This document shows, in pieces, positions 1 to 64,000 of a stretch of 64,000 nt of DNA. This DNA is from Ralstonia sp. SET104 (lineage in GTDB: Bacteria; Pseudomonadota; Gammaproteobacteria; Burkholderiales; Burkholderiaceae): the NCBI RefSeq assembly GCF_003851545.1, contig NZ_BHVX01000011.1, positions 62,001-126,000 on the forward strand, given 5' to 3'. The notes below the pieces were generated by a model. It made no database searches. It worked only from the letters and a program-made list of their open reading frames with translations, and was not told the origin of the DNA. A program made the position numbers and the translations under genes. Within the stretch, counting starts at the first letter, position 1. Each line of letters begins with the position of its first letter.

Positions 1-298
1 CCGCCATGCGGTAGGCGTGGTCGCTCGGGTCGATGAGCTTGACGTCGCCGCCCATGCCGCGCAGGCGGTCGGCAATCACGCCGGCAATCTTGTCCAGCCC
101 TTCGATGTCCTTGCTGCCCGATTCGATCGAGACCAGGGTCTTCATGGTGTCGATCAGCGCGGGCTTTTCCTGCTGGGCGTGCTTGTAGATTTCAGCGGGC
201 GGCACCGCGGCGGCCTGACCGGCAGCCAGCGCACCCACCATTGCAGCAACGGCTAGCATTGCCGTGCGCATGCCCTTGGGCACCAACGGGGCTCTCAT
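1..298 (-). CDS. M20-family carboxypeptidase (glutamate carboxypeptidase-like), N-terminal part only
   Basis: The gene reads leftwards and leaves the window, so only about the first 99 residues are visible. They start with a signal peptide (positively charged start, then hydrophobic Ala-rich stretch ending near AAGQAAA), so the enzyme is probably periplasmic. The following segment (DTMKTLVSIESGSKDIEGLD) is typical of the N-terminus of zinc carboxypeptidases of the carboxypeptidase G2 type, which remove C-terminal glutamate from folates or peptides. The metal ligands lie outside the window, so activity cannot be judged. The start is the ATG at 298, preceded by an AGGAAA-type ribosome site. It is divergent from the DUF1835 gene. 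Confidence 0.75.
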   Translation of the reverse strand, partial: MRAPLVPKGMRTAMLAVAAMVGALAAGQAAAVPPAEIYKHAQQEKPALIDTMKTLVSIESGSKDIEGLDKIAGVIADRLRGMGGDVKLIDPSDHAYRMA

Positions 299-482
299 GA
301 ATGTTTCCTCACCTGTTCTTAGTTATGGTCTGCAACAAAGCGGCGATTTTCGCACGCCCACCTGAGGATTGCCCCCGGGCCATCCGCCCTTTGGAGGGGC
401 ACCATGACACCGCGCAAGGGAATACTGATAGACATACGTAAAACGAAAGCGCCGCGCTGACACTCTCGCTACAATTGCTGCC

Positions 483-1277
483 ATGCAATACATCCATGTC
501 GTCAACGGCGATGTTGCCGGCGCCACGCTCAAGCAGGCGCTCGCACAGGCTGGCCGCCCCGATTCCGTAGTCGTACTGCGCGACGATCTTGCCGTCGGGC
601 CGCTGGCCGACGTCGACAGCGTGGCGATGGCACGCTCCGGCTTCTGGCAGCGCGTAGCGCCCAACAGCAACATCGACTTCGCCGCCGAGATGCGCGATGC
701 ACTCGCGTCGCTGGCTGACCTGCGCGATGCCGCCACGGAAGTCGCCATCTGGCACGGCCAGAGCGCGTCTGACCAACTCATGCTGCGCCGGGTGGCCTTC
801 CACCTGCACCAATCGCCCCAGCGCATCAATGAAGTCGGCATGGATGTGCGCGAACTTGAGGCACCCAACGGCCAGGGGCCGCTCACCACCATCGGCATGT
901 ATTCGGGCGCACGGCTGGCGCGGCGGTTTTCGACCATCGCACCCGTGTCGGTGTTGCGCATCGGCCGCCTGGCCTACGAATGGCAGCAGACCGTGCGCGA
1001 GAATGCCGATACGCGGCTGTGGAAGGGCAATACGCTGGTGCCGGTGTCGTACGGCACGGTGGACGAGGTGATCCTGGAACACGTGCCGACCGACTGGGCC
1101 AGCGCGCGCGACGTGGTCGCCAGCATCATGGGCGCCATCGACGGGTTGCTCGCCAGCGACTGGTTCGTCTTCTGGCGCTGCCGCGAGCTGGTCAGCAACG
1201 GCCAACTGCTGCTGCGCGGCGAGGCTGATTCGCTCACGACCTGCGAGCTGCGCCGCAACGTGAGCGTGGCGGTTTAA
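483..1277 (+). CDS. DUF1835 domain-containing protein
   Basis: This 264-residue cytoplasmic protein begins MQYIHVVNGDVAGATLKQAL, the typical opening of the DUF1835 family. The GD in that stretch and the later DDLAVGPL are the usual conserved family points. The biochemical function of the family is not known. No membrane segment or signal peptide is visible. A TACAAT hexamer at 470-475 lies only seven bases before the ATG, so the mRNA could be nearly leaderless; no good -35 box accompanies it, so this is tentative. The gene stands alone and is followed by a strong terminator. Confidence 0.7.
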   Translation: MQYIHVVNGDVAGATLKQALAQAGRPDSVVVLRDDLAVGPLADVDSVAMARSGFWQRVAPNSNIDFAAEMRDALASLADLRDAATEVAIWHGQSASDQLMLRRVAFHLHQSPQRINEVGMDVRELEAPNGQGPLTTIGMYSGARLARRFSTIAPVSVLRIGRLAYEWQQTVRENADTRLWKGNTLVPVSYGTVDEVILEHVPTDWASARDVVASIMGAIDGLLASDWFVFWRCRELVSNGQLLLRGEADSLTTCELRRNVSVAV

Positions 1278-1314
1278 GCCCGCGCCAATCCGGCCAATTT
1301 GGACATCAGAAGCA

Positions 1315-1342
1315 GGAGCGCCCAAAGCGCTCCTTTTTTTTT
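1315..1342 (+). terminator. Rho-independent terminator after the DUF1835 gene
   Basis: GGAGCGC and GCGCTCC form a perfect 7-bp stem around a short loop, followed directly by nine T residues. This is a strong intrinsic terminator in the rightward direction, lying between the DUF1835 gene and the converging kefC. Confidence 0.85.
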
Positions 1343-1477
1343 GTTCACGCCGTCTTCGCAAGATGCGCCTGCAGGCGGCCGCACTTTGGCCGTCAATCCG
1401 GAAACAACACCCACTGTCCCATTCCGGGGGCAACCGTGGACATTTCTTCATACGGCTGCCACTGCGGCGGGCGGGCA

Positions 1478-3436
1478 TCAGCCGTCGCGGCGGATGCCCG
1501 CGCGGGCCGGGCAATCGATAGGCGTGCCTGTATCGGCAGATTCACCAGTGTCGATTTCGTTGGCGAGGTCCGCATCGGGCTGCACGTCTTGCACGTCGTT
1601 GTGTATATCGCCTTCGCCCCACGGCATGCCGGATTCGCGCAGGCGCTTGCGCTGCGTGCGGTCGCGCTGGAACATCTCGGCCAGTTCGTCACGGCCCTGC
1701 TGCGCGAGCGACACGAGCTTCTTCTGATCGCGGTAGACCGGGTAGACCTGCTCCATCGAGTTGAGCGTGTGGCGGCGGAACGTCTGCGCAATGCGATGCG
1801 CCTCGTACGGCGCCTTGCCCAGGCCCTCCAGCACCCGGCGGCTGAGCATAAGCGAGCCCTCGAACATCTCCCGCTCGATCACCTCTACGCCGCGGTCGCG
1901 CAACTGGTACACGTGTGACACGTTGCGCGCCCGCACATACAGCTTCAGGTGCGGAAAGCGTTCGCGCACGCGGTCGACCACTTCCAGGTTCGTGTCCATG
2001 TCGTCGATGGCGACAACCATCATGCGGGCACGGTCGGCGCCGGCGGTCTCGAGCAAGTCCATGCGCGTGGCGTCGCCATAGAAGACCTTGAAACCGAAAC
2101 GGCGCAGCATGTCGATCTGGTCAGGGTCGTGGTCGAGCACGGTGGGGCGATAGCCCTGGCTGTAGAGCATGCGGCCAACGATCTGCCCGAAGCGGCCGAA
2201 ACCCACGATGATGACTTCGTTGTCTTGCGGCTCGATCGCATCGGGCGCACGCTTCTTGCCATCCATCAGGCGCGGCACGAGAACCTTGTCATGGAAGAGC
2301 AGCAAAAGCGGCGTGGCCGCCATCGACAAGGCAACCACGAGGTTCAGCGCGGCAGCCGTTTCGGCACCGAGCACATTGCCCGCCACGCCGGGGCCGAACA
2401 CCACAAACGCAAATTCGCCGCCCTGCGAGAGCAGGAACGCAAACAGCCACGCCTGTCCGCGCGCAATGCCAAAGCGCGTGGCCAGCAGGCGCAGCGCGCC
2501 AATCTTCACCGCCAGAAAGACGGCAACCAGGCCGATCACCGCCAGCGGCTGGCGCATCAGCACGCCAAAGTCGATCGACATGCCAACGGCCAGAAAGAAC
2601 AGGCCGAGCAGCAGCCCTTTGAACGGCTCGATATCGGTTTCCAGCGCGTGGCGGTATTCGGAATCGGCCAGCAGCACCCCGGCAATGAAGGCGCCCAGCG
2701 CCATCGACAAACCCACGCTGTGCATCAGCAGCGCAATGCCCACGACCAGCAGCAACGAGAACGACGTGAACATCTCGCGCATGTTGGTGCGGGCAATCGC
2801 GCGCAGCACAGGCCGCAGCAGCGTGCGCCCGCCAAAGATCACGGCCGCCACCACGCCCACGGCCTTGAGCGCGGCAAGCCAATGGGCGCCGCCTGCGGCA
2901 TCACCCGCCTCCCCCATTTCGGGCGCCAGCAGCGGCAGCAGCGCAATCAGCGGGATGGCCGCAATGTCCTGGAACAGCAGGATGCCAAAGCTGGCCGTGC
3001 CCGCCGGCGTGCGCATCAGGTTGCGCTCGGAGAGCGTCGCCAGCGCAATGGCTGTGGATGACAGCGCCAAACCCAGCCCGGCCACCACTGCCGCGCGCCA
3101 CGGATGACTCACCGCCATTACCGCCAGCCCGACGGCAAGCGCACACACCGCGAGCTGCAGCCCGCCATAGCCAAAGATGCTGCGCCGGAGCGACCACAGC
3201 CGCGCGGGCTCCAGCTCCAGCCCAATCACAAACATCATCAGCACGACGCCAAATTCCGAGAAATCCAGAATCGACTGCACATTGGTAATGAGGCGCAACC
3301 CCCACGGGCCCACGATCACCCCGGCCAGCAGATAACCCAGCACCGAACCCAACCCCAGCCGTCGTGCCAACGGCACCGCCACCACGGCCGCAGCCAGGTA
3401 GATGACGAAATTGACGAGCAAGTCGTGCGATTGCAT
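1478..3436 (-). CDS. kefC: Glutathione-regulated K+/H+ antiporter of the KefB/KefC type
   Basis: A 652-residue CPA2-family antiporter. The first ~390 residues are a string of hydrophobic helices (Na_H_Exchanger domain) with family motifs such as LLAGVIVGPWGL and MMFVIGLELEP. A cytoplasmic RCK/TrkA-N domain follows, with the nucleotide-binding motif GFGRFGQIVGRML and an acidic residue at the end of the next strand (LDHD). In the known system the protein exports K+ when glutathione adducts bind, acidifying the cytoplasm and protecting against electrophiles. I chose the ATG at 3436 because family similarity starts there, although an upstream in-frame extension exists. No Shine-Dalgarno is visible, but the start lies 13 bases after the kefF-like stop, so translation is probably coupled. 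Confidence 0.88.
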   Translation of the reverse strand: MQSHDLLVNFVIYLAAAVVAVPLARRLGLGSVLGYLLAGVIVGPWGLRLITNVQSILDFSEFGVVLMMFVIGLELEPARLWSLRRSIFGYGGLQLAVCALAVGLAVMAVSHPWRAAVVAGLGLALSSTAIALATLSERNLMRTPAGTASFGILLFQDIAAIPLIALLPLLAPEMGEAGDAAGGAHWLAALKAVGVVAAVIFGGRTLLRPVLRAIARTNMREMFTSFSLLLVVGIALLMHSVGLSMALGAFIAGVLLADSEYRHALETDIEPFKGLLLGLFFLAVGMSIDFGVLMRQPLAVIGLVAVFLAVKIGALRLLATRFGIARGQAWLFAFLLSQGGEFAFVVFGPGVAGNVLGAETAAALNLVVALSMAATPLLLLFHDKVLVPRLMDGKKRAPDAIEPQDNEVIIVGFGRFGQIVGRMLYSQGYRPTVLDHDPDQIDMLRRFGFKVFYGDATRMDLLETAGADRARMMVVAIDDMDTNLEVVDRVRERFPHLKLYVRARNVSHVYQLRDRGVEVIEREMFEGSLMLSRRVLEGLGKAPYEAHRIAQTFRRHTLNSMEQVYPVYRDQKKLVSLAQQGRDELAEMFQRDRTQRKRLRESGMPWGEGDIHNDVQDVQPDADLANEIDTGESADTGTPIDCPARAGIRRDG

Positions 3437-3449
3437 GAACGAAGGAGAA

Positions 3450-3998
3450 TCAGTCAAGGTCAACCGGCAGCCATGGCTGCAGGGCGGCGCGGATGCGATC
3501 GATATGCGCGGCGATCGCCTCGGGCGTGGCGTCGTCGGCGTCGTGCAGCACGTGCGGCGGCTGCCATTGCATGCCGCACAGCGCGGCAGTCTGCTGCAGC
3601 GGCAGGAGGAACATGTCGAACGTGTGGCCGTGGATGCCGTCCGGGTTGTAGGCATGCGCGCGGCCGCCGGTGGTGGCCAGCACCATCACGTGCTTGCCGC
3701 GCAGCGCCGTACCGCCCGGTCCGTAGGCCCAGCCCATCTCGAGCACCACGTCCAGCCACTCTTTGAGCAGCGACGGCGTGGCGTACCACTGCACCGGAAA
3801 CTGGAAGACGATCAGCTCCGCCCCTTCCGCCGCTTCCTGCTCGGTACGCACATCGATGTCGAAATCAGGGTAATGCCAGTACAAATCATGCATGGCGACG
3901 CCGGGCAGGCTGGCCAGCGCACGCGCGAGCGGCTTGTTGGCGCGCGAACGGCGTGGCGCAGGATGTGCGTAGATCACAAGAATGCGCGAGGGCGTCAT
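3450..3998 (-). CDS. kefF: KefF-like NAD(P)H-dependent flavin oxidoreductase
   Basis: A 182-residue flavodoxin-fold quinone reductase. It shows the N-terminal ILVIYAHPAP motif for FMN phosphate binding, the FQFPVQWYATPSLLKEWLD signature of the NQO1/KefF/MdaB family, and a TTGG loop. In Escherichia coli KefF sits on KefC as an ancillary subunit needed for full K+ efflux and also reduces quinones. The same order is seen here: this gene comes first and kefC follows within 13 bases, which supports the ancillary-subunit role over a general quinone reductase. Both genes probably come from one promoter upstream of 3998. Confidence 0.85.
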   Translation of the reverse strand: MTPSRILVIYAHPAPRRSRANKPLARALASLPGVAMHDLYWHYPDFDIDVRTEQEAAEGAELIVFQFPVQWYATPSLLKEWLDVVLEMGWAYGPGGTALRGKHVMVLATTGGRAHAYNPDGIHGHTFDMFLLPLQQTAALCGMQWQPPHVLHDADDATPEAIAAHIDRIRAALQPWLPVDLD

Positions 3999-4090
3999 GG
4001 AAAATCAGGAGGCGGGTGCGTCTTGATGGCGCATCTTCGCATGGCTATTGTTGAGCCGCGTTACGAACAGAACCCTAGCGCCAGCGGTGA

Positions 4091-4106
4091 TGCAGTGTGC
4101 ACTGCA
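4091..4106. repeat. Perfect 16-bp palindrome in the kefF-GNAT intergenic region
   Basis: TGCAGTG-TG-CACTGCA is a perfect inverted repeat. It lies about 90 bases upstream of the kefF start and 300 upstream of the acetyltransferase start. The size and symmetry suit a dimeric regulator site, but no regulator gene is adjacent. The rest of the 400-base gap (3999-4398) holds the repeat and promoter listed next and no convincing gene. Confidence 0.35.
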
Positions 4107-4215
4107 CTTGAGAAAGCGCCTCACTCCACGCTTTTGCGCGATGCAGCATCTTACGTTGTTGATGCACCACAACCCTTGAGCCTCGGTTCCGCTGCGCTAA
4201 ATCAATGATTTATCG

Positions 4216-4275
4216 GGAAACCCTGTAGAAAGTCTGACACCAGACTTACGGGGAAACCCTGATTGCACTACAATG
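4216..4275 (+). promoter_or_regulatory. Direct repeat, inverted repeat and promoter before the GNAT gene
   Basis: GGGAAACCCTG occurs twice (4216-4226 and 4252-4262). Between the copies lies an inverted repeat, AAGTCTG-N4-CAGACTT (4231-4248). A promoter-like pair TTACGG (4247-4252) and TACAAT (4270-4275) with 17-base spacing overlaps the second copy. A protein bound to these repeats would sit on the -35 region, so regulated expression of the acetyltransferase is likely. The pairing of hexamers is by eye. Confidence 0.5.
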
Positions 4276-4398
4276 GCATGGTGCGTTGCACAACACTCAG
4301 TTGCACCCGATTGAGTGCCCCGGAGGTGCCATCCGCACCTCCGACTTATCACTTCGCCGCCCTGTACTGAAGGGCGCGATCAGAACAGGAACCGTGTC

Positions 4399-5094
4399 GT
4401 GAACCCGCTCGAACTGAGCAAGGCCATCGGCGTCGTCACCCAGGACGACATCGACAAAACGGAAGCAGTGCAAGGCGCGCCGCGTTCCACCGTGCTGGTG
4501 CGCGAGCTTGCTGCGCACCATCGGTCGCGCCTGCTCAAACACCTGCTCGCCCTGGGCGAAGAAGACCGCCTGCTGCGTTTCGGCCAGGTGGTGCGGGATC
4601 ACGTCATCGAGGCATACGTCGACAGCATCGACTTCGACCACGACAAGGTCTTTGGCGTCTACAACGAGCGCCTGGAGCTGGTTGGCGTGGGCCACCTCGC
4701 CTACCTGCGCGACAACCCGCAGGGGCGCGTGGCGGAGTTCGGCGTGTCGGTGTCGGAATCGGCGCGCGGCAAGGGCGTGGGCAGCGCGCTGTTCCAGCGT
4801 GCCGCCATGCACGGCCAGAACACCAAGGTGCGCACGCTGTATATGCACTGCCTGTCGCGCAACGCGGCCATGATGCACATCGCCAAGAAGGCCGGCATGC
4901 GCGTGCAGTACGCCTACGGCGAAGCCGATGCCTACCTGGAGCTGCCGCCCGCCGACACGATGAGCCTGCTGACCGAAGCCATCGATGAACAAGTCGCCGA
5001 TCTCGACTACATGCTCAAGCGCAACCTGCGCGACGTGCGCCGCTTCGGCCAGCGCTTCTGGCGCTCGCTGGCGCCGCAAAAACGCGCGGTCTGA
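4399..5094 (+). CDS. GNAT-family N-acetyltransferase
   Basis: A 231-residue protein with one GNAT fold at residues ~30-190. The acetyl-CoA binding motif A is visible as VSESARGKGVGSALFQRA, followed by the NAAMMHIAKKAGM helix usual for these enzymes. The substrate is unknown. I chose the GTG start at 4399 because AGGA stands a suitable distance before it and the family alignment starts there; an upstream ATG at 4315 would read through the presumed leader. The C-terminal ~40 residues are basic and helical. It is a single gene with its own terminator. Confidence 0.8.
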   Translation: MNPLELSKAIGVVTQDDIDKTEAVQGAPRSTVLVRELAAHHRSRLLKHLLALGEEDRLLRFGQVVRDHVIEAYVDSIDFDHDKVFGVYNERLELVGVGHLAYLRDNPQGRVAEFGVSVSESARGKGVGSALFQRAAMHGQNTKVRTLYMHCLSRNAAMMHIAKKAGMRVQYAYGEADAYLELPPADTMSLLTEAIDEQVADLDYMLKRNLRDVRRFGQRFWRSLAPQKRAV

Positions 5095-5110
5095 TCGCAT
5101 TACTCACACG

Positions 5111-5140
5111 AAAAACGCCCGGCTCAGACCGGGCGTTTGT
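5111..5140 (+). terminator. Intrinsic terminator after the GNAT gene
   Basis: ACGCCCGG and CCGGGCGT form a perfect 8-bp stem with a six-base loop, followed by a short T-rich run. A-residues on the left side could also let it work leftwards. Confidence 0.75.
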
Positions 5141-5271
5141 ATTTGGCGCGACATGGCAGCGTCAACCTCCTTTGACCACCCTGGTGAATGCGTGCGGGCC
5201 AAGCACATGGCGCCTGCCGGAGTGTTCACTGTCAGCATCCCCGCCCGTCTCGAGGATGCCTTCCCGCTGTT

Positions 5272-5541
5272 TTAGTTCTCTTCCCGCTCAAGCACGTCCA
5301 GCAATTCCCACCGGTCGGGATCGACCAGCACGCCCTCCAGCGTGGTCAACAGATACGCACCAATCGCGTCAAGAAACCCCGCGCGATATTCGGGCGGATG
5401 CATCCCAACGATGAACGCGAATTCCCAGCGCAGCGCTTTAGGCCGGAATTGCCGGTACGCATGCAAATCGGTTTGCGTGCGACGCAGGAAATCCCGCGCG
5501 GCCAGTGCGCCGGTCAGGTAGTGGCGTTTGCGGTGGGTCAT
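5272..5541 (-). CDS. Small unknown protein under a C4-like antisense RNA
   Basis: An 89-residue protein starting MTHRKRHYLTGALAARDFLR. I do not recognise a family. It is basic at the N-terminus and acidic at the C-terminus (DVLEREEN), with no signal peptide or membrane helix. The ATG at 5541 has a strong site ACGGAGGTG (5554-5546), and it overlaps by ATGA the stop of a 29-codon leader, so it is probably translationally coupled. The same frame is open further upstream and an ATG at 5670 would give a 132-residue form, but that start has no ribosome site. Its control region resembles phage immunity circuits, so a phage- or plasmid-derived origin is plausible. Confidence 0.6.
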   Translation of the reverse strand: MTHRKRHYLTGALAARDFLRRTQTDLHAYRQFRPKALRWEFAFIVGMHPPEYRAGFLDAIGAYLLTTLEGVLVDPDRWELLDVLEREEN

Positions 5542-5627
5542 TGGGCACCTCCGTAAGCGGTGTGCGCAGGGGTGCGAGGCGGGGATGGATAGGATGCGGG
5601 GCGGTGCCCGCTGGATGCGAACAACAT
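5538..5627 (-). CDS. 29-codon leader peptide between the C4-like RNA and the small protein
   Basis: A short frame begins MLFASSGHRPASYPSPPRTP and ends TAYGGAQ. Its start at 5627 follows ACGGAGG (5638-5632) by four bases. Its stop overlaps the start of the next gene (ATGA at 5541-5538). The peptide is Pro/Ser-rich and has no recognisable fold; its job may be only to let ribosomes reach the downstream gene. This arrangement of a short first frame coupled to a second matches the icd-ant logic of P1 and P7, where C4 RNA blocks the first frame. It is inferred from spacing and signals alone. Confidence 0.45.
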   Translation of the reverse strand: MLFASSGHRPASYPSPPRTPAHTAYGGAQ

Positions 5628-5679
5628 AGAACCTCCGTAGTTCTACAACGTAGGAGGCCCGTTCCTTCATCGCCAGACG

Positions 5680-5775
5680 GAGGTGGCGGGCCCGACAGTG
5701 GGGCTGGCGAACCGGCCTACGGAGAACCGGCAGACCCGGAGGTCTCCCCACTCGGCCCGCCATAGGGGCGTGCGA
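5680..5775 (-). ncRNA. C4-like antisense RNA (P1/P7/P4 immunity-type), copy 1
   Basis: Read leftwards, the sequence matches what I remember of the C4 antisense RNA family (Rfam C4). An outer 8-bp stem TGGCGGGC/GCCCGCCA (5762-5755 with 5691-5684) encloses a 7-bp stem AGTGGGG/CCCCACT (5752-5746 with 5103-class partner at 5703-5697) and two hairpins, AGACC-TCCG-GGTCT and CCGG-loop-CCGG. The second hairpin loop carries CTCCGTAG, an exact complement of CTACGGAG at the leader-peptide ribosome site (5640-5633). The 3' tail CACCTCCGT (5685-5677) is an exact 9-base complement of the ribosome site of the 89-residue protein (5554-5546). These are the a1/a2 and b1/b2 pairings expected of C4. Confidence 0.75.
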
Positions 5776-5871
5776 GTGCACGGACAAAACGCTTACGCGA
5801 AAAGCCGCTCCGTAGAAACTACTTTTGGTGGATCGCCAGACCCGTGCCACCACTTGCGCGATGGCCGACGG

Positions 5872-5900
5872 ATTATAGCGAGCGTCATCCTGACGACGAA
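5872..5900 (-). promoter_or_regulatory. Promoter for the C4-like RNA locus
   Basis: On the minus strand a perfect -10 box TATAAT (5877-5872) stands 17 bases after a weak -35 hexamer TTCGTC (5900-5895). Transcription would start near 5865, about 100 bases before the folded C4 part, and run through the leader peptide and small gene. Confidence 0.5.
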
Positions 5901-5985
5901 ATCCGACTAGTCTGATTGCGCCGCACATCCACGCATTTCAGCCGGCTGTGGCCTGAAAGCCCTGGCTAGAACAGTGAGGATTGGC

Positions 5986-6474
5986 TCAAACCACCACCGG
6001 CAACGCCGTCGTATCCTTGATCCGCTCCAGCGCAAAACTGCTCTTCACATCAATCACCGCCGGGTGGGCGAGCAGTTGGTCGCGGATGAACCGCGCGAAG
6101 TGCTCCATGTCTTCCACGAACACCTTGAGCAGGTAGTCCATCTCGCCGGTCATGGCGTAGCACGTGACCACCTCGGGCCAGGTGGCGACGGCGGCGCGAA
6201 ACAGGTCTGACGGCGCCTTGCCCTTGGGCGCCCCGCCCTGCTTCTCCAGCCGCACGTTGATATACGCCGACAGCCCCAGGCCGATCTTGCCGGGGTCGAG
6301 CAGTGCGGCGTACTGGCGGATCACGCCGGACTCCTCGAGGCGGCGGATGCGTCGCAAACACGGGCTGGGCGACAGGTTCACCCGCTCGGCGACTTCCAGG
6401 TTGGTGAGGCGGCCGTTGTTCTGCAGGACTTCCAGGATCTTGCGGTCGATCTTGTCGAGTTCCACTTTATTCAT
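5986..6474 (-). CDS. Lrp/AsnC-family transcriptional regulator
   Basis: A 162-residue feast/famine regulator. The N-terminal winged helix ([20 protein letters not shown] through [19 protein letters not shown]) is followed by the RAM/AsnC_trans_reg domain that binds amino acids and forms octamers. The ATG at 6474 has GGAG at good spacing; an ATG six codons upstream has none. It is divergent from 4-hydroxyphenylpyruvate dioxygenase across an AT-rich gap, so it most likely controls tyrosine/phenylalanine breakdown in response to an aromatic amino acid. That target is inferred from position only. Confidence 0.88.
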
Positions 6475-6629
6475 TTTGTTGCTCCGCACCAATTAATTCG
6501 GCAATTTTCTTGCGCAAATTTAGCAAGGTAGGCACAAGTTCGCAATTTTTGCGTGGATTGACACTTCTACACTGCGAGGATCGTCAAAGACCTGAGCGCC
6601 CCAACGCTCCAGCCCTGCAGGAGACCGCT
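6475..6629. promoter_or_regulatory. AT-rich divergent promoter region between lrp-like gene and hpd
   Basis: This 155-base gap is clearly more AT-rich than its surroundings, with runs such as TTGCGCAAATTT and CGCAATTTTTGCG that form short imperfect palindromes. AsnC/Lrp proteins bind this kind of sequence. TTGACA at about 6558-6563 could be a -35 element for hpd, but I see no clear -10. Confidence 0.45.
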
Positions 6630-7736
6630 ATGCAATTCACGCCTTGGGAAAACCCGATGGGCACCGCCGGCTTCGAGTTCATCGAATACGCCGCGCCGGA
6701 CCCCGTTGCCATGGGCAAGCTGTTCGAGAACATGGGCTTTACCGCCATTGCGAAGCACCGCCACAAGAACGTGACGCTGTATCGGCAGGGCGAGATCAAC
6801 TTCATCATCAACGCCGAGCCCGATTCGTTCGCGCAGCGCTTTGCGCGTCTGCACGGCCCGTCGATCTGCGCGATTGCGTTCCGCGTGCAAGACGCCGCGT
6901 TCGCCTACAAGCGCGCGCTGGAACTCGGCGCCTGGGGTTTCGACACCCACAGCGGCCCGATGGAGCTGAACATTCCGGCCATCAAGGGCATTGGCGATTC
7001 GCTGATCTATCTGGTGGACCGCTGGGCTGGCAAGAACGGCGCCAAGGCTGGCGACATCGGCAACATCAGCATCTATGACGTTGATTTCGTGCCCATCGCG
7101 GGCGCCAACCCAAACCCCACCGGGCACGGCCTGACCTACATCGACCACCTGACGCACAACGTCTACCGTGGCCGCATGAAGGAATGGGCCGAGTTTTACG
7201 AACGCTTCTTCAACTTCCGTGAGGTGCGCTACTTCGATATCGAAGGCCAGGTCACGGGCGTGAAGAGCAAGGCGATGACGAGCCCGTGCGGCAACATCCG
7301 CATCCCCATCAACGAGGAAGGGACGGAGAAGGCCGGCCAGATCCAGGAATATCTGGACATGTACCACGGCGAGGGCATCCAGCACATTGCGCTGGGTTCG
7401 ACCGCGCTGGACAAGACGGTGGACGCGCTGCGCGCCAACGGCATCAAGCTGCTGGACACCATCGACACGTATTACGAGCTGGTCGACAAGCGCATCCCCG
7501 GCCATGGCGAAAACGTGGCGGAGCTGAAGAAGCGCAAGATTCTGATTGATGGCGCGCCGGGCGACTTGCTGCTGCAGATCTTCTCCGAGAACCAACTTGG
7601 GCCGATCTTCTTCGAGTTCATCCAGCGCAAGGGCAACCAGGGCTTTGGCGAGGGCAACTTCAAGGCGCTGTTCGAGTCGATCGAACTCGACCAGATGCGC
7701 CGTGGCGTGCTCAAAGCCGACGATCAGCCGGCCTGA
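6630..7736 (+). CDS. hpd: 4-Hydroxyphenylpyruvate dioxygenase
   Basis: A 368-residue non-haem iron enzyme of the vicinal-oxygen-chelate fold that turns 4-hydroxyphenylpyruvate into homogentisate in tyrosine breakdown. Two tandem domains are visible: residues ~10-140, then the catalytic half beginning near [20 protein letters not shown]. Iron ligands expected in the family are the His of DHLTHNVY, the His of GIQHIALGS and the Glu of [11 protein letters not shown]; all are present. The ATG at 6630 has CAGGAGA before it. The enzyme stands alone; no homogentisate dioxygenase is in the window. Confidence 0.95.
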
Positions 7737-7764
7737 CGTTCCTCACTTCAGGTTTGCTTGCTCC

Positions 7765-7797
7765 ACACCCCGCTGGTTCGCCACCGGGGTGTTTTTT
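7765..7797 (+). terminator. Intrinsic terminator after hpd
   Basis: A long stem ACACCCCG-N-TGG / CCA-N-CGGGGTGT with a TTCG tetraloop is followed by six T residues. It ends exactly at the stop codon of the convergent nifQ-like gene. Confidence 0.85.
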
Positions 7798-8357
7798 CAT
7801 GCGCGCTGTGCCGGGAAGCAGTGGCCAAAGTCTTCACAGCCGGGGCACCCCGGCGCGGGGCCGGGCACACGGCCATGGGCGCGTGCCACTTCCTGGGCGA
7901 GAAACGCCTTCCAGCGCAGGTTGGCGGTGTTGCGTGCAACGAGCGCGGGGTAGTGGCGCGTGAGCAGGTCGGTCACGTCATCGCGGCCGGAGAGGCCGAG
8001 ATCGCGCCAGAGATGGTCCGGCCGCAAGCACGCGGCGGCAAGGATGGTGGCAAGGCAGCGGGCGTCCGCCGCATCTGCCGGTGTCGCTGGGTGATCAAAC
8101 TGCGCCAGCAAGGCGATCAGCTCTGCCACAAAGGGTGGCGCATCGGCCAACGGCTGCTCGGGCAGGGCGACGTCGATGGCGGCATCGGGAAAGTGCCGCG
8201 TCATCAGCACAGCAAGATCCTCGCGCCCGAGGCCGAGTGCGGCGAGGTCGCCCGCATCCATGCGCGCCGCAATCAGCCGCGCGAACAATCGCGTGTCGGG
8301 CGCATGCGCATTGCGTGCTCCGGCAAGCAGGATGTTCAGTGCGGGCAGTTGCGGCAT
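7797..8357 (-). CDS. nifQ: NifQ-like molybdenum-handling protein
   Basis: A 186-residue protein whose C-terminus (RWKAFLAQEVAR, then GCPGCEDFGHCFP) matches NifQ, the iron-sulfur protein that hands molybdenum to nitrogenase cofactor assembly. NifQ normally has four cysteines in a Cx4Cx2Cx5C pattern. Here the last three are present but glycine (in RVPGPAPGC) stands where I expect the first, so cluster binding may differ. No nitrogenase genes are in the window. The next gene upstream encodes a molybdate-binding molbindin six bases away, so a general molybdenum role is likely. The pair is probably co-transcribed from upstream of 8783. Confidence 0.72.
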   Translation of the reverse strand: MPQLPALNILLAGARNAHAPDTRLFARLIAARMDAGDLAALGLGREDLAVLMTRHFPDAAIDVALPEQPLADAPPFVAELIALLAQFDHPATPADAADARCLATILAAACLRPDHLWRDLGLSGRDDVTDLLTRHYPALVARNTANLRWKAFLAQEVARAHGRVPGPAPGCPGCEDFGHCFPAQRA

Positions 8358-8363
8358 GGTCGA

Positions 8364-8783
8364 TCAGTCCACCGCCAGGATCACGCTCGATGCCTTGACC
8401 ACCGCCGCCACCGGCTTGCCCGTTGCCAACCCCAGGCGCGCCACGCTGTCGTTGGTGATGATGGCGGCAATCTCCAACGCGCCGGCCGAGATGGTCACGT
8501 CAGAATTGACCGCACCGGCTTTGATGCTCAACACCGTGCCCACGAACACGTTGCGGGCCGACACCTTCGATGCGTCCGCATCCACCATCACGATCACGGA
8601 CGACGCCTTGATGAGTGCCGACGCCTTGCTGCCCACGGCCAGGCCGAGCGACTTGGTGCTCGCTTGCGTGATGACGGCTACGACCGACGCGTTGCCGATC
8701 TTGAGCGTCACTTCGTCATTGACCGCGCCCGAGTGGATGGCGGTGACTTCGCCCGAAAAGTGGTTGCGTGCGCTGGTCTTCAT
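8364..8783 (-). CDS. mop: Molbindin (tandem TOBE/Mop molybdate-binding protein)
   Basis: A 139-residue protein made of two Mop/TOBE repeats (residues ~1-68 and ~72-139), each with the pattern SARN-F-G-V-I--GAVN-EVT and ending KASSVI. Molbindins store molybdate in the cytoplasm at subunit interfaces. The ATG at 8783 has GGAG at normal spacing; an upstream in-frame start at 8840 lacks one. It is the first gene of a two-gene unit with nifQ. Confidence 0.88.
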   Translation of the reverse strand: MKTSARNHFSGEVTAIHSGAVNDEVTLKIGNASVVAVITQASTKSLGLAVGSKASALIKASSVIVMVDADASKVSARNVFVGTVLSIKAGAVNSDVTISAGALEIAAIITNDSVARLGLATGKPVAAVVKASSVILAVD

Positions 8784-8883
8784 GATGGTTTTCTCCGTTA
8801 CATGGTGCCGTGACACCGCACTGTAGCCAAATCGACCCACGCCGGTATTGCGCCAGATTGATGATGCAAATTGGCGCGATCAA

Positions 8884-8907
8884 TAAAAACGGCGCCCGAA
8901 GGCGCCG
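8884..8907 (-). terminator. Intrinsic terminator after the EF-hand gene
   Basis: On the minus strand GGCGCC-TTCG-GGCGCC is followed by GTTTTTATT. The stem is short but very stable, and it lies about 35 bases after the EF-hand stop. Confidence 0.75.
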
Positions 8908-8940
8908 CTTGCTTACAACACATACCGCAGGTGCGGAGAA

Positions 8941-9588
8941 TTACTCGCCCTTGGTGGCCGACGGCCCGCCCGGCATGGCCGCAGCTGCCGGGGTGTTCTT
9001 CTGCGCCTTGCGGGCATCGTGACGGGCCTTCATGTAGGCGCGGATCTCGTCTTGCGTGATCTTGCCGTCGTGGTTGGCGTCGATCTCGTCAAAGTGCTTG
9101 GCCAGGCGTGGCAAGCCGGCCTGCACTTCGTCCTTGGTCAGGGAGCCGTCATTGTCCTTGTCGGCAGCCTTGAACTTGGCGTCGAAGCGTTGCGCCATCT
9201 TTTCGCGCATCTCGCCCTTGTGGGCCTTGTGCCAGGCAGCCAGCTCGTCCTTGCTGAGTTGGCCGTCGTGGTTGGTGTCGATCTGGTCGAAGTTCTTCTC
9301 AAGCCAAGCGTGGCCCTTTGCCTCGTCGCGCGAGATCTGGCCGTCGCCGTTGGTGTCGATGGCCTTGAAGCCGCCGTGGTGCCCCGGCTTGTCAGCGCGG
9401 GCGCTGGTTGAGGCGGCTGGTGCGGCTGGTGCGGCTGGTGCGGCTGGTGCGGTAGCTGGTGCCGTGGCAGGCGCTTGTGCGCTGGGGGCGGGAGCGCTGG
9501 CGTCCTGAGCGCGGGCGTTCATGCCCGACATGGCCAGGAACACGGCCGAGGTGGCGAGGAAGGCTTGGACAGCACGTTTGTTGGTCAT
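8941..9588 (-). CDS. Exported EF-hand calcium-binding protein
   Basis: A 215-residue protein with a signal peptide (residues 1-~28, cleavage near NARAQDA), an Ala/Pro spacer and four EF-hand loops with canonical DxNxDGxIxxDE residues at about 78-89, 104-115, 143-154 and 170-181. It probably binds calcium in the periplasm or outside the cell; the partner is unknown. The spacer is encoded by tandem copies of a 9-base unit (GCGGCTGGT on the plus strand, about 9417-9455), so its length may vary between strains. The ATG at 9588 has a strong AAGGAG. It is a single gene with a terminator. Confidence 0.82.
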   Translation of the reverse strand: MTNKRAVQAFLATSAVFLAMSGMNARAQDASAPAPSAQAPATAPATAPAAPAAPAAPAASTSARADKPGHHGGFKAIDTNGDGQISRDEAKGHAWLEKNFDQIDTNHDGQLSKDELAAWHKAHKGEMREKMAQRFDAKFKAADKDNDGSLTKDEVQAGLPRLAKHFDEIDANHDGKITQDEIRAYMKARHDARKAQKNTPAAAAMPGGPSATKGE

Positions 9589-9725
9589 GGTCAGCTCCTT
9601 TTCACATGGACTGTGTAGCGGATTAGAACCCGACAATGCCAGCGCGTTGCCGGCTTTTACACGCTGTTACCCCGATGACACGCGCTGTAATATGCGCCCG
9701 CCAGCGCATGGCGAGCCGCAAAAAC

Positions 9726-10421
9726 CTACTGCTGGCCACCCGCCGGGGCCACGTCGCCCTTGCGTGCTGCGGCCGCTGCGCGATGGCGCGGGCCGGCGAT
9801 GCCGCCACCCTGATTGCCGGCTTCGTCGCCCATGTTCGTCTGCGCGGGCGCAAGGGGCAGCATGGCGCCCGGCATGGCCGTGTTGGCCGGGTTGTTGGCC
9901 ACGGGCGGCGCAGGCGGCGCTGACGGCGGCATGGCTGGCGTCGACAACGGAGCGGCGGCACCCGACGGCGGCAGCGGCAGCGGCGGCGCATTGCGGTTGG
10001 CTGGCGACACCCCTGCCACGGCGCTGGCCGGCAGCGCAATCTCCTGGCGTGCGCCGTTACGTTCGATCACCACCGAGCGCGCCTTGATTTCCACCAGCTT
10101 GAGGTTGGATGACAGCGACTTGCCAGCCCGCACAGCCTGCGGGGCACCGCCATCCACTGACACGATGGCCGCGCCGCCGCCATCCGCCAAGTCGGCCACC
10201 ACACCCATCACCTGTACATCGCGCGGGCCGCTCTGCGGGCCACCGCCAAAGAGCGTGACGGCCGCGCCGGTCTCAAGCGCATCGGTCTGGGCCACACGGG
10301 CCTCGCGTGGCGCAGAGAGCGCGCGCAGCGACCACAGCGTCAGCACCCAATGCGTCAGCAGCGCGCACAGGGCAGCGAACAGTACAAGACTGAGCAGGCG
10401 GGACGACTGTCGAGCGGTCAT
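9726..10421 (-). CDS. gspC: Type II secretion protein GspC
   Basis: A 231-residue inner-membrane protein: one N-terminal membrane helix (SLVLFAALCALLTHWVL), then a periplasmic homology region (~60-150, with VMGVVADLADGGGAAIVSVDGG) that in known systems contacts the secretin GspD. The C-terminal ~80 residues are a Pro/Ala-rich tail with no PDZ domain, which the Escherichia/Vibrio proteins usually have. It is transcribed away from gspG-F, sharing the promoter region 10422-10596. Confidence 0.85.
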   Translation of the reverse strand: MTARQSSRLLSLVLFAALCALLTHWVLTLWSLRALSAPREARVAQTDALETGAAVTLFGGGPQSGPRDVQVMGVVADLADGGGAAIVSVDGGAPQAVRAGKSLSSNLKLVEIKARSVVIERNGARQEIALPASAVAGVSPANRNAPPLPLPPSGAAAPLSTPAMPPSAPPAPPVANNPANTAMPGAMLPLAPAQTNMGDEAGNQGGGIAGPRHRAAAAARKGDVAPAGGQQ

Positions 10422-10596
10422 GAAATAGGGCGAGACACCGTAGGAATACGCCGATTCTATCCGCCCTTCATGCCGGTTCGGTGAACAGCTTGGAGGGGCG
10501 GCTCTAGACCCAATGCAGCATGACCCTGCCACGCAATCTGTGGTCATATGTCACGGATATACTGTGCCTCTTCCCCTCATTGCCAACTCTGTCGCC

Positions 10597-11067
10597 ATGA
10601 TGCAAGGCCAACTTCGCTCCTCTTTCCGCCAACGCGCCCTCGCCCGCAGCACGGCGCGTGGCTTCACCCTGATCGAGATCATGGTGGTGGTGGTGATCCT
10701 GGGCATCCTCGCCGCGCTGGTGGTGCCAAAGATCATGAGCCGCCCCGATGAGGCGCGCATCATCGCCGCCAAACAGGACATCGCGTCCATTTCGCAGGCA
10801 CTCAAGCTCTATCGCCTGGACAACGGCCGCTATCCGACCACCGAGCAGGGTATTGGTGCGCTGGTCGCCAAGCCCACCACCGAGCCGATCCCCAACAACT
10901 GGAAGGGCGGCGGCTATCTGGAACGCCTGCCCAAAGACCCATGGGGCCATCCGTACCAATATCTGAACCCAGGCGTGCGCGGTGAAGTGGACGTCTTCAG
11001 CTTTGGCGCCGACGGCCAGGCCGGCGGCACAGGCAACGACGCCGATATCGGCAACTGGGACAACTAA
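10597..11067 (+). CDS. gspG: Major pseudopilin GspG
   Basis: A 156-residue class III prepilin. The prepilin peptidase site ARG|FTLIE is followed by a hydrophobic helix and the GspG-specific region [18 protein letters not shown], ending in a calcium-loop area near [11 protein letters not shown]. It forms the main pseudopilus shaft in the periplasm. I chose ATG 10597 (adjacent ATG at 10600 equally possible) because the leader before the cleavage site is then about 24 residues; the frame is open further upstream. It is the first gene of the long operon gspG-F. Confidence 0.95.
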
Positions 11068-11093
11068 GCTCACGCCCAGCCTGCCCACTCACC

Positions 11094-11588
11094 ATGTTCG
11101 GCCATCCACGTCGCCGCCAGCACACTCGTGGCTTTACGCTACTGGAGTTGCTGGTGGTGGTGGTCATCATCGGCATCGTGCTGGCCGTGGTGGCCGTAAA
11201 CGCCACGCCCAACCCGCGCTCGCAACTGGCCGATGACGCGCAGAAACTGGGCCGCCTGATCGAACTCGCGCAGGAAGAGGCGCAGCTCACCTCGCGGCCC
11301 GTGGCGTGGGAAGGTGACGCACAGGGCTGGCGCTTCTATGAATCGACACCCAACGGCTGGCGCTTGCTCAATCGCGACGTGCTGGCGCCGGGCCACTGGC
11401 GACAAGGTATGGACAACGTACAGATCGTCGCCGGTGCGGCTTCGGTGCCGGGCGCGCCGCAGCGGCTGGTGTTCGGCCGCGAGGCGATTGGCCTGCCGTG
11501 GCGCGTGGCGTTGACCTCGCAAGGTGCGCGGGTGGATGTCGTGTCCGACGGCGGCCCGCGTGTGTTGACGGAGACGCAAACGCAATGA
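11094..11588 (+). CDS. gspH: Minor pseudopilin GspH
   Basis: A 164-residue protein with prepilin cleavage motif TRG|FTLLELLVVVVIIG at residue ~13 and a GspH-type C-terminal beta domain (GWRLLNRDVLAPGHWRQGM). It sits in the pseudopilus tip region with GspI, J and K. The gene starts 27 bases after gspG and its TGA overlaps the gspI ATG. Confidence 0.92.
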   Translation: MFGHPRRRQHTRGFTLLELLVVVVIIGIVLAVVAVNATPNPRSQLADDAQKLGRLIELAQEEAQLTSRPVAWEGDAQGWRFYESTPNGWRLLNRDVLAPGHWRQGMDNVQIVAGAASVPGAPQRLVFGREAIGLPWRVALTSQGARVDVVSDGGPRVLTETQTQ

Positions 11589-11989
11589 CGCGCGGCCAGG
11601 TCCTCCACCCCGCGCATACGCGCGGCTTCACGCTGCTCGAAGTGCTGGTTGCGCTGACCATTGTGGCCGTGGCGCTGACTGCGACCATGCGCGCCATGGG
11701 CAGCATGACCACCGCCAGCGATTCTTTGCAGACGCGCATGATCGCCACCTGGAGCGCGGAAAACCACTTGGCCAACCTGCGCCTGGCACGCACTTTTCCT
11801 GACCCCGGCGCGCGCGGCTTTGCGTGCCCGCAGGGCGATACGCAACTGTGGTGCGAAGAAACCATCGCCACCACGCCCAACCCGCTGTTCCGCCGCGTGG
11901 AGGTGTCCGTCTATCCGGACGCGAGCAAATCCGTGCGCCTGGCCTGGCTCGTGACCTTGCTCCCCAACGATGCGCGCAATGTCTTCTGA
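11585..11989 (+). CDS. gspI: Minor pseudopilin GspI
   Basis: A 134-residue pseudopilin with TRG|FTLLEVLVALTIVAV at residue ~14 and the conserved AENHLANLRL stretch of the family. It nucleates the GspI-J-K tip complex. The start ATG overlaps the gspH stop by ATGA and its 3' end overlaps the start of gspJ, so translation is coupled. Confidence 0.92.
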   Translation: MTRGQVLHPAHTRGFTLLEVLVALTIVAVALTATMRAMGSMTTASDSLQTRMIATWSAENHLANLRLARTFPDPGARGFACPQGDTQLWCEETIATTPNPLFRRVEVSVYPDASKSVRLAWLVTLLPNDARNVF

Positions 11990-12710
11990 ACGCCGCGCGC
12001 GCGGCTTCACCCTGCTCGAACTGCTGGTGGCGATCACGCTGCTGGCCATTCTGGCCGTGATCGCCTGGCGCGGGCTGGACAGCATGACCCGCACGCACGA
12101 AGCACTGGCCCAGCGCGACGAACGCATCGAGGCGCTCAAAACCGCCTACGCCCAGTTCGATGCCGATTGCACCCAATTGGCCGATCCGAACACGCTGTCG
12201 CGCTCGCCCATTGAGGTGGACGCCAACCGCGTGCTGATGGTGCGCGACCGCCGCGACGATGGTCAGCCACCTGCGTGGCAGGTGGTGCTCTATCGCATCA
12301 TCGACGGCCGACTTGAACGCCTGCAAAGCCAGCCGATCACCAACCGCGGGGACTTGCGCAATGCGCTGGACAACCTGCGCCAGAGCGGCCAGGGTGGTGG
12401 TGGCGCAGCGCGCTACCTGCTCGCCACCAACGTCGACGGCATCAGCGCGCGCGCCTGGATCGAACCCGGCGGCTGGATGGATAACACCGGTGCGCTGTCG
12501 GCGGCGCTGTTTCCGGCCGGTAGCAACACCACTACCCTCACCGGCCTGCCTTCAGCGTCCACGCCCGGCGCGTCGGCGCCGCCGGCCAACAGCCAGGGCG
12601 TGGTGGTGCCAGCGGCATCGGTGCGCGCGGTGGAGCTGGCGCTGCTCGTGCGCATGACGCCACAGGGCGCGCCCCAGCGCTTTACGCGTATCTGCATGAC
12701 GGGGCTCTGA
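11979..12710 (+). CDS. gspJ: Minor pseudopilin GspJ
   Basis: About 243 residues with the cleavage site ARG|FTLLELLVAITLLAILAVIAWRGLD and the GspJ family core (RLERLQSQPITN). A Ser/Pro/Ala-rich segment near residues 185-205 looks like an inserted flexible loop. The ATG at 11979 overlaps the gspI end; an ATG three codons earlier (11970) is also possible. Confidence 0.9.
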   Translation: MSSERRARGFTLLELLVAITLLAILAVIAWRGLDSMTRTHEALAQRDERIEALKTAYAQFDADCTQLADPNTLSRSPIEVDANRVLMVRDRRDDGQPPAWQVVLYRIIDGRLERLQSQPITNRGDLRNALDNLRQSGQGGGGAARYLLATNVDGISARAWIEPGGWMDNTGALSAALFPAGSNTTTLTGLPSASTPGASAPPANSQGVVVPAASVRAVELALLVRMTPQGAPQRFTRICMTGL

Positions 12711-12711
12711 C

Positions 12712-13797
12712 ATGGCGCGATGCTCTCGTCGGCTGACTCAACGCATGCCACACGCCAGGCGCCAGCGCGGCGCGGCCATCATCACCGCGCTGCTGGTGGT
12801 CACGCTGGCGGTGGTGATCGTCTCGGGCATGCTGTGGCGCCAGCAGGTGGAGATCCGCGCGGTGGAAAACCAGCGCCTGAAAGCGCAGGCCACGTGGATC
12901 GCGCGGGCAGGCATCGACTGGGCGCGGCTCATCCTGCGCGACGACCAGCGCCGCACCGGCGCCGTCGATCACCTGGGCGAAATCTGGGCCGTACCTATTC
13001 AGGAGACCAAGCTGTCGGACTTCCTCGGCAGTTCGCTGCGCACCGACACGGCGGGCGAGGAGTCGTACCTGTCGGGCCGCATCTTCGATGCTCAGGCGCG
13101 CTTCAACCTGATGAACCTGCTGACCGCGCAGACGCTGGGCACGCGCACCATCATCACCGGCCGCGACAAGGACGGCATCAAGGCGTATGGCCTGCTGCTG
13201 CAATCGCTGAACATCGACCCGAGCCTGGCCAACCTGACGGCAACATATCTGGCGCAGATGCTGGGCGGCTTCCACTCGGTCGAGGGCACGCAGGGCGGCC
13301 AGCAAGGCGGTGAAGACAGCAGCAGCGGGGGCGGCGGCAGCAATAGCAATGGCCCGCGCCCGCTCGATGACGTTGGCAGCCTGCTGACGATTCCTGGTTA
13401 CACGGCGGACATGATCACCAAGCTGCGCCCCTACGTGGTGGTGTTGCCCACCCGCACACAGATCAACGCCAATACGGCCAGCGCCGAAGTGCTGGCCGCC
13501 GTCATCCCGAACCTGAGCCTGGATCGCGCCCGCTCGCTGGTGCAGGCGCGCGACCGCGCGTACTTCCGCAATATCGGCGACGTCACCAACCAGTTGCGCG
13601 GCCTTGCCCCAGGGGCCGACTCCACTGCGGCGGCCAACCTGCTGGACGTGCAGACGCACTATTTCCTGGTCTATGGAATGGCCCGCCACGAGCGTGCGAG
13701 GATCGGGGAAGTGGCGCTTGTTTCACGTGGCGATCCGGTCAACAATAACGCGACCCGCATCGTCTGGATCCGCCGTGTTGACGAGATTCCGTCATGA
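12712..13797 (+). CDS. gspK: Minor pseudopilin GspK
   Basis: A 361-residue large pseudopilin that caps the tip. It starts with a basic leader and QRG|AAIITALLVVTLAVVIVSG, lacks the +5 glutamate as usual for GspK, and contains two helix-hairpin-helix-like SAM repeats (NANTASAEVLAAVIPNLS and FRNIGDVTNQL). A Gly/Ser-rich loop (residues ~200-225) interrupts the family domain. It starts two bases after the gspJ stop. Confidence 0.92.
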   Translation: MARCSRRLTQRMPHARRQRGAAIITALLVVTLAVVIVSGMLWRQQVEIRAVENQRLKAQATWIARAGIDWARLILRDDQRRTGAVDHLGEIWAVPIQETKLSDFLGSSLRTDTAGEESYLSGRIFDAQARFNLMNLLTAQTLGTRTIITGRDKDGIKAYGLLLQSLNIDPSLANLTATYLAQMLGGFHSVEGTQGGQQGGEDSSSGGGGSNSNGPRPLDDVGSLLTIPGYTADMITKLRPYVVVLPTRTQINANTASAEVLAAVIPNLSLDRARSLVQARDRAYFRNIGDVTNQLRGLAPGADSTAAANLLDVQTHYFLVYGMARHERARIGEVALVSRGDPVNNNATRIVWIRRVDEIPS

Positions 13798-13964
13798 CGG
13801 CAGCGCAATACCAATACCCCTCCACATGCGGGCGCGCCGCTTGTAGACAGACCTTGGCCTTCGCCGTATTGTCATCCGCATCGTTCAGCATCGCGGGTCT
13901 TGCGCAATCCGGCGGCTCCGTTGGCAGTTCGCATTCACACTCTCAAGATCGATAGAGGAGCGGT

Positions 13965-15407
13965 TTGACGACCTCCCTGTACGTGCGCCTGCCGCACCGG
14001 CCCATTCAATCGCCCGAACGTTGGTCGGCGGGCGCGCTTGCTTCCGTGCCTTTTGCGCTGGTGCGTGAAGAAGGTGCGCAAGGGCCGCAACGCGTTCAGC
14101 GCGAAGGCACGTCGCGCCCCGATGAACTGCCCGCGGCGGACCGCCTGATCCTGCTACTGCCCGCCGCCGATGTGCTGCTGGTGCCGGCCAACGTGCCGCC
14201 GCTGGCTAGCCCCAAGTTGCGCCTGGCGCTGCCCAATCTGGTGGAAGACCGCCTCGTGCAGGACGCGCAGCAATGCCATATCGCCCTGGGCCCGCGCCTG
14301 GGCGATGCACCGGCCCGTGGCTGGCGTGCGCCGCGCGAGCCGCAGTCGCGCGCGCTGATGATTGCCGACCGCGCGTGGGTTCGCTTCATTCTCGATACCT
14401 TCGCCAGCCACAAGCACCGTACCTGCCACTTGCTGCCTGCGCAGCTTTGCGTGCCGTTTGAAACGCCTGCCGCAGCCACGGTGCCCATTGCAGAATCGAC
14501 ACACGACGTCGAACGCGCTGAGCCGTCGCTCGATGCCGCTGTTGAACCGGCACCCGAAGCACCCGGTGTTGAAACCTCTGCCGCGGTCGCTCCGGCCACC
14601 ATTGCACTTGATGCAGCGCCGCCGTCCGACCCGAACGCGCCCCTCGCCGTCGACATCACCGTACGCACCAGCCGCGCCGAGGGCTACGGCCTGCGCCTGC
14701 TGCCGGCCAACGTTGGCAACTGGCTGTGCATTGCGCCCACGCCGGCCACGCTGATGGTGTCGCCCGCACTGCATGCATTGGCAACTGAGTTGGCACCCGG
14801 CCTGTCAGTCGACCCCGCCACCGCCACGCTGGATTGGTCCACCTGGGCCGCTGGCGCACGCGACGCCCTGGCCTCGGGCGAGGCCGATCTCTGCCAATTC
14901 GACTTTGCACGCGGCGGCGTGGCTGGCATGGACTGGAGCCGCTGGCGCCTGCCGATCGCCCTGGCCGTGCTGCTGGTGGTGGTGCAGCTCGTCGGCATGA
15001 ACGCGCGCTGGCTCACGCTGCGCGCCGAGCAAAAGCGGCTTGATAACGCGATGCGCGCGCAGTTGCAGACGGCCTTCCCGAATACGCCGGTGATCCTCGA
15101 CCCGCCCGCGCAGATGCGCCGCCAGGTCGAGCAATTGCGCCTGGCCGCCGGCAAATCGGCGCCGGAAGATTTCCTGCCGCTGGCTGATCGCTTTGCCCAG
15201 GCCGCCACCAGCCTTGCGCCCGACGCGCTGCTCGCGCTCGATTACCACGGCCGCGCGCTGACAGTCACGCTCAAGGACGGCACCGACACCGCCAGCCTGC
15301 GCACCGCCGCCCGCAACGTCGGCCTGAACATGGACACCGCCGAGGCACCGCGCGGCGCCGAGGCCACCGTGCCTGGCTCGCGCTGGACTGTCTCCATCGC
15401 CCAATAA
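13965..15407 (+). CDS. gspL: Type II secretion protein GspL
   Basis: A 480-residue inner-membrane protein: cytoplasmic actin-like part (residues ~1-320), one membrane helix (LPIALAVLLVVVQLVGM at ~325-345), then a ferredoxin-like periplasmic domain. GspL anchors the ATPase GspE to the membrane. The start appears to be TTG at 13965 behind GAGGAG, an uncommon codon. A 167-base gap separates it from gspK, the longest in the operon, so an internal promoter is possible. A low-complexity Ala/Pro/Glu segment (~165-215) lies within the cytoplasmic part. Confidence 0.88.
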   Translation: MTTSLYVRLPHRPIQSPERWSAGALASVPFALVREEGAQGPQRVQREGTSRPDELPAADRLILLLPAADVLLVPANVPPLASPKLRLALPNLVEDRLVQDAQQCHIALGPRLGDAPARGWRAPREPQSRALMIADRAWVRFILDTFASHKHRTCHLLPAQLCVPFETPAAATVPIAESTHDVERAEPSLDAAVEPAPEAPGVETSAAVAPATIALDAAPPSDPNAPLAVDITVRTSRAEGYGLRLLPANVGNWLCIAPTPATLMVSPALHALATELAPGLSVDPATATLDWSTWAAGARDALASGEADLCQFDFARGGVAGMDWSRWRLPIALAVLLVVVQLVGMNARWLTLRAEQKRLDNAMRAQLQTAFPNTPVILDPPAQMRRQVEQLRLAAGKSAPEDFLPLADRFAQAATSLAPDALLALDYHGRALTVTLKDGTDTASLRTAARNVGLNMDTAEAPRGAEATVPGSRWTVSIAQ

Positions 15408-15417
15408 CGATTCCTCC

Positions 15418-15987
15418 ATGGCGACTTCCTCCCCTTCCCCTGCCCGATCGTCATCCCGCCGCTTGCCGCGCCTTGGCGTGCCGGACTCGGTACGCGATGC
15501 GGCCACGACGTTCTGGATGCAGCGCGAGCCGCGCGAACGCCAGATCCTGGCTGGCGGCGGCATCATCCTGTTGCTCGTCATCGTCTACCTTGTGCTGTGG
15601 GAGCCCGCCTTTGAAGGCCAGCACCGCATTGAAAAGGCCCTGCCGCAAATGCGCAGCCAACTGGCCGAGATGGAAACGCTCGGCCAGGAAGCACGCGGCC
15701 TCTCTGCCATTGCAGCCGCACCCGTGCCGCACGGCGCGGAGCTGCAGCAGGCGCTCAACACGAGCCTGACCAACCATGGCCTGAAGGCCACGCGGATGGC
15801 CATGTCGGGCGAGAGCGTGCAGGTGCAACTGGACAAGGTGCCCTTTGGCGCCGTCGCCGAATGGCTGCAGGAAGTGCGGCAGGCGCAGCGCATGAAGGTG
15901 ATCGACACGAACATCAAGTACGTGGGCGCGACCGCCCTGGTCAACGTGACGGCGACGCTGCAAGGCCCCGCCGCCGCAGGCCGCTGA
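15418..15987 (+). CDS. gspM: Type II secretion protein GspM
   Basis: A 189-residue bitopic protein. After a short cytoplasmic end (with MQREPRERQIL, the usual family opening) one membrane helix (GGGIILLLVIVYLVLW) leads to a periplasmic ferredoxin-like domain. It partners GspL in the assembly platform. The gene begins 10 bases after gspL. Confidence 0.9.
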   Translation: MATSSPSPARSSSRRLPRLGVPDSVRDAATTFWMQREPRERQILAGGGIILLLVIVYLVLWEPAFEGQHRIEKALPQMRSQLAEMETLGQEARGLSAIAAAPVPHGAELQQALNTSLTNHGLKATRMAMSGESVQVQLDKVPFGAVAEWLQEVRQAQRMKVIDTNIKYVGATALVNVTATLQGPAAAGR

Positions 15988-15998
15988 CGGGTTCGATC

Positions 15999-16859
15999 GT
16001 GCCGATAGGGATTGAATCGTTGCCGCCGTTGCGCCTGCGCCGCCGTGCCGAGTCCGACGAGCGCACGAGCTTGGGCTGGCGCGTGCTGTGGTGCGGCGTA
16101 GCGCTGCTGGCCGTGGGCGTGACCGTGGTGGCGCAGTATCCGGCCGCATGGGTGGCTGAGCGCGTCGCCGCTGCCACCGGACACCGCGTGTTGCTGGCCG
16201 ACAGCCAGGGCAGTATCTGGCACGGCAGCGCAACACTGGCGCTGACAGCCGGCAACGGCGGTGCCGATGCGACAGTGCTGCCCGGTCGGCTGTCATGGTC
16301 GGTCGATATGCTGCCGTTGCTGACCGGCACGCTGCGGGCGCATCTGACGCACGATCGCGCGCTGGAGAAGCCCGTCACGCTGATGGTGGCGCCGGGGCAT
16401 TGGGAAGCAGAGGCGGGCACGGTCACGCTGCCGGCATCGTTGCTGGAGGGCGTTGGTGCGCCGTTCAACACGCTCAAGCTGGACGGCCGGCTGCGTGCGC
16501 AGTGGACGCCGCTCTCTGGCCAATTTGGTCGCGCGTCGGGACGTAGTCAGGGCCAACCAAACACCGCTCAGGGCGCGCTGACTGTCACGCTTGAGCAGGT
16601 ATCATCCAGCCTCAGTCGTGTACGGCCGCTGGGCAGCTACCAGGCGGTGATGTCGTTTGGCGGCGTGAGCGGCGGCCCGATGCAGTTGTCGCTGTCGACA
16701 CTGGCCGGGCCGTTGTCTTTGCAGGGCCAGGGCACCCTTGGCCAGGGCGCGCATTTTGACGGGGTGGCCAGTGCCACGCCGGAATCGGAACCGCAATTGA
16801 TTGGCCTGTTGAGTCTGCTGGGCCCGCGCGACGGGTCGCACCATCGACTCCGCTTTTGA
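15999..16859 (+). CDS. gspN: Type II secretion protein GspN
   Basis: About 286 residues with one N-terminal membrane helix (VLWCGVALLAVGVTVVAQYPAAW) and a periplasmic domain with the GspN pattern GHRVLLADSQGSIWHGSATL. GspN is present in only some type II systems and its role is unclear. I chose the GTG at 15999, 11 bases after gspM, since no ATG fits; the longer upstream frame would overlap gspM heavily. Confidence 0.85.
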   Translation: MPIGIESLPPLRLRRRAESDERTSLGWRVLWCGVALLAVGVTVVAQYPAAWVAERVAAATGHRVLLADSQGSIWHGSATLALTAGNGGADATVLPGRLSWSVDMLPLLTGTLRAHLTHDRALEKPVTLMVAPGHWEAEAGTVTLPASLLEGVGAPFNTLKLDGRLRAQWTPLSGQFGRASGRSQGQPNTAQGALTVTLEQVSSSLSRVRPLGSYQAVMSFGGVSGGPMQLSLSTLAGPLSLQGQGTLGQGAHFDGVASATPESEPQLIGLLSLLGPRDGSHHRLRF

Positions 16860-16896
16860 TCCTCAAGCCGGCGCGCGAGCCAGCGTGCCGACAACC

Positions 16897-19311
16897 ATGA
16901 ACGAGACCATGCACAACGCCTCTTCCCGACTCACCGTTCGCGCCATCGTCCTGGCATGCTGCGCAACAATGGTGGCCGGCTCGATGCCAGTCTTTGCCGC
17001 CCCGCCGAGCACGGCATCCGCCCAGAACGGCGCCGCTGGCAACCCGGGGGATGAGGTCTCGCTGAATTTCGTCAACGCGGATCTGGACTCGGTGGTCAAG
17101 GCCGTGGGCCAGGCCACCGGCAAGAACTTCATCGTCGACCCGCGCGTGAAAGGCACTGTCAACCTCGTCACTGAAAAGCCGGTGACGCGCTCGCAGGCGC
17201 TGGAATCTCTCGGCTCAATCCTGCGCATGCAGGGCTACGCGATTGTCGAGGGCAACGGTTTCACCAAGGTTGTGCCAGAAGCCGACGCCAAGCTGCAGGG
17301 CTCCCCCACCAGCGTGGGCGCTGCGGGCTCACGCGGCGGTGAACAGGTCGTCACGCAGGTCTTCCGCCTGCAGCATGAGTCGGCCAACAACCTGGTGCCG
17401 GTGCTGCGCCCGATGATCGCGCCCAACAACACGATCACCGCGTACCCGGCCAACAACACGCTGGTCATTACCGACTACGCCGACAACCTGCGCCGCATCG
17501 GCCGCATCATCGCCTCGATCGACACGCCCGTAGCCGGCGAGACCGAGCTGATTGCGCTGAAGAACGCCGTGGCGATCGACGTGGCCGCCACGCTGCAAAA
17601 GCTGCTCGACCCGTCAGCCGGCGGCACGGGTGGCGCGGCCGCCGGCGCGGCGCTGTCGGACCCGAGCCTGCGTACCTCCGTAGTGGCCGAGCCGCGCTCG
17701 AACAGTGTGATGATCCGTGCTTCCAGCGCGGCACGCCTGGCGCAGGCCAAGCAACTGATTGCCAAGCTGGACGTGCCCAACGCACGCCCCGGCAATATCT
17801 GGGTGGTGCCGCTCAAGAACGCCAACGCGGTGCAACTGGCAACCACGCTGCGCGCCATCGTGGCGGCGGATGCCACGCTGTCGGCAGCGTCGGCCACCAG
17901 CCCTGGCGGCCAGAGCGCCGCGCAAGGCGCCACGTCGCAGCCGACGGGCGGCATGAGCAGCGCGCAAAACCAGAACACGCAGAACACCAACTACGGCTCG
18001 GGCTCGGGCTCGGGCAGCGGCTCGGGGAGCAGCGGCTCTTCGTTCCGTGCCTCGTTCGGGCAGAACAACACGCCGACCACCGGCGGCATCATCCAGGCCG
18101 ATCCGGCCACCAACGCACTCATCATCACTGCCAGCGAGCCGGTCTACCGCAACCTGCGCGCCGTGATCGACGACCTGGATGCGCGCCGCGCGCAGGTCTA
18201 CATCGAATCGATGATCGTCGAGGTGACGGCCACCAAGGCCTCGCAGCTCGGCATCCAGTGGCTGGTGGGCGGAGGCGGACCGGGCACGTTCGTCGGTGGC
18301 GGCACCAACTACGGCACCGGCTCGGGCAACTTGATCAGCCTGGCCGGTACGATCGCCGCCATCGGCTCGGGCGGCATCGGCAGCACAGCAGCACAAACGG
18401 CGCTGGGTAACCTCAACGTTGGCCAACTCAACGGCGGTAACTTCGGGGTGTTCAACAGGGGCAGCGGCTTGGGCGTGCTTCTGTCGGCGCTCGGTTCGGA
18501 CGGCTCGGTCAACGTGCTGTCCACGCCCAACCTGATCACGCTGGATAACGAGGAAGCCAAGATCCTGATCGGCCAGAACGTGCCGATCACCACGGGCTCG
18601 TATGCGCAGACCGGCAGCGCGGCCTCGGTCACGCCGTTTCAGACGTTCGACCGCAAGGACGTGGGCATCACGCTGCGCGTCAAGCCGCAGATCACCGATG
18701 GCGGGCTGGTGAAGCTGCAGATCTTCCAGGAATCGTCGGCAGTGGTGCCAGGCACGCAGAATGCGACGCAAGGCCCGACCACCAACGTACGGTCGATTGA
18801 AACCAATGTGCTCGCAAATGACGGCCAAGTCGTCGTGCTGGGCGGCCTGCTGGAAGACAACTACCAGGACGGCGAACAGAAGGTGCCAGGCCTGGGCGAC
18901 ATCCCGCTGTTGGGCGCGCTGTTCCGCTCGGAGAACAAAACGCGTGTGAAGACCAACCTGCTGGTGTTCCTGCGCCCGATCATCCTGCGCACGGCGGATG
19001 CCACCGGCGCGCTGTCGGACAACCGCTACAGCTACATGCGCGACACGCAGCAGGGTTTTGTCTCGCCGAACATGTTGCCGACTACCTCCGACAAAGACAC
19101 ACCGGTGCTGCCCGCGCCGTCAGCCATGCGCCCGGCCGACAACTACGGCGATGTGTCGATCGTGCCGAAGGGGCCGGCCGGCACGCAAGTGCCTCCGGGT
19201 GCCCCGATGCCGATGCCGCAAGGCACCACCCGCAGCCAGCCGCGCCTGCAGAACTTTGCGCCCCCCACTTCGGGCGGCTTCGACAGCAACGCACCAAGGA
19301 ACGGCGGCTGA
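16897..19311 (+). CDS. gspD: Type II secretion secretin GspD
   Basis: About 804 residues forming the outer-membrane channel. A signal peptide (to about PVFAAPPS) is followed by the N0 domain (VSLNFVNADLDSVVKAVGQATGKNFIVDP region), N1-N3 repeats and the secretin core with VNVLSTPNLITLDNEEAKI and VPGLGDIPLLGALFRS. A Gly-Ser repeat linker (~18000-18045) lies in the N3 domain. The C-terminal tail is Pro/Thr-rich; no pilotin gene was seen in the window. Starts at 16885 or 16909 are alternatives. Confidence 0.95.
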   Translation: MNETMHNASSRLTVRAIVLACCATMVAGSMPVFAAPPSTASAQNGAAGNPGDEVSLNFVNADLDSVVKAVGQATGKNFIVDPRVKGTVNLVTEKPVTRSQALESLGSILRMQGYAIVEGNGFTKVVPEADAKLQGSPTSVGAAGSRGGEQVVTQVFRLQHESANNLVPVLRPMIAPNNTITAYPANNTLVITDYADNLRRIGRIIASIDTPVAGETELIALKNAVAIDVAATLQKLLDPSAGGTGGAAAGAALSDPSLRTSVVAEPRSNSVMIRASSAARLAQAKQLIAKLDVPNARPGNIWVVPLKNANAVQLATTLRAIVAADATLSAASATSPGGQSAAQGATSQPTGGMSSAQNQNTQNTNYGSGSGSGSGSGSSGSSFRASFGQNNTPTTGGIIQADPATNALIITASEPVYRNLRAVIDDLDARRAQVYIESMIVEVTATKASQLGIQWLVGGGGPGTFVGGGTNYGTGSGNLISLAGTIAAIGSGGIGSTAAQTALGNLNVGQLNGGNFGVFNRGSGLGVLLSALGSDGSVNVLSTPNLITLDNEEAKILIGQNVPITTGSYAQTGSAASVTPFQTFDRKDVGITLRVKPQITDGGLVKLQIFQESSAVVPGTQNATQGPTTNVRSIETNVLANDGQVVVLGGLLEDNYQDGEQKVPGLGDIPLLGALFRSENKTRVKTNLLVFLRPIILRTADATGALSDNRYSYMRDTQQGFVSPNMLPTTSDKDTPVLPAPSAMRPADNYGDVSIVPKGPAGTQVPPGAPMPMPQGTTRSQPRLQNFAPPTSGGFDSNAPRNGG

Positions 19312-19323
19312 GGACACCACACC

Positions 19324-20883
19324 ATGGCAACGACGCAAGCCCCGACCACCGACGTCAACACGCTTGAGCCGCCCTCGCAGTCGGCCGTGCGGCTTGTGCC
19401 GTACGCGTTTGCGCGTGACGCCAGGCTGCTCGTCGCCCGCCAGGACGTCGACACGCTAGAAGTGTGGGTCTGCCCCGAAACCTCGCGCACGGCGCTGGCC
19501 GAACTCGGCCGCGTATTTGGCGCACTGGAACTGGTCACGCTCGACGCGGCAGCGGTCTCCGCCGCGACGCAAACCGCGTACAACGCGCAGGACGGCAGCG
19601 CCGCGCAGGTCGTCGGCGAGGTGGAAGGCGAGGTCGATCTCTCGCGCCTGATGCAGGACATTCCCGCCGTGGAAGACCTGCTCGAATCCGAAGACGACGC
19701 GCCGATCATCCGCATGATCAACGCGCTGCTCACACAGGCCGCGCGCGAAGGTGCATCGGACATCCACATCGAGCCGTTCGAGAACGCATCGGTGGTGCGC
19801 TTTCGGGTGGACGGCACGCTGCGCGACGTGGTGCGCCCGAAGAAGGCGCTGCATGGTGCGCTGATCTCGCGTATCAAGATCATGGCGCAGCTCGACATTG
19901 CAGAGAAACGCCTGCCGCAAGACGGCCGCATCACGCTGCGCGTGGGCGGTCGCCCGGTGGATGTGCGTGTGAGCACGCTGCCCACCGGCCACGGCGAGCG
20001 CGCGGTGCTGCGTCTGCTCGACAAAGAGGCCGGCCGGCTCGACCTCGGCAGGCTCGGCATGGGCGCCGGCACGCTGGCGCGCTTTGACCACCTGATCAAT
20101 CAGCCGCACGGCATCGTGCTGGTCACCGGCCCGACGGGTTCGGGCAAGACGACCACGCTGTATGCGGCGCTGTCGCGGCTCGATGCAGCATCCACCAACA
20201 TCATGACGGTGGAAGACCCGATCGAGTACGACCTCGACGGCATCGGCCAGACGCAGGTCAACCCGAAGATCGACATGACCTTCGCCAAAGCCCTGCGCGC
20301 CATCCTGCGTCAAGACCCGGACGTGGTCATGATCGGGGAAATCCGCGATCTGGAAACCGCGCAGATTGCCGTGCAGGCCTCGCTCACCGGCCATCTGGTG
20401 CTGGCGACGCTGCACACGAACGATTCGGCTTCTGCCGTGACGCGGCTGATCGACATGGGGATCGAGCCGTTCCTGCTGTCGTCGTCATTGCTGGGTGTGT
20501 TGGCGCAGCGGCTGGTGCGCCGCCTTTGCGTGCATTGCCGCCGCGAGGAAGTGCTCGAACTCACGCCCGCTGAAGTAGAAGCCGTGGCCGGCACGCCGGT
20601 TGCAGAGGGGGTGGCGGTGGCGACCCCGGCGCGCAAATCGGTGTGGCATCACGTCGGCTGCGAGCGTTGCAGCAACTCCGGCTACCAGGGCCGTACCGGC
20701 GTGTACGAACTGTTGACCGTCACGCCCGAAATCCAAACGATGATCCACCGCCAGGCCGCTGAATCCGAGATCAAGGCGTTCGCCATCGGCCAGGGCATGC
20801 AGACCATGCGCATGGACGCACAGCGCTGGATCGACACGGGCGCCACGTCGCTGGAAGAAGTGCTGCGCGTCACACGTGACTAA
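19324..20883 (+). CDS. gspE: Type II secretion ATPase GspE
   Basis: A 519-residue cytoplasmic hexameric ATPase that powers pseudopilus assembly. Visible are the Walker A GPTGSGKTTTLYAAL, the Asp box and Walker B area (LRQDPDVVMIGEIRD), the His box (TGHLVLATLHTNDSASAVTRL) and the zinc-binding CVHC...CERC pair near residues 400-455. It starts 12 bases after gspD. Confidence 0.96.
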   Translation: MATTQAPTTDVNTLEPPSQSAVRLVPYAFARDARLLVARQDVDTLEVWVCPETSRTALAELGRVFGALELVTLDAAAVSAATQTAYNAQDGSAAQVVGEVEGEVDLSRLMQDIPAVEDLLESEDDAPIIRMINALLTQAAREGASDIHIEPFENASVVRFRVDGTLRDVVRPKKALHGALISRIKIMAQLDIAEKRLPQDGRITLRVGGRPVDVRVSTLPTGHGERAVLRLLDKEAGRLDLGRLGMGAGTLARFDHLINQPHGIVLVTGPTGSGKTTTLYAALSRLDAASTNIMTVEDPIEYDLDGIGQTQVNPKIDMTFAKALRAILRQDPDVVMIGEIRDLETAQIAVQASLTGHLVLATLHTNDSASAVTRLIDMGIEPFLLSSSLLGVLAQRLVRRLCVHCRREEVLELTPAEVEAVAGTPVAEGVAVATPARKSVWHHVGCERCSNSGYQGRTGVYELLTVTPEIQTMIHRQAAESEIKAFAIGQGMQTMRMDAQRWIDTGATSLEEVLRVTRD

Positions 20884-20909
20884 ATAAAGCGGGATCAAAC
20901 GAATAGCGC

Positions 20910-22121
20910 ATGCCAGCCTTCCGCTACGAAGCCGCCGACGCCGCCGGCAAAACCGACAAAGGTGTCATCGAAGCTGACAGCGCACGCCAGGCGCGCACGC
21001 TGTTGCGCGCACGCGGGCTCACGCCGCTGGTGGTCGACGCCCTGGGCGCGCAGGCCGCCAAGCGCAGCGGCTCGGGCTTGGGCAAGCGGCTTTCCGCACA
21101 GGAAAACGCACTGGTCACGCGCCAGCTCGCCAGCCTGTTGGTTGCGGGCCTGCCGCTGGATGAGGCACTCGCCGCGCTGGCCGATCAAGCCGAACGTGCC
21201 TATGTGGGCGAATTGCTCGCCGCCATCCGCGCGGAAGTGGTGGGCGGCAGCGCGTTGTCAGTCGCGCTGGCACAGCATCCGAAGGATTTTCCGGACATCT
21301 ACCGCGCGCTGGTTTCCGCTGGCGAACACTCGGGCAACCTGGGCCTCGTGCTCTCACGTCTGGCCGATTACATCGAAAGCCGCAACGCGCTGACCTCGAA
21401 GATCAAGCTGGCGTTCACCTACCCGGCCATCGTCACGGTGGTGGCGTTTGCGATCGTGATCTTCCTGCTGTCGTACGTGGTGCCGCAGGTGGTGAGCGTA
21501 TTTGCTAACACCAAGCAAAAGCTGCCGACGCTCACGATCATCATGCTGTGGCTGTCGGACTTCGTGCGGAACTGGGGCTGGCTGGCAGCCATCGTGCTGG
21601 CAGCGCTGGGGGTGCTGATCCGCAACCTGCTCAAGCAACCGGCGTTGCGTTTGTCGTGGCACAAATGGCTGCTGACAGCGCCGCTGTTCGGCAAGCTTGT
21701 TCGTGGCTACAACACCGCACGGTTTGCGAGCACGTTGGCAATTCTGACCAGCGCGGGTGTGCCGATTCTGCGTGGATTGCAGGCCGCCGGGGAGACGTTG
21801 AATAACGTCGCGCTCAAAACCAATGTGGAAGACGCGTCTACGCGCGTGCGGGAAGGGACGTCACTGGCGCGGGCGCTGGCGGCGCAGAATCAGTTTCCGC
21901 CGGTGCTGGTGCACTTGATTCGCTCCGGCGAAGCGACAGGCAATCTGCCTGCGATGCTGGAGCGTGCGGCGCAAGGTGAAGCGCAAGAGCTTGAGCGGCG
22001 GACGCTGTTCCTGACTGGCTTGCTGGAACCGGCGCTGATTCTCACGATGGGCCTTGTGGTGCTGCTCATCGTGCTGGCCGTGTTGATGCCGATTATTGAG
22101 ATCAACCAGCTGGTGCACTGA
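20910..22121 (+). CDS. gspF: Type II secretion inner-membrane platform protein GspF
   Basis: A 403-residue polytopic protein with two cytoplasmic GspF domains (residues ~70-190 and ~275-395) and three membrane helices, including IVTVVAFAIVIFLLSYVVPQ and the C-terminal LILTMGLVVLLIVLAVLMPI. It is the last gene of the operon. No clear terminator follows; the next bases lead into the less GC-rich island. Confidence 0.95.
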   Translation: MPAFRYEAADAAGKTDKGVIEADSARQARTLLRARGLTPLVVDALGAQAAKRSGSGLGKRLSAQENALVTRQLASLLVAGLPLDEALAALADQAERAYVGELLAAIRAEVVGGSALSVALAQHPKDFPDIYRALVSAGEHSGNLGLVLSRLADYIESRNALTSKIKLAFTYPAIVTVVAFAIVIFLLSYVVPQVVSVFANTKQKLPTLTIIMLWLSDFVRNWGWLAAIVLAALGVLIRNLLKQPALRLSWHKWLLTAPLFGKLVRGYNTARFASTLAILTSAGVPILRGLQAAGETLNNVALKTNVEDASTRVREGTSLARALAAQNQFPPVLVHLIRSGEATGNLPAMLERAAQGEAQELERRTLFLTGLLEPALILTMGLVVLLIVLAVLMPIIEINQLVH

Positions 22122-22614
22122 CTGGCTCTTTTTGCTGGTGCATCCCCTGCGTCAACGCGCAGTACCGCTGTTGTCTGGCGTGGTTCGCTCCAGACCATGA
22201 AGGCGGCCAATCCAATGGCAGCGGGTTGCTTTCAAGAGCAATGGACCGTTGCATACGAGCATGCCGCAGCGCTCGGCCCCGGCACCGGTCTCCCGCCTCT
22301 GCTCCCATGGGTACACCCATCGGCTGCCCGTGAATCTCGATTGATTCATTCTGTCGAGTTTTCTTAATCAGAAGATTCTCTTTTCTAAGTTCGCTGATTT
22401 TTCGGTGGAATGCTCCACCCACTAATCAGGAAGATGCATTTTTGTCAAATCACCCCCGCTGAGTTCAGACATTGATTAAATGAATGTCGCAGGCATCGCT
22501 CTTGCCGCGCGACTTGCGCCCGCTTTTCGAAAGTCGGTCTGCACTGACCCGATGCCGCGAGAAAACGTCAGTCACCGATTGGCTGCGCCATATCCATGTC
22601 ACTGAGGACTCATC
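22122..22614. other. Gene-free, AT-richer stretch between gspF and the aspzincin gene
   Basis: I see no supportable gene in these 493 bases. The composition shifts to more A and T after about 22330. A perfect 6-bp hairpin GGTGGA-ATGC-TCCACC (22404-22419) has no T-run after it. I looked for a HrpB-type box (TTCG-N16-TTCG) used for Ralstonia type III effectors and did not find one. This stretch likely holds the promoter of the next gene. Confidence 0.5.
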
Positions 22615-24273
22615 ATGTACATTCCCGCCACAAATTCTGATCACCCAATCGATTCGCAGAGTGTGCCGCCTGAACCGAGCAACGCCTCACGGACCGGAGG
22701 CTCCGGCTTTGAAACCCCGTTATTCCAGCACGCGCCTTCTCAAGATCGTGTGAGCCTCTTCAACTATCGAACGCCCGACAGCAATCTGCTGGGCTTGCAG
22801 CCGGACCAGCAAGGTATTTACACCCGAACCGATTCCCACGGAAATACAAGCCATTTCACGCGCATTGAAGGCAATACTTATCAACTCGGCAATTTCCAAA
22901 TGCAAGAAGGCAATAGACCGACTTGGGGCCTGATGAATCCCCGCACGGGCGGCGAGGTTCTTCGGCTGGAAAATCAGGGCGGCGCATGGCGACCGATAGA
23001 ACCCGCACATGCGCTAAACAACCTATACGCCACGACGCCCGAGGGCCACATTTCATTTGCGAACGACGACGGCATCAAAAAAATCGAGCGTGCGATTATC
23101 CGGCTGCACGAGCCGTGGGATCCCAGAACGAGTGACGCCATGGTCCGGCTGTATGGTCCAGGCATCCTGACCCCAGAAGGCAAGGATGCCGTCGAGCAAC
23201 AATTCATCAAAACGTTAAACGCCATCAAATACAGCCGCGCGACCAATGGCGCGGATGAATCCATCGCCTGGAATGGCATCGACGGCACAGACGCGATAGG
23301 AGTCAGCCGCCCGAACGGACGCATTGAGTTTTCTGGTGGAGCAGTGCGCGACCTGAATGCGCGTGCCTTTACCGAACTGAATATTCACGAGCACACCCAT
23401 AAAGGGGCAAGCGCTAAAGATCAGTGGTACCAATCCTTCCCTGAAAGTGGGCGAAGTCCGAACTATGGCAACCATCTGGCACCCTTTACGTTCAACAATG
23501 CCGTCAACAACGCCGACACGCTGACGTTAAGCGTGCGAGTGTTGACTGATTCCGGCACATTTCGTCCGGCTGGTTCGTATGGTGCGCCGCCTGAGTCAGG
23601 CTACGCCCCACGGCCCAAGCACCAAGAGCTGGCGTTGGGCAAACAGCCACCGGCTGGGCAATCGCAGGACAGGTTCGAATTCGAACGATACGAGCCGGGC
23701 AAGTCGGACAATTGGGCCATTGAAGGTGCCGAGCTCCATCGCCTTGCGCAGGAACATGCATCGCAAGCGCGTCCGCATACCGCGAGCTCGGGGCACTTGC
23801 GAGCACCTAACGCAGTGGCCGGTGCGGTGGCTGGCCTGTATGCACTGACCCGCAGCACGCCCGCGCCTGCTGCGCTGTGGCATCAGCAAGCAATCAACTC
23901 ACACGCGGCGGGCAGCCAAGCGGCGGCAGCGCTGTCCGGCCACACAGGTGAAGTCGGTCAACAGGCAGTCTCTGAGGATTTGCGCCATGACCGTATCGAG
24001 ATTCGAAAGCTTGCTTCGGGGCGGCTATCGGGGGCTGCGGCGCGGCATCTGCCCGAGCAAGACACAATGCATGCCTTGAAGGTGGGGCGCAGAGATGCGC
24101 GAGATACCGAAAGCGCAAACGCCCATCATCACAAATCTCAGCACATGGAGTCGAACGCAGGCTCTCGCGAGCGGCAAGCCATTTCCGATCTGGCGCACGG
24201 CCGCGGTCAGCTTGGCCGCACAGAAATGCCTGCCCGGTTGCAACCCGAGGCTGGGTTGGGGTTGGAACGCTAA
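22615..24273 (+). CDS. Predicted aspzincin (M35-like) metallopeptidase, probable secreted effector or toxin
   Basis: A 552-residue protein I cannot place in a named family. Residues 258-262 are HEHTH, a zinc HEXXH site, preceded by a helix-like FTELNI. It is followed by Asp269-x-x-Tyr272 and by the NAVNNADTLTL segment (~295-305). HEXXH plus Asp plus a closing NAD-type segment is the layout of aspzincins (deuterolysin / lysine-specific M35 peptidases). There is no signal peptide or membrane helix; the N-terminus is Ser/Pro-rich. Residues ~330-552 are Ala/His/Arg-rich with no recognised domain. The ATG has GAGGA at good spacing. Base composition is less GC-rich than its neighbours, suggesting transfer. 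Function as an effector or toxin is inference. Confidence 0.6.
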   Translation: MYIPATNSDHPIDSQSVPPEPSNASRTGGSGFETPLFQHAPSQDRVSLFNYRTPDSNLLGLQPDQQGIYTRTDSHGNTSHFTRIEGNTYQLGNFQMQEGNRPTWGLMNPRTGGEVLRLENQGGAWRPIEPAHALNNLYATTPEGHISFANDDGIKKIERAIIRLHEPWDPRTSDAMVRLYGPGILTPEGKDAVEQQFIKTLNAIKYSRATNGADESIAWNGIDGTDAIGVSRPNGRIEFSGGAVRDLNARAFTELNIHEHTHKGASAKDQWYQSFPESGRSPNYGNHLAPFTFNNAVNNADTLTLSVRVLTDSGTFRPAGSYGAPPESGYAPRPKHQELALGKQPPAGQSQDRFEFERYEPGKSDNWAIEGAELHRLAQEHASQARPHTASSGHLRAPNAVAGAVAGLYALTRSTPAPAALWHQQAINSHAAGSQAAAALSGHTGEVGQQAVSEDLRHDRIEIRKLASGRLSGAAARHLPEQDTMHALKVGRRDARDTESANAHHHKSQHMESNAGSRERQAISDLAHGRGQLGRTEMPARLQPEAGLGLER

Positions 24274-24352
24274 TCAATGGTCAGGTCATGCAGGTGATAT
24301 CGCTACCAACCCCGGTTTCACCCAAGTGACCTTGCCCGGTTCGTCTCGAACG

Positions 24353-24655
24353 TCATAGCGCCGAGCGCGCCAGCACCAGGCCATCGACGTGCGTGATGGT
24401 CACACACACCTGCGCTCCGCTGGCGGCCAGCCTGAGCATGCGGCTGCCGTTGGAGCCGTGGATGTAGAGGTGATCCCCATCGCGCCAGCATGCTGTCGGG
24501 ATGCAATGCACGCCGTGCCCGTCCGCAAAGGCGATGTGGCAAACGTAGGCACCGTCGAGGATGGCGTGCAGCGTGGCCGCATCGTAGTGGCTGCGGCGGG
24601 CGACACGGTTTACACGCGTGCGATCCGTGGGTGGGGTTGCAGAAGCTGTCGTCAT
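24353..24655 (-). pseudogene. Truncated pyridoxamine-5'-phosphate-oxidase-like protein
   Basis: The 100 visible codons match the N-terminal half of the FMN-binding split-barrel family (VARRSHYDAATLHAILD, then CWRDGDHLYIHGSNGSRMLR, then VCVTITHVDGLVLARSA). Proteins of this sort normally continue after LARSAF with HHSMNYRS and about 100 further residues. Here the frame stops right after LARSAL, and the DNA beyond belongs to the aspzincin island. The gene is divergent from a MocR regulator, the usual neighbour and controller of such oxidases. I read this as a gene cut by the island junction near 24355. Confidence 0.7.
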
Positions 24656-24748
24656 GACAAGGCCCCGAATAGGCAATCGATCTGCCGACGATAAGAAAAC
24701 CGTGGCACCATGCATAGACCCACCAAAATGCTATGTCTTGGAGCCACG

Positions 24749-26218
24749 ATGGACTACGGCGTCCTGCTGTCGAACTACGAACGGACTGTGATGCGCAGCG
24801 AAGGCGTTGCTCGCGCCTCGCAACAACACCGGCTGTATGCGTGTTTGCGCGCGGCGATCCTGAGCGGACAGATTGAAGAAGGCACGCGCCTGGCGCCGTC
24901 GCGCACGCTGGCCGAAGAGCTGGGCATTGCACGCAACTCGGTGCTCTATGCCTACGAGCAGCTCGCCACCGAGGGCTTCGTGCTCAGCCGTCGGCAAGGC
25001 ACGGTGGTGGCGCGCGTGGGCCTGCAGCAAGTGCCCGCGCCGGCGCCCGAAGCGCCACCCGTGCTGTCGCACCGCGTCAAAGATCTGGAGCGCCCGCGCG
25101 GCGGCATGGGCGACCTGTTGCCCTTCCTGCCCGGCACACCTGCGTTGGATGAATTCCCGCTCGCGCAATGGCGCCGCTGCATGGAACGCGGCTGGCGCGG
25201 CGTCGGGCCCGGCCAGATGGGCTACGGCCCGGTGGAAGGCAACGTCGCGTTGCGGCAAGCGGTGGCGGAATACCTGCGCGTCTCGCGTGGTGTGCGCTGC
25301 GACGCGGCGCAGGTGTTCATCACCGACGGCACGCAGAACAGCCTCGACATGTGCGCCCGCACGCTGGCCGATGCGGGCGACACCGCGTGGATCGAGAACC
25401 CCGGCTACTACGGTGCGCGTGCAGCCCTGCAAGCCGCCGACCTCAAGCTGGTACCGGTCGGCGTGGATGCCGATGGCCTCGCCCCGCGTGAAGCAGACTG
25501 GCGCAACGCGCCACCCAAGCTCATCTACATCACGCCATCGCACCAATACCCGCTCGGCGCGGTGATGAGCCTGGAGCGCCGCCTCGCGCTCATCCAGCAC
25601 GCGCGCGCAGCCGGCGCGTGGATCATCGAAGACGACTACGACAGCGAGTTCCGCCACACGGGGGCGCCGCTGTCCGCCGTACAAGGTCTGACTGAGGACG
25701 CGCCGGTCATCTACCTCGGCACGTTCAGCAAGATGCTGTTTCCGGCGCTGCGACTGGGCTACATGGTGGTGCCGCCAGCGCTGGCGCCCGTGCTGAAAAA
25801 GACTGCCGGTGCACTGATGCTGCGCGGGCGCGTGGCCGAGCAGCTTGCGCTGGCGGAGTTCATTGAAGCGGGACATTTCACGCGGCACCTGCGGCGCATG
25901 CGCCGCCTATATGGCGAGCGCCGCGATGCGCTGCAAGCCGCAATCGAGCGACACCTGGGCGGCATCGTCACCGTATCGGGTGGTGCGGGCGGCATGCATC
26001 TTTCCGCGCGGCTTGACGCACCGGTGCCGGATACCGAGGTCAGCCGCGTCGCCCGCGAGCGGGGCATGGTGCTGCGGCCGCTGTCGCGCTTCTGCCTGCC
26101 CGGCACGCTGACCGCGCAATACAACGGCCTCGTGCTCGGCTACGGCAACGTACCTGCCCAAGCAATGGACGGATTGGTGATGCGCATGCGCGACGTGATC
26201 GAAAGCGTTGCCAACTGA
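24749..26218 (+). CDS. MocR/PdxR-type GntR regulator with aminotransferase domain
   Basis: A 489-residue regulator. The N-terminal winged helix (YACLRAAILSGQIEEGTRLAPSRTLAEELG) is fused to a fold-type I aminotransferase domain with the PLP lysine region GTFSKMLFPALRLGYMV. Such proteins sense pyridoxal phosphate or amino acids and usually control a divergent vitamin B6 or amino-acid gene. The divergent neighbour here is the truncated oxidase, so its target may be lost. The ATG at 24749 has GGAG; an upstream ATG (24710) is less likely. Confidence 0.85.
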   Translation: MDYGVLLSNYERTVMRSEGVARASQQHRLYACLRAAILSGQIEEGTRLAPSRTLAEELGIARNSVLYAYEQLATEGFVLSRRQGTVVARVGLQQVPAPAPEAPPVLSHRVKDLERPRGGMGDLLPFLPGTPALDEFPLAQWRRCMERGWRGVGPGQMGYGPVEGNVALRQAVAEYLRVSRGVRCDAAQVFITDGTQNSLDMCARTLADAGDTAWIENPGYYGARAALQAADLKLVPVGVDADGLAPREADWRNAPPKLIYITPSHQYPLGAVMSLERRLALIQHARAAGAWIIEDDYDSEFRHTGAPLSAVQGLTEDAPVIYLGTFSKMLFPALRLGYMVVPPALAPVLKKTAGALMLRGRVAEQLALAEFIEAGHFTRHLRRMRRLYGERRDALQAAIERHLGGIVTVSGGAGGMHLSARLDAPVPDTEVSRVARERGMVLRPLSRFCLPGTLTAQYNGLVLGYGNVPAQAMDGLVMRMRDVIESVAN

Positions 26219-26523
26219 TCGTCAGGTGGTCATCTTGGAGGGCAGCCGCCAGTGCCTCCCCAATCAGCAGATCCGCCAGCAAAGTTGCACGCATCGCACA
26301 ACGCGGGCCGCTGGTCTCGGCAACGATGCACCTGCGTGCATTGAACGCCGCAACCTCGGGAAAACCCACCCCTATTCTTGCTGCGTTGCACGGTGTTCGG
26401 AATGTCACGCGATGCTACGATGCCCGGACCCATGGCTGCCTGCCAGTTTCCACAAGAAGCGGCGCAGGCGGCACCAAAAGAGACCTGCTGCTGGTGATCC
26501 CGGCACACCCACACGGAGCACGC
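26219..26523. other. 305-base leader region before the indolepyruvate oxidoreductase gene
   Basis: I see no gene or RNA structure that I can support. It probably holds the promoter of the following gene. The frame of the next gene is open from 26326, but family similarity begins only at 26524. Confidence 0.4.
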
Positions 26524-29500
26524 ATGAATGCCCCTCTGAACGACGCGCTACGCCGCGCGCTCGAAACCGTTTCCCTGGACGACAAGTACACGCTCGAGCG
26601 TGGCCGCATCTATATCAGCGGCACGCAGGCGCTTGTTCGTCTGCCGATGCTGCAGCAGGAGCGCGACCGCGCTGCAGGGCTGAATACGGCGGGCTTCATC
26701 TCCGGCTACCGCGGCTCGCCGCTGGGGGCGCTGGACCAGGCCTTGTGGAAGGCCAAGAAGCACCTGGCCGGGCACAACATCGTCTTCCAGGCGGGGCTCA
26801 ATGAAGACCTGGCCGCCACGGCGGTCTGGGGCTCGCAGCAGGTCAATCTGTATCCGAACGCCAAGTTCAGCGGCGTGTACGGCATGTGGTACGGCAAGGG
26901 TCCGGGTGTTGACCGCACCATCGACGTATTCAAGCACGCCAACTCGGCGGGTTCGTCCGCGCATGGCGGGGTGCTGGTGCTGGCAGGCGACGACCACGCC
27001 GCCAAGTCATCCACGCTGGCGCACCAGTCGGAACACGTCTTCAAGGCGGCCGGCATTCCGGTGCTGTATCCGTCCAATGTGCAGGAATACCTCGACTACG
27101 GCCTGCACGGCTGGGCGATGAGCCGCTACTCCGGCCTGTGGGTGTCGATGAAGTGCGTGACGGACGTGGTGGAATCATCCGCTTCGGTGGATGTCGACCC
27201 GCACCGCGCCGAGATCATCCTGCCCGAAGATTTCATCATGCCGCAGGGCGGTCTGAACATCCGCTGGCCCGACCCGCCGCTGGTGCAGGAAGCCCGCCTG
27301 CTCGACTACAAGTGGTATGCCGGCCTGTCGTACGTGCGTGCCAACAAGCTCGACCGCGTGGTGATGGACTCGCCTCAGGCGCGCTTCGGCATCATGACCG
27401 CGGGCAAGGCGTACCTGGACGTGCGTCAGGCGCTGGTCGACCTGGGCCTGGATGAAGACACCTGCCGCCGCATCGGCATCCGCCTGTACAAGGTGGGCTG
27501 CGTGTGGCCGCTCGAAGCGCACGGCGCGCGTGCCTTTGCCGAGGGGCTGCAAGAGATTCTGGTGGTGGAAGAGAAGCGCCAGATTCTTGAGTACCAACTG
27601 AAGGAAGAGCTGTACAACTACCGCGACGACGTGCGCCCGCGCGTGTACGGCAAGTTTGATGAGCGCGACAATGCCGGCGGCGAATGGTCGGTGCCGATGG
27701 CCAACTGGCTGCTGCCGGCGCACTACGAGCTGTCGCCTGCGCTGATCGCCCGCGCCATCGCCACGCGTCTGGAGAAGTTCGAGCTGCCGTCGGATGTGCG
27801 CGCGCGCATTGCCTCGCGCATCGCCATCATCGACGCCAAAGAGAAGGCGCTGGCCAAGCCGCGCATCACCGCCGAGCGCAAGCCGTGGTTCTGCTCGGGC
27901 TGCCCGCACAATACGTCGACCAACGTGCCGGAAGGCTCGCGCGCGCTGGCCGGCATCGGCTGCCATTACATGACCGTGTGGATGGACCGCCGCACCGACA
28001 CCTTCAGCCAGATGGGCGGCGAAGGCGTGGCATGGATCGGCCAGATGCCGTTCTCGGGCGATCAGCACGTGTTCGCCAACCTGGGCGACGGCACGTACTA
28101 CCACTCGGGCCTGCTGGCGATTCGCGCCTCCATCGCGGCCAAGGTGAACATCACCTACAAGATCCTCTACAACGACGCGGTGGCCATGACCGGCGGCCAG
28201 CCGGTGGACGGCCCGCTCTCGGTGCCGCAGATTGCCGCGCAGGTGTATGCCGAGGGCACGTCTCGTATCGTCATCGTGACGGACGAGCCCGAGAAGTACA
28301 ACGCGGCGATCAAGCTGCCCGAAGGCGTGACCGTGCACCACCGCGATCGCCTGGATGCGATTCAGCGCGAGCTGCGCGAAGTGCAAGGCACCAGCGTGCT
28401 GATCTACGACCAGACCTGCGCCACGGAAAAGCGCCGCCGCCGCAAGCGCGGCACGATGGCCGACCCCGCACGCCGCGCATTCATCAACGATGCAGTGTGC
28501 GAAGGGTGCGGCGATTGCTCGGTCAAATCGAATTGCTTATCCGTTGAGCCACTGGACACGGAGCTGGGCACCAAGCGCAAGATCAACCAATCGTCGTGCA
28601 ACAAGGACTTTTCGTGCGTGAACGGCTTCTGCCCGAGTTTTGTGACGGCCGAAGGCGCACAGGTACGCAAGCCGGAATCGCGCGGCGTGTCGATGAGTGA
28701 TCTGCCGCTGCTGCCGTACCCGGAGCTGCCCGCCATCCAACGTGCCTACGGCGTGCTGGTGACCGGCGTGGGCGGCACGGGTGTGGTGACCATCGGTGGG
28801 CTGCTTGGCATGGCCGCGCACATCGAAGGCAAGGGCGTGACCGTGCTCGACATGGCGGGCCTGGCGCAGAAAGGCGGTGCGGTGCTCTCGCACGTGCAGA
28901 TCGGTGAGCGTCCGGATTCCATTCACGCCACGCGCATCGCCATGGGCGAGGCAGATCTGGTGATCGGTTGCGATGCGATCGTCTCGGCGTCGGACGAAGT
29001 GCTGTCGAAGGTGCAGCACGGCCAGACGCGCGCCATCGTCAACAGCACCGCATCGCCCACGGCTGACTTCATCAAGAATCCGAACTGGCGCTTTCCGGGC
29101 AGTTCGGCCGAGGCCGACATCCGCGCCGCCATCGGCGATGCCTGCGCATTTGAAGACGCCAACACGCTGGCTGTGCGCCTGCTGGGCGATGCGATCTACA
29201 CCAACCCGCTGGTATTGGGCTTTGCGTGGCAGAAGGGCTGGCTTCCGCTGACGCACGACGCGATCCTGCGCGCCATCGAACTCAACGGCGTGGCGGTCGA
29301 GAAGAACAAGACGGCGTTCGAATGGGGCCGCCACCTCGCGCAAGACCGCGACGCCGTGCTCAAGCTGGCAGATGACGCCCCGCGTGCGAAGGCCGACGTG
29401 ATTGCCATGCCCTCGCTGGACACGCTCATCGCCCGCCGCGTCGATCTGTTGGGCGCGTACCAGAATGCTGCCTATGCTGCGGAATTCCGCGCGGTGGTGG

Positions 29501-30084
29501 AGCGTGTGCGTGCGGCGGAAACGGCAGTCGTCGGCGCCAACCAACCGCTGGCACTGACCGAAGCCGTGGTGCGCAACCTGTCCAAGCTCATGGCGTACAA
29601 GGACGAATACGAAGTCGCCCGCCTGTACACCGACCCGGCCTTCCTCGACAAGCTGCGCGCGCAGTTTGAAGGCGAACCCGGCCGCGACTACCAGCTCAAC
29701 TTCTGGCTTGCCCCGCCCATGACGGCCAAGCGCGACGAAAAGGGCCACCTGATCAAGCAGCGCTTCGGCCCGAACACCATGCGCATCTTCAAGCTGCTGG
29801 CCAAGCTCAAGGGCCTGCGCGGCACGGCGCTCGACATCTTCGGCAAGACCGAAGAGCGCCGCACCGAGCGTGCCCTGATCGGCGAATACCGTGCGCTGGT
29901 GGATGAACTGGTGAAGGGGTTGAATGCGCAGAAGCTGCCGCAAGCGGTGGAGCTGGCGCGCCTGCCGGAAGACATCCGCGGCTTTGGTCATGTAAAGGAG
30001 GCCAATCTGGCCGCCGCACGCATCCGCTGGAACAAGCTGCTTGCGCAGTGGCGTGATCCGGCGGCGGCGCAGCGGGCCGCGTGA
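26524..30084 (+). CDS. Fused indolepyruvate ferredoxin oxidoreductase
   Basis: A 1186-residue single-chain version of the alpha/beta enzyme that oxidatively decarboxylates aryl-pyruvates (indole-, phenyl- or hydroxyphenylpyruvate) to acyl-CoA. Order: pyrimidine-binding and linker regions (~20-450), thiamine diphosphate domain with FANLGDGTYYHSGLLAIR and the metal-binding NDAVAMTGGQ (~520-570), a cysteine-rich segment CEGCGDCSVKSNC (~655-670), then the gamma domain (VTGVGGTGVVTIGGLLG, ~745). The last ~300 residues include the DUF6537 region found in aerobic proteobacterial forms. No ferredoxin is adjacent. With hpd at 6.6 kb it suggests several aromatic amino-acid routes. Confidence 0.9.
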   Translation: MNAPLNDALRRALETVSLDDKYTLERGRIYISGTQALVRLPMLQQERDRAAGLNTAGFISGYRGSPLGALDQALWKAKKHLAGHNIVFQAGLNEDLAATAVWGSQQVNLYPNAKFSGVYGMWYGKGPGVDRTIDVFKHANSAGSSAHGGVLVLAGDDHAAKSSTLAHQSEHVFKAAGIPVLYPSNVQEYLDYGLHGWAMSRYSGLWVSMKCVTDVVESSASVDVDPHRAEIILPEDFIMPQGGLNIRWPDPPLVQEARLLDYKWYAGLSYVRANKLDRVVMDSPQARFGIMTAGKAYLDVRQALVDLGLDEDTCRRIGIRLYKVGCVWPLEAHGARAFAEGLQEILVVEEKRQILEYQLKEELYNYRDDVRPRVYGKFDERDNAGGEWSVPMANWLLPAHYELSPALIARAIATRLEKFELPSDVRARIASRIAIIDAKEKALAKPRITAERKPWFCSGCPHNTSTNVPEGSRALAGIGCHYMTVWMDRRTDTFSQMGGEGVAWIGQMPFSGDQHVFANLGDGTYYHSGLLAIRASIAAKVNITYKILYNDAVAMTGGQPVDGPLSVPQIAAQVYAEGTSRIVIVTDEPEKYNAAIKLPEGVTVHHRDRLDAIQRELREVQGTSVLIYDQTCATEKRRRRKRGTMADPARRAFINDAVCEGCGDCSVKSNCLSVEPLDTELGTKRKINQSSCNKDFSCVNGFCPSFVTAEGAQVRKPESRGVSMSDLPLLPYPELPAIQRAYGVLVTGVGGTGVVTIGGLLGMAAHIEGKGVTVLDMAGLAQKGGAVLSHVQIGERPDSIHATRIAMGEADLVIGCDAIVSASDEVLSKVQHGQTRAIVNSTASPTADFIKNPNWRFPGSSAEADIRAAIGDACAFEDANTLAVRLLGDAIYTNPLVLGFAWQKGWLPLTHDAILRAIELNGVAVEKNKTAFEWGRHLAQDRDAVLKLADDAPRAKADVIAMPSLDTLIARRVDLLGAYQNAAYAAEFRAVVERVRAAETAVVGANQPLALTEAVVRNLSKLMAYKDEYEVARLYTDPAFLDKLRAQFEGEPGRDYQLNFWLAPPMTAKRDEKGHLIKQRFGPNTMRIFKLLAKLKGLRGTALDIFGKTEERRTERALIGEYRALVDELVKGLNAQKLPQAVELARLPEDIRGFGHVKEANLAAARIRWNKLLAQWRDPAAAQRAA

Positions 30085-30115
30085 TGCATTGATGGTCGGG
30101 AAAATGCAGAAAGGG

Positions 30116-30143
30116 AACCGGAGGCTTTGGCCTCCGGTTTTTT
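30116..30143 (+). terminator. Intrinsic terminator after the oxidoreductase
   Basis: AACCGGAGGC-TTTG-GCCTCCGGTT followed by TTTT. The stem is symmetric with A-rich left flank, so it may also stop the LOTUS gene that converges on it. Confidence 0.88.
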
Positions 30144-30170
30144 GTTGGGTAATTCCTACCCAAACCGGAC

Positions 30171-31073
30171 CTACCGATCGCGCACCTTGAACCACGCCGC
30201 CCGCCGAGCGTTCTCATCGGCGCGGTATTCCAGATCAAATCGCCGGGATTCATTCAGAACGTGTCGCCAGGACTTGCAACCGTAGCTGTCCGGTGTCAGC
30301 CCCGGATGCTTGCGATGGATCAGAGCGATCGCATGGTCGAGCCGTGTCCACCCGCGCTCGCCAGCATTCAGCGCTGCTGCTTCGCGCAGCGCACCGACAA
30401 TCTCGGCCTCCGCCCACCGCGTCGTTGCGACAGGCTCCGCGCCGTCGTTAAAACATCCCGAAAGCCCCGGTGCTTGCATGAAGGCCGCAGCGGCGATTCT
30501 GGCCGCGTCCACGCCTTTCACCCATGCGCACAACTTCCCGTATTGGGTATCAATGCGAGCGTAGCAACCTTCGAGATAGTCGCAAGCAGCCGAACAGCCT
30601 TCGCACGTGTGGAGATCGAACCGGCTGCCAAAGTCATGCACGAGATCATTGCGTGCATCGACCAGATGCCTCAGCTCCGCTTTTGTCCGGGCATAGTCTT
30701 CGGCAGATAGCCGCATCGTACTGCGATAGCCGAACGCGGGCGATCCGATCAAAGGTGAGGCATCGTCGATGCGTGTATGCGGCGCTTCGCTGGTTGTAAA
30801 GAAAGACCGCAGGAGAACGTCGATCTGGTAACCAAGCGGCTTGGTCGCGTGTTCTTTGACGCGCTGCACACGAATTCTTTCCAACGCGTATGCAGGCCCC
30901 GAAAGCTGGTGATGTGCAACCAGATACTTGATCAGCGTTTCGTATTGCTGGAGCCGAAGCAGGCAGCGGCCGACCAGGCGTTGGACTTCGTGTTGCAAGT
31001 CCGGTGCATCGTGCTGGCTCGGCGGGGAGCGAGGCCCACTGGTGATGAGCGCAGCCTCGGTCGATAGAACCAT
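30171..31073 (-). CDS. LOTUS (OST-HTH) domain protein under a C4-like antisense RNA
   Basis: A 300-residue cytoplasmic protein. The last ~65 residues (GWTRLDHAIALIHRKHPGLTPDSYGCKSWRHVLNES...) fit an OST-HTH/LOTUS winged helix, a fold that in other proteins binds RNA. The first ~200 residues are helical, with HLVDARNDLVHDFG resembling the RNase-toxin-antitoxin HEPN/MNT-type Rx4-6H neighbourhood (RNDLVH), so a HEPN-like half is possible but unproven. The ATG at 31073 has GAGGA seven bases upstream. It stands alone between a terminator and a C4-like RNA. Target and role are unknown; the context suggests a phage-derived or defence gene. Confidence 0.65.
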   Translation of the reverse strand: MVLSTEAALITSGPRSPPSQHDAPDLQHEVQRLVGRCLLRLQQYETLIKYLVAHHQLSGPAYALERIRVQRVKEHATKPLGYQIDVLLRSFFTTSEAPHTRIDDASPLIGSPAFGYRSTMRLSAEDYARTKAELRHLVDARNDLVHDFGSRFDLHTCEGCSAACDYLEGCYARIDTQYGKLCAWVKGVDAARIAAAAFMQAPGLSGCFNDGAEPVATTRWAEAEIVGALREAAALNAGERGWTRLDHAIALIHRKHPGLTPDSYGCKSWRHVLNESRRFDLEYRADENARRAAWFKVRDR

Positions 31074-31109
31074 TGTCCTGTCCTCTGATGAATTGAGGAA
31101 CCACCCACC

Positions 31110-31215
31110 GCGAGGGGTGGGCGGGCACACGACAAGGGCGCAAACACCGATAAGACCAACCAAGAACCGGCAGGGCCGAAGCCCTCCCTGCCGAGGCCCG
31201 CCCATATAGGCGAAC
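31110..31215 (-). ncRNA. C4-like antisense RNA, copy 2
   Basis: Read leftwards the sequence shows the C4 pattern: outer 8-bp stem TGGGCGGG/CCCGCCCA (31204-31197 with 31125-31118), an inner hairpin AGGGC-TTCG-GCCCT, and the usual GCCGGTTCTTGG and CTTGTCGTGTGCCC stretches. Upstream the minus strand carries TTAAGA-N18-TTATGG, a weak promoter-like pair. Just downstream TTCCTC (about 31102-31096) can pair with the ribosome site GAGGA(C) of the LOTUS gene, and CCTTGTC inside the RNA can pair, with one bulge, with GACAATGG around its start codon. The antisense pairing is weaker than in copy 1. Family assignment is from memory of the C4 consensus. Confidence 0.68.
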
Positions 31216-31557
31216 GACAGCACGCAAGGGCCATAACGGCACTCACGGGTAAAGTCTTAATTCGGGTTTTGCGCTCCCGGCTCACGCTTTTTTTGCGCGA
31301 GCCCGGGGAGTCTAACGTTTGCCGGCAGGCAGGGGCAAGGCGGGCGCTGGGCTCTGCACAAAAATTGGTCTTCGCAGTGACGATCCCGATGGCAGTTCCG
31401 CTTATTGGACGCCCGGACCAGATTATGGGGCGACAGGCGAAGCTCTTCTGATGAAGATCAGATTCATTCGTTCTCTGATCTAAATTCAGAAATCTGTCGG
31501 CGCCGCCGTCGGCGCAGGCGGCATGCTGACAGCTCACTCGGCTTGCGCGCCGGAGAC
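31216..31557. other. Gene-free stretch between the C4-like RNA and sbcB
   Basis: No gene is supportable. It should hold the promoter of the C4-LOTUS transcript and the end of sbcB. A perfect 8-bp inverted repeat AGATCAGA-N11-TCTGATCT lies at 31455-31481; it is not followed by a T-run, so it may be an operator or the edge of a mobile segment. Confidence 0.4.
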
Positions 31558-32997
31558 TCACTCCGGCGCAACCATCTCAGCGTAGTCATGCAGCGCCGCA
31601 AGAATGCGCTCGGCACGAGCATCGCCGCGCTCGGCAGCTTCAGCACCGAGTTGGTCGATGCGCTCCATATACGCATCCAGCGTCAGATAGCCGCCGCTGC
31701 CCTCGAACAGGCGCTCGGCGCGCAGTTGCTCCCACTGCTCGTATTCCTCTTCGCTCAACGTGTCAGGAAAGTTGCGCGCGCGGTAGTGAAACAGCAGTTC
31801 GGGCAGCCGTGCATCCGCGAAATCCGGGTGCAGTTGTGCGAGCTGCTCGCCGCTGAGCGTGCGCAACTCGTTGAGCGTGCGGCGGTCCTCATTACCAACG
31901 AAGCCGCCGTAGAGGTTCTGGTCCACATCCTCAATCGGCTCCAGATCACGGGCGTAGACCTGGCGCCACGTTTCTCGCATATCCGGCGCAGTCTGCGCGA
32001 TAGCGGCGTGGCGCTCGATGGTGGCAAAGTCGATACCCCAGCGCTGCGCCTGCGCAGGCTGCAGCGTCTTCATGTTGCTGATGACGATGGGCGACTTGTT
32101 GATGTGGATCGATTTGATGGGCAAACGCGTGGTGCCTTCGGCCAGATCGGCGGTGCGCGTGAACATGCGCTCTCGGATCGTGGCGACGTCCATGTGGAAC
32201 AGCTCGGACGGATCGAACGCCAAGTCCCACACGATCAGCTCGTTCTTGTTGGTCGGGTGTCCGCCCAGCGGCCAGACCACGGCCATGCAGCCGCGCTCCA
32301 CACCGTACATGCCAGAGATATGCAGCAGCGGCCGTGGCGCATCGCCAATCTCGGCCACTACGCGGTCTTTCTTGCGCAGCGCCAGGCAGAAGTCGAACAG
32401 GCGCGGCTGCGCGTTGCGAATCAGGCGTGCCAGCGCAATCGTCGCGCGCACGTCGGACACCGCATCGTGCGCGGCCTCATGCACCAGGCCGTTGGCCTTG
32501 GACAGATGCTCCAGCTTGAAGCTCGGCTTGCCGTCTTCGTGTGTCGGCCACTGGATACCTTCGGGGCGCAGCGCCCATGTGGTGCGCACCACGTCCAACA
32601 AGTCCCACCGCCCGCATTCGTTCTGCCACTCGCGGGCGTACGGGTCGATCAGGTTGCGCCAGAACAGGTGGCGCGTGATCTCGTCATCAAAGCGGATGGT
32701 GTTGTAGCCCACGCCAATGGTGCCGGGGGTGCCCAGCTCGCGCTCGATGGCCTGCGCGAAGCGGTATTCGGGGATGCCCTGCTTGGCGCACTGCTGTGGC
32801 GTGATGCCGGTGATGAGGCACGACACCGGATCGGGCAGCCAGTCGTTGGAGGGCTGGCAGAACAGCTCGACCGGCTCGCCGATCTCGTTGAGTTCGGCAT
32901 CGGTGCGGATACTCGCAAACTGCGCCGGGCGATCGCGGCGCGGCACGGCGCCAAAGGTTTCGTAGTCGTGCCAGAGGAAGGTCTGGGTGACGGGCAA
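31558..32997 (-). CDS. sbcB: Exodeoxyribonuclease I
   Basis: A 479-residue 3'-5' single-strand DNA exonuclease used in mismatch and recombination repair. The N-terminal DEDD nuclease domain starts with the catalytic HDYETFG, has VGYNTIRFDDEITRHLFWRN and the closing AAHDAVSDVRATI (third and fourth acidic residues plus His). The SH3-like and C-terminal helical domains follow, making it full length. It is transcribed alone, divergent from the D-lactate dehydrogenase gene. Confidence 0.93.
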   Translation of the reverse strand: MPVTQTFLWHDYETFGAVPRRDRPAQFASIRTDAELNEIGEPVELFCQPSNDWLPDPVSCLITGITPQQCAKQGIPEYRFAQAIERELGTPGTIGVGYNTIRFDDEITRHLFWRNLIDPYAREWQNECGRWDLLDVVRTTWALRPEGIQWPTHEDGKPSFKLEHLSKANGLVHEAAHDAVSDVRATIALARLIRNAQPRLFDFCLALRKKDRVVAEIGDAPRPLLHISGMYGVERGCMAVVWPLGGHPTNKNELIVWDLAFDPSELFHMDVATIRERMFTRTADLAEGTTRLPIKSIHINKSPIVISNMKTLQPAQAQRWGIDFATIERHAAIAQTAPDMRETWRQVYARDLEPIEDVDQNLYGGFVGNEDRRTLNELRTLSGEQLAQLHPDFADARLPELLFHYRARNFPDTLSEEEYEQWEQLRAERLFEGSGGYLTLDAYMERIDQLGAEAAERGDARAERILAALHDYAEMVAPE

Positions 32998-33131
32998 GGC
33001 GTAACTCGCAGGAAAAGGCTGAAGATGCCGGCATGCTAACAGCCCTGCCGAGCCGGGCCGCGCAAACCCGACAGGAGCGGGAGTAAGCTAGCGCGATCGC
33101 CAGACTGGCTCCAAGCGCCCCGACCACCGCC

Positions 33132-34127
33132 ATGCGCATCCTTTTCTTCAGCAGCCACCGTTACGACGAAGACAGCTTCCGTGCCTCGCTTGCGCGCGGA
33201 GGCCACAGCTTCGACCTCGTCTTCCAGCGCGCGCACCTGGACGCGCAAACGGCACCGCTCGCTGCGGGCTTTGAAGTGGTGTGCCCGTTCGTGAACGACG
33301 CGCTCAACGCAGACGTGCTCACCGCGCTGGCTGCGGGCGGCACACGGTTGATCGCGCTGCGCTCGGCGGGCTTCAACCACGTCGATCTATCCGCCGCGCA
33401 GCGCCTGGGGCTGACAGTGGTGCGCGTGCCCGCGTATTCGCCGCACGCCGTGGCCGAACACGCGGTCGGCATGATCCTCACGCTCAACCGTCGCCTGCAC
33501 CGTGCCTGCAACCGCACGCGCGAAGGCGATTTCTCACTGGATGGTTTGCTCGGCTTTGATCTGGCCGGCAAAACGGTTGGCGTGGTCGGTACCGGGCAGA
33601 TCGGGCAGGTATTCGCGCGCATCATGGCCGGCTTCGGTTGCCAGTTGCTGGCGTTCGATCCGTTTCCACAGGCGTCGCTCACCGCGCTGGGCGTACGCTA
33701 CGTGCCGCTGCCCGAATTGCTGGCGCAAGCCGACATCGTCAGCCTGCACTGTCCGCTCACCGCCGATACGCATCACCTGATCGATGCCAGTGCGCTTGCC
33801 AGCATGAAAACCGGCGCGATGCTCATCAACACGAGCCGCGGCGGTCTGGTCGACAGCCCTGCGCTGATCGATGCGCTCAAGACCGGGCAGCTCGGTCACC
33901 TGGGGCTTGACGTGTATGAAGAAGAAGCTGACCTCTTCTTCGAAGACCGCTCCGCCGACGTGCTGCAAGACGACGTGCTGGCGCGGCTGCTGAGCTTTCC
34001 CAACGTCATCGTCACGGCGCATCAGGCGTTCTTCACGCGTGAGGCGCTGGCGGGCATTGCCGACACCACGCTCGCCAATGTTGCGGCGTGGGCAGCCGGC
34101 GCGCCCGTCAATGTGGTGAAGGCTTAA
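33132..34127 (+). CDS. ldhA: D-lactate dehydrogenase (2-hydroxyacid dehydrogenase)
   Basis: A 331-residue NAD-dependent enzyme converting pyruvate and D-lactate. The Rossmann motif [11 protein letters not shown] is at ~147, the arginine of the active site in NTSRGGLVD, and the catalytic Glu/His pair in [14 protein letters not shown] and VTAHQAFFT. The [11 protein letters not shown] stretch is specific to fermentative D-lactate dehydrogenases rather than other family members. It is a single gene; the HD-domain gene converges on it 12 bases away. Confidence 0.9.
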
Positions 34128-34139
34128 TCACTCACCGCA

Positions 34140-34772
34140 TCACGCCGCTTCGGCTTTCGGCTGGGACAGCTCGGCCTCACCTTCCTTCACGTAGATGGAA
34201 TTGCGCGGCTTGGCCAGCACGCGGCGCACCATCGGTTCGAAGAACGAGAGCGGCAGGTTGTCGTAGTCGGCCATGAAGGCCGCGGCATCGTACTTGGCGC
34301 AGAACTCGGCGGTGCGCTCGAACAGCTCGGGCTGGCTGCGGTATTGCTCGCGCAGGTTGCGGTCCAGGCCGAGGTGGTGGAAGAAGTAGTAGCCCTGGAA
34401 GATGCCGTGCTTCTCGACCATCCACAGGTTTTCGGGGCTGACGAACGGCTTGAGGATGGCCGCGGCAATGTCCGGGTGGTTGAAGCTGCCCAGCGTGTCG
34501 CCAATGTCGTGCAGCAGCGCGCAGACCACGTATTCCTCGTCGCGGCCATCGCGGTGGGCAAGCGTGGCGGTCTGCAGCGAATGCGTGAGGCGGTCTACGG
34601 GGAAGCCGCCGCAATCGCCATCGAGCAGCTTCAGATGCGTGAGCACGCGGTCAGGCAGCGCGCGGGCGTAGGGCATGAACTCGGCCGAGATGGCGGCCCA
34701 GTCCTCGCGGGTGCCGTGCTCCATGTGAGAAAACGTCGCATGGGTTGCGCCGGGGGCAGTGTGTTGCGTCAT
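34140..34772 (-). CDS. HD-domain protein, PhnZ/inositol-oxygenase-like
   Basis: A 210-residue protein of the COG4341 type (predicted HD phosphohydrolases). Metal ligands seen: His in DRLTHSLQTA, HD in CALLHDIGD, His in FNHPDIAA or MVEKHG, and His in YYFFHHLG. Relatives with this layout (PhnZ, myo-inositol oxygenase) are di-iron oxygenases cleaving C-C or C-P bonds, so an oxygenase is as likely as a phosphohydrolase; the substrate is unknown. The ATG at 34772 has GGAG. It is divergent from a Crp/Fnr regulator. Confidence 0.7.
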   Translation of the reverse strand: MTQHTAPGATHATFSHMEHGTREDWAAISAEFMPYARALPDRVLTHLKLLDGDCGGFPVDRLTHSLQTATLAHRDGRDEEYVVCALLHDIGDTLGSFNHPDIAAAILKPFVSPENLWMVEKHGIFQGYYFFHHLGLDRNLREQYRSQPELFERTAEFCAKYDAAAFMADYDNLPLSFFEPMVRRVLAKPRNSIYVKEGEAELSQPKAEAA

Positions 34773-34878
34773 GGGGTGTCTCCTTCGTCGCCGGAATGGT
34801 CTCGTCGGTGCCGCGTCGTATTGAATGGCAGGTTGCACGGCTGGCTGGCCATTCTCTGCCGGGGCCTTGCACGCAGAC

Positions 34879-34894
34879 TGTCAAGCGTTTGACA
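34879..34894. promoter_or_regulatory. Operator-like palindrome between the HD gene and the Crp/Fnr regulator
   Basis: TGTCAA-GCGT-TTGACA is a perfect inverted repeat with 4-base spacer and 6-base arms, the dimension of Crp/Fnr-family sites. It abuts the likely ATG at 34895, so the neighbouring regulator may repress itself and act on the divergent HD gene. Confidence 0.55.
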
Positions 34895-35626
34895 ATGCGC
34901 CAACCGCCCTCGCCGCATCCTGCCGTCATGCCCGCAGACGCCTCCCATACCGCCCCTGCTCCCACGCCCGCGCAATTGGCGCAAGGCTGGCTGCGGGATG
35001 CCCCCGCCCACCTGCTGGCCGAGATCGCGCCCGCCGCACGCCTTATCACCTACCCCGACGGCGAATGCATCCACCCGCACGGCGGGCCGGCACAGGGCAT
35101 GTTCCTGATCGTGCGCGGCCGTGTGCGTATCAGCCGGACGACGGATGGCGGCAGCGAACTTGTCTACGGTGTGCTGCGCGCGGGCGAATGGTTTGGCGAG
35201 ATCGCGCTCATCGACGGCGGCGGCCGCACGCACAGCGCCCACGCGCAAGGGCCGACCACACTCATCCTGCTGGGTAGCGCGGCATTTGCGCGTGTGGTGT
35301 CCGTCTACCCGGCTGGCATGTGGGCGCTGATGCAGCAGCTCTGCCAGCGCATCCGCCTGATCTTCGACGAGTTCGAACACGCCAGCGAAATGCCTGCCGA
35401 TGCGCGCCTTGCGCAACGCCTGCTGCAACTCGCCCGCGCCGGCGATGGCCGCACCGTAGCCGCCAGCAATGAAGAACTGGGCCGCATGCTGGCACGCTCG
35501 CGGCAGACGATCTCCAAATATCTGCAGGCCTGGCAGCGCGCCGGCTGGGTCCGCTGCCATTACCGGACGGTCGAGATCGTCGACACGGCAGCGTTGCGGT
35601 TGCTGACCGGCGGCCACGCTCGCTGA
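34895..35626 (+). CDS. Crp/Fnr-family transcriptional regulator
   Basis: A 243-residue regulator: cyclic-nucleotide-binding fold (~35-150, with GMFLIVRGRVRIS and GEWFGEIALIDGGGRTHSA) and a helix-turn-helix near SNEELGRMLARSRQTISKYLQAW. The GEIALIDGGGRTHSA loop resembles true nucleotide-binding pockets, but there are no N-terminal cysteines for an oxygen-sensing cluster. The start could also be 34928; I chose 34895 because the palindrome ends there. Neighbouring HD oxygenase-like gene is a possible target. Confidence 0.8.
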   Translation: MRQPPSPHPAVMPADASHTAPAPTPAQLAQGWLRDAPAHLLAEIAPAARLITYPDGECIHPHGGPAQGMFLIVRGRVRISRTTDGGSELVYGVLRAGEWFGEIALIDGGGRTHSAHAQGPTTLILLGSAAFARVVSVYPAGMWALMQQLCQRIRLIFDEFEHASEMPADARLAQRLLQLARAGDGRTVAASNEELGRMLARSRQTISKYLQAWQRAGWVRCHYRTVEIVDTAALRLLTGGHAR

Positions 35627-35730
35627 GCAGGCCCTCCGCATGGGGCACGCGTGCACCGGCACGCGCCGATAGAATGTTTTTCCTGCTGCGCGCAGCTCTG
35701 TCTGCCTCGACCGCCTCCACCTCCACCTCC

Positions 35731-35904
35731 ATGATTCCCATGTTCTCGCCGGGCTCGCCCGAGGGCCGGCGCCTTGTGTTCCAACTGGGCCTCGCGCAAA
35801 TGGTCTCGTGGGGCACGCTGTACTTCACCTTCACGGTGTTTCTGGCGCCGATGCACCGCCGCGGTACAGACCTCCCCCGCACCGAGGTGAGGCAATTGCC
35901 ATGA
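35731..35904 (+). pseudogene. 5' remnant of an MFS transporter gene
   Basis: The frame MIPMFSPGSPEGRRLVFQLG continues with AQMVSWGTLYFTFTVFLAPM, the opening and first membrane helix of a major-facilitator transporter, then loses similarity at about 35850 and stops. The other eleven helices are absent. A 10-base direct repeat AATTGCCATG (35894-35913) lies at the break and could mark a deletion. An ATG at 35674 is in frame upstream. Confidence 0.6.
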
Positions 35905-36055
35905 ATTGCCATGACGTCTTCACCACTTTGTACGCAGAAGTTCGCTTTTAGGAACCTTTGCTTGCGCACATCTGTCTTGAATCTTGAGACGTGATGTTTC
36001 ATTCTCATGATAGAGGCGGCCCGGTTTTTGCGAAGTCGCCAACGGAGGAAGCGCT

Positions 36056-36910
36056 TTGTCACAGGTTCATCAGCAAACATCATCTGCGAGCGAGCGCATG
36101 CCGTGGTCGATCCAAGAGATCGCCTACGGCAGCATCGACATCGCACGTGTGCGTGAAAACCGTACGCTGTTCTATCTGGTTGCCAGCGCCTCGTTTGTCG
36201 AGAGCGGCTCCGACCTTTACGCTGGCAACCTCGCCCAGTACTACGCCGATCGTCCCGAAACCGCGCGCTGGCTGATCCACCACTGGGAACGCGAAGAGCT
36301 GCAGCACGGCCGTGCGCTGCGCAGCTACGTTGAAGCCGTCTGGCCCGAGTTCGACTGGGAGCGCGGCTATACCCGCTTCTTTGACGAGTACTCCGTCACC
36401 TGTTCGGTCGACCAGTTCGAGCCCACGCAGGCGCTGGAGATGGTGGCGCGCTGCGTGGTCGAAATGGGCACCGCCACCTTCTACCGCGCCATCGCCCAAG
36501 CGGCGGCCGAAGCCGACGAGCCCGTGCTGCGCGACCTCGCCAGCCGCATTTCCGCCGACGAAGTCCGGCATTACAAACACTTCCTGCGCTTCTTCAACGA
36601 GTGCAATGCAAGCGAGGGCGTGGGCCGCGCGCGGGTGCTCAAGGCGCTCGCGTCACGCCTGCGGGAAATCAAGAACGAAGATTCGATGATCGCGCTGCGC
36701 AATGTGCTTCGTATCGAGCGCGGCCAAGAAGACGTGCCGGAGGCCGACGTACGCGCGCTCAACTCGCGCGTCAGTGCGCTGGTGCGCTCGTATCTGCCAC
36801 TCGACATGGCGGCCAAGATGCTGCTCAAGCCGCTGCGGCTACGGCCTGGTTTCGAGCGCTCGATCCGGCCGCCGCTGGTGGCACTGGTGCGGCGGGCTAT
36901 CCTGCACTGA
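36056..36910 (+). CDS. Ferritin-like di-iron protein
   Basis: A 284-residue helical protein with paired metal-binding motifs: FVESGSDLY (Glu), EREELQHG (ExxH), VEMGTATFY (Glu) and ADEVRHYKH (ExxxH). These fit a ferritin-like four-helix di-iron centre. The reaction is unknown; relatives include oxygenases and desaturase-like proteins. The start is TTG at 36056, supported by a strong GGAGG seven bases upstream. It is a single gene; the C-terminal ~60 residues are basic and may touch the membrane. Confidence 0.7.
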
Positions 36911-36976
36911 CCGATTGCCCGCCAAACGCTGTACCGATCGCAACGTCACGCCATCCACTCATGACAACTCGCCGGC

Positions 36977-38965
36977 TCAGGCGAGCCGGAATACGTCCAC
37001 CGCGCCGCGCAGTTCCTGAGCTTGCTGGCGCAGGCTTTCGGCAGCGGCGGCGGCCTCTTCGACCAGCGCGGCATTCTGCTGCGTCACCTCGTCCATCGAC
37101 GTGACGGCATGGTTGACCTCTTCAATGCCCTGCGATTGCTCGCGCGAGGCGTGGCTGATCTCGCCCATCAGGCCGGCGATACGCTCCACGCGCGCCACGA
37201 TGTCCTGCATGGCATCGCCCGCGCCGCGTGCGGCTTCGTTACCGGCCTGCACTTCTTCGACCGAGCGGTTGATTAGCGCCTTGATCTCCTTGGCGGCTGC
37301 GGCGCTGCGCTGGGCGAGGCTGCGCACCTCGCCGGCCACGACGGCAAAGCCGCGGCCCTGTTCGCCTGCGCGGGCAGCTTCCACGGCGGCATTCAAGGCG
37401 AGGATGTTGGTCTGAAACGCGATGCCATCGATGATGCCGGTGATGTCGGCAATCTTCTGCGCCGTGGTGTGGATGCCCGACATGGTGCCCACCAACCGCT
37501 CCACGGTCTGCCCGCCGGCGCTGGCCGCGTCGCTGGCGGACCGCACCATGTCGTGCGCATGGTGGGCGCTCTCGGCGTTCTGGCGCACGGTGGCGGCCAG
37601 TTCTTCGATGCTCGATGCGGTGCGTTCCAGGTTGCCGGCCTGCGCTTCGGTGCGGGCCGAGAGGTCGGCATTGCCGGCAGCGATCTGGCCGGTGCTCGAC
37701 GCGATGGTGGAGGCGCTGGCGCGCACCTTGTCGACGATGCCCGAGAGGCCGTCGCCAACGCCATTGACGGCGCGCATCACCTGGCCGATTTCGTCGCGGC
37801 GGGTCGTCGGCAGGCGGTGCGTGAGGTCACCGGCGGCCACACGTTGGGTGACGTTCACCACTTCGGCCAACGGCGCGCTGACGGAGCGGCGCAGCATCCA
37901 GTACAGCCCGCCGGCCAGCAGCGCACCCAGCGCAAGCCCCAGCAGCAGGAAGCGGTTGCGGGCGGCAACCAGATCGGCGTCGAGTTCATCCACGTAGGCC
38001 GTGCCGGCAATCACCAGTTGCCAATCGGGGTATTGCGTGAAGACGGTGAGGCGCTCACGCGCTATGCCGCCTTCCGCATCGGCCAGCATATGACGCAGCG
38101 TGCCGTCCTTGCGCGCGATCATCTCGCGCACCCAGGCTTGGCCACCGGTGTCTTTGGCATCGAGCAGGTTCTTGCCTTCGCGGTCTTGGGTGTGGTCGAT
38201 CAACACCTTGCCCTGATCAACGCCGGGCTTGCCATCGATGACGAAATAGCCACCCGTCTTGCCGAGGCCGTGCGAGCGGATTTTGTCCTTGAGCAGCGCC
38301 AGTTCCGAGCGCACATCCACCCCCACATACAACGCGCCGATCACCTTGCCCGATGTATCACGCACGGGCTCGTACTTGCTCATGTAGGGCACGCCAAACA
38401 ACCAGGCCAGGCCGCGGAACGGCTCGCCGGCCATCAGCGCCTTGTAGCTGGGGTGGGCGCGGTCGAGCAGCGTGCCGATCGCGCGTTCGCCGTTTTCCTT
38501 CTTGAGCGAAGTGGTCACGCGCACGAAGTCGTCGCCTGTGCGGGCGAACACGGTGGCGATGGTGCCGCCGGTGCGCGCGAAGAACGTGTCCGGCACGGTG
38601 AAGTTGAGGTTCAGCACCGTATCGCCGCTCTTGAACGTGGGTGTGGGCTTGCCGGCCACCTCCACGGTTTGCGCCGGCTCTACGCTGTAGGGGCCGGGCG
38701 CGGCATCGGCAAAGGCCGTAAGGAAACGGTCGGCTTCGGTGCGCATGGTGCCGTCGAACAAGCCGATCATGTCGCGCATGGCGGCCTCCTGGTTGTGCAT
38801 GGCCGATTGCATATTGGCTTCCAGCATGCGCAGGCTCGACTGCGAAATCGCCAGTGCAAACATGCCAAATACCAGCACCAGGGCAATCAGGCCAATCACG
38901 GCCAGCCGGGTCCCCAAGCTCGTTGGGGCTTGGGAAGATTCAGAAAGGGGCGCAGACGCTCTCAT
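36977..38965 (-). CDS. Methyl-accepting chemotaxis protein with Cache sensor
   Basis: A 662-residue chemoreceptor. A first membrane helix ([20 protein letters not shown]) is followed by a long periplasmic Cache_3/Cache_2-type sensor (~60-325), a second helix ([20 protein letters not shown]), a HAMP domain and the signalling domain with the invariant hairpin tip [20 protein letters not shown]. It controls flagellar direction through CheA/CheW, which are not in the window. The ligand is unknown. The ATG at 38965 has AGGG; 39001 is an alternative. There is no C-terminal NWETF methylesterase tether. Confidence 0.92.
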
Positions 38966-39162
38966 GCTTTTTTCCCTGCGGGTCGTCAGTCGGGTTAACA
39001 ACGGATCGACGGGGAAAAGCTTGATAGCAAACGTTTCATAGGCGGCTTTTGTCTGGCAAACCGGACACTATCCAAACCCTCGGACATCGGCCCGGCGTCG
39101 CGCACATCGGCTCGCCTCCAGCAGCCGCGCACTGAAATGGAGCATCCGTCAGGGCTGGCGCT

Positions 39163-39951
39163 CTAGAACGCCGACTTCACCACCCCGCCATCCACACGCA
39201 GTGCAGCGCCCGTGGTGGCGGACGACAGCGGGCTCGCCACATATGCGACCAGACTGGCGACCTCCTGCGTGGTGGCAAAACGCTTGATAAGCGAGGTCGG
39301 GCGGGCGGTCTCGAAGAAAGTCTTCTCGAACGCATCGAAGCTCTGGCCGCCCGAGAGCTTCTCCACAAACGCATCCACGCCTTCGGAACGTGTCGGCCCC
39401 GGCAGCACGGCATTCACGGTGATGGCGGTGCCTGCCGTCAGTTCTGCCAGCCCGCGCGAGAGGCCCAGCAGCGCAGTCTTCGTCACGCCGTAGTGAATCA
39501 TCTCAACCGGAATCTGCACGCCGCTCTCGCTGCTGATAAACACGATGCGGCCCCAGTTCTGCGCACGCATGCCGGGCAGGTACGCGCGAGACAGACGCGC
39601 GCCGCTCAATACGTTCACATTGAAGAAGTGCTGCCACTCGGCATCGTCGATTTCCTCAAACGGCTTGGGGTCGAAGATGCCGAGGTTGTTGATGAGGATA
39701 TCGACCGTGGGAAAGCGGCCAAGCAGCGCGTCAACCTGTATCGGATTCGACAGATCACCGGCAAAGCCTTCGGCCTGGGCGTCGGGCACCTCGGCGCGCA
39801 GGCGCGCGATCGCGTCTTCCACCGACGCTTCGGTGCGGCCGTTGACGATCACGCGGGCGCCTTCGGCAGCCAGTGCTACAGCAATGGCATGACCGATGCC
39901 CTTGGTAGAGCCCGTTACGAGTGCAAGCTTGTTCTGAAGGTGGAGGTTCAT
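39163..39951 (-). CDS. Short-chain dehydrogenase/reductase
   Basis: A 262-residue Rossmann enzyme with the GSTKGIGHAIA cofactor motif, NNLGIF, catalytic serine in FISSESGVQIP, and Tyr/Lys in MIHYGVTKTALLGLSRG. The arginine in NGRTEAS favours NADP. The substrate is unknown. The ATG at 39951 starts the family alignment. It is divergent from the MarR gene across 272 bases with no other gene, so MarR may control it. Confidence 0.88.
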   Translation of the reverse strand: MNLHLQNKLALVTGSTKGIGHAIAVALAAEGARVIVNGRTEASVEDAIARLRAEVPDAQAEGFAGDLSNPIQVDALLGRFPTVDILINNLGIFDPKPFEEIDDAEWQHFFNVNVLSGARLSRAYLPGMRAQNWGRIVFISSESGVQIPVEMIHYGVTKTALLGLSRGLAELTAGTAITVNAVLPGPTRSEGVDAFVEKLSGGQSFDAFEKTFFETARPTSLIKRFATTQEVASLVAYVASPLSSATTGAALRVDGGVVKSAF

Positions 39952-40223
39952 GGCGTTCGAAAAAGGAATATGGGGGAGGACGAGCACGCCGCGCCACACG
40001 GTGCGGAGGCGACGTTTCAACCATGATACGAAGCTCCATCACCCTTGGCAGCCGCAATCGTTTTGCAGCCGTATCCAACGAGATTTGACGATCTGCGTTG
40101 GTGTCGATCCCGGCTTGACGGCCTGGGCAAGCGACGATTAGTGTGCAATGAAGCACGCTCGGCGTTACGGGAAACGCGACGCGCCTTACAAGCCGGATCA
40201 CCGGCGGAACGGGGAGCACCATC

Positions 40224-40712
40224 ATGAGCATCGACGTACAGACACCTGAGGCCGCCGGCACCAGCATCAGTGAAGGCGCCTACCAGCTTGACACCATGGA
40301 CCGCGACACCAACATCGGTCGGCTCGTGCATCGGGTCCGACACGAGTTGGTGTCGCACATCGACAGTGCCCTGGCATCGCTGGACCTGACCGCCGCGCAG
40401 TGGACGGTCGTCATCTACCTGGCGGAAGACCTCGCCACCACACCGGCCGAACTCTCGCGCCTGCTGCACTACGATCCGGGTGCGATGACGCGGCTGATTG
40501 ATCGGCTGGAGAAGAAAAACATCGTCAAGCGCGCGCCCAGCGATGCGGATCGCCGCTCGGTGGTGGTTTCGCTCACCGAACAGGGCCGTGCGCTGTATCC
40601 GGAAATCCGGCCGCTGATCATCGATGTGCTGAACCACCTGTTGCGGGGTTTCTCGCAGCCCGAGGTCAAGCAGTTGGAGAACCTGCTGCTGCGTGTGCTG
40701 CACAACGCCTGA
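40224..40712 (+). CDS. MarR-family transcriptional regulator
   Basis: A 162-residue dimeric winged-helix regulator: recognition part LSRLLHYDPGAMTRLIDRLEKKNIVKR, wing DADRRSVVVSLTEQG. The family responds to small aromatic or oxidative signals. The likely target is the divergent SDR gene. It carries an N-terminal extension of ~25 residues before the family fold. Confidence 0.88.
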   Translation: MSIDVQTPEAAGTSISEGAYQLDTMDRDTNIGRLVHRVRHELVSHIDSALASLDLTAAQWTVVIYLAEDLATTPAELSRLLHYDPGAMTRLIDRLEKKNIVKRAPSDADRRSVVVSLTEQGRALYPEIRPLIIDVLNHLLRGFSQPEVKQLENLLLRVLHNA

Positions 40713-40741
40713 TCGGTTCAGGCGTTGGCGGTTCAGCAGTC

Positions 40742-41458
40742 TCAGCCGGCGGCGTTGCCAGCGCGCAGGTTGTCGCGCTGGCGGCGCAGTGCGGCCAGCG
40801 CGTCTGGCGCATCGGCGGGAACGGTCACGGCCTGTTTCAGAACCGCTTCCAATGCATCGGCGCGCTGCGCAATCGCGCCCTGCTCGACCGCCAGCGCGGC
40901 GCCTTTGACACGATGCGCCGCGTGACGCGCCGCCTCCAGATCGCCCGCCGCAATGGCGTGCGCAAGGCGCTCCAGATCGTCGTCCAGCGAATCCAGATAG
41001 ATTGACCAGACATCCTGACCGGCGTCAGCCATGACCGCCGTACGCACCGGCGCAGCGTCGGTGCGGTCACACCACAGCGCGATCAGGTCGCGCAGCACAT
41101 CTTCGCGAATCGGCTTGGTCAGCATGCCGTCCATGCCGCTGGCCAGAACGCGCTGCTGGTGTTCTTCGTCGGTGGCCGAAGAGATGGCGAGGATGGGTGT
41201 GTGAGCGCCCGTACCGCCTTCACGCGCACGGATGCGTTCGGCAATGGCGTAGCCGTCGACATCCGGCAACTGGCAATCCAGCAGGATCACGTGAAACGAC
41301 TGCGCAGCGGCTTTCTCCAGCGCCTGGGCACCATCGGCAGCGAGTTCAACGTCGCAATCGAGCGCACGCAGTTGGTGTTCGAGGATCAGCAGATTGGCCG
41401 GCTGGTCTTCGACCACCAGCACGCGCGGGCGAGGTTGGCCGGGTTGCCCGGCGCTCAC
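40742..41458 (-). CDS. Response regulator fused to an Hpt domain (phosphorelay protein)
   Basis: A 238-residue protein: receiver domain (~11-130) with acidic ED at 17-18, phospho-acceptor Asp61 and Lys115, then an Hpt domain with the phospho-histidine motif AAHRVKGAALA (His182). It can pass phosphate from a hybrid kinase onward. It overlaps the RcsB-like gene by ATGA, so the two work together. No histidine kinase is within the window, so the sensor must be encoded elsewhere. Confidence 0.85.
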   Translation of the reverse strand: MSAGQPGQPRPRVLVVEDQPANLLILEHQLRALDCDVELAADGAQALEKAAAQSFHVILLDCQLPDVDGYAIAERIRAREGGTGAHTPILAISSATDEEHQQRVLASGMDGMLTKPIREDVLRDLIALWCDRTDAAPVRTAVMADAGQDVWSIYLDSLDDDLERLAHAIAAGDLEAARHAAHRVKGAALAVEQGAIAQRADALEAVLKQAVTVPADAPDALAALRRQRDNLRAGNAAG

Positions 41459-42153
41459 TGCCCCTCCAACTCGTGCTTGATCTTGAACAGCTCGGTATCC
41501 GTGCGGATGCCCAGCTTGCGATAGGCGGATTGCTTTTGCGAGCTGATGGTCTTGATGCTGCGCGCGAACTTCTCGGCAATCTCTGTCACCGACATGCCGT
41601 CGAGGCAGCAGCGCAGCACCTCGCGCTCGCGCGGGCTCAGTTCCGGGCGATCCACGAGCGCAGAAAGCTCGGTGCTATTGGCCGCAGGTGCCGGTGCATC
41701 GGCCGCGAGAGCATCGCGCTCCATCTCGGCAGCCAGCGCGGCGTTCAGGCGCTTGCCGCCGGCTGCCACGGTACGGATGGCACGTACCAAGTCCGACAGT
41801 TCCTCTTCCTTGCCGACAAACCCGCGTGCGCCAGCATGCATGACCATGCCGACCGTCGCCTTGTTGTGATGCGCCGAAGCCACCAGGATCTTCAATTCCG
41901 GATAACGCACGCGAATCAGGCGGATCAGGTTGAGCCCATCGATTTCCGCCGGGCCGAGCGAATAATCCATCAGCAGAACATCCACCTCGACGGCGTTGTC
42001 CTTGAGGGCCTGCACGATTTCCCGGCCAGACGCGAATAGGCCGGTGACATCGATGTCCGCCTCCTGCTTCAGGCGCGCAGCCAAGCCATGGCGGACGATC
42101 GCATGGTCATCGAGCACGATCACGCGGATCGGTCGGGTCGCGGTCCAGTTCAT
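41455..42153 (-). CDS. RcsB-like response regulator
   Basis: A 232-residue regulator with a receiver domain (Asp15/16, acceptor Asp63 in LLMDYSLG, Lys115) and a LuxR-type helix-turn-helix. The DNA-binding segment (VTEIAEKFARSIKTISSQKQ) is close to that of RcsB, which controls capsule and motility in enterobacteria. It starts the two-gene unit with the REC-Hpt protein. The 212-base AT-rich region upstream (42154-42365) is likely its promoter. Confidence 0.85.
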   Translation of the reverse strand: MNWTATRPIRVIVLDDHAIVRHGLAARLKQEADIDVTGLFASGREIVQALKDNAVEVDVLLMDYSLGPAEIDGLNLIRLIRVRYPELKILVASAHHNKATVGMVMHAGARGFVGKEEELSDLVRAIRTVAAGGKRLNAALAAEMERDALAADAPAPAANSTELSALVDRPELSPREREVLRCCLDGMSVTEIAEKFARSIKTISSQKQSAYRKLGIRTDTELFKIKHELEGQ

Positions 42154-42365
42154 GTTGCAGGTTTCATTCGACTTGTTTTAAGGCGCTGCGTAGGCTGACC
42201 CTAATGTGCCACAACGTTACATCAAGATATAACATTTAGGCACAAATTTGCGCTGCTATTAGACAAACGGCAGCCGTGTTTTGCATCGTACAAAGATCAC
42301 ATATTAATGTCTTTTATGATCTGTGTTTAGCAAGATGCAATCACTGTTACATAAGGCGCTGGAAC

Positions 42366-43310
42366 CTATTTGCTTTCGACAATTGTGTCGTCCCGGGCGT
42401 AGATGGAACAGTTTTGATAGCGTTCCTTGCACGACGACACCGCGCGGAATTCGGCGTTCTGGCCGAATTCGTAGACGAACTGATCGCCGTCGGCTGCCAC
42501 GAAGATTTTCGGCCAGGGCTTGTGCAGATATTGACCAAAAGCCGCTTGCGACTTCGGGCCGAGTTCACCGGCCTTGCGCGGCAGCGGTGCGGCAGTTGCC
42601 ACGGTTGCCGCCGCGTTCGTGTTGGCCACCGCGGCCGATGCTGCAGCGGCCCGCTCGGCCAGTGCCTTCTGCGCGCGTGCGGGCACATCGTCAATCCACT
42701 CGGCCGGCGCTGCAAAGTTCAGGTTTTGCCCATAGACCGCGAGCACCATCCGCGACGTAATGCCGACCAGCCGCGCATTGCTGTCGAACAGTCCGCCGCC
42801 GCTTGAGCCCTGCGAGATGGCCGCCGAGGTCTGGATCGCCTGCAACTGACCGCTCTCGTTGTGGCGCAACGATGAGATCAGGCCCTCGCTGATCGTCAGG
42901 TCAAACCCCAGCGGATTGCCGATGGCATAGACCTTCTGCCCCGTCACGAGCGTGCTGCTGGGGGCGATGGTGACAGCGGGGTAGTGGAAATCGGCGATGC
43001 GGAGCTGGCACAGGTCGCGCTGGACGTCGGGGTACAGCAGGCGCGCGCCAAAGCTGGCGTTGCCACGCTTGAGGCTGACCTGCTTGCCGCCGCGCAGCAC
43101 ATGACAGTTGGTGACGGCAAGCCCGTCGCCAATCACCACGGCGCTGCCGATGGCAAGCGGCTGGCCGGCGGCGTTGGACACGCGCACTTCCCAGATGCTG
43201 GGCGCGACCTTGGCGAATACTTCCGCAGGCTCCAGCGCGGCAGTCGGCAAGGCAGCCAGCACGGACGCGGCAGCCACGAGTGAGCGGATCATCAAAGCAG
43301 TGCGGGTCAT
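42366..43310 (-). CDS. Exported trypsin-like serine protease (S1C/HtrA-like, no PDZ)
   Basis: A 314-residue protein with a signal peptide (to about PTAALEPAE) and a trypsin fold. The triad is His70 in VTNCHVL, Asp99 in RDLCQL and Ser170 in SQGSSGGGL. No PDZ domain follows; instead there is an Ala-rich linker and a C-terminal segment with cysteines (SSCKERYQNCSIYA). It probably acts in the periplasm. Its start overlaps the stop of the lipoprotein gene upstream by ATGA. Confidence 0.82.
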   Translation of the reverse strand: MTRTALMIRSLVAAASVLAALPTAALEPAEVFAKVAPSIWEVRVSNAAGQPLAIGSAVVIGDGLAVTNCHVLRGGKQVSLKRGNASFGARLLYPDVQRDLCQLRIADFHYPAVTIAPSSTLVTGQKVYAIGNPLGFDLTISEGLISSLRHNESGQLQAIQTSAAISQGSSGGGLFDSNARLVGITSRMVLAVYGQNLNFAAPAEWIDDVPARAQKALAERAAAASAAVANTNAAATVATAAPLPRKAGELGPKSQAAFGQYLHKPWPKIFVAADGDQFVYEFGQNAEFRAVSSCKERYQNCSIYARDDTIVESK

Positions 43311-43894
43311 TGCGGCGTCAGCAAATCAGAAAGGTCGCTCAACGTGGTGGAGCCGTCGTCGGAACGCGTCTTGTCACGCAGGAAGGCAACATCGGCGTCT
43401 GTCAGGTCGGGGCAGCTTCCGGTGCCCCAGGATGGGTTGATGCGGTAGGTGCGGTAGCGTGCATTGATGGCGTGCCACGACCTGCCGTCGTCGGATTCGA
43501 CCACGCCGGCGCGGCATGCATGCGCGGTGGTCGGGTAGCTGGCCGTCATCCGGTACTGCTTGCCTGGTTGCGGCACGAACGTCACCGACACGCCGCAGCG
43601 GTAGACGAGCGTGCCCGATGTGCGGATGAAGCTGGCGCCCAGCGCGGTCGGCACGCCAGCCAGCACGCGGATCGGCCGGGTCGCATCTGCCGGCTTGAGC
43701 GCCGTGCGCGGGTTACCGCAATGCTTGGCGTCGTCAAACGCGAGGATGGTGGCATTGGTGCTGGCCAGCGGGCGGACGAAATCCACCGTGGCAGTCCTGG
43801 CGCCCGCAGGCGGCTCCGTATAAGGCGCCGCGCAGCCCGCCAGCCACAGCACGCCACCGACTCCGATGGCCGTGGCAATCGTTCGGCTCGTCAT
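43307..43894 (-). CDS. Unknown lipoprotein upstream of the serine protease
   Basis: A 195-residue protein with lipobox LWLAGC|AAP after a short signal sequence. The mature part is beta-rich with conserved-looking cysteines (KHCGNPR, VYRCGVS, AHACRAG, TGSCPD) but no domain I recognise. It is coupled to the protease gene, so it may be its partner or substrate adaptor. I chose ATG 43894 since the lipobox then lies at the normal distance. Confidence 0.65.
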   Translation of the reverse strand: MTSRTIATAIGVGGVLWLAGCAAPYTEPPAGARTATVDFVRPLASTNATILAFDDAKHCGNPRTALKPADATRPIRVLAGVPTALGASFIRTSGTLVYRCGVSVTFVPQPGKQYRMTASYPTTAHACRAGVVESDDGRSWHAINARYRTYRINPSWGTGSCPDLTDADVAFLRDKTRSDDGSTTLSDLSDLLTPQ

Positions 43895-44029
43895 ACCCTT
43901 TTCCCCCGGGACTTTTTTGTTTGGTGTGTTTGTGCGACCGCGCACAAGTGTAACCAAAGGTGACGTCACAGAAGCGTCGGGGCGCCGCGCGGGCGTTGCT
44001 TGCGCGCGTCGGGGCGTGCCGGCGTGCGC

Positions 44030-44638
44030 TCAGGCGACAGCAGCGTCAATGCGCGCCCGCGTGCTGCGTCGCGCGCGCTCGAACACCGCCATGTCACCCA
44101 TCAGAAACGCCACGTTGGCGTTCGAGCGAAACGATTCAATCTCGAAGACAAGCTGCTCGACATCCAGATCGGCGCGCAATTCACCGGCGGCCTGGCCGGC
44201 GGCAATCGTGTCGCGAAAGCGTGCGCGCACCGATTCACGATGGCCACGTACGCGGTCCTGGATAACGCCTGGGCGCGCGCGGTATTCGTAGCTGGCTGCG
44301 CAGACAAAGCATCCGCCCGGCGACGCTCCACCGGCCACGTAATCGAACCAGCCCTCGGTCAAGGCACGCAGACGGGCGAGCGGGCTTTCCAGCGCCAGCG
44401 CGGGCTCGATCACCATCGCCCGGTACTGCACGACGCCCGCATCCAGCGTGGCGAGTTGCAGCGTTTCCTTGTCGCCAAAGAGCACCTGGATGTTGCCCTT
44501 GCCCACACCCGCATCGGTGGCGACACGGCCGATGGTCAGCCCCTCCAGCCCGTCGGTGGAGGCAATGGCCGTGGCGTGCTCAAGCACTTGGGCGCGCGCG
44601 CGTTCGCCACGCTGGCGGCGGCCGTCGGTTTCATTCAT
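44030..44638 (-). CDS. TetR-family repressor
   Basis: A 202-residue regulator with the N-terminal helix-turn-helix GLTIGRVATDAGVGKGNIQVLFGDKE and a C-terminal domain of the TetR_C_16/YxaF-like type with GGCFVCAASYE. It is divergent from a DHA2 drug pump with a matching operator between them, so it most likely represses that pump and releases it on binding a drug. Confidence 0.87.
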   Translation of the reverse strand: MNETDGRRQRGERARAQVLEHATAIASTDGLEGLTIGRVATDAGVGKGNIQVLFGDKETLQLATLDAGVVQYRAMVIEPALALESPLARLRALTEGWFDYVAGGASPGGCFVCAASYEYRARPGVIQDRVRGHRESVRARFRDTIAAGQAAGELRADLDVEQLVFEIESFRSNANVAFLMGDMAVFERARRSTRARIDAAVA

Positions 44639-44704
44639 GGCAATGCCCTATCAGTGCGTGGGGTCAATGGAATTGACGCTTGACGTGAGCCAATCGCCCT
44701 CTAG

Positions 44705-44722
44705 TATACGTACGACCGTATA
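44705..44722. promoter_or_regulatory. TetR-type operator between the repressor and the pump
   Basis: TATACG-TACGAC-CGTATA is an inverted repeat with 6-base arms in the AT-rich intergenic gap, 20 bases before the pump start and 66 before the repressor start. Its place fits repression of both genes. Confidence 0.65.
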
Positions 44723-44742
44723 TTAATAAGCGTGCTCCCTCC

Positions 44743-46221
44743 ATGTCAACGGAATCCCTTTCTGCCGCTCGCGTTACCAGCTCGCCTGCCAAACGGCATT
44801 GGCCCGCGCTGGCGGCGCTGCTGAGCGGCAACTTTGTCACCATTCTCGACCTGTTCATCGTCAACGTGGCGATTCCGGACATCCGCGCCAGCTTGCATGC
44901 GAGCTTTGCCGAGATCCAGCTCGTGATGGTCGGCTACAGCGCGGCGTATGCGGTGTTCCTGCTCAACGGCGCGCGCCTGGGCGATTTGTTCGGGCGCAAG
45001 CGCATGTTCCTGGCTGGCATGGCGCTGTTCACGCTGGCATCGGCCTTGTGCGGGCTGGCGACCACGCCGTGGATGCTGATCGCCATGCGCGTCGGCCAAG
45101 GCCTGGGCGCGGCCATTCTGATGCCGCAGGTGATGGCGTCGCTGCGCGTGCTGTTTGACGGCGATGCGCGACGGCGCGCGTTCGGCACCATGGGCGCGGT
45201 GCAAGGCGTGGCGGCATCGGTGTCGCAAATTATCGGCGGCTGGCTGATTGCCCACCCATTGGCGGCAGAAGTGTCGGGCTGGCGCGCGGTGTTTCTGGTG
45301 AATGTGCCGATTGGCATCGTCGCGCTGCTGGCCGCACGCAGCTTCGTGGCGGAATCGCGCGCGCCGGTGGCTGCGCGGCTGGATGTGCATGGCGCGGTGG
45401 CGGGCGCGGTGGCCCTGGCCATGCTGCTGGTGCCCGTCATGCAGGGGCGGGAGTCCGGCTGGCCGTGGTGGTCATGGGCGGTGCCGCTGACCTCGCTGCT
45501 GGTGTTCCGCCACTTTGTGCGAGTGGAGCGGGCGCTGTCCGCAGCGGGCCGCGTGCCCATCATCGAGATGGCGTTGTTCCGCAACCGCAGCTTTGTGCTG
45601 GGCGTGCTGGCAATCTTCCTGTTCTACACAGCCATCAGCTCGTACTTTTTGGCGCTGACGATTCTGCTGCAGTTCGGGCGCGGCTTGTCGGCGCTGGCAG
45701 CGGGGCTGGTGTTCACGCCGGCAGCGATCGCGTTTTTTACCGGCTCGCTGACGGCGCCGCGGCTGGCCGAACGCATTGGGCAACGTGCATTGCTGCTGGG
45801 CGTGGGGATCTTCGCGGTGGGCCTCGTGCTGCTGGCCACAATGGCACAGGCCGGTGTCGCCACCGCGTGGCTGATCGTGCCGCTGGTGCTCAACGGCTTT
45901 GGGCAAGGCATGGTGATTCCGCTGTCGCTCAACACCATCCTGAGCGGCGTGGAAACCGCACAGGCCGGCATGGGCGCCGGCACGGTAACGACCATGCAGG
46001 CCGTCGGCAATGCGGTGGGCGTGACGGTGGTGGGCGTGCTGCTGTTCTCGCTGCTCGGCCAGATGGATGGGTTGAGCGGCACGGTTGCGATGGATGCCAC
46101 TACGGACGCTACGCACGCAGCGCACTACGGCCACGCATTCGCTCTGGCAACGCTCTACAACGTGGGCGCGACAGTGCTCGCCTTCGTACTGTTCTGGCGC
46201 GCATGGCGCCGGCACGCTTAA
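44743..46221 (+). CDS. DHA2-family drug:H+ antiporter (14 helices, MFS)
   Basis: A 492-residue inner-membrane pump. Motif A is visible as GARLGDLFGRKRMFLAG, and the QLVMVGYSAAYAVFLLNGARLG helix is typical for the DHA2 (EmrB/QacA) group. Hydrophobic helices number about 14. No EmrA-type membrane-fusion partner is adjacent, so it may act alone. Expression is probably controlled by the divergent TetR gene. Confidence 0.88.
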   Translation: MSTESLSAARVTSSPAKRHWPALAALLSGNFVTILDLFIVNVAIPDIRASLHASFAEIQLVMVGYSAAYAVFLLNGARLGDLFGRKRMFLAGMALFTLASALCGLATTPWMLIAMRVGQGLGAAILMPQVMASLRVLFDGDARRRAFGTMGAVQGVAASVSQIIGGWLIAHPLAAEVSGWRAVFLVNVPIGIVALLAARSFVAESRAPVAARLDVHGAVAGAVALAMLLVPVMQGRESGWPWWSWAVPLTSLLVFRHFVRVERALSAAGRVPIIEMALFRNRSFVLGVLAIFLFYTAISSYFLALTILLQFGRGLSALAAGLVFTPAAIAFFTGSLTAPRLAERIGQRALLLGVGIFAVGLVLLATMAQAGVATAWLIVPLVLNGFGQGMVIPLSLNTILSGVETAQAGMGAGTVTTMQAVGNAVGVTVVGVLLFSLLGQMDGLSGTVAMDATTDATHAAHYGHAFALATLYNVGATVLAFVLFWRAWRRHA

Positions 46222-46228
46222 CCTGCGC

Positions 46229-46828
46229 TTACTTGCGCACCCAGCCGCGCCGCACGCAGGGTGCCAATACCACACCATGCACCGCCAGCCCCAGGCGGTG
46301 CAGCGGCTCCGACACCGTATGCGCCACGCGCCCGCTGCACAGCCATGCACTCAGGGTCGACACGGCAGCCGCGCCCAACATGTCAAACGGATAGTGCACG
46401 CCCAGGTAAATGCGCGCCCACGCCATCGGCAAGCCCAACAGCGCCAGCAACACACCTACGCGACGCAACCGCGCGTTCCACATCAGGCTGAACGCCACAG
46501 TCCAGAGCACCGTCAGGTGGTCGCTCGGGAATGATGAATCCGGGGCGTGCGGCAGCAGATTGGTCCCCAGGTCAATCGCAAACGGCCGCGGGTGATACCA
46601 CGCCAGGCTCAAGCCGACGTTGATCAACAAAGCCAGCACCGCCGCCACGCCGGTCTGCAATGCCTGACGGCGTGTAGTCGGCGCGCCCCATAGCCAGCCG
46701 GCCACGAGCGTAAGCGGCACCAGCCAGATCGCATATTCAGCAAAGGCCAACGCCAGCCAGACGGTGGTGGCCGAAGGGTCGGCCGGGGCGTTCATCCAAA
46801 GAAACAGCGTGTGATTGAGTGATTCCAT
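46229..46828 (-). CDS. PAP2-family membrane phosphatase (undecaprenyl-diphosphatase-like)
   Basis: A 199-residue membrane protein with the PAP2 signature: YHPRPFAID (motif 1 RP), PSDHLTVLW (variant of PSGH, motif 2) and ARIYLGVHYPFDMLG (motif 3). About five helices. This layout is that of BcrC-type enzymes recycling undecaprenyl pyrophosphate for cell-wall synthesis; lipid phosphatase activity on other substrates is possible. Confidence 0.82.
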   Translation of the reverse strand: MESLNHTLFLWMNAPADPSATTVWLALAFAEYAIWLVPLTLVAGWLWGAPTTRRQALQTGVAAVLALLINVGLSLAWYHPRPFAIDLGTNLLPHAPDSSFPSDHLTVLWTVAFSLMWNARLRRVGVLLALLGLPMAWARIYLGVHYPFDMLGAAAVSTLSAWLCSGRVAHTVSEPLHRLGLAVHGVVLAPCVRRGWVRK

Positions 46829-47092
46829 ACAGCGTCGGCCAACGGGCCCGAGTGATTCAACGTCAACGACAGAAATGCCGGGCCCACAGTACGGAACATT
46901 CCCTTCAATTCCCTTGGGGCCAACCTGTGAGCAAGCCTAGGCCACCAGACTTAGGCCTGCCGTAGCGGCGCCCCGATCACTGCCCAGGCTTTTCCCACCG
47001 CTTACCGGTGCCTGTGATGTAGGCACACTTGCCGCACCGGCCTGCCTGACCGATACCACCCTCAACCTGCTGAGCACCGGCCGCTTTACCGT

Positions 47093-47923
47093 GTGCTGGT
47101 ATGGGAAGTCACGGCGCTGTACCGGCGCCCGCTCGAGGCGCACGTGTTGCTGCAGCAGGCCTCCATGCACGATGCGCTGACCGGCCTGTGCAACCGCAGC
47201 GACTTCAACGAGCAGATCGGCACGCAGATCAGCGCCGCCCAACGCAACGGCCAGGCGTTCTCACTGGTGATGGTCGATGTCGACCACTTCAAGCGCTACA
47301 ACGACGCCTTCGGCCACCTCAAGGGCGATGCCTGCCTCGCAGCCGTGGCCGATGCGCTGGCCGGTGTGGTGCGCCACCCGGCGGATTTCATCGCCCGCTA
47401 CGGCGGCGAAGCGTTCGTGGTTGTGCTGCCCGAAACCGATGCACGCGAGGCCGAGGCCTTCGCCGAGCGTGCGCGTGAAGTCGCGCTACGCCTGCGCATA
47501 GAAGCCACCACACCGTCGCGCTACGTGACCGTCAGCGCTGGCTGCGCCACGTCCGTGCCGAGCAAGGGCGCTCCCTCTATCGACACGCGGCTGGTCGAAA
47601 CCGCCGACGCCGCGCTGCACCGCGCCAAGGCAGCCGGCCGCACTCACATAACGCACGTGACGCACGACAACCGCTCAAGCACCGCTGGGCGTCCGTCTCG
47701 CCTGTCTTTGCTGTCTTCTTTATTTCTTTTGTATATAAAAATAGTAGTAGTAGATAACGGTGGATGGTTTCTGTGGATAGCCGCAGAAAACGCTTTCGCA
47801 TCAACCGTTTGCGGAATGCACAACCCATCGGACAGCATGTGCCGTTGCGTGGATGACTCGTGCAGGGCGCGCCTCACCCTACCGGCAGACGCCGAAGTTA
47901 TTCCCAAACTGTGGACAACCTGA
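47093..47923 (+). pseudogene. Diguanylate cyclase (GGDEF) gene broken at both ends
   Basis: Residues ~20-185 form a GGDEF domain: SMHDALTGLCNRSDF, VDVDHFKRYNDAFGH and the active-site loop RYGGEAFVVVLPET (GGEAF in place of GGEEF; HPAD at the inhibitory RxxD position, so no product inhibition site). Everything N-terminal is missing: the frame has a stop at 47015-47017 and the only start is a GTG without ribosome site. After AKAAGRT the reading frame runs on for about 90 residues of unrelated translation across an origin-like DNA segment. The gene looks truncated on both sides and is probably silent. Confidence 0.6.
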
Positions 47924-47975
47924 CCCCGGACAGCGAACACAGTTGTCCCTGAAGTTCTGCACGCGTTTATCCACA
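47717..47975. other. oriC-like element: AT tract, TAG-trinucleotide repeat and DnaA boxes
   Basis: An AT-rich tract (47717-47741, TTTATTTCTTTTGTATATAA area) is followed directly by TAG repeated four times (47742-47753) and then by DnaA-type boxes: TGTGGATAG (47772-47780, one mismatch), TGTGGACAA (47910-47918, one mismatch) and a perfect TTATCCACA (47967-47975). The minus strand reads DnaA box, short spacer, CTACTACTACTA, then T/A-rich DNA, which is the order of the bacterial basal origin element (DnaA box, DnaA-trio, unwinding region) described for Bacillus subtilis. No dnaA, dnaN, rpmH, repA or parAB gene is in the window. Activity is unproven. Confidence 0.5.
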
Positions 47976-48191
47976 GCGGGAATCGTGCCCTCGCACCGGG
48001 TGACTTCGTCGGCCCATCCCAACCGTACCGGGAAAGATGGCCGAACAAGCGGAACAGAACCGCGTGGTTAGCCGCCCCGAATCCGCCTGTTGCTCCCTGT
48101 CGTCGAATGTCCGCTACCAAATCACCGACGCAACGCTACTCGATGCTGGCGCGTGGCTCTGTATGAACGCCTTTGCAGTCGTCCGCCTGCT

Positions 48192-48734
48192 TCAGCGCAA
48201 CAAAGGCGTGACAATCCGCTCCAGGCGCTCGGCCGTCCAGGCGGGCTCGCGCGATTCCCAACCGTTGTCGGCCAGCAGGCCTTTGCGGTCGACCGTGAAG
48301 TTCACGGGCAGGCGCCAGATACGGCCGTAGCCGCCCGCGTAAGCGCTGCCGAGCAGGCCAACCGGAAAGCTTAGCTTGGCCGCCACATCGCGCACGGCTG
48401 ACAGCTCGTCTGGCTCGTCCAGGCTGAAGCCCAATACGCGCAGGCCCTTGTCGGCATGGCGCGCGGCGTAGGCCGATAGCAGGGGAAGCTCCGTGCGGCA
48501 GGGGCCGCACCACGTTGCCCAAAATGTCAGCACCACCACCTGACCGCGCAGGTCATCGGTCGCAATGCTGCGCCCATCCAGGGTGTGAAGGACGAGGGGA
48601 GGCGCGGGGCGCCCCACTTCCAGACTGGCCGCGTGCGCCGCCGCCTGTCGTCCGCTCAGCCCGGCGCCTAAGGCCAGCGCGCCAGCCGCACGCAGCCACG
48701 CGCGCCTTGGCCCGGGCCCTTGCACCGGGTTCAT
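48192..48734 (-). CDS. TlpA/ResA-like thioredoxin-fold protein
   Basis: A 180-residue exported redoxin. A twin-arginine-like signal (GPRRAWLRAAGALALGAG) leads to a thioredoxin fold with active-site WCGPC in FWATWCGPCRTELPLL. It probably reduces or isomerises periplasmic disulfides. It directly follows the outer-membrane protein gene (seven bases), so both may come from one transcript with the DUF2946 gene. Confidence 0.85.
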   Translation of the reverse strand: MNPVQGPGPRRAWLRAAGALALGAGLSGRQAAAHAASLEVGRPAPPLVLHTLDGRSIATDDLRGQVVVLTFWATWCGPCRTELPLLSAYAARHADKGLRVLGFSLDEPDELSAVRDVAAKLSFPVGLLGSAYAGGYGRIWRLPVNFTVDRKGLLADNGWESREPAWTAERLERIVTPLLR

Positions 48735-48741
48735 GTCCGCA

Positions 48742-49785
48742 TCAGAACGCATAGCTCGCCCCAATAGTGCCCGACCAGCGCGGGAAGAGTTGATAGCCCT
48801 GCAGATTGCTGTACAGCGCCTTCTGCAGGAAGGCATAGACCTGCATGTTGTGCGCCACGCTAACCGTCACGCCTGGCGACAGATAGACCGCCGTGCCGCC
48901 CGTGCTGACAGTGTCGGCCAGCGCCCCCCGATCGGGGCTCTTGCGCGTCACGTTGACCTGCAGTTGCGGCACGATGTGCGGATTCGCCTCATAGCGCAGA
49001 CCGAAGCTTGCCGTGGCGGCATTGCCAGGTCGGAAGTCTGCGCCGGCATCACGCAGCCTGTGGGCCACGGCCGCCTGGAATTGACCGTTGATGAAGGCAT
49101 CGAAATCCTGGCTGACGGGCTGGTAGTAGTAGGCGCCGAGAATCAAGTCGGTGCTGCCGGTACCTGGCTGCAGGCTGGAATCGAGCGCCTGCCCGCCGGC
49201 TGCATTGGGGCCGCTGTTGAAGAAGACCGGATTGCGCCCGACCGTGGCGCCGGTGTTCACATTCTGGCCGCCGTAGCGTCCGGTCGGCAGCTTCACGCCC
49301 AGTTGCACCCCCAGATTGTGCGTGGGCAGGAAGCCCTGGTAGCTGGCGATCAGCTTGATGTCGCCCAGGCCGCTGGCCGTGGCGCCACTCAGGTTGTCAG
49401 GGGTGAGCTGGTCGGTCGTGGCGTTGCCGTAGGTGGTATGGCTGCGGTCGATATATGGCACGGCCGCGCTAAAGCCCCAGCTACTGTTCGGGCTGTAGTA
49501 GATACCGAGGATGGCGTAGCGGTTGATGGTCTGGCGCTCCACCTCCTGGTTGCCGCCAGCGGCATTGATGGCCGCGACCTCAGCCGGCGTGACCGACCCC
49601 GTGCCGTGGCGCAACTGGTTCTGCGGGAGATACGTGTAATCAAGGCTGACGCGCCAGCCCGGGATCGCGGAGTAGCCCATGGCGGCATCGGTGCTGAGCG
49701 AACAGCCGCAGGTAGCGCAGGCAAAAGCAAACGCGGGGAACGACAAGGCAGCGCCGACGGCTCCGGCGCGAAGAAACGGATTCAT
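48742..49785 (-). CDS. Outer-membrane beta-barrel protein with an N-terminal cysteine cluster
   Basis: A 347-residue protein with a signal peptide and then CATCGCS, an unusual CxxCxC right after the likely cleavage site. The remainder alternates aromatic and polar residues and ends in F (IGASYAF), as barrel proteins do; it resembles the MetA-pathway (phenol degradation) transporter-like family. The cysteine cluster could bind metal or receive a lipid. The neighbours, a thioredoxin-like and a DUF2946 protein, suggest a metal or redox role. Confidence 0.65.
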   Translation of the reverse strand: MNPFLRAGAVGAALSFPAFAFACATCGCSLSTDAAMGYSAIPGWRVSLDYTYLPQNQLRHGTGSVTPAEVAAINAAGGNQEVERQTINRYAILGIYYSPNSSWGFSAAVPYIDRSHTTYGNATTDQLTPDNLSGATASGLGDIKLIASYQGFLPTHNLGVQLGVKLPTGRYGGQNVNTGATVGRNPVFFNSGPNAAGGQALDSSLQPGTGSTDLILGAYYYQPVSQDFDAFINGQFQAAVAHRLRDAGADFRPGNAATASFGLRYEANPHIVPQLQVNVTRKSPDRGALADTVSTGGTAVYLSPGVTVSVAHNMQVYAFLQKALYSNLQGYQLFPRWSGTIGASYAF

Positions 49786-49873
49786 GACAGTCCTGGCAAA
49801 TCGTGGGCGGAGTATCCGCCCTTAGCGTAAAGACGCGCGGGCAGCGCGCCATTGGTCGTATTGACGACGTGCG

Positions 49874-50251
49874 CTACGCCACCGGCGGTGCCCGAGCCGG
49901 CGCCAGGAACCTGCGGGAATGTCGGTAGAAGGCCGATGAAGAAAGCAGCGGCACGGCAAACTGCAAGCCGCGTTGCGCAATGAATGCCCATGTCACTGGC
50001 GGCGCCGCGTGGAGCGTGCCAACGTCCGAGCAGAACAGGCAGCACAGCATGCCGACGTGGTTGGCGCCGGAATGATTCTGGCCGTCGGGTGCCTGGGCAT
50101 CCATTCCGGCAATCGGCTTGCCGCTTGCACTGCAAACGGCGTGAACGGCCAACCATTCCGCCTGCTGCTCATGGGCCATCGCCGGCAACGGCGCATGCAG
50201 CGCCATACCGAACAGTGCAAGCCAAACGAGGACGCGGCGGACGAAAGACAT
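49874..50251 (-). CDS. DUF2946-type exported protein
   Basis: A 125-residue protein with a hydrophobic signal (LVWLALFGMALHAPLPAMA), a central CCLFCSD cysteine motif and the family's closing RAPP. DUF2946 proteins are often found with copper or other metal transport genes; function is not established. The ATG at 50251 begins the family alignment. It lies 88 bases upstream of the barrel gene in the same direction. Confidence 0.65.
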   Translation of the reverse strand: MSFVRRVLVWLALFGMALHAPLPAMAHEQQAEWLAVHAVCSASGKPIAGMDAQAPDGQNHSGANHVGMLCCLFCSDVGTLHAAPPVTWAFIAQRGLQFAVPLLSSSAFYRHSRRFLAPARAPPVA

Positions 50252-50511
50252 GCGGGCGAAGAATTTGCTGCTGATTATAGAGAGTAAATACCGCAGAAAA
50301 GGCAACCCGCAACGGCAAGTCTTACTGACGTGATGCGACATGGCGTCGCATTGGCCCCCAACGTACAGCGAGCGTTCGTAGCGGTCGCCGGGCAGTTGGC
50401 GGCATAAAGTGATTGTCGCTTTATGGCCGGAAACAGCCGGCCAAGGCTCCATCGGTCGATGGCCGCTAAGGCGCCTTCAACGTGCGCAATCCTTGCTCGG
50501 TACACCAGAGA

Positions 50512-50546
50512 AACAACAAAGCCGACACGTGGTCGGCTTTGTTGTT
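50512..50546 (-). terminator. Terminator downstream of tRNA-Ala
   Basis: A perfect 15-bp stem AACAACAAAGCCGAC/GTCGGCTTTGTTGTT with a five-base loop. On the minus strand the last arm is T-rich, so it ends the tRNA transcript about 100 bases after it. Confidence 0.8.
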
Positions 50547-50646
50547 GACGCATAAGACTGCACACTTTGTCAGAGAAGCATGTCCTTGCACCTGCTGCAA
50601 AAATATCGTCCCTGTCTCAAACGCTTGGCAAACTTTGCCAGTGAGT

Positions 50647-50722
<76 letters not shown>

Positions 50723-50769
50723 GTGAAAATTTAGTCTACCCGAATTCCCGGCTTGCCTTCAATCGCGGG

Positions 50770-52482
50770 TCAACCTGTGTTTTCGATGCCGAGATTGCCC
50801 TCCATGCCGACTATACGCGGCGTATTCAGCGGCCTCGCGGTCACTTCGCGCTGGTCGCGCAGCCAATCAGCCAGCACGTCCCACACCGGGCGGCCACCGG
50901 CCTTGCGCGCTTCGGGCGATACGGCGGCCCAGCCAGCCACCTTGTAGCGGCGGTCGGCGTCGAGCGGTTTGTCCCCCAGGCGCATGTCGGTAATGCGCTG
51001 GCCCATCGGGCGCGTAGGGTCGATGGTGTAGCGCAGGCCGCCAGTGCGCACCATGTCACCGCCCTGCTGGTAGTACGGGTCGGGATTGAACAGGTTGTCG
51101 GCCACGTCTTCAAGCACGGTTTTGATCGTCGCGCCGGTCATCTCGGTGAGCGTGGTGGCCGGGTAGGTGATGGCGGTCTGGGCCATCAGCGCTTCCATCG
51201 TCAGTGCCTCGCCGGGCAGCAGTGACGTGCCCCAGCGGAAGCCGGGCGAGAAGGCGATCTCCGCGCCCTGCGCGTGCATCAGGCCATCGACGATGAGCTG
51301 GTCGAACGTGCCGTTGAAGTTGCCGCGCCGGTACAGCAGGCCGCGGTTGACGGCGAGCGTCTCGCCCAGCTTGCTCTTGTACGGCGCCCGCACGCGCTCG
51401 ATGAGTGCAGTCATGGCCGGATCGGGCGGCAGCAGATCAGCGAAGACGGGCAGCAACGTGTAGCGGATATCGCGCACGGCGCCGCCGCGCACGTCCAGAT
51501 CGAGCACGCCGACGAACTTGCCGTTGGCGCCCGCGTTGGTGACAAGCGTCACGCCGCCGGGGTTGCTGACCTTGACCGGCGCAGGCACCGCATCGTGCGT
51601 GTGCCCACCGAGAATGGCATCCAGCCCGCGCACGCGCGACGCGAGCTTCAGGTCCACATCCATGCCGTTATGCGACAGCAGGACGACCACCTTGGCGCCC
51701 TTGCCGCGCGCCTCGTCAATCATCTTCTGCAGCCGCTCTTCCTGGATACCGAAGGTCCAGTCGGGCGTGAAATCAGCCGGATGCGCGATCGGCGTGTACG
51801 GGAAGGCCTGACCGATGATGGCGACAGGCACGCCGTTGAGCTCGCGCAGCACGTACGGGTCGAACACCGGATCGCCAAAGTCGGCGGTCTGGATGTTCTG
51901 CGCGACGAAGGCGACCTTGTTCTTGAAGTCGTGATCGACCACGTGGCGCACGCGATCGGCGCCGTAGGTCATCTCCCAGTGCGGGGTCATGACATCCACG
52001 CCGAGTGCGAGGGCAGCATCGACCATGTCCTGCCCGTTGGTCCACAGCGACGTGGCCGAGCCCTGCCACGTATCACCACCGTCGAGCAGCAGCGCGTTCG
52101 GGCGTGTGGCGCGCAGGCGCTTGATGAGCGTGGCCAGATGCGCGAAGCCGCCCATGCGGCCGTAGCGGCGCGCGGCTTCTGTGAAGTCGAGTGCGGTGAA
52201 CGCGTGCGCAGCACGTGTGCCGGGCGCGATGCCATAGCGCTTGAGCAGCGCATGGCCAACCAGATGCGGCGGCTGCCCGGCCCATTGCGCCACGCCCAGG
52301 TTGACGCTGGGTTCGCGGTATTCGATGGGCAGCAACTGCGCGTGGCAATCGGTGAAGTGCAGCAGGTGGACGTTGCCGAAGCGAGGCACGTCGTAGTGGA
52401 CCGTGTCAGCGTGAGCATCGGTCAGGCGCAGACCGGCGGCTGCGGCAATCGTCAGGGCTTGAACGAATTCGCGGCGGTTCAT
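50770..52482 (-). CDS. soxB: Thiosulfohydrolase SoxB
   Basis: A 570-residue periplasmic di-manganese enzyme that hydrolyses the sulfonate from the SoxY-bound intermediate as sulfate. A twin-arginine signal (MNRREFVQALTIAAAAG) is followed by a 5'-nucleotidase-like metallophosphatase domain (LLHFTDCHAQLLP, DGGDTWQGSA, LSHNGMDVD, LGGHTHDA) and the C-terminal nucleotidase domain. It is the last gene of the sox transcript and overlaps soxW by ATGA. Confidence 0.95.
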   Translation of the reverse strand: MNRREFVQALTIAAAAGLRLTDAHADTVHYDVPRFGNVHLLHFTDCHAQLLPIEYREPSVNLGVAQWAGQPPHLVGHALLKRYGIAPGTRAAHAFTALDFTEAARRYGRMGGFAHLATLIKRLRATRPNALLLDGGDTWQGSATSLWTNGQDMVDAALALGVDVMTPHWEMTYGADRVRHVVDHDFKNKVAFVAQNIQTADFGDPVFDPYVLRELNGVPVAIIGQAFPYTPIAHPADFTPDWTFGIQEERLQKMIDEARGKGAKVVVLLSHNGMDVDLKLASRVRGLDAILGGHTHDAVPAPVKVSNPGGVTLVTNAGANGKFVGVLDLDVRGGAVRDIRYTLLPVFADLLPPDPAMTALIERVRAPYKSKLGETLAVNRGLLYRRGNFNGTFDQLIVDGLMHAQGAEIAFSPGFRWGTSLLPGEALTMEALMAQTAITYPATTLTEMTGATIKTVLEDVADNLFNPDPYYQQGGDMVRTGGLRYTIDPTRPMGQRITDMRLGDKPLDADRRYKVAGWAAVSPEARKAGGRPVWDVLADWLRDQREVTARPLNTPRIVGMEGNLGIENTG

Positions 52483-52985
52483 TTTGTGGTGCTGTGCGCG
52501 TAGCGTGCGAGGTCCGCTACATCGTCTTCGAGCATCTCGCCGACTTCCTTGCGCACGACGCGGCCACGATCATCGAGCACGAGCAGCTCGGGCAAGCCCT
52601 TGCGCGGGCCGGTGGCAGCGCACAGCGCGTCGGTTTCCATCGTCACCGCAAAGGTGAGGCCGCGCTTGGCGACGTAATCGCGGGCGAGTTGCGGGTTGGC
52701 ATCAATGCTGATGGTGAGGATGCGCAGATCGGTGTTGCGTGTGGCGTCGTACAGCTTCTGCAGACGCGGGTTCTGCAGCGCGCAGAACGGGCACCACGAT
52801 GCCCACGTGGCGATGATGACCGGATGCCCGTGCCACGCTTCACCCGGCACGCGCGTGCCGTCGAGCAATTGCACTTCGGGCATCGTCACCACATCGCCCA
52901 CTTCGACGGCCTGCGCGGCACTAACGGCACCAGCGGCGAACACCATCGCCGCCGCCAACATCACGAGCCGTTGAAGGGCCTGCAT
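52479..52985 (-). CDS. soxW: Sox-linked periplasmic thioredoxin
   Basis: A 168-residue redoxin with a signal peptide and active site WCPFC in ATWASWCPFCALQNPRL. In Paracoccus and others SoxW/SoxS reduce or reactivate SoxY. Its position between soxX and soxB supports that role. The WCPFC sequence is less oxidising than DsbA's. The symbol is a best fit by context. Confidence 0.8.
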   Translation of the reverse strand: MQALQRLVMLAAAMVFAAGAVSAAQAVEVGDVVTMPEVQLLDGTRVPGEAWHGHPVIIATWASWCPFCALQNPRLQKLYDATRNTDLRILTISIDANPQLARDYVAKRGLTFAVTMETDALCAATGPRKGLPELLVLDDRGRVVRKEVGEMLEDDVADLARYAHSTTK

Positions 52986-52993
52986 GACGATCC

Positions 52994-53656
52994 CTACTGA
53001 TTGACCGGCGAGACCGGGTCAAACAACAGCGCCATCACGTCGCGGATCTGCTGCTCGGTCAGGATGCCCTTGTGCCCGAAGCGCGGCATGTTGGAGCACG
53101 CCGCATACGCGTTGGAGTTGTAGATCTTGCCCCACGTGTAGCGCAGGATGGCTTCCTGAGCGTCAACCCCGCCGCGCAGCCTGCCGTACTGATATAGCGA
53201 TGGGCCGATGGTGCCGTACGACACCTCGTCTTTTGACAGGCGATGGCACGCATAGCAATTGGCGCCATTCATGCCGCCGGGCGGGTCGGAGAACTGCATG
53301 CCATGGCCGCTCTGCGCGGTCTTCTCGCCTGCCTTCCAGTCGCCCAGCCACTTGCCGTCGGCCGGGTAGCGGATGGTCTTGAGCTGCGCGTCTTCCAGCT
53401 TCTTGGCAACGGCGGCGGGCACGGCGTTGCGGTCTGCGTATTGGCTGCAGATTTTCTGCACGTCGTCGCGCTCGGTCACGCCTTCCACGGTGGCCGGGCC
53501 CTTGGAGACAAAGCTCTCGTGGATGACCTTGGCGAGTGCGGCGTCGGCCTTCACATCGGGCTTGGGCGGGGTGACAGCCTTGGATGCGTCTGCCGCCTGC
53601 GCGGTGCCCACAACCAGCGTCAAAGCGGTCAAAACGATGGGGATCAGTCGGATCAT
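52994..53656 (-). CDS. soxX: Sulfur oxidation c-type cytochrome SoxX
   Basis: A 220-residue cytochrome subunit with signal MIRLIPIVLTALTLVVG, a single haem site NCYACHR and methionine ligand in CSNMPRFGHKG. With SoxA it joins thiosulfate to SoxY. It has an N-terminal extension of ~70 residues before the haem part. The start could be 53668, which overlaps the soxA stop; I chose 53656 because TGAGG precedes it. Confidence 0.92.
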   Translation of the reverse strand: MIRLIPIVLTALTLVVGTAQAADASKAVTPPKPDVKADAALAKVIHESFVSKGPATVEGVTERDDVQKICSQYADRNAVPAAVAKKLEDAQLKTIRYPADGKWLGDWKAGEKTAQSGHGMQFSDPPGGMNGANCYACHRLSKDEVSYGTIGPSLYQYGRLRGGVDAQEAILRYTWGKIYNSNAYAACSNMPRFGHKGILTEQQIRDVMALLFDPVSPVNQ

Positions 53657-53664
53657 GCGTGGCC

Positions 53665-54486
53665 TCATCGTTTGATTGACGGCGCGTCCATCTTGCCGCC
53701 GTTGGCGTTGCGGGCGAGGAACATCTCCAGCGCAGTGATCACCTCGCTGCCGTAGAGCGGTTCCGGAAAGCGCTGCTGGCGCAGGCAGTCGTACAGGCGG
53801 TGCTGCATCGTGCGCACCTCGCCTTGTGAGACGCGATAGCCCGGCCACGTGGAATACGCAAAACGCGCACCATCGGCCGTCAGCAGGTTAGGCAATTCCT
53901 GCAGGCGGATGCGCAAGCCCGGCTGGGCGTGGCAGGTGGCGCAGGCAAAGTCATACGCGCCGCCGCGGTAGAAGAACATGCGGCGGCCGATTTCATACAC
54001 GCGCTTTTCTTCGGGATGTGCCAGCGGAATGTCGATGGCAGCGCCGCGCGATTCTGACGCGACGTACGCCATCAGCCGTTCAATATCCGACGCCTTGCCT
54101 GGCGACGAGAACGGTCGGGCCGAAGCCTCTTCCTTCGTCAGCCCCTGCAGCGTCATGCGGCAGTACATGAGGCGCTGTTCGGCGTCCATCACACGGCCGG
54201 TGTCCTTGAAGAAGCGCGGCAGCCTGGCGTATGCGCCCTTCACCACGCCGGGGCCCAGGCCCAGGTCACACGCTTCGAGCGACGCCTGCTTCGGGCCGGC
54301 AGGCTTCTTCCAGAGATCCTCGCCGGCGGCTTCCCAAAGCTCGGCCGGATTACCGTCGGCCAGCATTTCGCGGTACTGCGCGATGCCGGCGGCGGTGCTG
54401 TCCTTGGTGTCCTGCGCGCTGGCCGTGAGGGCAACGCCAGCGGCCAGCGCCGCACCCAGCGTGACGATTTGTTTGAAGCGTTTCAC
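53665..54486 (-). CDS. soxA: Sulfur oxidation c-type cytochrome SoxA (monohaem type)
   Basis: A 273-residue protein with signal peptide, cysteine pair LEACDLG...LMYCRM where di-haem forms carry a first haem, the true haem site CATCHAQPG, and the active-site cysteine in HRLYDCLRQQRF that is modified to persulfide. Start is GTG at 54486 with GGAGGGG before it; the longer upstream frame has no such site. Confidence 0.92.
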   Translation of the reverse strand: MKRFKQIVTLGAALAAGVALTASAQDTKDSTAAGIAQYREMLADGNPAELWEAAGEDLWKKPAGPKQASLEACDLGLGPGVVKGAYARLPRFFKDTGRVMDAEQRLMYCRMTLQGLTKEEASARPFSSPGKASDIERLMAYVASESRGAAIDIPLAHPEEKRVYEIGRRMFFYRGGAYDFACATCHAQPGLRIRLQELPNLLTADGARFAYSTWPGYRVSQGEVRTMQHRLYDCLRQQRFPEPLYGSEVITALEMFLARNANGGKMDAPSIKR

Positions 54487-54505
54487 AGTCCCCTCCGCGG
54501 GTCGC

Positions 54506-54958
54506 CTACGGTTTGATATAGGCGAAACCTTCTTCCTGCTGCAAGCGGGTGATTTCCACCACACCGGCGGGCACGACTTTGGCTTCAAGCAGCAGCTTGT
54601 CTTCCGGCACCTTGAAGGCCATCAGCGAGTTGTGGCACACGCGAAACTCCACACCCATGCTGGCCAGCGCGGCGACGGGCGCGTCAAACGTGCGGCCCTG
54701 CGCATCCTTGGCCCCTTCGACCAGGAACTCAATACCGTGCCCCAGCGCCACCACCACAATCTTCGTGCCGGGCGCACCGTTGAGGTGGTTGCGCAGGTTG
54801 CCGATGGCGCGCACGGCCTGGTCATTGCCTTCGCTCAACTGGTAGACCACCTTGTAGCGGGCGCCGCCGCCCGCGCGCGGTGCATTCTGGGCAGCAGCCT
54901 TGCCGGCCACGCCCAAGGCCGCCAGCGCGGCGGTCACACGAAAGAAGCTGCGTCGCAT
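54506..54958 (-). CDS. DsrE/DsrF-like sulfur-relay protein in the sox operon
   Basis: A 150-residue exported protein with signal peptide (FFRVTAALAALGVAG) and a DsrE-like fold containing VCHNSLMAF, where the cysteine may carry sulfur. It lies between soxZ and soxA, a place seen for COG1416-type proteins in some sox clusters. A sulfur-transfer role is inferred from context. Confidence 0.75.
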   Translation of the reverse strand: MRRSFFRVTAALAALGVAGKAAAQNAPRAGGGARYKVVYQLSEGNDQAVRAIGNLRNHLNGAPGTKIVVVALGHGIEFLVEGAKDAQGRTFDAPVAALASMGVEFRVCHNSLMAFKVPEDKLLLEAKVVPAGVVEITRLQQEEGFAYIKP

Positions 54959-54992
54959 CTCGGACTCCTGTGCTTGCCTGACTGGATGGCGC

Positions 54993-55304
54993 TTACTGGA
55001 TCGACGTCTCGTCGGTGCGCTTGTCACCGTGGTTATCAACCCACGTGACCGTTACCTTGTCGCCCTTGGCGCCGCCCTTGAACTTGAAATTGAGGAACGG
55101 ATCCTTCGATACGGCCGGGCCGAACTGTGCGTCGAGCACCGTCTTGCCGCTGTGAAGCACCGTCACGTTGGTGATGTGCCAAGCCGGCACGACCTTGCCG
55201 GACGCATCCTTGCGCTGGCCGGTTTCCATGTCGTGCTTCATCAGGATTTTCACGTCGGTCGTGCCGCCGTTTTCCATTGCGCGAATGCGCATCGGGTCTG
55301 CCAT
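54993..55304 (-). CDS. soxZ: Sulfur carrier partner SoxZ
   Basis: A 103-residue beta-sandwich protein without signal peptide that pairs with SoxY and is exported with it. The opening MADPMRIRA and VTVTWVDNHGDKRTDET close are typical. ATG at 55304 has AAGGAG. Next to soxY, 17 bases downstream of it. Confidence 0.93.
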   Translation of the reverse strand: MADPMRIRAMENGGTTDVKILMKHDMETGQRKDASGKVVPAWHITNVTVLHSGKTVLDAQFGPAVSKDPFLNFKFKGGAKGDKVTVTWVDNHGDKRTDETSIQ

Positions 55305-55321
55305 GGTGTGCTCCTTGTTCT

Positions 55322-55792
55322 TTAGCCGCCGCAGCCGCCGAGGGTAACCTTCACCTCCTTGCTCGCGAGCACCCACTTGCCGTTGGCACGCACGGCAGCG
55401 TAGACCATCGAGGTCTCGCCCATCTTCACGCGCGTGCTGACAAACGGATCGGTGCCGCCAGGAATGGCGAACGTGGCGGCCAGCGTGTTCGGGTTCTTTT
55501 CGACCAGGATGGCGATCAGGTCGGTGCCGGGCAGCGTGCTGGTCACCACCAGCGGCACCACGGCGCCGTTCTCGGCGATATCCGGGGCGGTGAGCTGTAT
55601 GCCAGCGCCGCCCTTGTCGACAGCGCCGCCGCCCAGTTGCTTGAGCACGTCATTCACGCCCTTGACGGCGAACGCGGCCTTGTTCCACTCGGCGGCCTGT
55701 GCCGGTGTGGCAATGCCGGCGGATACCAGAAGCGCCATCATGGCGCCCGCGCGCAGCACGTCCCGGCGGGAGAGGTTCACGGAATCCGTCAT
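55322..55792 (-). CDS. soxY: Sulfur carrier SoxY
   Basis: A 156-residue protein that carries sulfur intermediates on its C-terminal GGCGG arm, which is present. A twin-arginine signal (LSRRDVLRAGAMMALLVSAG) leads to the periplasm. ATG 55792 has GAGGG; 55804 overlapping the upstream cytochrome stop is an alternative. Confidence 0.95.
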   Translation of the reverse strand: MTDSVNLSRRDVLRAGAMMALLVSAGIATPAQAAEWNKAAFAVKGVNDVLKQLGGGAVDKGGAGIQLTAPDIAENGAVVPLVVTSTLPGTDLIAILVEKNPNTLAATFAIPGGTDPFVSTRVKMGETSMVYAAVRANGKWVLASKEVKVTLGGCGG

Positions 55793-55800
55793 CACATCCC

Positions 55801-56148
55801 TCACTTGGCCGGGGCGCCCGCGAGCACCCAGTCGATCACGGTTTTCAGATCGGCATCAGCGATCTTCGGATTGGCCGGCATCGGGATCTGGCCCCAGTTG
55901 CCCATGCCGCCTTCGCGCACCTTCTTGATGAGCTTGGCTTGCGCCCCGGCATCGCCCTTGTACTTGGCGGCGACGTCCTGGTAGGCCGGGCCGACGAGCT
56001 TGCGGTCGACGGCGTGGCAGCCCATGCAGGCGTTCTGATTGGCGATGGATTGCGCGCGGGCAGCATCAACGGCGGCCAGCGCGGACGTGGCGGACAGCGC
56101 CAGGCCGGCCAGCGCGGCGCTCGCGGCGAGCGTGGGGGCGAACTTCAT
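55801..56148 (-). CDS. Small class I c-type cytochrome, first gene of the soxYZ transcript
   Basis: A 115-residue cytochrome with a signal peptide, haem site ACMGCH and methionine ligand in WGQIPMPANP, like cytochrome c551/552. It likely receives electrons from SoxXA and passes them to an oxidase. It precedes soxY and overlaps its alternative start, so it belongs to the sox operon. Confidence 0.88.
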   Translation of the reverse strand: MKFAPTLAASAALAGLALSATSALAAVDAARAQSIANQNACMGCHAVDRKLVGPAYQDVAAKYKGDAGAQAKLIKKVREGGMGNWGQIPMPANPKIADADLKTVIDWVLAGAPAK

Positions 56149-56256
56149 GCGGTCTCCAGAGGATGGGGTTGCCCGCTTGCGTGTGCGGACCAATGGTCGC
56201 AGTGGGCAGAATCGGACCCAATATTGTGCCCGAAGTGGGCCAAATCCTATGTCGCC

Positions 56257-56293
56257 CAAAAAGCAAAACGCCCGGAACCTCGCGGCCCGGGCG
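56257..56293 (-). terminator. Terminator between eamA-like gene and the sox operon
   Basis: On the minus strand CGCCCGG and CCGGGCG form a 7-bp stem followed by TTTTGCTTTTTGG. It ends the DMT transporter gene, so the downstream cytochrome-soxY operon has its own promoter in 56149-56256. Confidence 0.8.
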
Positions 56294-56316
56294 CTTGTTT
56301 GGCGAGGATACGGCGC

Positions 56317-57204
56317 TCAGGCCACCGCCCGCCGCGGCACCAGCCGGCCGCCGAATACGTTCAGCAAGAGCCCCGCCATGACCACCGCGCCCCCCAGCCA
56401 TTGCGCGGGCACCAGCCGCTCGCCGAGCAGCACGGCGGCCGACACCAGCCCCACGACCGGCACCAGCAGCGTGAGCGGCGCGACCTGGCTCGCCGCATAG
56501 CGCGCCAGCAGGCGGCTCCACAGGCTGTAGCCGAAGATGGTGGCACCAAAAGACAGGTAGACGATCGCGCCAATGCTCGACCCGCTGATGTTCGCCAGAC
56601 TGCGGGCGATCTGCTCGGGGCCCTCCATCCAGTACGACAGCAGCAGAAACGGAATCGGCGGAACCACCGCACCCCACACCACCAGGCTCACCACATTCAC
56701 TGGTCCGATGCGTTTGGTGACGATGTTGCCGCTGGCCCACGAAAACGCCGCGCACAGCGTCAGCAGGAAGCCGGCCGTAGTCATGCCCGTGACCGAGCCG
56801 CCGCCCGCCATGCCGATGACGCCCAAGCCGCAGGCCGCCACCCCCATGCCCGCCAAATGGAACCACCGGATCGGCTCGCGCAGCACGATGGCCGCGATCG
56901 TCAGCGTAAAGAACGCCTGCGACTGCAGCACCAGCGAGGCCAGCCCCGCCGGCATGCCCACGTACATGGCCGAGAACAGAAAAGCGAACTGCCCGAAGCT
57001 GATGGTGGCGCCATAGGCGAGCAGCCATTTAAGCGCAATCCTGGGGCGCGGCACGAACAGCACCGCCGGGAAGGCGACCAGCGCAAAGCGCAGCGCCCCC
57101 AGCAGCATGGGCGGCACACCGTGCAGGCCCACCTTGATGACGACGAAGTTGACGCCCCACACCAGCACAACGGTCAGGGCCAGCAGCAGATCCTTTGGAG
57201 ACAT
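56317..57204 (-). CDS. eamA: EamA/DMT-family metabolite exporter
   Basis: A 295-residue inner-membrane protein with ten helices in two EamA repeats. Start region LVWGVNFVVIKVGLHGVPP and TISFGQFAFLFSAMYVGMPAG resemble E. coli EamA, an O-acetylserine/cysteine exporter. Its place between two groups of sox genes makes a sulfur-compound exporter attractive, but this is inference. Confidence 0.82.
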   Translation of the reverse strand: MSPKDLLLALTVVLVWGVNFVVIKVGLHGVPPMLLGALRFALVAFPAVLFVPRPRIALKWLLAYGATISFGQFAFLFSAMYVGMPAGLASLVLQSQAFFTLTIAAIVLREPIRWFHLAGMGVAACGLGVIGMAGGGSVTGMTTAGFLLTLCAAFSWASGNIVTKRIGPVNVVSLVVWGAVVPPIPFLLLSYWMEGPEQIARSLANISGSSIGAIVYLSFGATIFGYSLWSRLLARYAASQVAPLTLLVPVVGLVSAAVLLGERLVPAQWLGGAVVMAGLLLNVFGGRLVPRRAVA

Positions 57205-57310
57205 GATGGGTCAGATGTTCAAACGGCCGCCCGCGCGGCCATATGACGCACTGTAGGCGCGGGCCGCCTGCACGACTTGCACAATCTTGCGCATTGTTTG
57301 TGCCGTGGGC

Positions 57311-58603
57311 CTAACCGAGCATGTCCGACCAGATTGCGCGGCTCCAGCCTTGGGCGAGCTTGCCCTCGGCGGCGGAAGGCGCATCCGACAACCCGCCGGC
57401 ACCGGGCACTGTGACCATGGTGTGCTCGGCCGGGTCGTAGCGGTGGACGGTCGCCACGTGCATCGCCTCGTCTGGCGTGGCAAAGCTGTAGCAGGTGTTG
57501 GTGTAGAGCGGCGACGCATCGGGCGCGTGCCCGGCGAGCATCGCCACCACTGCAGCGGCGGCCACCTTGCCGTGCTGATTGGCCATGTGGCCCGACTTGG
57601 GCATCAACGGCGCGGTCTGGATGGCATCGCCAATCACATGCACGCCCGGCGCCACCTTCGATTCGAACGAGAGGAAATCCACCTCGCACCAGCGTCCGTT
57701 GGCCGTCGCCAACCCGGCTTGCACGGCAATCGCCCCTGCACGTTGCGGCGGGATCAGGTTGACCACATCTGCCTGCACATCGTCCTGCACGTCGAACTTG
57801 AGCACGCGGGCCTTGGCATCAATGTCGACGGCGTTGTACTGCGGGCGATATTCAATGTGCCTCGGATAACGCTCGGCCCACACGCGCTTGAACAGTGCGC
57901 CCTTGGAGGTCACGTCGTCATTGGCATCGAGGATGAGCACGCGCGCATCCGGCTTGGCGCGCTGCAGCCAGTTGGCGATCAGGCAGGCGCGCTCGTACGG
58001 CGCGGGCGGGCAGCGGTACGGCGCCAGCGGAATGCTGATCGCCACCGTGCCGCCATTGGGCATGGCTTCGAGCCGATGGCGCAGTGCCAGCGTCTGCATG
58101 CCGGCCTTCCATGCGTGCGGAGCCTGCGCAGCCGTAGCGGCGTTGGCGAGGCCGGGAATCGCGCCGGGCATGAAATCAATCCCGGGCGAGAGAATCAGGC
58201 GGTCGTAATCGAGCGTACCGCCCCCGGCCAGCCGCACCTGCTTCGCGCCGAGGTCGATGGCCGATGCGCGGTCGCGCACCCAGCGCACACCATGGCGCTC
58301 GACCAGGGCGTCATACGGCACGGTAATCGACGCCATGTCACGGTCGCCCGACAGCACGAGATTCGACAGCGGGCACGAGACAAACGCGGCGTTCGGCTCG
58401 ACCAGCGTCACGTCGACACGGCCACCGGAGAACACGCGCACGTACTTGGCCGCCGTCGCGCCGCCATACCCGCCGCCGACCACCACCACGCGCGCATTGC
58501 GCATGCCCGATAGCGATGCGCACGCAGCCAGCGGCCCGGCCAGCGCCGTTGCTCCAAGCGCGCGCAACATGGCGCGTCGATCCTTGCGCAGCGACTCACT
58601 CAT
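57311..58603 (-). CDS. soxF: Sulfide dehydrogenase flavoprotein SoxF/FccB
   Basis: A 430-residue exported FAD protein of the flavocytochrome c sulfide dehydrogenase type. A twin-arginine signal (RRAMLRALGATALAG) precedes VVVVGGGYGGATAAKY. Redox cysteines expected are in AAFVSCPLSN and APYRCPPAPYERA, both present. It oxidises sulfide and hands electrons to the adjacent cytochrome, whose stop overlaps its start by ATGA. Confidence 0.9.
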   Translation of the reverse strand: MSESLRKDRRAMLRALGATALAGPLAACASLSGMRNARVVVVGGGYGGATAAKYVRVFSGGRVDVTLVEPNAAFVSCPLSNLVLSGDRDMASITVPYDALVERHGVRWVRDRASAIDLGAKQVRLAGGGTLDYDRLILSPGIDFMPGAIPGLANAATAAQAPHAWKAGMQTLALRHRLEAMPNGGTVAISIPLAPYRCPPAPYERACLIANWLQRAKPDARVLILDANDDVTSKGALFKRVWAERYPRHIEYRPQYNAVDIDAKARVLKFDVQDDVQADVVNLIPPQRAGAIAVQAGLATANGRWCEVDFLSFESKVAPGVHVIGDAIQTAPLMPKSGHMANQHGKVAAAAVVAMLAGHAPDASPLYTNTCYSFATPDEAMHVATVHRYDPAEHTMVTVPGAGGLSDAPSAAEGKLAQGWSRAIWSDMLG

Positions 58604-58947
58604 GGCGCCTCCTGCGGTTGGCGCGACAGCCAGCCGGCAATGGCAGCCATCTGTGCGTCGTCATAACCACGTGCGATCTGGCCCATCACCGTGGACGGGC
58701 GCGTGCCGTTGCGAAACGCCTGCAACGCATCGATCAGCTCGGCCTGCGAGCGGCCCGCCAGCGACGGCAATGTCTGCGCGGCGCGCCTGGCCCCCGGCGT
58801 GGCGGGGGCAACATCGGCGTGATGACAACTGGCGCACGTAGCGGCCCAGGTGCGGGCTTGCAAGTTGGAGGGCGGGCGATCGGCCGCCTGGGCCGTGGAC
58901 AGCGCCGCAAATAGAACGGCGGCAACAAAACGGTGGACGACGGGCAT
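58600..58947 (-). CDS. c-type cytochrome subunit of sulfide dehydrogenase
   Basis: A 115-residue monohaem cytochrome with signal peptide, CASCHHADV haem site and a methionine in STVMGQIARGYDDAQM. It is coupled to soxF and should be its electron acceptor (FccA/SoxE-like, though shorter than di-haem forms). Confidence 0.85.
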   Translation of the reverse strand: MPVVHRFVAAVLFAALSTAQAADRPPSNLQARTWAATCASCHHADVAPATPGARRAAQTLPSLAGRSQAELIDALQAFRNGTRPSTVMGQIARGYDDAQMAAIAGWLSRQPQEAP

Positions 58948-59021
58948 GGGGGGCTGCGAAGTCGCGGAAGCGTCATACGCTAACACGCACGGCTGGCTAT
59001 GTGCCCCGTGATGCGCGCAGG

Positions 59022-59050
59022 CAACAAAAAACGCAGCGCGGTGGCTGCGT
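59022..59050 (-). terminator. Terminator after the BON lipoprotein gene
   Basis: On the minus strand ACGCAGC and GCTGCGT form the stem, followed by TTTTTTGTTGC. It separates the dolP-like gene from the cytochrome. Confidence 0.82.
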
Positions 59051-59088
59051 TCCCTGCGAAGCGATGTTGCCGATGCCGCTGATATGGC

Positions 59089-59895
59089 TTACGGCAATTG
59101 CTTGCCCGGCGGCAGTGCCGGCGAGTTGGTCGGTGACACGGTAACGCCCGGCGCGGCCGACGTCACAGGTGCCGGTGCCTGCGTGGCCGTTGGCGTGCCT
59201 TGCACCGGCGCGGGCGTGCCTTGCGATGCATCGGGCGCGGTCGACGGGTTGGTCGACGTGGCGTTCGAATCCAGGCGCCTGCGTTCGTCTTCGCTCACGT
59301 AGTCGAACACCTTCACGACCTTGTTGACGCCACCCACGGTGCGCACGGCCTCGGTGGCCTTGTTGCCTTCGGCCTCGGTCACCACACCCAGCAGGAAGAC
59401 GGTCTGCGCTTCGGTCGTCACCTTGATGGAGTTCCAGGGCACGCCTTCCGTGCCGGCCAGCATGCTCTTCACCTTGGTGGTGATGTACGTATCGTTGGTG
59501 CGCGAGCCAAACGTGCTCGACACCGGCGTCACCACGATCTCGTTGACGACCTCGCGTGCGTTCTGCAGCTTCTGCGCGTACTGGCCGATCTCCTGCTTGG
59601 TCTGCTCGGTGCCGGCTTCGCCGGTCAGCAGCACCTTGCGGTTGTAGACCGTCACGTTGACGTGGGCGCGGCCGTCGTAGCGCGAGATCAGCGTGCTCTC
59701 GGCTTCCATCTGCAAACCGCGGTCGATGGTCTGGGTAGCGGTCGGGCGACGGTCGGTGGCAAGCGCCACGCCGCCGGCCACGGCGCCGGCAAACAGCGGG
59801 AAGCAGGCGGTCAACTGCGTGGCGGTGACACCGGCCAGGGCGGCCAGCACGACAATGCGGCGGGCGCTGGCAAACGTAGGCGACGAGAGTTTCAT
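59089..59895 (-). CDS. dolP: BON-domain outer-membrane lipoprotein, DolP/YraP-like
   Basis: A 268-residue lipoprotein with lipobox-like TQLTAC, two BON domains (~50-115 and ~130-200) and a Thr/Pro-rich tail. DolP in E. coli maintains outer-membrane integrity at the division site. The tail after ~205 is longer than in E. coli. It follows yraN by 40 bases; no diaA gene lies between them as it does in E. coli. Confidence 0.85.
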   Translation of the reverse strand: MKLSSPTFASARRIVVLAALAGVTATQLTACFPLFAGAVAGGVALATDRRPTATQTIDRGLQMEAESTLISRYDGRAHVNVTVYNRKVLLTGEAGTEQTKQEIGQYAQKLQNAREVVNEIVVTPVSSTFGSRTNDTYITTKVKSMLAGTEGVPWNSIKVTTEAQTVFLLGVVTEAEGNKATEAVRTVGGVNKVVKVFDYVSEDERRRLDSNATSTNPSTAPDASQGTPAPVQGTPTATQAPAPVTSAAPGVTVSPTNSPALPPGKQLP

Positions 59896-59935
59896 GCTGT
59901 CCTTGGATGAAATCCGGAAGAAAGAAGAGCCAGGC

Positions 59936-60328
59936 TCAAGCTTCGACACCGAAGGCATCGCGCATCCATGCAATGCGTGTGCCATCGATGGCGATGACGT
60001 CAAAACGGCAGGCGGGCACATTCTCGGCCTGCCGTGCGAGAAAATCTTCGGCTGCGGCAATCAGGCGGCGCTGTTTGGCGGGCGTGACACTCGCGGCCGC
60101 CCCGCCGAAACGCTGCGTGGAACGCGCCACGCGGGCGCGCACCTCGACAAACACCAACACACCGGCCGCATCGCGCATCACCAGATCAATCTCGCCGCCC
60201 TTGCAGCGATAATTGCGGGTGACCACCGACAAACCGCGCGCCTGCAGATAGCGCAGCGCGCGATCTTCACCGGCCTCGCCGGTTGTAGCGTTGTCGTGTG
60301 GCACAGGAACGGGCTGCGGCGCGTGCAT
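59936..60328 (-). CDS. yraN: UPF0102 nuclease-fold protein YraN
   Basis: A 130-residue protein with the family core GEDRALRYLQARGLSVVTRN, GEIDLVMRD (acidic nuclease-like residues) and VFVEVRAR. The fold is related to restriction endonucleases and Holliday junction resolvases; the role is not settled. The ATG at 60328 starts the alignment, but has a poor ribosome site. It is divergent from rsmI by 35 bases. Confidence 0.85.
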   Translation of the reverse strand: MHAPQPVPVPHDNATTGEAGEDRALRYLQARGLSVVTRNYRCKGGEIDLVMRDAAGVLVFVEVRARVARSTQRFGGAAASVTPAKQRRLIAAAEDFLARQAENVPACRFDVIAIDGTRIAWMRDAFGVEA

Positions 60329-60363
60329 TTGCGGTTTGAACCAAGTGACTGAGAGAAGTTCTC

Positions 60364-61266
60364 GTGAGTGATCCTGACTGGACCCTGCTGGCGCACGACC
60401 AGCACTATCCCGCCGGCGCATTATATGTGGTGGCCACCCCCATCGGAAACGCCGCCGACGTGTCGCTGCGCTCGCGTCATGTGCTCGGCCTCGTTGATGC
60501 GGTGGCCTGCGAGGACACGCGCAACACCGGGCAGTTGCTCAATCGGCTGGGCTTGTCGCGGCCGATGCTGGCGGCGCACGAGCACAACGAGCGCGAGGCA
60601 GCGGCGCGCATCGTCGCGCGTCTGGCGCAGGGCGAGCGCATTGCCTATGTGTCTGATGCGGGCACACCCGGCGTGTCAGACCCCGGCTCGCGCATTGTCG
60701 AGGCGGTGCGTGCGGCGGGCCAGCGCGTGATCCCGCTGCCGGGCGCGAGCGCGGTGGTCACAGCGCTTTCCGCCGCCGGCGAGCTGCTCGACACGTCGGA
60801 TGGGCAATTCACGTTTGTTGGCTTCCTGCCGCCCAAGGCTGGGCAGCGCGACGCCGCCATCCGTCAATGGGCGGCGCATGGGCCGGCGTGGGTGCTGTAC
60901 GAGGCGCCGCATCGCATCGACGCCACTCTCGCCGCGCTGGCGGAGCATTTGCCAGCGCGGCGTTTGCTCATCGGTCGTGAGCTGACCAAGCTGTTCGAGC
61001 AGATTGTCGTGCTGCCTGCAGCCGATGCACCCGCATGGCTTGCCGCCGATGCCGCCCACGGCAAGGGCGAGTTCGTCTTGGTGGTGGAAGGCGCAGGCAC
61101 GCAGGATGCGGCACCGACCGCCATGGCGGCGGATCAGGTCTTGCGCTTGCTGTTGGCCGAGCTGCCCGCCAAGCGCGCGGCCAAGCTGGCCGGGGCGATT
61201 ACGGGTGCGCCGGTAGACGCGCTGTATCAGAGCGCGCTGGCGTTGAAAAACGAGGGGAAGGATTGA
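60364..61266 (+). CDS. rsmI: 16S rRNA (cytidine1402-2'-O)-methyltransferase RsmI
   Basis: A 300-residue SAM enzyme of the tetrapyrrole-methylase fold. Family signatures LYVVATPIGNAADVSLR, CEDTRNTGQLLNRLG, VSDAGTPGVSDPGSRIV and LPGASAVVTALSAAG are present. It modifies C1402 in the ribosomal decoding centre. Start is GTG at 60364. Confidence 0.95.
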   Translation: MSDPDWTLLAHDQHYPAGALYVVATPIGNAADVSLRSRHVLGLVDAVACEDTRNTGQLLNRLGLSRPMLAAHEHNEREAAARIVARLAQGERIAYVSDAGTPGVSDPGSRIVEAVRAAGQRVIPLPGASAVVTALSAAGELLDTSDGQFTFVGFLPPKAGQRDAAIRQWAAHGPAWVLYEAPHRIDATLAALAEHLPARRLLIGRELTKLFEQIVVLPAADAPAWLAADAAHGKGEFVLVVEGAGTQDAAPTAMAADQVLRLLLAELPAKRAAKLAGAITGAPVDALYQSALALKNEGKD

Positions 61267-61287
61267 CGGTGCTGAAAGACGGCTGAA

Positions 61288-62019
61288 TCAGCGGCGCTTG
61301 GCGCGACGCTTGATCGCCTTCTTCTTTGCGGGTGCGGGCTCATCACCGCCCACATCGGCATCACCGTCATTGCTGGCGACGTCGGTTTGCGTCAACTCGG
61401 GGCGCAACGCTTCGACTTCGGCGCGCGACAGACGGCGGATCTCCACCTGCGTCGAACCGCGCTTCACGAAGTCCAGACGCTTGGCCGCCGCATACGACAT
61501 GTCGACGATGCGCTTGCCGTGATACGGGCCGCGATCCGTCACCTTGGCCACCACCACGCGGTCGTTGGAAAGGTTACGCACCAGCACCCAGCTCTGCAGC
61601 GGCAGCGACGGATGCGCCACCGTGAAGGCGTTCATATCGAAGCGCTCGCCACTGGCGGTACGGCGGCCGTGGAAGCCGCGGCCGTACCACGAAGCCACGC
61701 CGCGTTGCTCGAACGTACCGAGGTCGGCGCGCAGGCCGGGGCTCGTATCTGCGTTCTCGTCAAGCTTGAGGCTGCTCGAATCCGGCACGCCGCGAAACGA
61801 CAGCGCGCCCCAGGCATCGGGGTTGTTGCGCGGGTCGGCCGGCTTCAACGCGGCGGCTGCAGGCTTGCTGGCCTGCAGGCCAGGCTGCCCACCCGTGGGC
61901 GGTTCGCCGGGTACGGCGGCACAGCCTGCGAGCGCCAGCAGTGCGGCACCATGCGTCAGCCAGGCACGCAGCGTGCGGCCGGCCGAAAGGCTGGGGATCG
62001 GGTGGGTCAACTGGAACAT
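61288..62019 (-). CDS. rlpA: Septal lipoprotein RlpA
   Basis: A 243-residue protein with lipobox LLALAGC, then the double-psi beta-barrel (GVASWYGRGFHGRRTASGERFDMNAFTVAHPSLP, VKVTDRGPYH). RlpA acts on denuded glycan at the division site. The SPOR domain of E. coli is missing; instead there is a Lys/Arg-rich tail (KKKAIKRRAKRR), so localisation may differ. The ATG at 62019 gives the usual signal sequence. Confidence 0.88.
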   Translation of the reverse strand: MFQLTHPIPSLSAGRTLRAWLTHGAALLALAGCAAVPGEPPTGGQPGLQASKPAAAALKPADPRNNPDAWGALSFRGVPDSSSLKLDENADTSPGLRADLGTFEQRGVASWYGRGFHGRRTASGERFDMNAFTVAHPSLPLQSWVLVRNLSNDRVVVAKVTDRGPYHGKRIVDMSYAAAKRLDFVKRGSTQVEIRRLSRAEVEALRPELTQTDVASNDGDADVGGDEPAPAKKKAIKRRAKRR

Positions 62020-62220
62020 GGCCGCGAGTCTAACACGCATGCTTTGATCGATTATTTACATTTCCTATTAAAAGGATCACATCATGCTGTCATCTCGCAT
62101 CAATTTTGTAATATTTTCTTTCCGATGTAACAGTGCGCCCCGCGAGCCCAGTGCTGGCGCGGGCTCGGCCCGATACAATCGGGTTATCCCTGACATGCGC
62201 AAATGCGCGCCAAAGATCAC

Positions 62221-62877
62221 ATGAAAGTCGTCGTCATCCCCGTTACGCCGTTTGAACAGAACTGCACGCTGCTGATCGGCGACGATGGCGCGGCCGCCGT
62301 CACCGACCCGGGCGGCGATATCGAACGCATCCTGGCCGCCGCCCAACAGCACGGCGCGCGCATCGAAAAGATCCTGCTCACGCACGGTCATGTTGACCAC
62401 TGCGCCGCCGCCGATGCGCTGCGCACACAGCTTGGCGTGCCCATCGAAGGCCCGCACAAAGACGAGGCGTTCTGGATCGATCAGCTTCCGATGCAAAGCC
62501 AGCGCTTCGGCTTTCCGCCGGCCAACGCCTTCGTGCCCGACCGCTGGCTGGATGATGGCGACACAGTAGAAGCCGCTGGCCGCACGCTGCAGGTGTTTCA
62601 CTGCCCCGGCCACACGCCCGGCCATGTGGTGTTTTTCAGCGCGGAAGATCGCGTCGCCATCGTCGGCGACGTGCTGTTCGCGGGTTCAATTGGCCGTACG
62701 GATTTTCCGCGCGGCAATCATGCGGACCTGATCCGCGCGATCCGCACCAAGCTCTGGCCGCTCGGCGACGACGTCACCTTTGTGCCGGGCCACGGGCCGG
62801 TCTCCACCTTCGGCGAGGAGCGCGCGACCAATCCGTACGTTGCCGATCGCCTGTTTGCCAACGAAGGCACAACATGA
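62221..62877 (+). CDS. Metallo-beta-lactamase-fold hydrolase, YcbL/glyoxalase II-like
   Basis: A 218-residue enzyme with the zinc motif [11 protein letters not shown], later His in [10 protein letters not shown] and [15 protein letters not shown]. It resembles short type I glyoxalase II/YcbL proteins hydrolysing thioesters such as lactoylglutathione; substrate not proven. ATG 62221 starts the fold; 62203 is an alternative. Its stop overlaps the next start by ATGA. Confidence 0.88.
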
Positions 62878-63593
62878 GCGATCAAGATAACGACAGCGAC
62901 AACATCTTCGCCGACACCGCGCCTGCCGCACCGGCAGACAAGCCTCGCCGCAAGCGCGGCAACCAGCTGCCTGACACACGGCCCGAAATCTACGTCAGCA
63001 CCGACATTGAAGCCGATGGGCCCATTCCAGGGCCGCACTCGATGCTGAGCTTCGCGAGCGCGGCGTACCTGGCCGACAAGACGCTCGTCGGCACGTTTGA
63101 GGCCAACCTGGAAACGCTGCCGGGCGCTGAAGGCCACCCGATCCAGATGCAATGGTGGCAAACGCAGCCCGAGGCGTGGGCGGCCTGCCGTACCAACCTC
63201 GAAGCCCCCGAAGTGGCCCTGCCACGCTACGTGGAATGGGTCGAGAGCCTGCCCGGCAAGCCTGTGTTCGTGGCGTTTCCGGCAGGCTTCGATTTCACCT
63301 ACATGTTCTGGTACATGATGCGTTTTGCCGGACGCTCGCCGTTCGGCTGGGCAGCGCTCGACATCAAGACGCTGGCCTTTGCGCTCACGGGCCTGCCGTA
63401 TCGACGCAACGTGAAGGCGCTCTTTCCCGAACACTGGCACGACCCGCTGCCGCACACGCATATCGCGCTGGACGACGCAAAAGAGCAAGGCGCACTTTTC
63501 TGCAACATGCTCGCCGAGTTGCATCAACGGCAAACCGAGCGCGAAGCCCAGCGCGCCGCCGCACAAGTGCCCCACCAATCTGCTCAGGATTGA
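62874..63593 (+). CDS. DEDD-type 3'-5' exonuclease-like protein
   Basis: A 239-residue protein. A basic, disordered start (~1-35) is followed by a ribonuclease-H-like fold: first acids in [12 protein letters not shown], second in [12 protein letters not shown], and a closing [13 protein letters not shown] with His and Asp. This is the pattern of DEDDh nucleases. It is coupled to the MBL gene. Substrate is unknown. Confidence 0.7.
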
Positions 63594-63867
63594 GCGCCGG
63601 ACACATCACGCATTTCGCCAAGAGCCGCATACCGTTTGCGTCTTGCCCGCGTGATGCGCGCACCATGCCGCAACGCAACTTGCAGCGCCGCAAACCCGCG
63701 CCTACGCTGGGCTTGTGCGAGGCGACCAGACGACTGCGCCACCCGGCGCCGGCAAGCAAAGCCACTCGCATACGCCATTTGCTTGCCGTATCGTTTTCGG
63801 GCCGCACGTGCCCCCGACGCCGGTGCGTGCCGGCGTCGGCTATCAGCCAACAACGGGAGGTTCCGCG

Positions 63868-64000
63868 ATGCGATTTTCCCGTGACGCGTTTGACACGCAA
63901 CACTTGCGAGCGATGACGGAGCGCTTGCATTGGCATCGCAAATCGTCTGCGAAGGCGGTCCCGTTGAGCATGCGTGCGCAGCATCTACATCACACGCACA
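63868..64000 (+). CDS. Start of an unknown gene, cut by the window edge
   Basis: The frame MRFSRDAFDTQHLRAMTERL continues open to the window end (44 codons). A good ribosome site GGGAGG lies eight bases before the ATG. The peptide is rich in His and Arg. I do not recognise it. The 274 bases before it (63594-63867) hold no other gene I can support. Confidence 0.5.
   Translation, partial: MRFSRDAFDTQHLRAMTERLHWHRKSSAKAVPLSMRAQHLHHTH

What the first reader, a model, noticed from the sequence alone, without database searches (positions are those of the whole stretch)
5538..5900. A complete C4-type antisense switch on the chromosome: promoter, C4-like RNA, leader peptide and coupled small gene
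The folded RNA offers two short sequences, CTCCGTAG in a hairpin loop and CACCTCCGT in its 3' tail. Each is an exact complement of one of the two ribosome sites that follow (8 and 9 bases). The first site starts a 29-codon leader whose stop overlaps the next start by ATGA. This mirrors the P1/P7 c4-icd-ant circuit, in which C4 RNA blocks a first frame coupled to a second. Here there is no phage around it and the product is an unknown 89-residue protein, so it could be a free-standing immunity, addiction or anti-phage module.
Basis: partly seen in the sequence, partly recalled or inferred. Interest (0 to 1): 0.82.

Follow-up and report, generated by a model that had tools for sequence, protein, structure and literature searches.

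The report
Multicopy antisense-RNA switches in Ralstonia
The spot holds a C4-type antisense RNA that should shut off a small protein of unknown function, and it is one of about twenty differently keyed copies in this bacterium's genome, a few of which have lost their gene but kept an RNA that fits genes of sister species.

Summary
Rfam's C4 model matches 5767-5679 (minus strand) at 66.8 bits, cut-off 45. The genome has 19 C4 matches, 16 over the cut-off; all 16 genomes searched in the genus have 2-20. Relatives' names make the genus Ralstonia.

Across 78 distinct C4 loops the key sequence a' varies strongly, yet pairs with its own downstream start site (>=8 nt in 43 of 78, against 1.8% of non-cognate pairs) and with an upstream copy (33 of 78, against 0.8%). 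A second site, b', co-varies too.

The 89-aa protein's family follows 105 of 147 genus C4 loci examined and is in 16 of 16 Ralstonia genomes but 0 of 184 others of the taxonomic family. Its leader is a separate coupled frame in 47 of 105 loci and fused in 41.

Twelve C4 copies lack a gene. None has a full target among the examined loci of its own genome; 10 of 12 have one in another Ralstonia genome. This could be RNA-based orphan immunity or decay of lost cassettes. The protein's function is unknown.

The parts
5872..5877 (-). -10 element TATAAT of the likely promoter
   Evidence: position; TATANT lies 180-60 nt upstream of C4 in 109 of 146 distinct genus loci against 4.8 in shuffles; no full sigma-70 pair passes the tool's scan
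5833..5839 (-). b1, CTGGCGA, upstream complement of b'
   Evidence: upstream b' matches co-vary, >=7 nt in 119 of 143 against 13.5%
5808..5815 (-). a1, CTACGGAG, upstream complement of a'
   Evidence: co-variation
5679..5767 (-). C4 antisense RNA
   Evidence: RF01695 at 66.8 bits, cut-off 45; 15 of 18 pairs with two-sided changes over 115 distinct genus sequences
5717..5724 (-). a', CTCCGTAG, variable key in the loop of the third hairpin
5704..5710 (-). b', TCGCCAG, second antisense site
5670..5676 (-). b2, CTGGCGA, downstream complement of b'
   Evidence: >=7 nt in 62 of 97 against 7.3%
5633..5640 (-). a2, CTACGGAG, target of a' on the leader's ribosome site
   Evidence: >=8 nt in 43 of 78 against 1.8%
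5538..5627 (-). leader frame, 29 codons, with the motif GHRPASYPSPP
   Evidence: motif conserved in split and fused genus loci; dN below dS in 10 of 10 pairs of five related leaders
5546..5554 (-). ribosome site of the second frame; pairs with the RNA tail here, but that pairing is not conserved
5272..5541 (-). family A gene, 89 aa, function unknown
   Evidence: 16 of 16 Ralstonia, 0 of 184 other genomes of the taxonomic family; dN/dS about 0.14-0.37 in four pairs

Best explanation
The locus is a C4-type antisense switch. One transcript from the promoter near 5877 carries b1-a1, the C4 RNA with a' and b', and b2-a2 over the ribosome site of a leader frame that is coupled to a small protein of the Ralstonia-specific family A. 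Released C4 RNA pairs through a' and b' with a2 and b2, blocks initiation of the leader and so keeps the small protein off. The upstream b1-a1 competes for C4 or helps attenuate transcription. Shown by sequence: C4 family membership, co-variation of a' and b' with the copies on both sides, selection on leader and gene as proteins, multicopy presence. Inferred: release of C4 from the transcript, the translation block, coupling, and the role of a1-b1. Unknown: what the protein does and what lifts repression.
For: Rfam C4 match at 66.8 bits. C4 stems kept by two-sided changes in 15 of 18 pairs, 115 distinct sequences. a' matches its own downstream and upstream sites far above non-cognate pairs, 0 of 10000 permutations reach either mean. 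b' likewise, above the largest of 5000 permutation means on both sides. a2 lies on the leader's ribosome site. Conserved -10 element. Purifying selection on gene and leader. The leader is fused to the protein in 41 of 105 loci and a separate frame in 47, so one target site can control both layouts.
Against: No expression data. 26 of 147 genus loci have no downstream a2 match of 6 nt or more, 9 of them genes of family A, so some copies work otherwise or are decayed. The window scores no match to the Rfam c4-a1b1 model at E <= 5. The loci in the co-variation tests are related, which permutations do not correct. The full transcript folds no better than shuffles (z -1.0).
Confidence: 0.78

Rival explanations
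1. The switch acts mainly by transcription attenuation, as told for phage P4 CI RNA with seqA and seqC in PMC4825925: C4 pairing with the flanking copies decides whether polymerase reads on into the gene.
For: a1-b1 and a2-b2 flank C4, as seqA and seqC flank CI. Terminator-like hairpins upstream of C4 in 51 of 146 distinct loci against 8.1 in shuffles.
Against: No such hairpin at this locus. The downstream site sits on a ribosome site, which favours a translation block.
Confidence: 0.12
2. The copies without a gene form orphan immunity: resident C4 RNAs silence, in trans, incoming cassettes with the same key, and the small protein harms or competes when unrepressed.
For: 12 gene-less C4 copies: 0 of 12 have a full target (a2 >= 8 and b2 >= 6 nt) among the examined loci of their own genome, 10 of 12 have one in another Ralstonia genome. 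At one locus with conserved flanks three genomes carry two such copies behind a complete cassette, with keys exchanged between species. The first orphan is 91 of 92 identical between two species against 250 of 279 upstream, Fisher p 0.003; the second 89 of 91 between another pair against 272 of 302, p 0.016.
Against: Only 8 of 114 complete cassettes hit another cassette at home and 90 of 114 hit one in another genome, by a2 alone, so relics of lost cassettes would look alike. The orphans were picked by eye. Where keys differ, orphan C4 identity (84-91%) is no higher than that of its surroundings. No toxicity is known.
Confidence: 0.2
3. The cassettes are domesticated remains of phage immunity operons that now time an ordinary host protein; the gene-less copies are decay.
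For: Eight genus C4 loci precede frames that look like one another, and the one scanned is a Bro-N protein, the domain of phage antirepressors. Remnants and patchy presence at the lrp-hpd locus.
Against: Family A has no match in phage, plasmid or viral collections. Strongly different keys are not needed for a housekeeping role.
Confidence: 0.4
4. A repeated sequence without function.
For: Multicopy, with remnants.
Against: Two-sided stem changes, co-variation with two separate sites and dN/dS well below 1.
Confidence: 0.03

Closest known systems
C4 antisense RNA and immI operon (c4-icd-ant) of phages P1 and P7
   Same: C4 fold with a' and b', C4 upstream of its target on the same strand, target at the ribosome site of a first frame (precedent from passages of PMC5320573 and PMC12197685; the first-frame coupling to ant is from PMC8201110 passages, and recall)
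   Different: Host-type neighbours, multicopy, and the product is family A, with no Pfam match, instead of Icd and Ant
Rfam c4-a1b1 (RF03163) and isrK (RF01394)
   Same: Weak matches upstream of other C4 copies: c4-a1b1 in L002, L005 and L016 and in four of the five family A loci L250, L251, L253, L255, L256 of another set above E 0.01, all under the cut-off; isrK at 48.8 bits in L009, cut-off 50
   Different: No match of either at this locus at E <= 5
Gifsy-1 isrK-orf45-anrP of Salmonella
   Same: A small upstream frame coupled to the gene proper, with an RNA controlling the small frame (PMC4825925, abstract and sections 6, 12 and 21 read)
   Different: There the short RNA activates; here repression by C4 is inferred
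Multicopy C4-like Group 1 RNAs of Acinetobacter baumannii
   Same: Many C4-like copies in one genome that vary in the a' loop (PMC5320573, section 16 read)
   Different: The passages name no neighbouring target genes; here the targets lie beside C4 and co-vary with it
Orphan immunity genes of polymorphic toxin systems (recalled, not looked up)
   Same: Specificity elements without their partner beside a complete cassette, matching cassettes of other strains
   Different: The element would be RNA, and no toxin activity is known

Membership tests
C4 antisense RNA (RF01695) | covariance model score over the curated cut-off | tested here: met
   66.8 bits, cut-off 45, model 1-87 of 87
C4 antisense RNA (RF01695) | three-stem fold supported by covariation | tested here: met
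   97.8% of cells paired, 15 of 18 pairs with two-sided changes, 115 distinct genus sequences
C4 antisense RNA (RF01695) | a' and b' complementary to flanking target sites | tested here: met
   a' and b' each match both flanks here and co-vary in the genus
C4 antisense RNA (RF01695) | released from a longer transcript by RNase P | not testable with these tools
   needs RNA data
P1/P7 immI operon | controls an antirepressor (Ant) | tested here: not met
   no Pfam or PHROGs match for the 89-aa protein at E <= 10
P1/P7 immI operon | leader frame coupled to the next frame | tested here: inconclusive
   ATGA overlap, separate leader in 47 of 105 family A loci; coupling itself not assayed
c4-a1b1 (RF03163) | covariance model match upstream of C4 | tested here: not met
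   no match at E <= 5 in 5250-6100, although a1 and b1 complements are present
toxin-antitoxin or orphan-immunity system | protein harmful when the antisense RNA is absent | not testable with these tools
   no assay; no PADLOC match for 16 family members
ribosome modulation factor (PF04957) | family profile match | tested here: not met
   none of the ten family A places of the own genome at E <= 10; E 0.088 for the L019 frame alone

The most novel reading that the evidence does not exclude
Ralstonia carries a polymorphic, RNA-keyed system: cassettes of a C4 antisense RNA plus a small protein, each with its own key, and arrays of gene-less C4 RNAs whose exchangeable loops match cassettes of other strains and silence them on arrival. 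It would be orphan immunity made of antisense RNA instead of protein.
Probability: 0.2. Interest if true: 0.92.

Novelty: new variant of a known kind. Interest (0 to 1): 0.66.

Why it matters
C4 RNA is known as a phage immunity device, and the multicopy C4-like RNAs described in Acinetobacter came without named neighbouring targets in the passages I read. Here the targets lie beside the RNA in most examined copies and co-vary with it, which gives a natural set of antisense switches with many different keys in one genus. If the gene-less copies act in trans, bacteria may keep antisense RNAs against cassettes they no longer carry; reporter assays could test that directly.

Tried and rejected

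Ribosome modulation factor as a relative of family A: a weak lead from the L019 frame (E 0.088), dropped.

Named families: 16 family A members, best Pfam E 0.16 and PHROGs E 0.16, no PADLOC match; one chance-level match among solved structures (E 0.7).

Phage or plasmid home of family A: no match at E <= 1 in phage or plasmid records; none of 28 and 48 pattern matches in viral contigs was a relative.

A first comparison of orphan C4 with its surroundings counted end gaps as differences and made the surroundings look like 39-43% or 77% identical. Recomputed without gap columns they are 84-92% identical. The contrast is much weaker, and I lowered the probability of the novel case from 0.22 to 0.20.

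Limits of counts. One search reports 191 C4 matches in 16 genomes (my sum of its table); I examined 147 loci, of which 47 came with searches and 100 were fetched. One search used 78 distinct loops, one search used 97 and 143 distinct pairs, one search used 95 of 105 loci; loci with too little flank and duplicates were dropped. Family A has 128 matches at E <= 1e-6 in the genus (my sum). I looked again at 14 of those without a C4 in my list, picked by eye: 9 have one (3 over the cut-off, 6 at 42.4-43.4 bits), 5 have none, of which two are partial genes and one lies near a contig end. At least eight more were not looked at. For the orphans' own genomes the examined loci are 19 of 19 C4 matches in G000, all listed for G005, G007, G008 and G015, but 10 of 13 in G003.

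Full report
WHAT WAS CLAIMED AND WHAT IS THERE. The Rfam C4 model matches the RNA over its full length at 66.8 bits, cut-off 45; the only other match over a cut-off in the window is a tRNA. Five scanned neighbours are host-type genes: a GNAT acetyltransferase, an Lrp/AsnC regulator, 4-hydroxyphenylpyruvate dioxygenase, a Na/H exchanger and a flavodoxin-like protein.

IT IS MULTICOPY. The window's genome has 19 C4 matches at E <= 10, 16 over the cut-off; at that loose limit 5 of 14 control genomes ring too, none over the cut-off. One other copy lies in the window at 31113-31209, at 44.5 bits just under the cut-off. All 16 genomes searched in the genus have 2-20 at E <= 1e-4, with 0 of 14 controls. 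In the taxonomic family 83 of 200 genomes have one at E <= 1e-7, the 16 of the genus included; in the class 24 of 369, own genome included. A named-genome scan with family A proteins gave 25 loci: 22 titled Ralstonia, two 'Burkholderiaceae bacterium 26' and one 'Candidatus Wolfebacteria' contig, which I take for a mislabelled one. I infer that the genus is Ralstonia.

THE PAIRING IS REAL, WITH A CORRECTION. I examined 147 genus loci. The C4 stems show two-sided changes in 15 of 18 pairs over 115 distinct sequences, and the loop of the third hairpin is among the most variable stretches. For 78 distinct loops the longest exact complement in the cognate downstream region is >=8 nt in 43 of 78 against 1.8% of non-cognate pairs, and upstream in 33 of 78 against 0.8%; 0 of 10000 permutations reach either observed mean. 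The second site b', TCGCCAG at 5710-5704 here, matches its cognate flanks with >=7 nt in 62 of 97 cases downstream against 7.3%, and in 119 of 143 upstream against 13.5%. The layout is therefore b1-a1, C4 with a' and b', b2-a2, with a2 on the leader's ribosome site. Permutations do not remove relatedness between loci. In the own genome 14 of 19 loops have a cognate run of >=7 nt on at least one side, against 9 and 11 of 342 non-cognate pairs on the two sides. In 26 of 147 loci no downstream match of 6 nt or more is found.

THE LEADER AND THE SMALL PROTEIN. A profile of the 89-aa protein finds its family after 105 of 147 genus C4 loci and after 0 of 49 C4 loci from other genera, and in 16 of 16 Ralstonia genomes but 0 of 184 others of the taxonomic family. 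The own genome has 10 copies, three or more of them partial, each within a few hundred bases of a C4, one being a second copy in tandem. No Pfam, PHROGs or NCBIfam match was found for the window protein, and none in phage, plasmid or viral collections. dN/dS is about 0.14-0.37 in four pairs. The leader carries the motif GHRPASYPSPP. In the 105 loci it is a separate frame in 47, fused in frame to the protein in 41 and unresolved in 17. dN is below dS in all 10 pairs of five related leaders; in 46 distinct motif sequences third positions vary in SYPSPP but hardly in the first G and in R and P.

OTHER GENES UNDER C4. Other genus loci precede unrelated frames. Eight resemble each other, and the one scanned has the Bro-N domain of phage antirepressors. 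The second C4 of the window precedes a protein with an OST-HTH/LOTUS domain.

PROMOTER AND TERMINATOR. TATANT occurs 180-60 nt upstream of C4 in 109 of 146 distinct loci against 4.8 in shuffles. Terminator-like hairpins upstream of C4 occur in 51 of 146 against 8.1, but not here (none also near C4).

GENE-LESS C4 COPIES. Twelve copies, picked by eye, have no recognised gene behind them. Asking for a full target (a2 >= 8 and b2 >= 6 nt), 0 of 12 find one among the examined loci of their own genome and 10 of 12 find one in another Ralstonia genome; 13 further own-genome loci changed nothing. Two orphans do have a home match by a2 alone. The control tempers this: by a2 alone only 8 of 114 complete cassettes hit another cassette at home, and 90 of 114 hit one elsewhere, so relics of lost cassettes would look the same. 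At one locus with conserved flanks in four genomes, three have a complete cassette followed by two gene-less copies and the fourth has the cassette only. Without gap columns, the first orphan is 91 of 92 identical between two species (250 of 279 upstream, 80 of 95 downstream), the second 89 of 91 between another pair (272 of 302 upstream, 73 of 84 downstream); where the keys differ, orphan identity is 84-91%, like the surroundings. Against the upstream part alone Fisher's p is 0.003 and 0.016. One species' orphan key is another's cassette key. A second array locus with another gene (family C) has an orphan in each of three genomes, and two of the three have full targets elsewhere.

HOW IT MOST LIKELY WORKS. 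C4 RNA released from the transcript pairs with b2-a2 and blocks the leader and, through coupling or fusion, the small protein. Upstream b1-a1 may soak up C4 or shape transcription. This follows the phage precedent as told in PMC5320573 (section 16 and passages read) and the coupling shown for Gifsy-1 isrK-orf45-anrP (PMC4825925, abstract and sections 6, 12, 21). What the protein does is unknown. The boldest reading left is an RNA-keyed competition system with orphan antisense immunity.

NOVELTY. C4 RNA, c4-a1b1 and multicopy C4-like RNAs are in print. I found nothing on Ralstonia C4 RNAs in these searches: 'C4 antisense RNA' (17 papers hold it, 15 listed), 'c4-a1b1' (one paper), 'Ralstonia' with 'C4 RNA' and 'antisense' (none). 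I did not search for family A or for gene-less C4 arrays by other words, and the library lacks most subscription journals.

Noticed in passing
window 30171-31209, minus strand: A second C4 (31209-31113, 44.5 bits, just under the cut-off) precedes a gene of about 300 codons with an OST-HTH/LOTUS domain (PF12872, E 3e-7) and an RNDLVH stretch like the HEPN motif (recalled).
   Followed up: partly
leader codons near window 5612-5595: Third positions of the codons for the first G and for R and P of the leader motif hardly vary while those of SYPSPP do, which suggests an RNA element inside the leader.
   Followed up: no
L021, L102, L107, L142, L143, L149, L150, L183: C4 RNAs in front of frames of one kind in the same genus; L142's is a Bro-N antirepressor-like protein, the phage-type counterpart of the window's cassette.
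   Followed up: partly
G005:C5, G015:C2, G003:C168 (L146/L177, L115/L162, L147/L043): A second array locus: a C4 without gene in front of a complete C4 cassette of a different small-protein family.
   Followed up: partly
window 4486-6492 and L197-L212: The lrp-hpd neighbourhood is a variable spot: cassette beside lrp here, farther off in three genomes, a short remnant in a fourth, no match within the fetched flank in the rest.
   Followed up: partly
window 50647-50722, minus strand: The only tRNA gene of the window is tRNA-Ala with anticodon CGC.
   Followed up: no
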